DNA of 36,765 bases from an uncultured Thiodictyon sp. (GTDB taxonomy: Bacteria; Pseudomonadota; Gammaproteobacteria; Chromatiales; Chromatiaceae). A program made the position numbers and the translations under genes. The stretch is from contig NZ_CAJAXH010000136.1 in the NCBI RefSeq assembly GCF_903946935.1, forward strand, positions 1 through 36,765, in the 5' to 3' direction. Shown here piece after piece: positions 1 through 36,765 of the stretch (the stretch's first letter is position 1; every line of letters starts with the position of its first letter). The notes under the pieces are model-generated. The model was not told where the DNA came from, did not search any database, and worked only from the letters and a program-made list of their open reading frames with translations.

Positions 1-61
1 AAACATAAGGTACGAGACACCGACGGCAAACACGCCACGGTGTCCATTGCGAGGATGATTG

Positions 62-1015
62 ATGACTGAGAGTCCCACCCGCGGCACGCTCTTCCTGGTC
101 GGCATCGGTCCCGGCGGCGAGGCCCACATGACCGCCCGTGCCCGCGAGGCCATCGCCGCCGCCGACACCCTCATCGGCCACGCCACCTACCTGCGTCTGG
201 TGGCCGACTTGGTCACCGATCAGGAGGTGATCAAGAGCACCATGACCGAGGAACTGGACCGGGCGGTGATGGCCGTCGAACTGGCGCAGACGGGTCACAC
301 CGTGGCGCTGATCTCATCGGGTGACAGCGGGGTCTACGGCATGGCCGGACTGACCTACGAGGTCCTGTTTCAGTCCGGCTGGACGCCCGAGACCGGCTGT
401 GCGGTCGAGATGGTACCGGGCGTTACCGCGCTGGCCAGTTGCTCGGCCCTGGTCGGGGCGCCGTTGAGCCATGACTTTTGTGCCATTTCACTGTCGGATC
501 TCTTGACGCCCTGGCCGGTGATCGCCCGCCGGCTCAACGCGGCGGCGGCGGCCGATTTTGTCGTCGCGCTCTACAACCCCAAGAGCGGACGGCGCGCCCG
601 GCAGATCGTCGAGGCGCAGCGTCTGTTCCTCTGCCATCGCCGCCCCGATACCCCGGTCGCCCTGGTCCAGTCCGCCTACCGGCCGCGTCAGCGCCTGGAG
701 CTGACCACCCTGGCCGAGCTGGACAGTCGCGAGGTCAGTATGCTGACCACCGTGCTGATCGGTAACAGCCAGACCCGGATCGAGCACGGGCTGTTAATCA
801 CCCCGCGCGGCTATACCAACAAATACGACCTGCAAGGCCGCACCACGGTTGACGGGGAGCGGGGCGGGCATTCACTCTCCAGCGGGTTGGACGGCTGGCT
901 CGCGACCATCCGCACCGGCGGTGAGTCCGCCGCCGAGCTCGCGCAGCGCTATGGGTTGCCGCAGGACTATATCGCGGCCGTCTTGGCGTCCGCGGATGCG
1001 GCGATTGAAAATTGA
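62..1015 (+). CDS. cobJ: Precorrin-3B C17-methyltransferase with C-terminal extension
   Basis: SAM-dependent tetrapyrrole methylase that methylates C17 of precorrin-3B (or its cobalt form) and contracts the ring during cobalamin synthesis in the cytoplasm. The N-terminus carries the family signature LFLVGIGPGG, followed by AADTLIGHATYL, SSGDSGVYGMAG (SAM-binding loop) and the VEMVPGVTA segment; VALYNPKSGRR is typical of CobJ/CbiJ-type enzymes. The ATG at 62 is preceded by GAGG; a TTG immediately before it is not needed. At 317 residues it is longer than the usual ~240-250: the methylase ends near the ITPRGY motif, and about 60 extra residues follow that I cannot assign. The rest of the cobalamin cluster presumably lies upstream of the window. 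Family call is firm; the role of the tail is unknown. Confidence 0.92.
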   Translation: MTESPTRGTLFLVGIGPGGEAHMTARAREAIAAADTLIGHATYLRLVADLVTDQEVIKSTMTEELDRAVMAVELAQTGHTVALISSGDSGVYGMAGLTYEVLFQSGWTPETGCAVEMVPGVTALASCSALVGAPLSHDFCAISLSDLLTPWPVIARRLNAAAAADFVVALYNPKSGRRARQIVEAQRLFLCHRRPDTPVALVQSAYRPRQRLELTTLAELDSREVSMLTTVLIGNSQTRIEHGLLITPRGYTNKYDLQGRTTVDGERGGHSLSSGLDGWLATIRTGGESAAELAQRYGLPQDYIAAVLASADAAIEN

Positions 1016-1043
1016 ACAGCAGTGATGATGAGGACCAAACAGC

Positions 1044-1601
1044 ATGAATAAGATGATCGTCGGCGCGTTCAGCGCACTCTTGCTCGCCGGCGGTGCGACC
1101 GGTATTGCTTTGGCGGGCGCGGCCGCGACGACGGGTGACGGGTTGTGGGCCAGACTGACCAGCGGGCGCGATGTCCCGCTGATTACGAGCGAGTCCTACG
1201 CCACCGAGTGCGGCAGTTGTCACTTCGCCTACCAGCCCGGGCTGCTGCCCGCCGACGGCTGGGCGCGCATCATGGGCGCGCTGGACGACCACTTCGGCGA
1301 CGATGCGACCCTGGACCCGGCCGTCGCCAAGGACCTGGGTGACTACCTGGCCGCCAATGCAGCCAATGACACCCGCTCCATCCGCTCCCGCGCCTTCGCC
1401 GCCTACCCACTGCCGGCCGACGGTCTCCCGCGCATCTCCAAGACGGTCTTCTTCCAGCGCCGGCACGGCGAGATCCCGGCGCGTCTGGTCAAGGACAATC
1501 CGCAGGTCAAGAGCTTCAGCCAGTGCGACAAGTGCCACCGCCTGGCCGCCAAGGGCCACTTTTATGAGAGCTCGGTCATCATCCCCGGGGGGGAAGGCTG
1601 A
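1044..1601 (+). CDS. Periplasmic diheme cytochrome c (DHC-like)
   Basis: A 185-residue secreted c-type cytochrome. Residues 1 to about 28 form a signal peptide (MNKMIVGAFSALLLAGG then Ala-rich). There are two heme-attachment sites, CGSCH at 56-60 and CDKCH at 161-165, near the start and end of the mature protein, as in the dihaem cytochrome c family (Pfam DHC). Such proteins are small electron carriers, often partners of a membrane cytochrome b. An AGGA ribosome site precedes the ATG, and the gene begins 28 bp after cobJ, so the two may be cotranscribed although the functional link is not obvious. No cytochrome b gene is visible downstream, so the partner is unknown. Confidence 0.85.
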   Translation: MNKMIVGAFSALLLAGGATGIALAGAAATTGDGLWARLTSGRDVPLITSESYATECGSCHFAYQPGLLPADGWARIMGALDDHFGDDATLDPAVAKDLGDYLAANAANDTRSIRSRAFAAYPLPADGLPRISKTVFFQRRHGEIPARLVKDNPQVKSFSQCDKCHRLAAKGHFYESSVIIPGGEG

Positions 1602-1685
1602 GCGTCATTCCGGCCGGGATGCCGCAAGCCCGCGCCAGGGACGGCTGGCCTCGGGCACGGCGCGCAAGCCCGGAAAGGGCGGATG

Positions 1686-1812
1686 TCACGCCAAGGCGCC
1701 AAGGCGCCAAGGTTCTTTTAGTGGCTTCCGCGCTGGGCCATTCAGCCGGCGGGTGCCTTGAATACTGAACCTATCCTATTTGTTTCTTGGCGAGCTTGGC
1801 GCCTTGGCGTGA
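1686..1812. repeat. Dispersed inverted-repeat element, copy R1
   Basis: Left arm reads TCACGCCAAGGCGCCAAGG and onward with the 8-mer GCGCCAAG repeated; the right arm, ending at 1812, is its near-perfect reverse complement. Arms of about 27 bp flank a ~70-bp interior. The same arms occur at 5760, 8629, 17160, 27452 and, as a single arm, 30234. It has no coding capacity and resembles a MITE or a large REP-type element. It fills most of the 359-bp gap between the cytochrome gene and the next gene; I see nothing else in that gap. Confidence 0.9.
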
Positions 1813-1960
1813 GCCATTTCCTGATTGACGTAAGTCACTGATCGCTAGTCTTCCCACGGGCGTCCCGGCGGCACCCCGATGGATCGTGCAATCGACCCGC
1901 GATTACCGCCCCCCACTCGTGGTAGACTCTCCGTCCGGACCAGCCCCGGAGTGAGAGACC

Positions 1961-2836
1961 ATGGACCCCTGCCACCCCTGCCACCACTGCCTGCGCCCGA
2001 CCTTCACCGCCCGTCTGGGCGTGGACCTGGAGTGCGAAGCGGCCATCAACCTGATCGCCGCGCCTGGCCAGGGTGCCGGTCGGCTGCTCGATGACCTGCG
2101 CGGACTGACCGGCCGGGGGCCGCGGCTGGTCGCCAACCTCAAACGGCACCGCGCGAGCCTGCCCGCGCTGGTCACGGACCTGTGGTCCCAGGCCGGGCTG
2201 GGCGGCGGTGCCCCGACCAGCCTGGGCGAGCTCTGCGACCGGCTGGAGCGCGACCTGCCCGCTGCCGCGCTGCTCCTGCACCGCTTCGATGTCCTGCTGG
2301 ACAATCCCGAGCTCGACCCCGCCTACGACGACGCCTTCATCAATGCACTCAATGCACTGCGCAACCGCGGCCTGTCGCTGGTCTGTGTGAGCGCGCGGCG
2401 GCTTGCGCAGCATGTGATCCTGACCCCGGGCGGGGTACGCACCGGCTCCATCCTGGACCTGGCCCGCGAGGACCTGCCGGTCCTGGCCTGGTCCGAGGTC
2501 ATGGCCGAGATCGAGCGGCGCCACCTGTGCCTGGACGAGAAGGACCGCGCTCGGCTGGCCGCTGCCGTGCTGGATAACCCTTGCCCGTGGGACTTCCTGG
2601 ATCTGGCCTGTCGCCGGCTGGCGGACGGTGTCAATCCGACTTGGTCCCTGCGCAAGCGGTTGAAGCGGTGGGCGCAGGAGGTCCATCGGGACGGTCGGCG
2701 GCTCGGCCCCGGGTCGGTGGTGCGGCTGCGTCATCGGTTGCAGACCTGGTGGCGCGCCTCCGGGCTCGGCAAGTTGCTGCCGCTCGCGCGGCTCGGCGCC
2801 TGGATCGGCGGGTTTTTCCCGGGCGGCAGAGGGTAG
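1961..2836 (+). CDS. Degenerate AAA/STAND-like P-loop protein
   Basis: A 291-residue soluble protein that I cannot name. It opens with a CxxCxxC cluster (CHPCHHC, residues 4-10) that could bind a metal. The order of elements looks like an AAA/STAND ATPase whose catalytic residues have decayed: LIAAPGQGAGRLL where a Walker A loop would lie (Lys replaced by Arg, no Ser/Thr), ALLLHRFDVLLDN in the place of Walker B (no DE pair), then LSLVCVSARRL as a sensor-1-like strand and a helical lid. The C-terminus is basic (KRLKRW, RLRHRLQTWWR). GAGAGA before the ATG acts as a weak ribosome site. It precedes a membrane-bound STAND-type ATPase, and both lie between two copies of the same repeat, so I infer a non-hydrolysing partner. 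The ATPase ancestry is inference from motif order. Confidence 0.6.
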   Translation: MDPCHPCHHCLRPTFTARLGVDLECEAAINLIAAPGQGAGRLLDDLRGLTGRGPRLVANLKRHRASLPALVTDLWSQAGLGGGAPTSLGELCDRLERDLPAAALLLHRFDVLLDNPELDPAYDDAFINALNALRNRGLSLVCVSARRLAQHVILTPGGVRTGSILDLAREDLPVLAWSEVMAEIERRHLCLDEKDRARLAAAVLDNPCPWDFLDLACRRLADGVNPTWSLRKRLKRWAQEVHRDGRRLGPGSVVRLRHRLQTWWRASGLGKLLPLARLGAWIGGFFPGGRG

Positions 2837-2906
2837 GGTCCGCTGTGCGGACCGCTCGCCGCCGGCCGGAACCGCTGTGTTGCGACCAGTCGCGCAGCCT
2901 CACCCC

Positions 2907-3140
2907 ATGAAATACATCGTCCTCAAGACCGGCGGACGCGAATGCCCGGTGCTCTTCCCCAGCGACTTTTCTCATCGCTATCTGGCGGACCTCTTTGCCC
3001 CCGCGCCGGTGGTGGCCGCGGGCTTCGTGCATGAGGGACCGGACGGGATCAGTTGCGGGGGCGAGAGCGCCGGCCTGCGGATCGGCTCCCGGGGCGGGGT
3101 GGACGTGGCGCTGATCCGGGGGGCCTTGGGGGAGGAGTGA
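2907..3140 (+). CDS. Small hypothetical protein, 77 aa
   Basis: A short reading frame beginning MKYIVLKTGGRECPVLFPSD and ending in GALGEE. I do not recognise the family. It has no signal peptide or membrane segment, and the middle is Gly-rich. It lies between the degenerate P-loop protein and the STAND-type ATPase on the same strand. The ATG at 2907 is chosen over an upstream TTG because the protein-like sequence begins there; no strong ribosome site is visible. The composition (alternating beta-like hydrophobic segments) looks like a real small protein rather than random frame, but that is a judgement. Confidence 0.5.
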   Translation: MKYIVLKTGGRECPVLFPSDFSHRYLADLFAPAPVVAAGFVHEGPDGISCGGESAGLRIGSRGGVDVALIRGALGEE

Positions 3141-3157
3141 CCCCCAGGCCGCGCAAC

Positions 3158-3310
3158 TTTCTTTCTCGTGACGCCGCTCCAGCGGCGTCAAGCCTGTGTC
3201 TGGCGCTCCGCGCCTTGAGGGGCCAGCGGTTGCCGGAGGCCCTCCCGGACCTCCCGGCGCACAGCGCCTGACACAGGTGTGACACCGCTGGAGCGGTGTC
3301 ACAAGAGAAA
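3158..3310. repeat. Inverted-repeat element made of nested hairpins
   Basis: The left end holds the perfect hairpin GACGCCGCTCCAGCGGCGTC (3170-3189) and the right end a related 24-nt hairpin around GACACCGCTGGAGCGGTGTC (3279-3302). The two ends are also near reverse complements of each other, including the flanking TTTCT/AGAAA. Inside, CCTGTGTCTGGCGC pairs with GCGCCTGACACAGG with one mismatch. It has no coding capacity. It fills the gap before the STAND-type ATPase gene and is a different family from the CCAAGGCGCC repeats. Confidence 0.75.
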
Positions 3311-3386
3311 CAACCACCGACCCAGGGCGTTGCCCTGGGCTGATCTGTGTGACCCCGGTGGGGTCATCGGAAGGAGGTACCAGGCG

Positions 3387-5699
3387 ATGACCAGACCCGA
3401 GCGCAATCCATTTGAACTTCCGGCCGAGCCCAGGGGTGGGCTGGACCTGATTTGGTGGGCGCTCTTTGAGTACCAGCGGCTCGATCGTTATGGCGAGACC
3501 CTGAGCCGTCGCCGCTCGCTGATCCTGTACCTAACTGCGATTCCGTGGATCTGTTTGTTTGCGATTAGCCTGTGGCTGCTCGGCAGCCTGCTCATTACGG
3601 CGCTGGAGTTGCCCTTGAACTTCCCTGGCCAATTCAAAGCAGACTTGATCAGCGCCTTCGCTTCTCACGAAACCTTCACCGGCCGGTTGATTGTAGCTCT
3701 CCGCTTGCGTGCGCAGTGGGTTATATTCCTTCTCGTATTTTTTCTGCTAGGAATGGGCTTGGTCGGGGGCCTGGTAGGGCGCCTAGCAGCGGTACTGGCG
3801 GGGAGCCTCAGAGTCGGCTTATTCTTTAGCCTGGTAAGTGGCCTCGGTTTCAATCTGACAGTAGGTTTGGGATTGGGCTTCGCAATAGGTCTCGGATTTG
3901 GCCTGCAATGGTACCCGCCAGGTATGCTGAGAACGGACTCGCTGAGGAGTCTGGCGGTGGGCCAGGGTTGGGGTCTGGTACTGGGCCTAGCATGGGGGCT
4001 GGGAGCCGGCGTTCAGGCGGGGCTCGGGATCGGCATTGGCATGATGATTGGCTGCTTCTTTGCGTATTATCGGGTGCTGTTCTATCTCATTGAGAGCTTC
4101 CTTGTGCTCTTTCGCCTGGATTTGTGTCATAACCCCTATCTATGGGACTGGGCGGTCGTGCTGCCCATCTGGCGGGCGCGTCGACGACTCACCGACCAAG
4201 CGGCGAAAGACCCCGAGACCGGCGCCGCCTTCATCATGTTTTTGCTTGAGAATCGTCCCTTACAACGTCGGTTAGCGGCGGAGTTGTTGCACCCTGTCCT
4301 TGCCGGACTCTGGGCACAGCGACCTCTGGACCATCTGGCACTGACCTCGCCGCCGACGGTGCAGGACCAACCTCGGTTCAGCCCCTCCGATACCTGGCTC
4401 AGATCACTGGCGGACCTGCGCGCCCAACTCGAGACCGCCCTGCACGAGACCCAGATCAGCTTCCGCCGCGTCGCCTTTGCCGACTTCGCCGCCCGCCTGG
4501 ACGCCTTCCGTGCCCAGACCTTGCTTGAGTCCCAGGACTGGGCGCGTCACTACCTGGCGGCACTCGACCGCTGGCGCTCCGAGGCGGTCAAGGAACTGAC
4601 CCGGATCGAAGACCAAGCGCGTCTGGTTGAACCCATCGCCCCCAATGTCTACCGTCCCGGCTCGCCCCTGCGCCCGGGCCAGGACGCCGACCTGTTCCTC
4701 GGCCGCGAAGACCTGCGCCGCGAACTCTCACGCGAGGTACTGACCGCCCGCGAACTACCCCTGCTCCTGATCCAGGGCCAGCGGCGGGTGGGCAAGACCA
4801 GTCTGCTGAACTTCCTGCCGACCCTGCTCGGAGCGGGGTTCCGGGTGGTCTTTCAGGACATGCAGGGGGCGGCCGTCACCTCGGTCCCGGCCTGGCTCAA
4901 GGACCTGCGGCGGCGGGTGGCGGAGACCCTGCAACTGAAACCGGAGGACTGGGACCCGCCGGACGACTGGGTCGCCGCTTGGGCGGAGCTTGAGCCCTGG
5001 CTCACGGCGGCAGCCGAAGGCGCCCACTGCCGCCTGATCCTCGCCTTCGACGAATACGAGACCCTGCACCGGTATCTGGCGCAGGACCCGGATCAGGGCC
5101 GGCGCCTACTGGGGGCGATCCGCAGCTTCTCCCAGCACCAGACCCAGGTCTGTCTGCTGTTTGCCGGGGCGACGCCCTTCTCTGAACTGCGCCACCCCGA
5201 TTGGTCCGAGTTCTTCGTCCAGGCCCTGCGGTTGCGGGTGGACTATCTGGGGCGGGAGGATTCGCTGCGGTTGATCACGGAGCCGGTGCCGTCGCTGCGC
5301 TACCCGCTCGAGGTCCCGGAGCGCCTGTTTGATCTCACCCGCGGCCACCCGGCCCTGCTCCAGATCCTCTGCAAACACCTGGTGGACATCGCCAACCGCG
5401 ACGGGCGTCGCGCCATGACCATGGCCGACCTGGATGAGGCCCTGGTCCGCGGCGTCGACCGTGAGTCCCCCGCCATGGAGCGTTTTTGGAACGAGTTCTG
5501 CGTCGTCCCCGGCTGCCGTGCCTGTGTGGAGGATGTCCTGGCCGGCCGCCCGCCCGCCAACCGCGCGGCCCTGACACGGCTGGCCGAGCACGGTTATATC
5601 ATCGAAGCGGACGGCCGCTGGCGCCTTCGGGTGCCGCTCTTCGAGGACTGGCTGCGGCGCTATCGGGAGGGGTTCGATGGGATGTCGAGCGGGGTTTAG
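3387..5699 (+). CDS. Membrane-anchored STAND-type P-loop ATPase
   Basis: A 770-residue protein in three parts. Residues about 44-73 and 110-240 are hydrophobic and strikingly Gly-rich (for example GLGLGFAIGLGFGL), giving several membrane spans. Residues about 250-430 are a charged helical linker. The C-terminal part begins with a DLFLGREDLRREL entry motif, then Walker A GQRRVGKT (464-471), Walker B LILAFDEYE (550-558), a sensor-like LLFAGAT (590-596) and a winged-helix region (NRAALTRLAEHGYIIE). This order is typical of bacterial nSTAND/AAA ATPases, which work as regulated molecular switches. The ATG is fixed by a near-perfect AAGGAGG site; an upstream in-frame ATG at 3279 lies inside the preceding repeat and is rejected. 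The ligand and effector are unknown; signalling or defence is possible. Confidence 0.8.
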   Translation: MTRPERNPFELPAEPRGGLDLIWWALFEYQRLDRYGETLSRRRSLILYLTAIPWICLFAISLWLLGSLLITALELPLNFPGQFKADLISAFASHETFTGRLIVALRLRAQWVIFLLVFFLLGMGLVGGLVGRLAAVLAGSLRVGLFFSLVSGLGFNLTVGLGLGFAIGLGFGLQWYPPGMLRTDSLRSLAVGQGWGLVLGLAWGLGAGVQAGLGIGIGMMIGCFFAYYRVLFYLIESFLVLFRLDLCHNPYLWDWAVVLPIWRARRRLTDQAAKDPETGAAFIMFLLENRPLQRRLAAELLHPVLAGLWAQRPLDHLALTSPPTVQDQPRFSPSDTWLRSLADLRAQLETALHETQISFRRVAFADFAARLDAFRAQTLLESQDWARHYLAALDRWRSEAVKELTRIEDQARLVEPIAPNVYRPGSPLRPGQDADLFLGREDLRRELSREVLTARELPLLLIQGQRRVGKTSLLNFLPTLLGAGFRVVFQDMQGAAVTSVPAWLKDLRRRVAETLQLKPEDWDPPDDWVAAWAELEPWLTAAAEGAHCRLILAFDEYETLHRYLAQDPDQGRRLLGAIRSFSQHQTQVCLLFAGATPFSELRHPDWSEFFVQALRLRVDYLGREDSLRLITEPVPSLRYPLEVPERLFDLTRGHPALLQILCKHLVDIANRDGRRAMTMADLDEALVRGVDRESPAMERFWNEFCVVPGCRACVEDVLAGRPPANRAALTRLAEHGYIIEADGRWRLRVPLFEDWLRRYREGFDGMSSGV

Positions 5700-5759
5700 C
5701 GGTATTGGTCTCGTCCCGACTATTTTGGGCGCGGCCCCTTAACCTAAGAAAGCGCGGTT

Positions 5760-5896
5760 CTCACGCCAAGGCGCCAAGCTCGCCAAGGTTTTTCAAAACG
5801 TTATTGTCGTTCGCCACTCACCGCAGGGTGATGCCGATGCTGCGCACATCTCGTTGTTTATTATTGGCGTCTTGGCGTCTTGGCGCCTTGGCGTGA
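5760..5896. repeat. Dispersed inverted-repeat element, copy R2
   Basis: Arms carry CACGCCAAGGCGCCAAGCTC on the left and the reverse complement ending in CTTGGCGTGA on the right. The interior stretch ATGCCGATGCTGCGCACATC is found inverted inside copy R4 (17160-17289), which shows that the two are true copies of one element, interior included. It lies directly after the STAND-type ATPase gene, in the 292-bp gap before the purC terminus. Confidence 0.9.
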
Positions 5897-5952
5897 GCAA
5901 ATGCCGGACTTAGGCTTAACGGCCGATGCCGCAAGCAGTGCCGAAAACCTTA

Positions 5953-5976
5953 CGGACAGGGCAAATGCCCCGTCCG
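5953..5976 (-). terminator. Possible intrinsic terminator after purC
   Basis: CGGACAGGGC, loop AAAT, GCCCCGTCCG forms a 10-bp stem with one mismatch, just past the purC stop on the minus strand. Reading in the purC direction the stem is followed by GTAAGGTTTTC, a weak U tract. Plausible, not strong. Confidence 0.4.
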
Positions 5977-5991
5977 ACCTGGGAGCGCCGA

Positions 5992-6876
5992 TCAGGCGCC
6001 GGTCAGTCGCTCCTCTGCCTCGCGATATTTGGCGGCGGTGCGCTCGATGATGTCTTGCGGCAGGTTCGGACCGGGGGCGGTCTTGTCCCAGTCCAGGGTC
6101 TCCAGATAATCGCGCACGAACTGCTTGTCGAAGCTCGGGGGGCTCGTGCCCGGGCTGTATTGGTCGGCGGGCCAGAAGCGCGACGAGTCGGGGGTCAGCA
6201 CCTCGTCGATCAGGTGCAGACGGCCGTGGTCGTCCAGGCCGAACTCGAACTTGGTGTCGGCGATGATGATGCCGCGGCGCAGGGCGTAGGCGGCGCTCTC
6301 GCGATAGATCCGCAGGCTGGCATCCCGTACCTCGCCCGCCAGCTCGGCGCCCAGGAGGCGGATGGTGTGGGCGAAGTCGACGTTCTCGTCGTGGGTGCCG
6401 AGTTCCGCCTTGGTCGACGGGGTAAAGATGGGCTCAGGCAGCGCGTCGGCCTGGCGCAGCCCCGCCGGCAGCCCGATGCCGCACACGGCGCCGCTCGCCT
6501 GATAGTCCTTCCAGCCCGAACCGATCAGATAGCCGCGTACGATGGCCTCGACCGGCAGCGGCTTGAGCCGGCGCACCACCAGTGCGCGCTCCCCCAGTTG
6601 TGCGCGCTCCGCCGGGTCGGTCACGACCTCCTCGAGCGGGATGCCGCTCAACTGATTGGGAATCAGCCCCGCGGTGCGGGCGAACCAAAAGTTCGACACC
6701 CTGGTCAGGACCTCGCCCTTGCCGGGGATGGGCTGGGGCAGCACCACGTCGAAGGCGGACAAGCGATCGGTCGTCACCACCAGCAGGTGATCGGTGCCGA
6801 CGGCATAGAGGTCCCGGACCTTGCCCCGGCCGATCAGCGGCAGGCCCCGGAGGTTGGATTCAAAGAGTGCGGACAT
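5992..6876 (-). CDS. purC: Phosphoribosylaminoimidazole-succinocarboxamide synthase
   Basis: Converts CAIR and aspartate, with ATP, to SAICAR in de novo purine synthesis. The 294-residue product is of the larger SAICAR synthase type. Diagnostic stretches are the N-terminal [19 protein letters not shown] (substrate and ATP-binding region), [31 protein letters not shown] and [13 protein letters not shown]. The ATG at 6876 is preceded by GGAG at suitable spacing, and the protein then starts MSALFESNL as in homologues; 21 extra upstream in-frame residues are not family-like. It is divergent to ridA across about 130 bp, which should hold both promoters, although I could not pick a convincing one. 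Confidence 0.96.
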
Positions 6877-7009
6877 GGGTGCTCCCCGGTCGAATGGGCC
6901 GACAGTATATCGGCTCGCGGGGCGGCGGGTGGTTTGCATTGCGCGGGGGATGTCTTACCATCTTGCCGCAGTTTCTTGCCCACCACCTTCACCAACGCGG
7001 ACTCACCAG

Positions 7010-7396
7010 ATGTCGAGACAAATCATCAGCACCGACCAGGCCCCCCAGGCCATCGGGACCTATTCGCAGGCGGTTCGGGTAGGGGATACCGTCTATCTCT
7101 CCGGCCAGATCCCCCTGGTGCCGCAGACGATGTCCCTGGTGGACGGAGATATGGAGGCGCAGATCAGGCAGGTATTTTGCAACCTGTCCGCGGTGGCGAC
7201 CGCGGCGGGGGGCAACCTGGCCGACGTGGCGAAGCTCAATGTCTTTCTGACCGATCTGGCGCATTTCCCCCTGGTTAACCAGGTCATGGCCGAGTTCTTT
7301 GCCGAGCCCTACCCGGCGCGGGCCGCCGTTGGTGTGGCGGCCCTGCCCAAGGGCGCGGCGGTGGAGATGGATGCGATCCTGGCGCTGGGCGGCTGA
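7010..7396 (+). CDS. ridA: RidA-family reactive enamine/imine deaminase
   Basis: The YjgF/YER057c/UK114 family hydrolyses reactive 2-aminoacrylate-type intermediates made by PLP enzymes. The 128-residue length is standard. The sequence shows [16 protein letters not shown] at the start, VYLSGQIPL, then a central Ala-rich helix and the signature [21 protein letters not shown] with the conserved substrate-binding Arg, ending in EMDAILAL. The ATG at 7010 is taken because homologues start at the MSRQII position. It lies upstream of a lytic transglycosylase gene in the same direction with a gap of about 100 bp. A cytosolic homotrimer is expected from the family. Confidence 0.95.
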
Positions 7397-7493
7397 CGTG
7401 CGCTAAGTCTTGCGAAACTGAGGCCTTGGCTTGCAATCATTAGAGGATGGTTTACCATTCCAGGCTCTGCTACCCAGCCCTCGGGGTGTTTTT

Positions 7494-8609
7494 GTGCGCG
7501 TCATCCTGTCCCGTTCCCGGTCACTGTTTTCGCTCCTGTTGGTCCTGTCGCTGGTGGGTTGCGGCTCCAACCCCACGCGGGAGGTGGGCCGCAATGCCCC
7601 CGAACGTTCCTCCCATGGCGGCTATGGAACCAGCAGTTCAGCGACCTTCGCCGACAACCCGGCCGCGCTGCGCTTCGCCCAGATGATGCAGCAGCGCCAT
7701 GGGTACGATGCCCAGTCGGTGATGTCCATCCTGTCGCGCGCGCAACGCCAGTCTTGGATCATCGCGCAGATGGACAAGCAGGCGAGCCGGCCCGCGCGCA
7801 GCGGCGGTTCGTCGGTGCCCACCGGGGGTTGGACGCGCTACCGGGCCAAATTCGTCACCGCCGACAACATCGACAAGGGTGTAGCCTTCTGGCAGCAGCA
7901 TCGCGGCGAGTTGCAGCGGGCCTCGGCCACCTACGGGGTGCCGCCGGAGATCATCGTCGGCATCATCGGCGTGGAGACGCGCTGGGGCCGGATCATGGGC
8001 AAGACCCGCATCATCGACGCGCTGGCCACCCTGTCATTCGCCTACCCGCGTCGGGCGGACTATTTCAGCGGCGAGCTGGAGGCCTTCCTGCTGATGACCC
8101 GGGAGGAGGGCATCGACCCCTTCCAGCCGACCGGCTCCTTCGCCGGGGCCATGGGGTATGGTCAGTTCATGCCATCGAGCATCCGTCAGTACGGTGTCGA
8201 CTTCAACGGCGACCACCATCGCACCCTGTGGCATCCGGTGGACGCCATCGGCAGCGTCGCCAACTACTTCAAGGGACATGGTTGGCGCACCGGGGAGCCG
8301 GTGGCGGTGCGCGCGAATGCCGGGCCGGCTGCCGGTTCGCTCAAGGCCGGGTTCGACACCAGTTACTCGCTCGCGACCCTGGCGGGTGCCGGGATCACGC
8401 CGAGCGGGTCGCTGGGCGGGGCGACCACGGTGAGCCTGCTCAAGTTCGACGTGGGTACCGGCTACGACTATTGGTTGGGGCTGCACAACTTTTATGTGAT
8501 CACCCGCTACAACCACAGCGCCTACTATGCGATGGCGGTCTATCAACTCGGCAACGCGGTCAAGTCGCGCCTGGGTGGCGGCGGGGTCCGGGTGGCCGGG
8601 CTGCCCTGA
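7494..8609 (+). CDS. mltB: Membrane-bound lytic murein transglycosylase B
   Basis: A 371-residue lipoprotein enzyme that cleaves peptidoglycan glycan strands at MurNAc-GlcNAc to form 1,6-anhydro ends. A lipoprotein signal peptide (SLFSLLLVLSLVGC) places it at the outer membrane. The slt2/MltB domain begins around KFVTADNIDKGVAFW; the catalytic Glu is in IIGVETRWG, and GAMGYGQFMPSSIRQY and NYFKGHGW are family hallmarks. I choose a GTG start because it gives a normal short signal peptide; an upstream TTG would add 21 residues unlike a signal peptide. A Ser/Gly-rich linker of about 90 residues separates the lipobox from the enzyme. A repeat element follows 20 bp after the stop. Confidence 0.92.
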   Translation: MRVILSRSRSLFSLLLVLSLVGCGSNPTREVGRNAPERSSHGGYGTSSSATFADNPAALRFAQMMQQRHGYDAQSVMSILSRAQRQSWIIAQMDKQASRPARSGGSSVPTGGWTRYRAKFVTADNIDKGVAFWQQHRGELQRASATYGVPPEIIVGIIGVETRWGRIMGKTRIIDALATLSFAYPRRADYFSGELEAFLLMTREEGIDPFQPTGSFAGAMGYGQFMPSSIRQYGVDFNGDHHRTLWHPVDAIGSVANYFKGHGWRTGEPVAVRANAGPAAGSLKAGFDTSYSLATLAGAGITPSGSLGGATTVSLLKFDVGTGYDYWLGLHNFYVITRYNHSAYYAMAVYQLGNAVKSRLGGGGVRVAGLP

Positions 8610-8628
8610 GCTCAAAGAGGGGAATTGC

Positions 8629-8766
8629 TCACGCCAAGGCGCCAAGGCGCCAAGCTCGCCAAGGTTTTTCAGCGTGTTATCCTCGCTGGGCGATCCGCCC
8701 GGCGGGCGATCTGGTGACTTCGCCTACCCTATTGTATTTCTTGGCGAGCTTGGCGCCTTGGCGTGA
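8629..8766. repeat. Dispersed inverted-repeat element, copy R3
   Basis: Has the longest arms of the family: CACGCCAAGGCGCCAAGGCG continuing to CTCGCCAAGG on the left, with the reverse complement CTTGGCGAGCTTGGCGCC on the right. It lies between the convergent mltB and the following minus-strand gene, so it may also act as a bidirectional terminator. Confidence 0.9.
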
Positions 8767-8779
8767 CACCATCGCCTCG

Positions 8780-9709
8780 CTAACCGTTCGCCCCGCGCTC
8801 CTCGTTCGACTGGCAGATGGCCTGGCGAAAGCGGTTGCAGCGATCGAGAAATTCTCGGGTGCTCTTGGGCATGGGGACCCGCGCGCGCACGATGTGGGTG
8901 ATCAGGTCGGCCCCCTCGCGCAGTAGCCGTGCCCCCTCCAGTATTTCACGGATGGCCGCCGCGTCCGGCACCGCCGGCACCTGGGGCTGGATGTTGCAGA
9001 GCTGTTCGCGCGCGACCACATAGTCCGACCAGACCTCGAAGATGCTCGGGTCGGTGCGCAGGATCTCGGACTTGCGCTTGGCGGCCCGCGTCAGGTGGTC
9101 GATGCGTGGGTCGATATCGGAGAACCGGGTGCTGGTGGAGAAGGCGTCCTTGAGGCCGGTGCCGAGCCGGTCGATGTCCCGCATGGCCATGGCCATCTTG
9201 ACATAGCGGCTTTCGTAAAAATCCTCGATGGAGATCGAGAACGCCTTGAAGGGCTCCCCCCAGAGTTCGTCGATACCCTCGTCGCCGCCGCGGTGCTTCA
9301 CCATCTTACCCAGATCCAGGGCCTCCATCAGGCATTGGCCGCACTCGCGCATCAGGGTGTTGTCGTGGGTGATTTCGACCCCCGCCGACTGTAAGTCCAC
9401 CAGCGAGGTGAAAATATCCGCGGCCCGGTTGAAGAGTGCGCCGGCCAGCATGGCGCCGTTGACCCGCTTGCGCTCGATGTCGGTCTCGGCCTGGTAGGCC
9501 GCGCGCGCTTCGCTCAAGCGGCTCCCGGGGATGTTGATGCCATGTTCCACATGGTTGAAAAGCCGCCGGGTCAGTGCCCGGATCAGGCGCTTGCGGATGT
9601 CCAGGCTGTTGGCTGGCGGCTCGTAGTGCTTGATCCAGTACCCGTCATAGTAGACGCGCAACTCGCCGTCGATCTCGCGGCGGGTGCCGTTTTCGGTAGA
9701 CTCGGACAT
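8780..9709 (-). CDS. Conserved-looking hypothetical protein, 309 aa
   Basis: A soluble, mostly helical protein that I do not recognise. It starts MSESTENGTRREIDGELRVY, then YYDGYWIKHYEPP, and continues with long amphipathic helices rich in Arg, Glu and Leu. There is no signal peptide, membrane span, P-loop or clear metal motif; three Cys (two in RECGQC) might be functional. Codon use is like its neighbours, which argues for a resident gene. It is followed on the same strand by nothing and preceded by a ChaA-like antiporter gene ending 55 bp upstream, so both could be one transcription unit. Ribosome site before the ATG is weak. Confidence 0.7.
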   Translation of the reverse strand: MSESTENGTRREIDGELRVYYDGYWIKHYEPPANSLDIRKRLIRALTRRLFNHVEHGINIPGSRLSEARAAYQAETDIERKRVNGAMLAGALFNRAADIFTSLVDLQSAGVEITHDNTLMRECGQCLMEALDLGKMVKHRGGDEGIDELWGEPFKAFSISIEDFYESRYVKMAMAMRDIDRLGTGLKDAFSTSTRFSDIDPRIDHLTRAAKRKSEILRTDPSIFEVWSDYVVAREQLCNIQPQVPAVPDAAAIREILEGARLLREGADLITHIVRARVPMPKSTREFLDRCNRFRQAICQSNEERGANG

Positions 9710-9764
9710 GGGTCTTGTCGTTCGCAGGGGTGGATAGGTTAAGTGTATCGGTGCCGGGCCCGGT

Positions 9765-10922
9765 CTAGGGCGCGACGATGAGCATGAGATAGGCGAGGAA
9801 CAGGATCAGGTGAACCGCGCCCTGGAGTACGTTGGTGCGGTTGCCGGAAAAGGTGAGGATAGCCACGGCCAGGGTCAGGCCCAGGAGCAGCGCGTCGGCG
9901 GCGCTCAAGCCCAGTTCGACCGGCTTGCCCGCGATCAGGCTGATGGCGAGCACGGCGGGGACCGTCAGGCCGATGGTGGCGAGCACCGAACCCATGGCGA
10001 TGTTGACCGCCCGTTGCAGCCGGTTCTTCAGCGCCGCGCGTACCGCGCTCATGGCCTCTGGGGTGAGCACCAGGGTGGCGACGATCAGCCCGCCCAAGGG
10101 GGCCGGCAGGTGTAAGACCTCAATGCCGACATCCAGCGGGATGGCCAGGGCCTCCGAGAGCACGATCGCCAGGGCCAGATAGGTCAGCAGCAGTGTACTG
10201 TGCCGGTAGGGCGAGTCCGGGACCGGGTGCCTGGTGTCCGCGCCCTCGTCCTCTTTGCTATCCCCGTCGTCGGTGAAATAACTACAGTGGCGCCTGGTCT
10301 GGATCATCAGAAAGGTGCCATAGAGGCCGAGCGAGATCAGGATCAGGAACACGGACTGGAATCCGTTCAGGGTCGGCTCGGGCGTGGAGATCGTGACCGT
10401 GGGCAGGACCAGGCTCAGGACTGCCAGCGGCACGATCACACTGAGATAGGCGCGGGCACCCTGCAGGTTGTAGGACTGCTCCCGGTAACGCAAGGCGCCG
10501 AGCATCAGGGCCAGCCCCACCAGCCCATTGAGCACGATCATCACCACCGCGAACATGGAATCCCGCGCCAAGGTCGGGTTGTTGCCGCCATGCAGCATCA
10601 GTGCGGCGATCATCAGCACCTCAATGGAGGTGACTGAGAGGGTCAGGATCAGGGTGCCGTAGGGTTCCCCGAAGCGGATCGCCAGACATTCCGCGTGGTG
10701 GACCACCCGGGTCGCCGCCAGCAGGATGGTGACAAACAGCCCGGTGAAGAGGAGACAGAGCCACAGCGGTTGGGTCGGGTCGTTGAGCCAGGCCTTGCCG
10801 AACGCCAGGAGCACCGCGACGGTGCCCAGGGCCAGCAGCAGCGGCCACTCCGGGCGCCACCGCCTCCAGGTAGCGGCGGGGTGCGCGGGTTGGGTATCCT
10901 GGGGCTTGAGGTCGCGATTCAT
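9765..10922 (-). CDS. chaA: ChaA-like Na+(Ca2+/K+)/H+ antiporter
   Basis: An inner-membrane cation/proton antiporter of the CaCA superfamily with two homologous halves. Hydrophobic segments cover most of the protein. The first alpha-repeat shows GEPYGTLILTLSVTSIEVLM and the second TPEAMSAVRAALKNRLQRAV followed by IAMGSVLATIGLTVP, both hallmark motifs with the acidic residues needed for cation binding. A short acidic cytosolic loop (FTDDGDSKEDEG) separates the halves. The length of about 385 residues is slightly above E. coli ChaA because of an N-terminal hydrophilic stretch. The ATG at 10922 is preferred over an upstream GTG at 10973, but neither has a clear ribosome site. Ion specificity cannot be read from sequence. 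Confidence 0.9.
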   Translation of the reverse strand: MNRDLKPQDTQPAHPAATWRRWRPEWPLLLALGTVAVLLAFGKAWLNDPTQPLWLCLLFTGLFVTILLAATRVVHHAECLAIRFGEPYGTLILTLSVTSIEVLMIAALMLHGGNNPTLARDSMFAVVMIVLNGLVGLALMLGALRYREQSYNLQGARAYLSVIVPLAVLSLVLPTVTISTPEPTLNGFQSVFLILISLGLYGTFLMIQTRRHCSYFTDDGDSKEDEGADTRHPVPDSPYRHSTLLLTYLALAIVLSEALAIPLDVGIEVLHLPAPLGGLIVATLVLTPEAMSAVRAALKNRLQRAVNIAMGSVLATIGLTVPAVLAISLIAGKPVELGLSAADALLLGLTLAVAILTFSGNRTNVLQGAVHLILFLAYLMLIVAP

Positions 10923-11236
10923 GCGGGCGTTAGGATGGTCCGGCGTTGATATTTCGATGACCCGGTAGACCACGGCCTCCCGCGGGGCGTCGCAGGTCGT
11001 GGCCGGTCAGACTGGCGATGTTGGCCTAACCGGCACGCAGCCCCAATGATAACCAAAGACGCGGGTAAGAAGCATACTGAGTGTCAGGTTCTCGGCGGTA
11101 TCCCGGGGGGCCCCGGCGCGGTAACATCCAACCGCGGACGGGGCGCACCTTGGGGGGCAGTCCCGGATCCGTCGGGGCCTGGGTTTGACCCCTTTTATTC
11201 CCAGGTTTCAAATCTCCACCCCACTGAGGATTCATC
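10923..11236. other. 314-bp gap without recognised gene
   Basis: Intergenic region between the divergent antiporter gene and the small membrane protein gene. It must hold promoters for both directions. I see a run of Gs and Cs around 11100-11165 but no clear hairpin terminator, repeat family or RNA gene. Confidence 0.5.
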
Positions 11237-11371
11237 ATGTTTGGTATGCTCTTGTTTATCGCCATCGGCATCGTCATCGGCTGGAACCTGCCGCAACCGC
11301 CGTGGGCCAAGGAGTGGCAGCAAAAGGCGATCGACTCCGTCCGCTCGATCACCGACAAGTCGAGCCGCTGA
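11237..11371 (+). CDS. 44-aa single-span membrane protein
   Basis: The reading frame encodes MFGMLLFIAIGIVIGWNLPQ followed by a cytosol-like amphipathic tail of 24 residues ending in DKSSR. Residues 3-15 form a hydrophobic, Gly-containing membrane segment, and a WNLPQPPW motif follows directly. GAGG sits eight bases before the ATG, a well-spaced ribosome site. The combination of a good start signal, a clean membrane helix and a designed-looking tail supports a real small gene. It precedes gltA by about 217 bp. Function unknown; small proteins of this kind often modulate membrane complexes. Confidence 0.65.
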   Translation: MFGMLLFIAIGIVIGWNLPQPPWAKEWQQKAIDSVRSITDKSSR

Positions 11372-11495
11372 GTCCGGCCAGTGTCCCCAGCGGGGCCGAG
11401 CTGACGCGTCAGTGCCCCAGCCATCCTGGCGCGATTTGTGCCTTGTTCAGCCTGTTGGCCCTGCCGTTTGCCGGTAAGTGGGGGCCAGGTGTTGA

Positions 11496-11523
11496 CCTTG
11501 AACCTTGAATCTTGCACCTTGAG
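11496..11523 (+). repeat. Short heptamer tandem repeat
   Basis: Four imperfect copies of a 7-mer: CCTTGAA, CCTTGAA, TCTTGCA, CCTTGAG, between the 44-aa gene and gltA. It could vary in copy number by slippage. No function is evident. Confidence 0.6.
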
Positions 11524-11588
11524 TGTTCTCCTCCGCCGTCCGTCGACGGCCGGGGCGATCCTTTGACGTAAATCCGGAGACCCCGCCA

Positions 11589-13849
<2,261 letters not shown>

Positions 13850-13877
13850 GCGGATAGGAACCACCGTCGCAGCCGAC

Positions 13878-13903
13878 GTCGGTGCGACTTAAGTCGCACC
13901 GAC
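13878..13903. terminator. Perfect 26-bp palindrome between convergent genes
   Basis: GTCGGTGCGACTT is followed directly by its exact reverse complement AAGTCGCACCGAC. It lies between the ends of hemF and the convergent radical SAM gene and overlaps the last codons and stop of the latter. There is no T run on either side, so it would be a bidirectional stem without the usual U tract, or simply a REP-type repeat. Confidence 0.45.
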
Positions 13904-15466
13904 ACTTGGCGGTATGCTTGCTTCTGCTTTCAAGCACGCGGCGACTTGCGCCTCGATCTGGTCACGGACAAGCTGGCGATACTCCAGGAAATGCTCGATC
14001 TGGGCACAAACGGACAAATAACTACTGATGCCACCGGGATTATGCCGAACCATCTTCCATAGGTAGTGCCAGAATTGCCACCGCGTTTTACGTACCACGC
14101 CTTGGCGCCAGCAGATGGTGAACAATGCGCGCAACACCTTCCATTGCACTTGCTTCTTTCGGCCTTTGCCCTTTTTCGGGTAAGTGGCCTCACCCAAGAG
14201 ACGGAAGTGACGGTAAGTGCGGTCCAGGAAGCGTGATGGATCATACAAGTCCCAGAAGGCCTGCACATATTCCTGCGCGATCGTTTCTATTGGTCGCGTG
14301 GGTACAAAATTTATCAGCGTGGTCTGGTTGATGTTGCCCGACGTGCCGCTGAGTCGCCCTTCCTTTTCCAGGCGATGCCAGAGTGCGGTATCCGGCAGCG
14401 CCTGCAACATACTAAATGAGGCGGTAGGAATCGCCGTTTGTTCGGTAAACTGAACAACCCGCGCGCCGGCGCCTGGTTTTTCGCCATCGAAACCAATAAT
14501 AAAACCGGCCATTACGCGCAGCCCTGAGCGGGTGATTTTCAACACGGCCTCACTCAGGGGGTTTTTAGTGTTTTGGTGCTTCTTAGTCAAGGCGAGACTT
14601 TCCTCATCGGGTGTTTCAATGCCCAAGAAGACCGCCCCAAAATTACACATGACCATCATATCCATGAGCTCTTGATCTTGAGCTAAATCAACAGAGGCTT
14701 CCGTGGCAAAAGAAAAGGGATACTGATGTGCAATCATCCAAGGCAGCAGTTCCTTTAAGAATAATTTGACCTTACCCTTGTTGCCAATGAAGTTGTCATC
14801 CACCATAAATATGCTGCGCCGCCAGCCTAATTGGTAGAGATAATCGAGCTCGGCTAACAGTTGCTGTGGTTCCTTGGTACGAGGCTTGCGCCCGTAGAGA
14901 ACAATGATGTCGCAAAACTCGCACTGGAAGGGGCAGCCACGGGAAAATTGCACCGACATTTCCGAATAGGCGTCGAACTCCAGTAAGTCGAAACGAGGAA
15001 TGGGGGTGGTGCAGACATCGGGTTTTTCACCCCCGGAGCGAAAGACGCCGGCGGTTTCACCACGCCGTAGCGCATCGAGAAACAGGGGTATGGTGATTTC
15101 GCCTTCATCCAAGACCAAGTAATCGGCCCCCACATCGGTGACTTCGCCGGGCAGGGCCGTCGGATAAGGGCCGCCCACGGCCACCCGCTTACCATGCCGC
15201 TTCGCTTCCTGAATCTGGTCTAAGAAATCCTCCTTTTGCACAATCATCGCGGACAACATCACCAAGTCCGCCCAGGCCCATTGCGCCTGCGTCACCTGGC
15301 GAATATTGCGATCGACGAGTTGATAGTGCCATTCCTGCGGCAAGATCGCGGCGACTGTCACCAGGCCCAGCGGTGGTAACATGGCCTTGCGATCCAACAT
15401 CGCCAGGGTCTTTTCAAAGGACCAAAAGCTCTTGGGGAAGAGTGGATAGATCAGTAAGACATTCAT
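13889..15466 (-). CDS. B12-binding radical SAM protein (DUF4070-type)
   Basis: A 525-residue cobalamin-dependent radical SAM enzyme. Residues about 1-140 form a B12-binding Rossmann domain (MNVLLIYPLFPKSFWS, VDRNIRQ, GGPYPTALP), then the radical SAM core with the cluster motif CPFQCEFCD (CxxxCxxC) after SVQFSRG, and a C-terminal domain of the DUF4070 kind (QALPDTALWHRLEKEGRL). Relatives include methylases such as hopanoid C-2 methylase HpnP; the start and PPLGLVTVAAILPQEW segment resemble that group, but I cannot assign the substrate. No ribosome site is seen before the ATG. The DNA is less GC-rich than its neighbours and it borders a large repeat-rich gap, so acquisition by transfer is possible. 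Not obviously linked to hemF. Confidence 0.87.
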   Translation of the reverse strand: MNVLLIYPLFPKSFWSFEKTLAMLDRKAMLPPLGLVTVAAILPQEWHYQLVDRNIRQVTQAQWAWADLVMLSAMIVQKEDFLDQIQEAKRHGKRVAVGGPYPTALPGEVTDVGADYLVLDEGEITIPLFLDALRRGETAGVFRSGGEKPDVCTTPIPRFDLLEFDAYSEMSVQFSRGCPFQCEFCDIIVLYGRKPRTKEPQQLLAELDYLYQLGWRRSIFMVDDNFIGNKGKVKLFLKELLPWMIAHQYPFSFATEASVDLAQDQELMDMMVMCNFGAVFLGIETPDEESLALTKKHQNTKNPLSEAVLKITRSGLRVMAGFIIGFDGEKPGAGARVVQFTEQTAIPTASFSMLQALPDTALWHRLEKEGRLSGTSGNINQTTLINFVPTRPIETIAQEYVQAFWDLYDPSRFLDRTYRHFRLLGEATYPKKGKGRKKQVQWKVLRALFTICWRQGVVRKTRWQFWHYLWKMVRHNPGGISSYLSVCAQIEHFLEYRQLVRDQIEAQVAACLKAEASIPPSVGAT

Positions 15467-15615
15467 GATTAAATAGTGAGATTACGCAGATAGCATGTTA
15501 AACGGGCCAAGGCCTTAGCGGCCCCGATGGTCGTCGCACCAAGGGTGCCGGCGCAACGGCTTCTGGCTAACGGTCATGGAAGCAAGGCCAGCGACCCCTG
15601 AAAATATCAGTTCCC

Positions 15616-15686
15616 GTGGGAGCGGCTTCAGTCGCGACGAGGCCAGGCAGCTTGCGAGGGCGCGTCGCGGCTGAAGCCGCTCCCAC
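15616..15686. repeat. REP-like inverted repeat
   Basis: Left arm GTGGGAGCGGCTTCAG then TCGCGACG; right arm CGTCGCGGCTGAAGCCGCTC then CCAC. The arms are near-perfect reverse complements around a ~25-bp interior. This motif type is common as a dispersed REP in gammaproteobacteria; a fragment related to it may be seen near 30490. Confidence 0.75.
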
Positions 15687-16186
15687 CGGGGCCTGGCGCG
15701 ATTTTCAGGGTGCTCTGTGGTCGGTATGTGGCCAGAGGGGAGGGCGGTCCATACGAAGGCCCGCGGTGCGCACCGGCCTGCATTCCCAGATGCACGGGGT
15801 TCGGCGCGACGGCTCCGGGGCCGTCGCAGTGGGCGGTGAGATTTGGGGATGTCCATGTAGGAAGGATTATCCCGCAAAACGTCGTCCGTGACCTCTACTT
15901 CGGCACATTTTAGACGCTGGATCTAGGGTGGCTCGTGTTCGTCGGGCTCTGCAAGCGGTTGGAATGCATCCTGGGAACAGGCGGTAAATCCGGCCAGCCA
16001 GGCGTTTACCCCCCGCCTGAAGGCGTCGTCGGCCTGGATGGTCACAAGGCGCCGTCCGGCGCAGGGAGGAGCGGCAGCCGCGACTGGGTGATGTCTGGCC
16101 CCGCGCTAACCCACTGATACCCGGGATGGATCTATCCAGTGGGGCCATTGATCGATGGTGTTGTGAGCTGGACCGATGATGCCAAA
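15687..16186. other. Gap with no recognised gene
   Basis: About 500 bp between a REP-like repeat and the tandem array. Frames open here have no family-like sequence, no ribosome sites and biased Arg/Pro/Ser content. A short GC-rich palindromic stretch lies near 16010-16060. I see no RNA gene. Confidence 0.5.
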
Positions 16187-16850
16187 ACATACAACGGCGG
16201 CTATCGGAGATAGGGCCACCCATGATTGGGCATAAGCGCAGAGCTCCAGAGATAGGGCGGTCCATGCCTGGACATAAGCGCAGAGCTTCAGCGACTGGAA
16301 GATACATGGCCGGAGACGCAACGGAGGGCTCCAGAGATAGGACGTATATGGCCGGAGACACAACGGAGAGCTTCAGAGATAGGACGATACATGGCGGGAG
16401 ATACAACGGAGCGCCTTACGGAGACACAACGGAGAGCTTCAGGGATAGGACGATATATGACCGGACAGACGCGGGAGATCTTCAGAGATAGGAAGATGCA
16501 TGGCCAGACATACAACGGAGATTTCCAGAGATAGGGCGATTCATCTCTCATCTTACATCGGAGACTTCCGCAAACAGGACGATCTATGTTGAGAGATACA
16601 ATGGCGGATGCCGGACGCTCAATGCCGGGTCGCTGAAAGTCATCGGTCTATGCAGAAAGATACAACGCCGGGTGCTGCAAAGTCATCTGGCTATGCAGGA
16701 CGATGCAGCGTCGGGTGCCGGACATAGGCACCCATATCGGGACATGCGACGACGGGTGCCACAGATAGGCGAGCCATACCGGAACATGCAACGAAGGGTG
16801 TCCGACATCGATCAATCAGTGATGGGCATGGACGATCGGATCCCGCAAGC
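16187..16850. repeat. Degenerate ~42-nt tandem repeat array
   Basis: About fifteen imperfect units, each 42-43 nt. Reading plus strand, a unit runs roughly GAYACAACGGAGAGCTTCAG then AGATAGGACGATACATGGCC then GGA. Clear units begin at 16231, 16273, 16315 and 16357. A partial unit (about 16400-16420) and a longer one near 16600 break the rhythm, and units toward 16850 are the most diverged (GCCGGGTGCTGCAAAGTCAT type). The whole unit repeats, with no unique spacers, so it is not a CRISPR array. Frames through it give low-complexity peptides without start signals. Function unknown. Confidence 0.85.
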
Positions 16851-17045
16851 ACTGCGTTGATGTGGGTACATCCCCGGGAGGCCGCGGCTCTGTCGCGTTC
16901 CTACTTTCGGGCCGGCGTTACACCTGCCGCGACGGGTTGCTGCAAGGATTAGTGGTCCACGTGATCTTCAAGATCCATCCCTCAGGTCCCCTCAGCGTAG
17001 ATCGGCGCTAGTGCCCGCGTGGCAGCTAGATCCAAAGGGGAATTA

Positions 17046-17400
17046 TCTCACGCAGAGACGCGGAGACGCAGAGGAAGAAGAGCAGAGTTAAGGTGGCATC
17101 GTTCCCCCTTGCCAGTGCTGGTGTTCAAGGTGTTGCGTGAACCTAAATCCGGCAGTTGCTCACGCCAAGGCGCCAAGACGCCAAGAAGAAACAAAAAGAT
17201 GTGCGCAGCATCGGCATCACCCTCCGGGCGACTGCCGCAACGCTGATAACGCAGTGAAAAGCCTTGGCGAGCTTGGCGCCTTGGCGTGACAACTGCTCTT
17301 TTTAGGGTGAATCATTCGCCTTTTCATTCTTCTCTGCGTCTCTGCGCCTCTGCGTGACTATTCTTGATTTATCTCACGCGGAGACGCAGAGGCGCAGAGT
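17046..17400. repeat. CACGCAGAGACGC inverted-repeat element, interrupted
   Basis: TCTCACGCAGAGACGCGGAG begins the left arm at 17046 and TCTCTGCGTCTCTGCGCCTC begins the inverted arm at 17331, ending with TGCGTGA at 17358. A third arm in the left orientation follows at 17371-17400. The interior contains a whole copy of the CCAAGGCGCC element (17160-17289), so one repeat appears to have inserted into another. Confidence 0.8.
17160..17289. repeat. Dispersed inverted-repeat element, copy R4 (nested)
   Basis: Left arm TCACGCCAAGGCGCCAAGAC, right arm ending CTTGGCGCCTTGGCGTGA. Its interior contains AGATGTGCGCAGCATCGGCA, the reverse complement of the interior of R2, so R4 is in opposite orientation to R2. 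It lies inside another inverted repeat. Confidence 0.9.
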
Positions 17401-17421
17401 GGGAATGAATGGCGGGGTAGT

Positions 17422-18573
17422 TCACAGCTCGCCCTTGAATGCCTTGTCGAGGACGGCGGGGAGCAGGGCGTCCAGTTCGGATTGGTTGGCGGCTTGGGCT
17501 TGATGAATCGCGGCGATCTGCTGTTGCAGTGCTGCAAAGCGCTGCTGCTTCTCGAACGAAGGTACTGGAACCTCGATTGCCTCCAGCTTTTTGACGCTCA
17601 GTGTGCGGTTGCGAGCGATGGTGGCTGGAGAGGCTGAAACGATTTGTTCAAAGCCTTTCCCTGTTTGAAAATAGAACCAAAGAAAGTTCGTATCGGCAAT
17701 GTCTGGATGGGGTACGCAGGTGATAAAGCGATGGACGCCGATGCGTCCTTGATCTTCAGGGCGAACAACCGCGATGGCACCCTCCCACGCCATGATGTTA
17801 CTGAATACGAGGTCGCCGGGAACCATCTGAAACATGCTCTTGTGACTGATGTCCGCTCCGAGCGAGTTGCACTTGAAAAACGTTCCTTTGTGAAAGGAGC
17901 GTATCCCAATCTCCTCGTAGGTTGCCTCCAGTTCGATCTCAATCGGGCGGCGGACAATGGGGGCAACCTCTGCGAGTGGACGATAGGTAGCGCCTTTGAT
18001 CAGGCGGTGGAAGACGCTATGCAGCAGGGCCTTGCCGTCGTCTTGAATTCCCTGGCGCAGTTGGCGGGCCGCTTCGAGTCGGGCGGCGATGGATTTGATC
18101 GTCCTAACGATCCGATCCTGGTCAGCAATTGGCGGAATCTCGATCTGAATATTGGCGAAAAGGTCTTCTTTCAATCGAACGCGGTTTGTTGAACCTTCGC
18201 TCGTGGCACGGCAGGCATCGACGAAGCCAGCCGTCTTGCTCAACCAGTGAAGAAAGCCAACCTTGATTCGTGTCTCGTCGCAGTCGAAGACGGGGAAGTC
18301 ATTCGTGACCAACGCGCCGTTCAGGTCCTCGGGAACGATCCCAGATGCGCCGTTACGCGCGTCGATTCGCGAGATAATGAATTGGCCTGTGCGGACTTCC
18401 AGCCTTCGGTCCCCCGCCATCTCACTTCCCATCCGATAGCCCCGGGCGATTACGCCTTTCCCGTTCATTCGGACGGTCACTTCCTGATAGTTTCTCTCGG
18501 GATCGATCATCACCCAACGGTCAGATTTGCGAAGGACGTTACCGAGCTGGACCGATTGCCAACCTCGCATCAT
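17422..18573 (-). CDS. hsdS: Type I restriction enzyme specificity subunit HsdS
   Basis: The 383-residue subunit sets the DNA sequence recognised by the HsdR2M2S complex. It has two target-recognition domains, the first from WQSVQLGNVLRKSD to about residue 150 and the second from YRPLAEVAPIVRRP to about 340, each followed by a helical spacer (IVRTIKSIAARLEAARQLRQ and QQRFAALQQQIAAIHQAQAA). It ends in the usual ALLPAVLDKAFKGEL. Its ATG overlaps the hsdM stop by 4 bp (ATGA), so translation is probably coupled. The recognition sequence cannot be predicted by eye. DNA is less GC-rich than the core genes, as is typical of HsdS. Confidence 0.93.
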   Translation of the reverse strand: MMRGWQSVQLGNVLRKSDRWVMIDPERNYQEVTVRMNGKGVIARGYRMGSEMAGDRRLEVRTGQFIISRIDARNGASGIVPEDLNGALVTNDFPVFDCDETRIKVGFLHWLSKTAGFVDACRATSEGSTNRVRLKEDLFANIQIEIPPIADQDRIVRTIKSIAARLEAARQLRQGIQDDGKALLHSVFHRLIKGATYRPLAEVAPIVRRPIEIELEATYEEIGIRSFHKGTFFKCNSLGADISHKSMFQMVPGDLVFSNIMAWEGAIAVVRPEDQGRIGVHRFITCVPHPDIADTNFLWFYFQTGKGFEQIVSASPATIARNRTLSVKKLEAIEVPVPSFEKQQRFAALQQQIAAIHQAQAANQSELDALLPAVLDKAFKGEL

Positions 18574-20138
18574 GCTGGCGCCTCGTCAATAATTTTTTTG
18601 ATCTCTGAAAGAATGTGCAAGAGACTATGTTCCTTTTCCATCATATCATTCAGTAAGGATGCTGGCTCCCGATGCTCCAGCGCCTCCAGGCTGTTAGGAT
18701 TCTTGATGTCCAGATTCACCGCTAGTAGCCGCCCTTGCGCGTCATACTTGATCAGGTCGGCGGCCTTGGCTCGCCAGGCATTCGCCCCCTCCTGACGATC
18801 GTTCCACCAAGCCAGACAGTCGGCGAAATCGGCATCTTCCATGGGCTTGGTCTTGGTGTACTTGCGCCGACCCTCCGGGAGCTGAATCTGGTAGTACCAG
18901 ATGCCGCTGGTCGGGCCGGAGCGGTCGAAAAAGAGCAGGTTGGACGGGATGTCGGTATAGGGCGCAAAGACACCCTCCGGCAGGCGCACGATGGTGTGCA
19001 GGTTATAGTGCTTGAGCAGGTCTTCCTTGATGCGGGCCGAGATCCCGTCACCGAACAGGGTGCCATTGGGGACGATCACGCCGGCGCGCCCACCGCGGTC
19101 GTTGTCCGCCCCGGGGCGTTTGATCCGGCGCATGATGAGTTGAAGGAAGAGCAACGCCGTTTCCGCCGTCTGTCGGTCCTTGGGGAAGTTGCCAAGGATA
19201 CCCTTGTCCTCCTCGCCGCCGAAGGGGACGTTGGTCAGGATCAGATCCACCCGGTCCTTATCGGTGATGTCACGCAAGGGGATGCGCAGGCTGTTGCCGG
19301 GGTCGATGCGGGGGTGGTCCAGCCCGTGCAGCAACAGGTTCATCTGGGCCAGCAGGTAGGGTAGCGACTTGGCCTCGCCGCCGCGGATGCTGCTGGTTTG
19401 TAAGGTCTTCTCGTCGGCCACCGAGTGGCATTGCGCCTGTAGATGGCTGAATGCCTCCACCAGGAAGCCGCCGGTGCCGCAGGCCGGGTCGAATACGGTC
19501 TCGCCGAGGCGTGGGTCCATCACCTGGACCATGAAGCGCACCGCTGGGCGCGGGGTATAGAATTCGCCAGAATCCCCGGCGGCGTCGCGCATTTCGCGCA
19601 GCAGGGTCTCATAGAGCCGGCTGAGGATATGCATTTCCGCCGTGGCGGTGAAGTGGATGCGGTTGATCAGATTGATGACCTCGCGCAACAGATAGCCGTC
19701 CGTCATGCGGTTCTGCATGCCGCGGAAGACGGTGCCGATCACATCGCGGCGGTCCGCACCCTCGGCGCTGCGCAGGCCGCGCAGGTAATAGAAGAGCCCG
19801 GACCCGCGGCTGCCATTGGGACGCATGGCCTCGTCGTTGTTGACGAATGCAATGAGGTCCTCGCCGGTGATGCCAGCCGGGTCGGCGCCCCAGTCGCGCC
19901 AGCGATACGGGGGCGCGATGTCCGGGCGAAACGGTGTTCCGGCCAGTGCCGCGTTGGTCTCGCGCATCAGTTCCATGTCGTCCAGGAACTTGAGAAACAT
20001 GATCCAGGTGAGCATGGGCAGGCGGTCGAGGTCGCCATTGAGCCCCTTGTCCTTGCGCATGGTGTTGCGGGCGGACTTGATGATGGCCCCGAGTTGCTGG
20101 GCGGTGGTCTGGGGGGCGGCGGATTTCTTCGGGTGCAT
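18570..20138 (-). CDS. hsdM: Type I restriction enzyme methylase subunit HsdM
   Basis: N6-adenine methyltransferase subunit that protects host DNA. The 522-residue protein has an N-terminal HsdM helical domain (LGAIIKSARNTMRKDKGL, LTWIMFLKFLDDMEL) and the catalytic domain with SAM-binding motif I FDPACGTGG (about 216-224). Motif IV reads NVPF (about 303-306, in ILTNVPFGGEED) instead of the usual NPPF. The ATG at 20138 is chosen; an upstream TTG adds 15 residues lacking family features. The C-terminal part (KTKPMEDADFADCLAWW) is as in this family. hsdS overlaps its end, and vapC ends 45 bp upstream. Confidence 0.94.
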   Translation of the reverse strand: MHPKKSAAPQTTAQQLGAIIKSARNTMRKDKGLNGDLDRLPMLTWIMFLKFLDDMELMRETNAALAGTPFRPDIAPPYRWRDWGADPAGITGEDLIAFVNNDEAMRPNGSRGSGLFYYLRGLRSAEGADRRDVIGTVFRGMQNRMTDGYLLREVINLINRIHFTATAEMHILSRLYETLLREMRDAAGDSGEFYTPRPAVRFMVQVMDPRLGETVFDPACGTGGFLVEAFSHLQAQCHSVADEKTLQTSSIRGGEAKSLPYLLAQMNLLLHGLDHPRIDPGNSLRIPLRDITDKDRVDLILTNVPFGGEEDKGILGNFPKDRQTAETALLFLQLIMRRIKRPGADNDRGGRAGVIVPNGTLFGDGISARIKEDLLKHYNLHTIVRLPEGVFAPYTDIPSNLLFFDRSGPTSGIWYYQIQLPEGRRKYTKTKPMEDADFADCLAWWNDRQEGANAWRAKAADLIKYDAQGRLLAVNLDIKNPNSLEALEHREPASLLNDMMEKEHSLLHILSEIKKIIDEAPA

Positions 20139-20183
20139 GGATGGCGGTCTATTGAGTCGAAATGGTGGCCGGGGCGTGGTCAA

Positions 20184-20594
20184 TCAGGGTGCGGGCTGGA
20201 TGGCAGCTTGGATGTCGGTCAGCGTGAAGTCTCCGCCCTTGAACAAGAGGGGCTCGCCGCGCTGCCTGGCCAAGGCATAGGCGAAGCAGTCGCCATAGTT
20301 TAACTTGGCGGGATGGCGGCCCTTTCCGAAGCGAGCCCAGGCATCGTAGGCGATCTGCGCCAATACAAAGTCCATCGGGACGACCTCAATCCCAATGAAA
20401 TCAAGAAACGCGGTCAACTCCCGAAAACCATCGCCACGGCACCGGGCGGTGGCGAGCATTGCCGTCTCCAGCCAAGTCGGTGCCGCCATTCGCAACTCGG
20501 TGGCCTTGCTTAGGGCAGCGGCGTAGCGGTGTGCGTCATCCTCTTCCAACAGCACGGCCATCACCGCAGATGTATCCACGACGATTGCGGTCAT
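20184..20594 (-). CDS. vapC: PIN-domain toxin, VapC family
   Basis: A 136-residue PIN-domain ribonuclease, the toxin of a type II system. The four expected acidic residues are visible: Asp7 (AIVVDTSAV), Glu43 (TWLETAML), Asp102 (LNYGDCFAYALAR) and Asp122 (FKGGDFTLTDI). The family cuts tRNA or rRNA in a Mg2+-dependent manner; the target here is unknown. Its ATG overlaps the antitoxin stop by 4 bp. The gene pair is unusual in lying inside a type I restriction operon, between the nuclease-like gene and hsdM, where it might stabilise the locus. Confidence 0.93.
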   Translation of the reverse strand: MTAIVVDTSAVMAVLLEEDDAHRYAAALSKATELRMAAPTWLETAMLATARCRGDGFRELTAFLDFIGIEVVPMDFVLAQIAYDAWARFGKGRHPAKLNYGDCFAYALARQRGEPLLFKGGDFTLTDIQAAIQPAP

Positions 20595-20854
20595 TGGTGG
20601 GGCAGTCCATGCTCATCATAGCCCATGATCTCGTCTGGACTCCGGGCATCGCTCACGGGCAGGCTGGAGAAACGCCGAGCCATTGCCAGGATCTCGTCCG
20701 GCGACGGGCGCCTGCGAACCGCCGCGCGCTCTGCCCGCATTGCTTCGAGTAGTGCGATTGCTTCGCGATTCACTGACCGGCGATGCGCTTGGGCCTGGTG
20801 TTTGAGCCAATCATGAAGCTCATCGGATACCCCGCGGATAGTCAGGTCTGGCAT
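20591..20854 (-). CDS. vapB: FitA/VapB-type antitoxin
   Basis: An 87-residue ribbon-helix-helix DNA-binding antitoxin. The N-terminus, MPDLTIRGVSDELHDWLKHQ then AQAHRRSVNREAIALLEAM, is the FitA-like Arc fold, and the C-terminus (SPDEILAMARRFSSLPVSD, RSPDEIMGYDEHGLP) is the disordered part that neutralises the PIN toxin. It is expected to autoregulate by binding its own promoter in complex with VapC. The 42-bp gap to the upstream PLD-like gene leaves little room for a separate promoter, but one inside that gene is possible. Confidence 0.9.
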   Translation of the reverse strand: MPDLTIRGVSDELHDWLKHQAQAHRRSVNREAIALLEAMRAERAAVRRRPSPDEILAMARRFSSLPVSDARSPDEIMGYDEHGLPHQ

Positions 20855-20895
20855 CTAGGGCCTCTTTCGGAATGTGGCTCGATAATATGGAAATT

Positions 20896-21927
20896 TCAGA
20901 ATTCGCGCTCTGCTTCAGGCTGGTTCCTCAGCGCCTCATCTTGAGCGCGGCGAACATGCGCGAGGAAGTCATTAACGCGCTTAACGTTCCGCTGTTCGGC
21001 ATTCCACAATACATGGAATTGCGCTAGCTCCAGCGTGTTACGAATGAGTGTCTGTGTATTCCTTCTCTTTAGCCGAAAAGGCGGACTGACAGGCGTCCGC
21101 CATCTCCTCTTGGCTTCACCTACGAGCTTCGTGCATGTATCATGAATCGCACCATGTGGTACGACATGATGTGCATGAAGCCAACTTACTTTGCCATTTC
21201 TTATTGGAGAACCGTTGTCATTCGCATGCCAACACAACAGCCAATCTCCTTCTTTGATCCGGTATCCTTTCTCAAGAGCGAGGGTGTCGCGAAAATAGGT
21301 TTCAGGTACGACTGGAATAATCGCGTCAAGTATATTCTCGTTATATTGAAATGTTCCGTTATACGGCAAAATGTGAATCGTGTATAAATCGCTTTCATAG
21401 TCTCTAAGGAGCGGTGCTTCGCCTGATTCATCCTTAATGATATCATGCCAAATTGCAGTATTCCATTGAGTAATCAATTTTCTGAGTCTATTTAATTTAG
21501 CCTCCTTGTCTGGATATTGTTTTTTAGCTAGCCTCTTGTAATTTGCGAATGTATCCTCGAGCTCTTGAAGTGATTCCGCGTCTTCTAATAGTACCGCTAC
21601 CTCCCAACGGCCAATATCGCCTAGTCCATTATCCGACAGATTACAGCTTCCGACGACGGCGGCCTTTTTACCAAGATAGATCTTGGCATGCAGCTCATCG
21701 AGAAAATAGACGTTCTCGTGTCCGATTTTCCTCATAATATCTTCAATGGCCCGCGGATTGGACCCAAACGTAGGCGATACCACCAGCTCCAGCTTTTCCA
21801 GACAGTCCGCAGCAAGATAGTCGCTCCATCCCTTCCCAACGTAGGCAACTGCAACCTTTGCGGGCTTTATGTGGGTAAGCGCATCGCGAATATCTTCAGC
21901 GGTTACAAAAGGTCTTGGGTTACTCAT
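20896..21927 (-). CDS. PLD-like (single HKD motif) protein in hsd operon
   Basis: A 343-residue protein with one phospholipase D-type motif: His80 and Lys82 in DELHAKIYLGKKAA, then GSCNLSDNGLGDIGRWE (93-109) with the usual Gly, Asn and Glu. Single-HKD proteins act as dimers and are often nucleases. The N-terminal 130 residues form this domain; the rest, including WLLCWHANDNG and WLHAHHVVPHGAIHDTC, is unassigned and His/Trp-rich. Its ATG overlaps the hsdR stop by 4 bp, so it is translated with hsdR. The coding DNA is visibly richer in A and T than hsdR, suggesting separate origin. I infer a defence-linked nuclease or accessory; no known HsdRMS component matches. Confidence 0.75.
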   Translation of the reverse strand: MSNPRPFVTAEDIRDALTHIKPAKVAVAYVGKGWSDYLAADCLEKLELVVSPTFGSNPRAIEDIMRKIGHENVYFLDELHAKIYLGKKAAVVGSCNLSDNGLGDIGRWEVAVLLEDAESLQELEDTFANYKRLAKKQYPDKEAKLNRLRKLITQWNTAIWHDIIKDESGEAPLLRDYESDLYTIHILPYNGTFQYNENILDAIIPVVPETYFRDTLALEKGYRIKEGDWLLCWHANDNGSPIRNGKVSWLHAHHVVPHGAIHDTCTKLVGEAKRRWRTPVSPPFRLKRRNTQTLIRNTLELAQFHVLWNAEQRNVKRVNDFLAHVRRAQDEALRNQPEAEREF

Positions 21928-24332
21928 GATGCTCCGGCGTCGGTGTAAAGGAGTGCTTGGAGTTGATTCACACTCTGCCGCATGGCCAGCGGTCCCCCGA
22001 ACAGGTCGGCGATCTCCATGGCGTTGCCGTGGGCGGCGATGGTCCTGTGCTTCAGTGCCTGAGGGATCTGGAACTCGGCCGGCCCATGTTCCATATATTG
22101 GTCGAGCAGGGTGTCGAGAATGCCGCGGGCGGCGGCGCTGTGCTGGTCGAAAAAGTCGGGCCGCTGACGGCGCAGGTGCTCGGCCCGCTCGCGGCGGGTG
22201 CGCAGGGGGCGCTGGAATGCGAGATGGCAGAGCAGGTCCAAGGGGTCGGCATCCGGGGTCCCGGTAGCGTCGGCCAGGTCCGCAAAGCGGATGCCGACGA
22301 GTTCCAGGCGCGCCAGTAATGTCTCGCGCGTGACCGGGTCGGCCCAGTCGGCGGTGAGCGCATCGGCACTGCGGAACAGGGTGCGAATCTGCGCCGCGGT
22401 GTAGTCGGTGTATTGGATGACCCGCAATTGCTGGCCGTCGCCGTCCAATTCGTAGACCACATGCCCGATGATCTTGACCGCGCCGCCATCGACATAGTAT
22501 TTGCGGGGCGGGGGCTCCTCGATCTCGCCCGGGCCTGGGGTCTCAACTGGTCCGTCATCGTCTGTTTCGCCCTCGGCCTCGCCGACTTGCGGTGTCGTCT
22601 GGGTCGTCGGGTCGATGGTTTCGGTGCCGGTTTCGTTACCCTGTCCGTCAATCTCGGTCTCGTCGATCGCGTCCGGGTAGCCGTCGAAGTCCGGGTCCGC
22701 AAAGCGGGCCGTGGCCGAGCCGGTATAGTCGATGATATTGAACCAGGTCTTGCCGTAGTCCTCACGCAGCCGGGTGCCGCGCCCGATGATCTGTTTGAAT
22801 TCGGTTAAGGAGTTGATGACCCGCACCAGGACGATATTCTTGCAGGTGGGCACGTCCACCCCGGTGGTGAGCATCTGCGAGGTCGTCAGGATCACCGGGG
22901 TGGTCTCCTCCGGGTCCTGGAAATTGCTGAGGAATCCCCGGCCAGTCTCACCCTCGTCGGAGGTGACGCGCTCCACATAGTGCGGGTGCTTGGCCACCAG
23001 GTCCTGGTTCAGGTTGGTCAGGGCCTGGCGCATCGCTGCGGCGTGCTCCTGATCGACGCAGAAGACGATGGTCTTGGCCCAGCGGTCGGTGCGCCGCATG
23101 AAGTCGGTCAGGTGCTTGGCGACGGCCTGGGTGCGGGCCTTCAAGACGACGCTGCGCTCGAAGTCCCTGGTTTCGTAAAGCCCATCAGGGATCGCGCGGC
23201 CGAAGCGGTCGAGCTCGTCCCGCGTCGGGCGCCAGCCGGTCGCGTCCACGTCGGTGACCACCCGATGGACCCGGTAAGGCGCTAGGAAGCCATCCTCGAT
23301 GCCGTCGCGCAGGCTGTAGGAATAGACCGGGTTGCCGAAGTAGCGATAGGTGTCGCGATTCTCCGCGCGCTGGGGTGTGGCCGTCATGCCGAGTTGATAG
23401 GCGGGCTCGAACCACTCCAGGATCTCGCGCCAGTTGCTCTCATCGGCGGCGCTGCCGCGGTGACACTCATCGACGATGACCAGATCAAAAAAGTCCCGCG
23501 GGTATTGGCGATAGAGCCCGGGGCGGACCTTGTCCTTGGCCAGTGACTGGTAGGTGGCGAAATACATCTCCCGACTCAGCTGCGCACGGCCGCCCTCGAT
23601 CTTCCAGCGGGCATTGCCGAAGGGGGCAAAGTCCTTGTCCTTGGGATCGTCCACCAGGATGTTGCGATCTGCCAGGAATAGGCTGCGGGGCTTGCGCGCC
23701 GTGCCATCGCGGGTCCAGCGGGCGGTCCAGAGCTTCCAACAGATCTGGAAGGCGACGGTGGTCTTGCCGGTGCCGGTGGCCATGCAAAAGAGGATGCGCG
23801 TTTGCCCTCCCAGGATCGCCCGCACGGTGCGGTCGATGGCGATTTCCTGGTAGTAGCGCGGTGGCTTCTCGGGAACCTGGTAGGCGGGGGTGAGGAGGCG
23901 CCGGGTGGCCTCCTCACCAAGACCAGCGGCGGCCTGAAGCCTCGCGAACAACGCAGCGGGCGTGGGGAAGGCGGTGAGGCTGGTCTCGGTGCCGGTCAAA
24001 AAGTCGAATTCGACGATCCAGTGCCCGTTGGTGGCATAGGCAAACTTGAGGTCCCGCAACTGCGCATAGCCCTTTGACTGCGCCAGCCCGGTGCCCTCGG
24101 GCGCGTCCTCGGGCTTGGCCTCCACGACGGCCAGGGTAAGGTCCTGGGTATAGAGCAGAAAATAGTCGGCTCGCTTGCGCTCGCCGCGGACGGACTGGCC
24201 GGCGACGATACGCACGCGGCCAGCCGTGAAGGTGTGCTGTTCGGCGATCAGATGGGGTGGTTCTTCCCAACCGGCTGCACGCAGCTTGGGGGTGACCAAG
24301 ACCCGGCAGGTATCGGCTTCGTTGAGAGACAT
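21924..24332 (-). CDS. hsdR: Type I restriction enzyme endonuclease subunit HsdR
   Basis: An 802-residue ATP-dependent translocase and nuclease that cuts unmodified DNA. The N-terminal nuclease domain shows the PD-ExK residues Asp56 (RADYFLL) and Glu71/Lys73 (AVVEAKPED). The superfamily 2 helicase core follows: Walker A MATGTGKTT (about 184-191), DECH box at 288-291 (VDECHRGSAADES), GMTATP, and motif VI IIGRGTRLREDYGK. Length and DECHRGS motif are as in the EcoEI-type branch. A long acidic Thr/Glu/Pro-rich linker precedes the C-terminal HsdM-binding domain. The ATG at 24332 is preferred to an upstream in-frame start; GGAG lies before it. It is the first gene of the operon, transcribed toward hsdS. 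Confidence 0.95.
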   Translation of the reverse strand: MSLNEADTCRVLVTPKLRAAGWEEPPHLIAEQHTFTAGRVRIVAGQSVRGERKRADYFLLYTQDLTLAVVEAKPEDAPEGTGLAQSKGYAQLRDLKFAYATNGHWIVEFDFLTGTETSLTAFPTPAALFARLQAAAGLGEEATRRLLTPAYQVPEKPPRYYQEIAIDRTVRAILGGQTRILFCMATGTGKTTVAFQICWKLWTARWTRDGTARKPRSLFLADRNILVDDPKDKDFAPFGNARWKIEGGRAQLSREMYFATYQSLAKDKVRPGLYRQYPRDFFDLVIVDECHRGSAADESNWREILEWFEPAYQLGMTATPQRAENRDTYRYFGNPVYSYSLRDGIEDGFLAPYRVHRVVTDVDATGWRPTRDELDRFGRAIPDGLYETRDFERSVVLKARTQAVAKHLTDFMRRTDRWAKTIVFCVDQEHAAAMRQALTNLNQDLVAKHPHYVERVTSDEGETGRGFLSNFQDPEETTPVILTTSQMLTTGVDVPTCKNIVLVRVINSLTEFKQIIGRGTRLREDYGKTWFNIIDYTGSATARFADPDFDGYPDAIDETEIDGQGNETGTETIDPTTQTTPQVGEAEGETDDDGPVETPGPGEIEEPPPRKYYVDGGAVKIIGHVVYELDGDGQQLRVIQYTDYTAAQIRTLFRSADALTADWADPVTRETLLARLELVGIRFADLADATGTPDADPLDLLCHLAFQRPLRTRRERAEHLRRQRPDFFDQHSAAARGILDTLLDQYMEHGPAEFQIPQALKHRTIAAHGNAMEIADLFGGPLAMRQSVNQLQALLYTDAGAS

Positions 24333-24445
24333 CCTGTTGCTCCGAGCAGCATGCCGCTGCAGCGGCAATCGTTCATCTCGTGGTGCGTATCGATGCGCGC
24401 CCGGGCCTGGAAAGGCTTGCCGTTATCGCCCGTGCGGGCCAGTCG

Positions 24446-24658
24446 TCAGTCGGTTTCGAGTCGGAAGCCGATCTTTAGGGTGACCTGGAAGTGGGCGATC
24501 TTGCCGTCCACGACATGGCCGGTGGTCTTGACCACCTCGAACCAGTCGATGTGCCGGATGGTCTTGGCGGCCGTGGTGATGGCGTTGTGCATGGCGTCAT
24601 CGGTGCCGGTGCTGGATGTGCCGACGACCTCAACCAGCTTATACACTCGGTCAGACAT
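24446..24658 (-). CDS. Dodecin (flavin-binding)
   Basis: A 70-residue protein of the dodecin family, which forms hollow dodecamers that store or buffer riboflavin/FMN. The whole sequence fits: VYKLVEVVGTSSTGTDDAMH, then TIRHIDWFEVVKTTGHV with the Trp that stacks on flavin, and the final beta strand HFQVTLKIGFRLE. The ATG is preceded by GAGGAGAA. It lies just upstream of the hsdR start but probably on its own transcript together with the SCP2-like gene, which ends 111 bp upstream on the same strand. Confidence 0.93.
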   Translation of the reverse strand: MSDRVYKLVEVVGTSSTGTDDAMHNAITTAAKTIRHIDWFEVVKTTGHVVDGKIAHFQVTLKIGFRLETD

Positions 24659-24769
24659 CGTGTTCTCCTCGGGATTCGGATTCGGGGACCGCGCCTATCT
24701 CTTAGGGGCGGCCCCCCGGCCGCGATGTCTGCCACCCGTGGGTGGCCGACATCATGAATCGAGCCCTGC

Positions 24770-25186
24770 CTAGAGCTCGTCGGCGCCGATCATCTGCATC
24801 AGGCCGAAGCTTTTGACGAAGGGGTTGGCCATGCGCGGGTCCTTGAGCATCCCCTTGTAGTCACCGACCTTGAACTTGAGCTTGCCGGTGGCGAAGGCCA
24901 TGCCCAGACCGGCCATGCCGATCCCGTTCTCGATCCACTTGAGCCAATCCTTGAGGTCGGCGCGCATGTCCCAACTGGGGGCCGGTGAGGTCGGGGACCA
25001 GGCCCCGGCATCCACGCATACGCCGTTCTCGACGACGAACAGGCTGCGCGGATTCTCTTCATTCTTGAAGCCGCAATAGACCACTGAGTTGAAGCCGATC
25101 TCTGCGAGCTTTTCGCGCACCTCGGGCTCCGCGTTCCAGGCGTCCTTGTAGGCGTTCATCCAGTCGGCCGAAAAGAGTTGTGCCAT
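24770..25186 (-). CDS. SCP2 sterol-binding-domain-like protein
   Basis: A 138-residue cytosolic protein. It begins MAQLFSADWMNAYKDAWN and shows the SCP2-like pattern of a helix (PEVREKLAEIGFNSVVYCGF), strands, an acidic-amphipathic helix (RADLKDWLKWIENGIGMAGL) and the closing block FATGKLKFKVGDYKGMLKDP that is diagnostic of the fold. Family members bind hydrophobic ligands; the ligand here is unknown. GGAG lies nine bases before the ATG. It neighbours dodecin and a lipoprotein gene on the same strand. Confidence 0.85.
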   Translation of the reverse strand: MAQLFSADWMNAYKDAWNAEPEVREKLAEIGFNSVVYCGFKNEENPRSLFVVENGVCVDAGAWSPTSPAPSWDMRADLKDWLKWIENGIGMAGLGMAFATGKLKFKVGDYKGMLKDPRMANPFVKSFGLMQMIGADEL

Positions 25187-25299
25187 AGTCGATGTTCTCC
25201 AGTTGATGGTCGAGTGGTCCGGGCCGGGAGGCGTCCCAGCCGGGATTGCCGTGGATCTTATCAGGATGTCAGGCCACGGACGCGGGGCCGCTGCCCCGT

Positions 25300-25824
25300 T
25301 CAGCCCGCCGCGCCACCGGTCTTGTCGGCCTTGTCGGTCTTGGCGGGGGGCGCGGTCTGGTCGTGCTGGGTCGGCGATGCGGTCTCGTCGGCCTTGGGGG
25401 CCGTCGCGGGGCCGGTCGTGGCGTCCGGCGGCGGCTCGCCAGTCATGCCGCAGCCCCTGGCGCATGGTGCGTATTCCCGCCGGCAGATGGCCAGATCCGC
25501 CCCCAGGCAACTGTAGGGTTCCTGGCAGTTGCGGCCGCCGGTCTTGATGCACCGGTCGTAGTCCGTCACGGCGACGGTGTGTCGCTCGGCGCAGCCGAGT
25601 TCGCGGTTTTCCTGGCGCTGCTTGCATTGGGTCCTGAGCAAGTTGCACTCTTCGCGGCAGCGCGGGGTGTCTGGACCGCTGGCCCGCAGCGCGGGTTCCG
25701 GGCCGCGCCAAGTGCTGCAACCGGCGAGGAGGGCGATCAGCGCGATCGTCCCGATCCCGGGGATGAGCCAGGCGAACGGCCGGGCCGCGCGGCGCAGCTT
25801 AGGGGGGGTGTGGGGTAAGGGCAT
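25300..25824 (-). CDS. Cysteine-rich putative lipoprotein
   Basis: A 174-residue exported protein. After a basic start ([13 protein letters not shown]) comes a hydrophobic signal ([17 protein letters not shown]) with a lipobox Cys at about residue 36. The mature part has about ten Cys in the order CREEC, LRTQC, LGC, RC, NC, SC, IC, PC, GC, suggesting several disulfides. The C-terminal 45 residues are a Pro/Thr/Ala/Asp/Lys tail of low complexity, likely disordered. I do not know the family. GGAG precedes the ATG. It lies upstream of the SCP2-like gene and is divergent from sufB. Confidence 0.75.
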
Positions 25825-25919
25825 CGGGGTTCTCCGTCAGGGCCGGCCGGGGCGTCGAGCGTGTGACGCGCGTCGGGGACGGACTTTACCATAGGCCGGG
25901 CCGCGTTCAGACGCAGCGC

Positions 25920-25947
25920 TTGCAACGCCGCCCGCCAGACGTATATT
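25920..25947 (+). promoter_or_regulatory. Candidate sigma70 promoter of suf operon
   Basis: TTGCAA (25920-25925), a 16-bp spacer, then TATATT (25942-25947) lie 56 bp before the sufB ATG. This matches consensus at four of six and five of six positions. No IscR or SufR box could be recognised. Confidence 0.4.
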
Positions 25948-26003
25948 TGCAACCTAGTGAGCCGCTCAGAAATGGGCGCCTAAGCGCGCCGGAGCCAAGT
26001 GAG

Positions 26004-27446
<1,443 letters not shown>

Positions 27447-27451
27447 ATGTC

Positions 27452-27578
27452 TCACGCCAAGGCGCCAAGACGCCAAGTGCATTCAACGCGTTGCCAGCGT
27501 CGGGCGATGCCGGCGACGGATGGCCGGTCAGTACAGCGACAGCCTTTTTCTTCTTGGCGACTTGGCGACTTGGCGTGA
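27452..27578. repeat. Dispersed inverted-repeat element, copy R5
   Basis: Arms CACGCCAAGGCGCCAAGACG at left and CTTGGCGACTTGGCGACTTGG at right, ending CGTGA. It occupies most of the 216-bp gap between sufB and sufC, splitting the suf operon; transcription would have to pass through a strong hairpin. Confidence 0.9.
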
Positions 27579-27662
27579 GCAATTTGCGGATTTTGGCTCA
27601 GGCGACGCCTTCGTCATTCTCTGCGGCACCATCTGGGCCGCTCGATCTGTAGGAGATTCTAG

Positions 27663-28415
27663 ATGTTGTCTGTGAAGGGCCTGAAGGCCAAGGTCGGCGA
27701 GAAGGAGATCCTCAAGGGGTTGGACCTGGAGATCGGTCGCGGCGAGGTGCATGCCATCATGGGCCCCAACGGCTCCGGCAAGAGCACGCTGGCCCATGTG
27801 TTGTCCGGCCGCGACGGTTACACTGTCACCGGCGGCAGCGCGACCTTCGACGGTCAGGACCTGCTGGCACTGACGCCGGAGGAGCGCGCCCACCTGGGTC
27901 TCTTCCTCGCCTTCCAGTACCCGGTGGAACTGCCGGGGGTCAACAACACCTATTTCCTCAAGGCGGCGCTCAACGCCATCCGCACCGCGCGCGGGCAGCC
28001 GGAACTGGACGCGGTGGCCTTTATGCGTCTGATGAAGGAGCGGCTCAAGGTGTTGCACCTGGACGATTCGCTGCTCAAGCGCCCGGTCAATTTCGGTTTT
28101 TCGGGCGGCGAGAAAAAGCGCAACGAGATCTTCCAGATGGCACTGCTGGAGCCCAAGCTCGCCATCCTCGATGAGACCGATTCGGGACTCGACATCGACG
28201 CCCTGCGCATCGTCGCCGACGGGGTCAATGCGCTGCGCAACCCCGAGCGTTCGGTCATCCTGGTGACCCATTACCAGCGCCTACTCGACTATATCCAGCC
28301 GGACTATGTCCATGTGCTCGCCCAGGGTCAGATCATCCGCTCCGGCGGTAAGTCGTTGGCCCTGGAGTTGGAGGAGAAGGGCTACGGTTGGCTCGGGATC
28401 GAGGAGGCGGCATGA
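27663..28415 (+). CDS. sufC: Fe-S assembly ATPase SufC
   Basis: The 250-residue ABC-type ATPase of SufBC2D. It has Walker A GPNGSGKST (34-42), the Q-loop in LAFQYPVELPGVNN, the signature FSGGEKKRNEIFQ and Walker B LAILDETDSGLD, where the DETDSGLDID wording is SufC-specific. AGGAG sits seven bases before the ATG. Its stop overlaps the sufD start (ATGA), so the two are coupled; its upstream separation from sufB by a repeat element is odd. Confidence 0.97.
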   Translation: MLSVKGLKAKVGEKEILKGLDLEIGRGEVHAIMGPNGSGKSTLAHVLSGRDGYTVTGGSATFDGQDLLALTPEERAHLGLFLAFQYPVELPGVNNTYFLKAALNAIRTARGQPELDAVAFMRLMKERLKVLHLDDSLLKRPVNFGFSGGEKKRNEIFQMALLEPKLAILDETDSGLDIDALRIVADGVNALRNPERSVILVTHYQRLLDYIQPDYVHVLAQGQIIRSGGKSLALELEEKGYGWLGIEEAA

Positions 28416-29719
28416 GCCCCGCGCCCGGATTTGAACAGTGGCTCGCGCCCGCCCCGGCGAGTGCGGGCGGCCGTCTGGATTGGCTCCAGACGCAACGCGC
28501 CGCGGCCCGTCTGAGCGTCGCGGCGCAGGGCGTCCCCGGCACCAAGCAGGAGGCGTGGCGCTACACCAGCCTCAGCCGCCTGCTGGAACAGGGCTTTGTG
28601 CCGGCAGTCGAGCCGGTGACCCTGCGCCCGGAGGCACTTGAGCCGCGGCTCATCCCTGAGCTCGATGCCTATCGGGTGGTGCTGGTCAACGGCCGTTTCG
28701 TGCCGGGCCTGTCGGCGCTCGAGGGCCTGCCGCCCGGGGTGCGGGTCGGGAGCTTGGCCGAATTGCTGGCGACCGACCCGGACGCGCTCAAGGACCGCCT
28801 GAATGCCGTCGCCGGCCCCGACCAGTCGCTCTTTACCGCGCTCAACACGGCTGGCCTGGACGATGGCCTGGTGGCGATCATGGGTCCTGGCGTCTGTCTG
28901 CCCCGACCCATCGAGCTCATCCACCTGTCGGTCGGCGCCGCGGCCCCGCTGCTCGCCCAGCCGCGCCATCTGGTAGTCCTGGAGACCGGCGCCCAGGCCC
29001 ACCTGATCGAGCGTTATGTCGGCCTGACCGATGGGCTGTATTGCACCAACTCAGTCCTGGAGGTCATGCTCGGGGCGGATGCGGTCCTGGAGCACCAGCG
29101 CGTCCAATTGGAGAGCCCGAAGGCCTTTCACCTCGCCGCGCTCTATGTCCGGCTCGGCGCCGCGAGCAACTATCGGTGTATCAATATTGCGGTGGGCGCC
29201 GCCTGGGCGCGAACCGACCTGCGGGTGCGTTTCACGGGCGAGGATGCCGTGTGCGACCTCCAGGGGCTCTATCTGGTCGGGGAGCGCCAGTTGCTGGATA
29301 TCCATCTGGACGTCGATCACCAGGTGCCGCGCTGCCGCAGCCGGGAGTACTTCAAGGGCATCCTCTATGGCAAGGGTCGGGCGGTATTCGACGGTCGGGT
29401 CCATGTCGCCCGCGACGCCCAGCAGACCGATGCGGCCATGACCAACCGGAATCTGGTCCTGTGCGAGGGGGCGGAGATCGATACCAAGCCCCAGTTGGAG
29501 ATCGAGGCCGACGACGTGAAATGCAGCCACGGTACCACCGTCGGCGAGTTGGACCCGGAGCAGTTGTTTTATCTGCGCTCTCGCGGCATCGGCGCCCCGC
29601 TTGCGCGGCGTATGCTGTGCCTGGGATTCGCCGCTGAGGTCCTGGACGCGCTGGGTCCCGAGGCACTGCGTATGCACGTGGCCGAAGAGGTCGGGCATCG
29701 CCTGGAGCAGGCGACCTGA
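28412..29719 (+). CDS. sufD: Fe-S assembly protein SufD
   Basis: The 435-residue partner of SufB in SufBC2D, needed for iron acquisition by the complex. It starts MSPAPGFEQWL, and the C-terminal beta-helix core has the family block FKGILYGKGRAVFDGRVHV, with QQTDAAMTNRNLVLCEGAEI, KPQLEIEADDVKCSHG and FYLRSRGIG. The N-terminal half is less conserved (GTKQEAWRYTSL is typical). The ATG overlaps the sufC stop by 4 bp. Confidence 0.94.
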   Translation: MSPAPGFEQWLAPAPASAGGRLDWLQTQRAAARLSVAAQGVPGTKQEAWRYTSLSRLLEQGFVPAVEPVTLRPEALEPRLIPELDAYRVVLVNGRFVPGLSALEGLPPGVRVGSLAELLATDPDALKDRLNAVAGPDQSLFTALNTAGLDDGLVAIMGPGVCLPRPIELIHLSVGAAAPLLAQPRHLVVLETGAQAHLIERYVGLTDGLYCTNSVLEVMLGADAVLEHQRVQLESPKAFHLAALYVRLGAASNYRCINIAVGAAWARTDLRVRFTGEDAVCDLQGLYLVGERQLLDIHLDVDHQVPRCRSREYFKGILYGKGRAVFDGRVHVARDAQQTDAAMTNRNLVLCEGAEIDTKPQLEIEADDVKCSHGTTVGELDPEQLFYLRSRGIGAPLARRMLCLGFAAEVLDALGPEALRMHVAEEVGHRLEQAT

Positions 29720-29821
29720 AGCCGCCCCGCACGCTCGTGACACCGCGCCGGGATGTCGTGCCGGGTCCGCTGTGCCGTGTGTGCCCTGGAAAATCGAATG
29801 CACAGAATAATGAGGCCCCTT

Positions 29822-30223
29822 ATGAACCGTTTGGCCCGCTTTGCGGGTTTCGGCCAAACCGAAGCGCAGCCCGAACCCCCCCAGCAGCACACCGAGGTCG
29901 TCGTCGAGCGCATGGACGCCGAGCAGTTGCGCGAACCGATCATTGAGTCGCTGCGCCGAGTCTATGACCCGGAGATCCCGGTCAATATCTATGACCTGGG
30001 CCTGATCTACAGCATCGAGATCAGCGCGAACGGCGATGTGGCCATCGATATGACACTCACCGCCCCCGCCTGTCCGGTGGCCGGCATGATGCCGCAGATG
30101 GTCAAGGACGCGGTGTCCGGGATCGAAGGGGTCGGCGAGGTCGCGGTGGAGTTGGTCTGGGACCCGCCCTGGGGCCAAGAGCGCATGAGCGACGAGGCCA
30201 AGCTCGAGCTTGGGATGCTATAA
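29822..30223 (+). CDS. sufT: Fe-S maturation protein SufT (MIP18 family)
   Basis: A DUF59/MIP18-family protein that helps mature Fe-S proteins. The 133 residues have a variable N-terminus and the family core REPIIESLRRVYDPEIPVNI, YDLGLIYSIEI, MTLTAPACPVAGMMPQMV (with the conserved Cys) and VELVWDPPWG. Three ATGs (29798, 29810, 29822) are possible; 29822 follows a GAGG site and is chosen. It closes the suf cluster about 100 bp after sufD. No sufS or sufE/U is present in this cluster, so the sulfur donor must come from elsewhere. Confidence 0.9.
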   Translation: MNRLARFAGFGQTEAQPEPPQQHTEVVVERMDAEQLREPIIESLRRVYDPEIPVNIYDLGLIYSIEISANGDVAIDMTLTAPACPVAGMMPQMVKDAVSGIEGVGEVAVELVWDPPWGQERMSDEAKLELGML

Positions 30224-30233
30224 CCCGAATGTC

Positions 30234-30260
30234 TCACGCCAAGGCGCCAAGCACGCCAAG
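30234..30260. repeat. Single arm of the dispersed repeat, R6
   Basis: TCACGCCAAGGCGCCAAGCA then CGCCAAG, directly after the sufT stop. The opposite arm is missing, so this is a truncated copy. Confidence 0.75.
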
Positions 30261-30303
30261 ATTTTGAGTGTTTTTCTCGTTCCCACGCGGAAGCAGCGCT
30301 GGC

Positions 30304-30425
30304 CTTGATCAAGATTCCGGCCACTTGGGCTCGCCGGGTGCGTAGTCAGGCCATCTTGGCCTGACACCGCCAGGGCTGGAAGCCCTGACTACGCACGCCG
30401 CTGGCCGGGATTATGATCGACGCCG
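30304..30425. repeat. Complex inverted repeat with TGCGTAGTCAGG arms
   Basis: GTGCGTAGTCAGG at 30338 pairs with CCTGACTACGCAC ending at 30396. Inside are two smaller hairpins (GGCCATCTTGGCC and AGGGCTGGAAGCCCT). Outside, TTGATCAAGATTCCGGCCA pairs loosely with TGGCCGGGATTATGATCGA. A related outer arm occurs at about 36075-36096 inside the 3' end of the hicB-like gene. Confidence 0.7.
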
Positions 30426-30505
30426 CAGCGCTGCCATGAAGTATGGCAGTGACGCAGGAGGGTGGGATCACGTCCTGCGGAACCTGTCGCGGCCGGGGGC
30501 CGCTC

Positions 30506-31102
30506 CTACGCGTGCCGACTGAGCCTCATCGCGATGCGCCGCATCATCGCCGGGCTGTCGTCAGGACCTTGGATATAGAGCGGCTTACCATCCCGGCCAA
30601 AGGTGAACTGCACTGGGCAGGAGGCCGCGTCGATGTCACCGAAGAGCGCCCGCGCGTTGCGGTAATCCTCATGCGGTTCAAAGCCTAATGCCTTGGCATA
30701 GTCCACTGCCCCCTCGACCAGCTTGCGGGCGTAGGCCGGGTCCTGTCGCTCGAGTACCTCGGTTGCACCTGATCGAATGTGCGCCAGGAGTGAGGCATAT
30801 TCGGCTTCATCCACCACATTGTACAGGGCGTTCTTGACCCCCAGGCAATAGGTGTCGACCACGAAACCCGCAATGGCGTAGCGTCCATCCGGCAGCCGTC
30901 GGTTGAACCACACGGTTCCCATGCCGACCGCCGAGAGATCGGTGGGGGCGAAGACATCGGCAATCGGTGCCTGCGCCGCGCTGGCCCAGCCGTGGGGCAG
31001 CGAGCGGCCGCCTGATTGACGTGCCACGGTCGTTTTTGCCTGCTTGCGCTTCAACTCCCGCTTGGCCCGTTTTTTCTGCAATGCCTTCTGATCGAGCGCC
31101 AT
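30506..31102 (-). CDS. Hypothetical protein with basic N-terminus, 198 aa
   Basis: I do not recognise the family. Residues 1-23 are a Lys/Arg-rich helix (MALDQKALQKKRAKRELKRK), then a linker, then a globular domain that includes VGMGTVWFNRRLPDGRYAIA, FVVDTYCLGVKNALYNV, a helical stretch with GAVDYAKALGFEPHEDYRNA and the end TFGRDGKPLYIQGPDDSPA. The regularity and a GGGAG site before the ATG argue for a real gene. The basic start may bind nucleic acid or ribosomes. No operon partner; it lies between the suf cluster and the roadblock operon. Confidence 0.75.
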   Translation of the reverse strand: MALDQKALQKKRAKRELKRKQAKTTVARQSGGRSLPHGWASAAQAPIADVFAPTDLSAVGMGTVWFNRRLPDGRYAIAGFVVDTYCLGVKNALYNVVDEAEYASLLAHIRSGATEVLERQDPAYARKLVEGAVDYAKALGFEPHEDYRNARALFGDIDAASCPVQFTFGRDGKPLYIQGPDDSPAMMRRIAMRLSRHA

Positions 31103-31225
31103 TGAAATTTCTCCCGCAAGAGTGAAGTGGATAGGCCTGTCCTGGCGCCGCTCGGAGATTGGGCGAGTATTTCACTGAGCGGTGTCACCGAGTGGTCGGC
31201 GCTCTTCCCCTAGGATTGTTCAGGA

Positions 31226-31345
31226 TAACGGCCATGGCGCCCGCGCCATCCAGAACCATGAAAGTGGCGGGCGCCGGCCGTTCCCCCACCCCGCCCTCCC
31301 CCACGAGGGGAGAGGTGGAGCGCGCTCCCGGCGCGACTTTCACGT
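31226..31345. repeat. Left flanking element, related to 35782-35968
   Basis: Begins TAACGGCCATGGCGCCCGC, the same 19-bp terminus found at both ends of the element at 35782-35968. Its remaining ~100 bp align to the reverse complement of that element (through GGAGCGCGCTCCCGGCGCGA). It lacks the second terminus. It occupies part of the 507-bp gap before the roadblock operon; the rest of the gap holds an AT-rich promoter region. Confidence 0.8.
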
Positions 31346-31537
31346 AAGCAATGCGCCCCGTTGGCGCCTCCCGCGCGCCGCGCCGAGGCCGGCTCCCGCT
31401 GGTCTGCCCCGGCGCCGATCCTTGGTCCTGGTCCGGTCGCGAAGCGCACAATACCGGGCTCGGTATTTAATCAGAAAGTGGTCGTGCTGTGTTGGCACTT
31501 CTTCACAAAAATGGCCTTAACCCTAAAAAAAATAATT

Positions 31538-31566
31538 CTGACAATTCGCAAATTTTGAATAATAAT
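31538..31566 (+). promoter_or_regulatory. Candidate sigma70 promoter of roadblock operon
   Basis: CTGACA (31538-31543), a 17-bp spacer and AATAAT (31561-31566) lie in a ~120-bp AT-rich patch 44 bp before the first gene. Each hexamer differs from consensus at one position and the spacing is ideal. Directly downstream is a run with two direct copies of TTTTACAAA/TTTTACAAA-like sequence (31576-31595), which could be a regulator site. Confidence 0.55.
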
Positions 31567-31609
31567 GGCCTATCGTTTTACAAAGTTTTACAAATTTTCT
31601 TAGCAAACG

Positions 31610-32071
31610 ATGCAACCCAAGCTGGTGCCGGACAATCTCACTGCCCCGTTGCCGGAAGACCTCGGGCAACCCGGGATGGAGCCGATTTTCTGGCAGGGCG
31701 CCGACCATAACCTGCTGGTTCCAGACTGGTATCCCCCAGGACCCATGATCGAACATTTGGCGTACAGCGTGGCGCGGACCCCGGCGGACCTGACGGCCCA
31801 TACCCGGCGGGTGCTCTTGTGTCTGAACCAAGCGGACCCGGCGGCACTCTTCGGCAGCCTCGCCGACCTGTTTATCGCGTTGGGCCAGCGGGGGGAGGCA
31901 TTGCGGCGGCGTCTCTTCGACCTGGCCCGCCCGTTACTTCCCGAGGCGCAGGCACGACCGCTCGCCGCCTGGCTCGAGCAAGGCGGTGTCGACGACCGGG
32001 TCCTCCCGGACGATACCCACGCGGTGCTGGCGGCTCGCCCCCGCGGGCGTCCACTGATCCTCGCCGATTGA
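31610..32071 (+). CDS. Hypothetical protein, first gene of roadblock/GTPase operon
   Basis: A 153-residue soluble protein that I do not recognise. The first 55 residues are Pro-rich and aromatic (EPIFWQGADHNLLVPDWYPP), and the rest is helical (TAHTRRVLLCLNQADPAALF, LADLFIALGQRGEALRRRLF). It resembles helical scaffold proteins with a short linear motif at the N-terminus, but that is only impression. An in-frame stop at 31601 fixes the reading frame's left border; no strong ribosome site is visible. It sits 44 bp after a good promoter and its stop overlaps the region where the next gene may start, so it leads the operon. Confidence 0.7.
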   Translation: MQPKLVPDNLTAPLPEDLGQPGMEPIFWQGADHNLLVPDWYPPGPMIEHLAYSVARTPADLTAHTRRVLLCLNQADPAALFGSLADLFIALGQRGEALRRRLFDLARPLLPEAQARPLAAWLEQGGVDDRVLPDDTHAVLAARPRGRPLILAD

Positions 32072-32082
32072 ACGGCTCTCCT

Positions 32083-32778
32083 GTGCCCCGTCTTGACGAG
32101 GACCTGTATCTGGGTGTGACGCCGGCCGGTGCCTACCATGCCACCGCCGCCCAGGAGCCGACGCCGATGCGCCGACTCCTGTTTAGGCTCCTCAAGGAGC
32201 GCCACACACCGCGTGTGGGGGATGTGCCATGGGGCGACTGGTTGGGGGCAGAGTCGTCCCAGTCCGCGGTCGAGCTGGTCGCGCGGATGGAGACCCTCGG
32301 CTGGCTATGGGGCCTGGAGGCGCCCGCCCACTGCCCGTCGGAGCCGCTCGAGCCGCTCTTGCCGGGGCTGCTGCCCTCCTTGAGCAGCCTGCGTCAGGCA
32401 CTGCTGGCCGACCGCCACGGTCTACAGATCGGCTGCGCCGGATTCGACGAGTCCCAGGTCCAGGGCCTCGCCGCGGTCAGCGCCGATGCGGTGGCGCTGG
32501 CGTTGCGCTGTCGCCGGCTGTTGGGCGGACTGGAGCAGGTCGGGCCCGGCGCCTGGGGCATGATCGATGCGGCCGGTCACAGCCAGATCGGCGTTTGGCC
32601 CTTGTTTCTGGGTAGCGAATGGTTCGCACTGGTCCTGGGCGGACGACCGCGCTTCAACCATCCCGATTTCCTACGCCTGGTCTGGAGGTTGTCAAGAATG
32701 GTGGGTGGGGCACCGGACGTCGTTTCCGCGTTCGGTACAACCGCGATAGCAACGAGTCCTGAAACCTATAGAGAGTAA
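32083..32778 (+). CDS. Protein with divergent roadblock-like C-terminal domain
   Basis: About 231 residues from the GTG at 32083; a TTG at 32068, overlapping the previous stop, is an alternative. The N-terminal half (MRRLLFRLLKERHTPRVGDV, VELVARMETLGWLWGLE) looks like a winged helix. The C-terminal half, LPSLSSLRQALLADRHGLQI, GCAGFDESQVQGLAAVSADA and SQIGVWPLFLGSEWFALVLG, follows the helix-strand-helix-strand pattern of roadblock/LC7 domains, including the 'LADRHGLQI' position where roadblock proteins have 'xDxxGL'. That assignment is inference. It precedes a canonical roadblock gene by six bases, so a heterodimer of the two is plausible. Confidence 0.65.
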   Translation: MPRLDEDLYLGVTPAGAYHATAAQEPTPMRRLLFRLLKERHTPRVGDVPWGDWLGAESSQSAVELVARMETLGWLWGLEAPAHCPSEPLEPLLPGLLPSLSSLRQALLADRHGLQIGCAGFDESQVQGLAAVSADAVALALRCRRLLGGLEQVGPGAWGMIDAAGHSQIGVWPLFLGSEWFALVLGGRPRFNHPDFLRLVWRLSRMVGGAPDVVSAFGTTAIATSPETYRE

Positions 32779-32784
32779 AGAAGA

Positions 32785-33147
32785 ATGCGTGACGACGTAC
32801 TCAAGTCTATTTTGAGCGAGCTCAACGGCTCATCCGCCGACATCGAGGCCTCCGCGATCGTCTCCAGCGACGGGTTGATGATGGCCTCGCTCCTGCCTGC
32901 GGGTCTGGAGGAGGACCGCATCGGCGCCATGGCGGCGGCGATGCTGGCCCTGGGCGGCCGCACCGCCGACGAGCTGGCGCGTGGACACCTGGAGCAGGTG
33001 CTCATCAAGGGCGCGAACGGCTATGTGCTGCTGACCTATGCGGGGAGCGACGCGGTGCTCGCCGTGATTGCCAAGGCGAACGCCAAGCTTGGACTGATCT
33101 TTCTCGACGTGAAGCGCGCAGCGGAAAATGTTGCCAAGATCATTTGA
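32785..33147 (+). CDS. Roadblock/LC7 domain protein (MglB-like)
   Basis: A 120-residue stand-alone roadblock protein. Recognisable parts are the N-terminal helix DDVLKSILSELNGSSADIEA, strand SAIVSSDGLMMAS, helix EEDRIGAMAAAMLALGGRTA and strands GYVLLTYAGSDAVLAVIA, ending in helix LDVKRAAENVAKII. Such proteins dimerise and act as regulators (GAP or scaffold) of small Ras-like GTPases, as MglB does for MglA. An AAAGAAG site precedes the ATG. A GTPase gene of the fitting family lies three genes downstream. A fragment of a second copy of this gene's 3' end is found at 35347-35406. Confidence 0.9.
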   Translation: MRDDVLKSILSELNGSSADIEASAIVSSDGLMMASLLPAGLEEDRIGAMAAAMLALGGRTADELARGHLEQVLIKGANGYVLLTYAGSDAVLAVIAKANAKLGLIFLDVKRAAENVAKII

Positions 33148-33165
33148 TAATCGGGAGACGCCGTC

Positions 33166-33528
33166 ATGGGTGCCTTTTTTCTGCTGCGACTCAACGACCA
33201 TATTCAATACCTGAACCGGATCAAGGCCACCTTGAACGGCACCGGCGATTTCCGCGGCGGCAGCCACCACGACTGTAAGCTGGGCAAATGGATGGACGGC
33301 GCCGGGCCGGCCGAGGCGGCGGAGGCCGGTCCGGCGGCCAAGGCCGTGTTCGACTCGCTGGCCGAGCCCCACCAGCAATTCCACGAGGCCAGCGCCAAGG
33401 CACTGGAGCTCTCGCTGGCCGGGCAGGCCAGTGAGGCCGAGGCGGAGATGACCGCCATGCACACGCTCTCCGGCGTCCTGGTCGATCGGTTACTCGAGCT
33501 GGACCGGCTGTCGGGGGCAGCCAAGTAA
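33166..33528 (+). CDS. Stand-alone CZB (chemoreceptor zinc-binding) protein
   Basis: A 120-residue protein consisting of one CZB domain. The 3His/1Cys zinc ligands are in place: His12 (LNDHIQYLNRIK), Cys37 (HDCKLGKWM), His69 and His73 (EPHQQFHEAS). CZB domains usually sit at the end of chemoreceptors or diguanylate cyclases and sense zinc or, through the Cys, hypochlorous acid. As a free domain it should work on a partner, most likely one encoded here. GGGAG precedes the ATG by a normal distance. Its stop overlaps the next ATG (TAATG). A close paralogue lies at 35422. Confidence 0.9.
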   Translation: MGAFFLLRLNDHIQYLNRIKATLNGTGDFRGGSHHDCKLGKWMDGAGPAEAAEAGPAAKAVFDSLAEPHQQFHEASAKALELSLAGQASEAEAEMTAMHTLSGVLVDRLLELDRLSGAAK

Positions 33529-34775
33529 TGCCTCCCGGAGCACCTGCCTCTGGGCGCGGCTCCGTGACCGCGGGGCCGGTTGTGGGGCCGCCGCTGCGGG
33601 TGGCCGTGGTTGGCATGGAGGTCCGCCAGGTCAAGACGCTGGAGCTGGCGTTCCAGGGACCCTGCCGCGATGCGTGCATGCTGGTCGATGAGCCGCAGGC
33701 CCAGGCCTGCATTGTGGATATGGACAGCTACCAGGCCAGCACCGCCCTGGCGGAGTTGCGCCGCCGCGACCCGCTGCGCCCCTTGATCCTGCTGTCGCTG
33801 GCACCCTTGGCGCCGGCGGTGGTCGCGTCGGACCTGGTGTTGGCAAAGCCCATCAGTCTGGATGACCTGGTCGCGCGCCTGGGCGTGCTGCGCGAGCGGG
33901 TCCGCCAGGCGGCGCTCGCCGCCGCGGCGGCCCAGCGCGAGGCGGCGACTGTGCCGCTTGCCGACGACGCTTCGGCCATGATCGTGGTTGCCAAGCGCAT
34001 CGACGATTGGGGGCGTCCGGCCGTAGCGGGGGACCCGCAGGCCCGCAGTCGCGTCGCGCGGCTCTTGGATCAGGAGCAGGCGAATGCCTTGATCGGTACC
34101 GCCCCGGATATCGATCCGAGCGATCCGCACCAGTTAGTCAAGGCCTATTACGACCCCAGCCGCTTCCTGCAAAGTATTGTGATTGCCGCCCGGGATTCGG
34201 CCCACGCGCGCGGCCAAGGGGTCCGCATCCAGGGACCCTGGCCCGAGATCGTACTGGACCCGCTCCGCGGGCTGGCCCGGATCGCCGACGCGGACCACCG
34301 CCTGCGTCCTTACGGCCTCCAGCCCGCGGCGCTGCAGCAGAGCCGTTTGGAGTACATTGAGCGGCTGGTCTTGCTGCACGGTCAATTCCGCACCGTCGCA
34401 TTGGACGCATTGATCTGGAAGCTGGCCCTCTGGGCGGCCCGGGGTCGGCTGCCCCTGGACACACCGGTGGACGTACCGGTGCAGTTGCAGCGTTGGCCCA
34501 ACTTCACCCGGCTGACGCTGGCACCGGGCGCCATGAGCATCGCCGCGCTCTGGGCGCGCGAGCCCCATAGCCTGATCCGTACCGCCGAGGTGCTGAACCT
34601 CCCACAGCGATCCGTATTCGCCTTCTACAGCGCCGCCGCCGCATTGGGGCTGGCGCAATGCCGTGCGGACGCTGCACCGAAAGCGCTCGCATCCAACCGC
34701 CCGCTCGATTTTGCGGCCGATGCGCGGCGCGGGCTCCTGGGTCGTATCATGAAACGCCTAAACGTTTTTTTCTGA
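33528..34775 (+). CDS. Degenerate receiver-like protein with helical C-terminus
   Basis: A 415-residue protein. Residues about 22-125 look like a response-regulator receiver: strand RVAVVGME (without the acidic pair), ACIVDMDSY with Asp64 in the phospho-acceptor position, LILLSL with Ser90, and VLAKPIS with Lys107. Missing acidic residues suggest that it is not phosphorylated normally. Residues about 185-290 are unassigned (HQLVKAYYDPSRFLQSIVIA). The C-terminus, WPNFTRLTLAPGAMSIAALW and LPQRSVFAFYSAAAALGLAQ, looks like a winged helix and a conserved ending. The start codon overlaps the CZB stop by one base. I infer an adaptor that joins CZB and GTPase modules. Confidence 0.75.
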   Translation: MPPGAPASGRGSVTAGPVVGPPLRVAVVGMEVRQVKTLELAFQGPCRDACMLVDEPQAQACIVDMDSYQASTALAELRRRDPLRPLILLSLAPLAPAVVASDLVLAKPISLDDLVARLGVLRERVRQAALAAAAAQREAATVPLADDASAMIVVAKRIDDWGRPAVAGDPQARSRVARLLDQEQANALIGTAPDIDPSDPHQLVKAYYDPSRFLQSIVIAARDSAHARGQGVRIQGPWPEIVLDPLRGLARIADADHRLRPYGLQPAALQQSRLEYIERLVLLHGQFRTVALDALIWKLALWAARGRLPLDTPVDVPVQLQRWPNFTRLTLAPGAMSIAALWAREPHSLIRTAEVLNLPQRSVFAFYSAAAALGLAQCRADAAPKALASNRPLDFAADARRGLLGRIMKRLNVFF

Positions 34776-34787
34776 GGAGCCCCGGCC

Positions 34788-35336
34788 ATGTCCCATCACA
34801 AGATCGTTTTTTCCGGGCCGGTGGGGGCCGGTAAGACCGCCGCCATCGCGGCGGTGAGCGATACGCCGCCGATCAGCACCGAGGCCAGGGCCAGCGATGC
34901 CACCCGCGAGCTCAAGTCGGCGACCACCGTTGCCATGGACTACGGCCTGATCCGTCTCGACGGCGGCGAGCAGATCCATCTCTACGGCACGCCCGGCCAG
35001 GAGCGTTTCAACTTCATGTGGCAAATCCTGAGCGAAGGTGCCCTGGGTGTGGTGCTGCTGGTAGCCAACCACCGGCCGCAGCCGCTCGCCGATCTGCGCT
35101 ACTACCTCGACGCCTTTCGGCCCTTCATCGACCAGACGCGACTCGCGGTGGGGGTGACCTACATGGACCAGAGTGCGGAGCCGCGGCTGGAGGACTACCA
35201 CCGCACACTCGCCGATGCGGGGATGAAGGCCCCGGTGTTCGAGGTCGACGCCCGCGAGCGCCGCGACGTGGCGCTACTCGTCCAGGCACTGTTGCTGTCA
35301 TTGGACCCTGGGGTGGATACCGGTGTGGCGATCTGA
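34788..35336 (+). CDS. Small Ras-like GTPase (COG2229/MglA-related)
   Basis: A 182-residue GTPase. P-loop GPVGAGKT at 10-17, a switch I Thr in KSATTVAMDYG (about 45-53), switch II GTPGQERF at 67-74, and VGVTYMD in the place of the NKxD guanine motif (about 121-127), as in the COG2229 family of prokaryotic Rab-like GTPases that pair with roadblock proteins. It should cycle between GTP and GDP forms under control of the upstream roadblock protein(s). It follows the receiver-like gene by 12 bases with GAGGAG just before the ATG. Output is unknown; relatives control polarity, motility or pili. Confidence 0.88.
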   Translation: MSHHKIVFSGPVGAGKTAAIAAVSDTPPISTEARASDATRELKSATTVAMDYGLIRLDGGEQIHLYGTPGQERFNFMWQILSEGALGVVLLVANHRPQPLADLRYYLDAFRPFIDQTRLAVGVTYMDQSAEPRLEDYHRTLADAGMKAPVFEVDARERRDVALLVQALLLSLDPGVDTGVAI

Positions 35337-35346
35337 TGCGAGGCCC

Positions 35347-35406
35347 GGACTGATTGTTCTCGACGCAAGGCGCGCAGCGCAAATCGCTGCCAAGATGGTT
35401 CGATAA
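35347..35406 (+). pseudogene. 3' remnant of a second roadblock gene
   Basis: This stretch translates GLIVLDARRAAQIAAKMVR followed by a stop, clearly the same as the end of the roadblock protein at 33091-33147 (GLIFLDVKRAAENVAKII). It lies directly before the second CZB gene, exactly as the roadblock gene end lies before the first one. It has no start and is a by-product of the duplication described below. Confidence 0.9.
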
Positions 35407-35421
35407 TTGGGAGACGCCGCC

Positions 35422-35784
35422 ATGGGTGCCTTTTTTCTGCACCGACTCAATGATCATCTTCAGTACCTGAATCGGATCAAGGCCACCTTGAGCGGCACCG
35501 GCGATTTCCGCGGCACTGGCCATCGCGACTGTAAGCTGGGCAAATGGATGGACACCGCCGGACCGGCCGAGGCGGCCGAGGTCGGCCGGGAGGCGACGGC
35601 CGTGTTCGACTCGCTGGCCGAGCCCCACCAACAGTTCCATGAGGCCAGTGCCAAGGCGTTGGAACTTGCGCTGGCCGGGGAGGCCAGCGCGGCCGAGGAG
35701 GAGATTACCGCCATGTATAGGCTCTCCGCCCTCCTGGTCGATCGGTTGCTGGAGCTGGACCGGTTGTCGGGGTCAGCCAAGTAA
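35422..35784 (+). CDS. Second stand-alone CZB protein (paralogue)
   Basis: A 120-residue paralogue of the CZB protein at 33166, of equal length and with about 80 percent or more of positions the same by eye. Ligands His12, Cys37, His69 and His73 are kept. Differences cluster at residues 7, 13, 32-35 and 53-58 and near 100-107. The upstream GGGAGACGCCGCC including ribosome site was duplicated with it, so it can be translated. It closes the operon; its TAA is also the first base triplet of the downstream repeat terminus. Both copies intact suggests selection rather than decay. Confidence 0.88.
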   Translation: MGAFFLHRLNDHLQYLNRIKATLSGTGDFRGTGHRDCKLGKWMDTAGPAEAAEVGREATAVFDSLAEPHQQFHEASAKALELALAGEASAAEEEITAMYRLSALLVDRLLELDRLSGSAK

Positions 35785-35968
35785 CGGCCATGGCGCCCGC
35801 CTTACCTCGAACGATGAACGTCCGCCGTGGAAGCGGCTTTACCGTGAAAGTCGCGCCGGGAGCGCGCTCCAATGCTCCCTCCCCTATTGGGGGGAGAGTG
35901 GGGAGGGGCGACGGCCAAGGCGCCCGCCACGTTCATCGTTCGGAGTGGTGCGGGCGCCATGGCCGTTA
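35782..35968. repeat. 187-bp element with perfect 19-bp terminal inverted repeats
   Basis: TAACGGCCATGGCGCCCGC at the left end is exactly complementary to the right end. Subterminal CGAACGATGAACGT is also repeated inverted. The interior includes GTGAAAGTCGCGCCGGGAGC, found inverted at 31226-31345. No coding capacity; MITE-like. The left terminus uses the stop codon of the CZB gene. Confidence 0.88.
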
Positions 35969-35975
35969 GCCGCGA

Positions 35976-36323
35976 CTACTCTAAGTAGGGGGGTGAGCCG
36001 GACACCGGCGCACCGTTAGACAGAATGAACATCAGCACATTGCCGGGCTCCGATAGGGAATGGCGGCAGCCGCCTTGATCATAAATCCGGCCAAGACCTA
36101 GTCGTGACGCCAAGTTATTGCCCGCAGTTGGAGGGGGAAGGAGTTTCCCATCGTCCTGCATCGTTTGAATCGACTCATCGACGATTTGGCACAATTGATC
36201 ATATACTTGAACCTCGTCGTCGCCATGACAGCAAGGACCGATGATTCCAGGGCATTCGCCGATGAAACATTGATCTTCGTTAGACCATTCGACAAGTTTT
36301 AGGTATTCTGCGCTTTCTTTCAT
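35976..36323 (-). CDS. hicB: HicB-like antitoxin with replaced C-terminus
   Basis: The N-terminal ~75 residues are a HicB partial RNase H-like antitoxin domain: YLKLVEWSNEDQCFIGECPG, CCHGDDEVQVYDQLCQIVDE, LLPPPTAG. After NNLASRLGLG the sequence no longer looks like HicB (no ribbon-helix-helix) but runs into DNA related to the repeat at 30304-30425 and stops at 35976, 115 residues in all. I infer truncation by repeat sequence. The ATG overlaps the hicA stop by 4 bp (ATGA), and GAGGAG lies upstream. With hicA frameshifted, the pair is probably inactive. Confidence 0.8.
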   Translation of the reverse strand: MKESAEYLKLVEWSNEDQCFIGECPGIIGPCCHGDDEVQVYDQLCQIVDESIQTMQDDGKLLPPPTAGNNLASRLGLGRIYDQGGCRHSLSEPGNVLMFILSNGAPVSGSPPYLE

Positions 36324-36515
36324 TTTCTTGACTCCTCAATCTTTTGCCTTACTTCTCGCTCCTGATAAAATTTTGCATCATCTCCTATCTGACCGGAAAT
36401 CGTTATTCTTATGCCTTATCTTGTGTTCAAGATTCCGATGGCTACCTTTTCCGCCCCTGTTGCTGAATCCAGCCCGTTCAAGGTCATAAATGAGTTCTCT
36501 GATTTTCCTTGGCAT
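36320..36515 (-). pseudogene. hicA: Frameshifted HicA mRNA interferase
   Basis: Reading from the ATG at 36515 gives MPRKIRELIYDLERAGFSNR and then GGKGSHRNLEHKI, the HicA dsRNA-binding fold with the active-site His in GKGSHRN. Near 36416 one extra base shifts the frame; the other frame continues GIRITISGQIGDDAKFYQER and EVRQKIEESRK to a stop that overlaps the hicB start. The total of 196 nt is one more than 65 codons. Without that base a normal HicA of 64 residues would be made. Confidence 0.85.
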
Positions 36516-36624
36516 GATCTATGGGCTAGAACCCGCAATGGCATTAGCGTGTTGGCCTAACGTGAAACCTAAATATGCGCGCGCTCGCTTCTAAGGCGTA
36601 GGTTAGGCAATTTCTTGGGTTTCA

Positions 36625-36765
36625 TAATTGAGCCGGAGAGTAAGCCGGGTTCTCATCGCAGGTTAGACAGACGTTGGTGTTCTCTGTTGCCGCCTGGTTT
36701 CCCGGCGGTGCCACAATATCTCTGCCATACAGCGATTCGTTCCCGGCTCCTCGCAGAACCGGACT
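36625..36765 (-). other. Possible 3' part of a group II intron-like retroelement
   Basis: Read on the minus strand the window edge begins GTCCGGTTCTGCGAGGAGCC, which resembles the 3' strand of domain V plus following bases in bacterial group II introns, followed by a small hairpin (CCGCC/GGCGG, 36689-36707). A short open frame (GNESLYGRDIVAPPGNQAAT) also crosses it. The match is from memory of general pattern; the piece is cut by the window end. Confidence 0.25.

Follow-up and report, generated by a model that had tools for sequence, protein, structure and literature searches.

Group 3 MglA systems were defined in 2014 by Wuichet and Sogaard-Andersen from genome context (PMC4316618). In brief, their small GTPase carries GTPGQ, a Thr replacing the arginine finger in G2, and DAR, while G4 often lacks the Lys, and it is accompanied by one or two MglB homologues and a receiver-like protein. 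The locus described here shares these traits, and also encodes CZB proteins or, in relatives, PAS, globin or PhnD-like proteins together with a protein we call A, none of which is named in the part of that paper available to us. The same part names no input for Group 3 systems.

Two further systems are comparable. The MglA/MglB/RomR proteins of Myxococcus xanthus (Group 1) likewise combine a small GTPase, a roadblock GAP and a receiver-domain partner, but as far as the available text describes them they differ in their GTPase motifs, their link to Frz chemosensing and the position of mglA away from its partners (PMC4316618). The actinobacterial conservons, cvnABCD (Group 2), also join sensor, roadblock protein and GTPase in one operon; their sensor is the histidine kinase CvnA (PMC4316618), whereas none was found in the operon studied here, and Pfam gave no kinase family for any of its seven proteins.

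Chemoreceptors and diguanylate cyclases regulated by CZB, such as TlpD and DgcZ, have the 3His/1Cys zinc site and CxLGxW core found here, but in our locus the CZB domain is the entire protein and is tied to a GTPase by gene order. CZB-only sequences make up 27.1% of all CZB sequences, and no partner is named for them in the accessible part of that survey (PMC8262984).

Gene content and the Group 3 core

All seven reading frames, A to G, were confirmed on the + strand of the window, by which we mean the whole stretch of 36,765 nucleotides analysed. The features are:

31538..31566, + strand: weak match to a sigma-70-like promoter, upstream of gene A
31610..32071, + strand: gene A, protein of 153 aa, helical in the structure model (mean pLDDT 75)
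32083..32778, + strand: gene B, the second, divergent roadblock (MglB-like) protein of 231 aa, extended at its N-terminus; GTG start deduced from homologues
32785..33147, + strand: gene C, canonical roadblock/MglB protein with the Asp-Gly pair kept (Pfam Robl_LC7, 7e-16)
33166..33528, + strand: gene D, zinc-binding CZB domain as a free-standing protein (Pfam CZB, 4.8e-13)
33528..34775, + strand: gene E, 415 aa, receiver-like domain (approximately residues 20-140) and conserved C-terminal region
34788..35336, + strand: gene F, Group 3-type MglA, a small GTPase (motifs GPVGAGKT, TT, GTPGQ, TYMD, DAR)
35338..35421, + strand: remnant of roadblock gene C (its 3' end) with spacer, carried by a 447-nt duplication
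35422..35784, + strand: gene G, another free-standing CZB protein, which duplicates D (Pfam CZB, 1.2e-11)

The genes are closely packed, as the original prediction had stated, with distances of 11 bp (A-B, computed with the GTG at 32083 that homologues suggest as the start of B), 6 bp (B-C), 18 bp (C-D), -1 bp (D-E) and 12 bp (E-F), the exception being 85 bp between F and G. The promoter match is weak, as it was the one match in the 5 kb scanned, against 0.9 expected by chance. At gathering scores, Rfam gave no match in the window. A defence system was considered and rejected, since none of the seven proteins matched PADLOC at 1e-3.

Conservation was assessed on 123 GTPase loci, from which four were dropped as duplicates in GTPase sequence and 26 of the remaining 119 for short flanks, leaving 93; genes in relatives are simple ORF calls. 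E was present in 91 of these loci, C in 82, B in 79 and A in 77, frequencies that apply to close relatives rather than to Group 3 systems at large, as the relatives are the best 80 of at least 589. The operon is thus more than a chance grouping, because E accompanies F in 91 of the 93 loci. The earlier expectation that the parts belong together was borne out as a conserved module, and the outcome named beforehand as refuting it, an order kept in no relative, did not occur, although their usual order (A-E-F-B-C-sensor) differs from that of the window (A-B-C-D-E-F-G).

F is a P-loop GTPase by Pfam. It carries GTPGQ (G3), DAR (G5) and TYMD, and in G2 a Thr stands where the arginine finger would be. 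Among 119 GTPases including that of the window, GTPGQ occurs in 113, TT in 116 and DAR in 111. The one or two MglB homologues expected beside a Group 3 GTPase are represented by C and B, and the protein with a receiver-like N-terminus by E. The 80 named relatives, the best 80 of at least 589, span beta- and gammaproteobacteria, in agreement with Group 3. By motifs and gene content the E-F-B-C core fits Group 3 MglA and is not new, so that the earlier claim that no described system joins these parts is not supported for the core (PMC4316618, as far as available).

Both roadblock assignments of the original prediction stand. C matches a PDB roadblock protein at 5e-25, in addition to its Pfam match, and its Asp-Gly (DG) pair is present in at least 92 of 98 sequences. 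B falls below the Pfam cut-off (Robl_LC7, 0.0058), and a profile of B with its relatives matches roadblock structures at 8e-4. The profile of E showed no similarity to that of B.

E had been described as a receiver without acidic residues, which is correct for the acidic pair and incorrect for the phospho-acceptor. Asp, Ser/Thr and Lys are retained at their sites in the domain; D64 and K107, placed by alignment to receivers, are each found in 105 of 115 E sequences. The adjacent acidic pair after strand 1, a site set by eye after the model strand at 23-28, is absent: the window reads G29-M30-E31, Asp or Glu occurs at position 29 in 12 of 115 sequences and at position 31 in 65 of 115, and among the 113 listed for position 30 no residue is acidic. 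Because the acidic pair is absent, phosphorylation of this domain is unlikely.

No Pfam family was assigned to A or E. For the model of A the best Foldseek E-value was 0.66, which is no confident fold match. Relatives of A are mostly 220-310 aa long, approximately 480-560 aa in Neisseriaceae and 147-182 aa in a few. Their second half is weakly TPR-like (of five scanned, four matched TPR_14 below cut-off) and is absent from the A of the window.

CZB proteins and alternative sensors

The two free CZB proteins foreseen from the sequence were recognized by Pfam, and their zinc ligands are intact: H12, C37, H69 and H73 in D, with the 3His/1Cys set kept in 25 of 25 aligned CZBs, D and G included (both CZBs of locus L158 were counted). 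The CxLGxW core is also present. A CZB profile found no CZB match among PDB sequences at E-values up to 1, thus the identity rests on Pfam and the ligands. D and G are 83% identical proteins, encoded within a 447-nt repeat pair (33082-33528 and 35338-35784) of 85% identity. G was most likely copied from D, because the repeat also contains the final 66 nt of roadblock gene C.

CZB domains are generally common in the order of the window, being found in 123 of 147 genomes (one draw, 37 genomes with the GTPase). The operon-type family is distinct, with scores of at least 141 bits against 54 for the next CZB. It occurs in 21 of these genomes, 20 of which also possess the GTPase, and 21 of its 23 copies adjoin the GTPase; the proposed tie between free CZBs and GTPase is thus seen as co-inheritance. 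In a class sample 5 of 369 genomes have the family, which is thus rare there; two of the five, the window's own and G003, are shared with the order sample. The linkage has exceptions. The CZB adjoins a UDP-GlcNAc epimerase gene in G064, and lies at a contig end in G084, a genome in which no GTPase was found. In G221 it is unlinked, as it is on one of two contigs of G322, a short one; on the other contig of G322 it lies beside C and E, with no GTPase found within 9 kb.

In relatives, 18 of 23 CZB genes lie directly after a roadblock gene, five after the GTPase and none after E. This gene order points to the roadblock protein, rather than E, the adaptor proposed earlier, as the partner of the CZB. 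At L194 a roadblock gene is likewise paired with a CZB gene, there with no GTPase nearby. CZB and GTPase distances, calculated without G, correlate with r 0.89, a correlation that shared species history would also give. In the GTPase tree, which is weakly supported with 49 of 116 inner branches open, CZB loci fall in five separate groups (L102 was left out and the over-long GTPase frames of L071 and L075 were trimmed).

Sister loci carry other candidate sensors. Some encode a PhnD-like binding protein that has no evident signal peptide, accompanied by a lone Aer-type PAS protein, and others a lone protoglobin. PhnD-like genes were found in 45 of the 93 loci, PAS in 43 (matches in proteins above 300 aa ignored), CZB in 19 and globin in 12. 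At least one of the four families is present in 64 loci, one of which (L136) counts solely via a longer PhnD-like frame upstream of A, and none is present in 29. With CZB in 19 loci and no sensor in 29, the sensors are optional.

The PhnD-like and protoglobin genes also occur together with the GTPase (18 of 18 and 8 of 8 genomes, respectively, of the order sample). Hypergeometric values for co-occurrence were 1e-13 for CZB, 3e-13 for PhnD-like and 9e-6 for protoglobin, from genomes that are not independent of each other. All eight globin matches of this sample adjoin the GTPase, and in G025, G027, G033 and G122 the PhnD-like gene and the GTPase are on separate contigs. By position, 42 of 51 PAS genes follow C, and all 14 globin genes lie after B or C.

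The PAS profile matches the PAS structure of the aerotaxis receptor Aer at 2.7e-44, aligned over 126 residues. Unlike in Aer, the PAS of the sister operons is a free protein of 158 aa, thus too short for HAMP or MCP parts; its gene mostly adjoins a roadblock gene and is absent from the operon of the window. Known ligands or signals of related proteins are zinc or an oxidant for CZB, flavin redox state for Aer-type PAS domains and oxygen for protoglobins. Among the titles and abstract openings listed by our searches, in a collection with few subscription journals, no report tied a roadblock/GTPase operon to CZB, Aer-type PAS or protoglobin. In the literature as searched, the sensor component, unlike the core, appears unreported.

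Proposed mechanism and competing explanations

We suggest that the locus is probably a Group 3-type MglA system into which free cytosolic sensors are plugged that act on the roadblock/GTPase switch. The core would consist of GTPase F, two roadblock proteins (the canonical C and the divergent B), pseudo-receiver E and helical protein A. In the lineage of the window the sensor would be the zinc-site CZB, doubled by duplication, and in relatives PAS with PhnD-like protein or protoglobin. The sensor is predicted to bind a roadblock protein, acting as GAP or co-GAP, or the GTPase itself, a link drawn from gene order and co-inheritance. Loss of zinc or an oxidant may then make the sensor shift the GTP/GDP state of the GTPase, with E as a phosphorylation-independent partner or output. 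A signal of this kind would reach the GTPase without a histidine kinase or MCP array, and the pathway may end in the type IV pilus or in behaviour at the cell pole.

A broader reading is advanced more tentatively. Possibly, the sensory domains of soluble chemoreceptors (CZB, Aer-type PAS and protoglobin) and cytosolic PhnD-like proteins, each a separate small protein, set a Ras-like GTPase by acting directly on roadblock GAPs in a form of kinase-free sensing, are interchangeable on one core across beta- and gammaproteobacteria, and perhaps steer type IV pili by redox state or oxygen. We know of no described input for Group 3 MglA systems. If true, the recurrent soluble sensors in the operon would be a direct and testable input for them, and a partner would be supplied for some of the CZB-only proteins that form 27.1% of CZB sequences (PMC8262984, as far as available).

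The system could instead be mainly a transcription switch, in which E is a pseudo-response regulator with a DNA-binding C-terminal part, the state of the GTPase gates E and the sensors feed in. For the receiver-like protein of Group 3 systems a winged-helix C-terminus was predicted and transcription control suggested, according to the available part of the 2014 paper (PMC4316618), and in the model of E residues 318-378 form three helices and short strands. The fold search of E covered residues 20-144. FimV/HubP neighbours hint at the cell pole instead. We regard this explanation as rather unlikely; to our knowledge no DNA target or regulon of E has been described.

It is less probable still that the free CZBs are zinc buffers or redox-protective proteins, co-expressed with the GTPase and not signalling to it. 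The proposed tie between CZB and switch is deduced from gene order and co-inheritance, which would also suit buffers of this kind, and the CZB protein DgcZ is reported to hold zinc with subfemtomolar affinity (PMC8262984, available part). Elsewhere, however, Aer-type PAS, protoglobin or PhnD-like proteins replace or supplement the CZB at a similar place, and the trait common to these is sensing, not zinc storage. It is very improbable that repeats and recombination placed the CZB genes beside the GTPase by chance. The operon is indeed flanked by a palindromic repeat, of which the genome has at least 40 copies, and one CZB arose by segmental duplication. Against this reading, all 23 CZB genes at GTPase loci follow a roadblock gene or the GTPase, CZB occurs in five separate groups of the GTPase tree, and co-occurrence holds in 20 of 21 genomes.

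Hints at the output

In five sensor-less loci the protein encoded downstream of C was scanned with NCBIfam. In four of them (L143, L151, L157 and L172) the gene next to C on that side is FimV/HubP-like, and for L138 NCBIfam gave nothing. The pilT gene is present in 145 of the 147 genomes of the order and, being near-universal, lends no support to a pilus link by co-occurrence. In a study of Snodgrassella, whose mglA its authors class as group 3, mutation of an orphan roadblock gene changed spreading, which they ascribe to type IV pili in the part of the report available to us (PMC11112851). Pfam matches among nine downstream proteins of sensor-less loci, the five above included, comprised one SRP54-type GTPase and two outer membrane efflux proteins, which we took as unrelated neighbours.

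The seven-gene operon and its conserved core

The window, which is contig G000:C136 in full from a genome of 6.0 Mb, holds seven co-directional reading frames.

31610-35784, all co-directional: genes A-G, seven reading frames

With GTG 32083 as the start of gene B, the intergenic gaps from A to G are 11, 6, 18, -1, 12 and 85 bp. In brief, Pfam identifies a roadblock protein (C), two CZB proteins (D and G) and a P-loop GTPase (F). The Pfam roadblock match of B is below threshold; when B is combined with its relatives, the resulting profile matches roadblock structures (8e-4). D and G share a repeat of 447 nt with 85% identity that takes in the 3'-terminal 66 nt of the roadblock gene, and from the sequence G appears to be a duplicate of D. 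Searching the own genome with D returned D and G, and the CZB family model gave three matches in total.

A palindromic intergenic repeat is found in inverted copies on both sides of the operon (31223-31344 and 35782-35975), and at least 39 more long matches to the downstream copy, approximately 130 nt each, occur in the own genome. Protein A (31610-32071) is approximately 100 residues shorter than most relatives and is without their weakly TPR-like part; the short form is also found in both operon copies of a same-genus relative.

Among 147 genomes of the same order (the order sample), E is present in 41 and F in 37. We collected 125 loci (40 F regions from the order sample, 80 from species genomes, being the best 80 of 589 relatives, and five more) and labelled their genes by profiles built from the window. 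F is present in 123 of the 125; 119 are non-redundant, and 93 of these have flanks exceeding 2.5 kb on the downstream side and 0.8 kb on the upstream side. Titles among the best 80 of 589 include Methylomonas, Methylobacter, Thiothrix, Leucothrix, Sphaerotilus, Zoogloea, Neisseria, Snodgrassella and Thiodiazotropha.

The original prediction was right about the operon: all seven genes are present and the gene set is conserved; of the 93 loci, 91 carry E, 82 carry C, 79 carry B and 77 carry A. Conservation of gene order holds in part; the module recurs in the 93 loci, but the prevailing order is A-E-F-B-C-sensor, and A-B-C-D-E-F is the order in the window and in the two loci closest to it, one of them without detectable C. 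In one of the two operon copies of the same-genus relative (L063:9198-10522), C was not found between B and the CZB gene, which are 147 nt apart. The core is of a known, little-studied kind and fits the Group 3 MglA system (PMC4316618), which does not support the original view that no described system joining these parts was known; the attached free sensors are what is new.

Free CZB proteins and other sensors

CZB domains in general are widespread (123 of the 147 genomes). The operon-CZB profile gave 23 matches of at least 141 bits in the order sample, the next CZB scoring 54 bits, and the free CZB of the operon is a separate family. By coordinates, 21 of the 23 adjoin the GTPase. The exceptions are G084, where the CZB gene is the terminal one on a contig of 7.7 kb and no GTPase was found in the genome, and G064, where it lies away from the GTPase next to an epimerase gene. 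The GTPase is present in 20 of 21 genomes with the family (hypergeometric 1e-13 over 147 genomes, uncorrected for kinship). The zinc ligands His12, Cys37, His69 and His73 are kept in 25/25 CZBs.

On the GTPase tree, CZB occurs in five separate groups, requiring 7 changes, with deep branches weak. Distances between CZBs correlate with those between the GTPases (r 0.89; 0/2000 permutations), as would also be expected from shared species history. The gammaproteobacterial locus L158 has the C-CZB-E-F-CZB arrangement of the window; its two CZBs share only 53% identity, and the pair there is thus older or independent. In the class sample the family reached 1e-25 in only 5 of 369 genomes. Among the three sharing only the class, G220, from another family, has a roadblock-CZB pair (locus L194), G322 has one CZB between C and E, with no GTPase found in the 9 kb stretch, and another unlinked, and in G221 the CZB is unlinked.

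Of the 93 loci, 43 encode a lone PAS protein, 45 encode a PhnD-like (Phosphonate-bd) protein and 12 encode a lone protoglobin; 29 have none of CZB, PAS, PhnD-like or protoglobin. The PAS profile matches the PAS structure of the Aer aerotaxis receptor across 126 residues (2.7e-44), and for the globin profile the matches are to protoglobin and to globin-coupled sensors (2e-25). The PhnD-like proteins of the operons look cytosolic, since the domain mostly starts at the N-terminus and no signal peptide was evident by eye. The PhnD-like family occurs in 18/147 genomes, every one with the GTPase; in G025, G027, G033 and G122 its gene is on a contig that lacks the GTPase. Protoglobins of the operon type occur in 8/147 genomes, all adjoining a GTPase.

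The loci L080 (6587-7699, 13176-15505), L081 and L153, which have both CZB and PAS, also encode two PilJ N-terminal proteins and an HD_5-domain protein, assigned by Pfam for L080 and by similarity for the others. In L090 (9382-11172), two genes separate the GTPase from the roadblock gene, one for an ABC ATPase with a fused dual-specificity phosphatase-like domain and the other for an unknown protein of 133 aa; these domains are assigned in L090 only, and L164, L168 and L181 have frames of like size and place.

Sensor partner and output

Of the 23 CZB genes in relatives, 18 come after a roadblock gene and 5 after the GTPase; 42 of 51 PAS genes come after C, and the 14 globin genes follow B (11) or C (3). 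In L194 the CZB gene comes after the roadblock gene, and no GTPase was found close by. From the gene order, the probable sensor partner is thus the roadblock protein, rather than the receiver-like E originally proposed. In L194 (7664-9954) an unknown 490-aa protein precedes the roadblock and CZB proteins.

Gene set, conservation, co-inheritance, zinc ligands and position are established steps. Beyond these, we suggest that the sensor contacts the roadblock protein, that this contact may alter the GTPase, and that the GTPase system would lead to an output.

There are two leads on the output, neither decisive. In L143, L151, L157 and L172, titled Thiotrichaceae and Leucothrix, C is followed by a FimV/HubP-like polar landmark gene (NCBIfam; L157 passes both cut-offs, the others the C-terminal one), overlapping C by a few bases in L172. 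PMC11112851 classes Snodgrassella mglA as group 3 and describes a mutation that arose in an orphan roadblock protein in the course of host passage; spreading was altered in the mutant, which the authors ascribe to type IV pili. Alternatively, the output may be transcription control through E. Co-occurrence with pilT was uninformative, as nearly all genomes of the order have this gene. The four FimV/HubP-like loci are without any of the four sensors, and in L151 a DHDPS-family gene comes next after the FimV/HubP-like gene.
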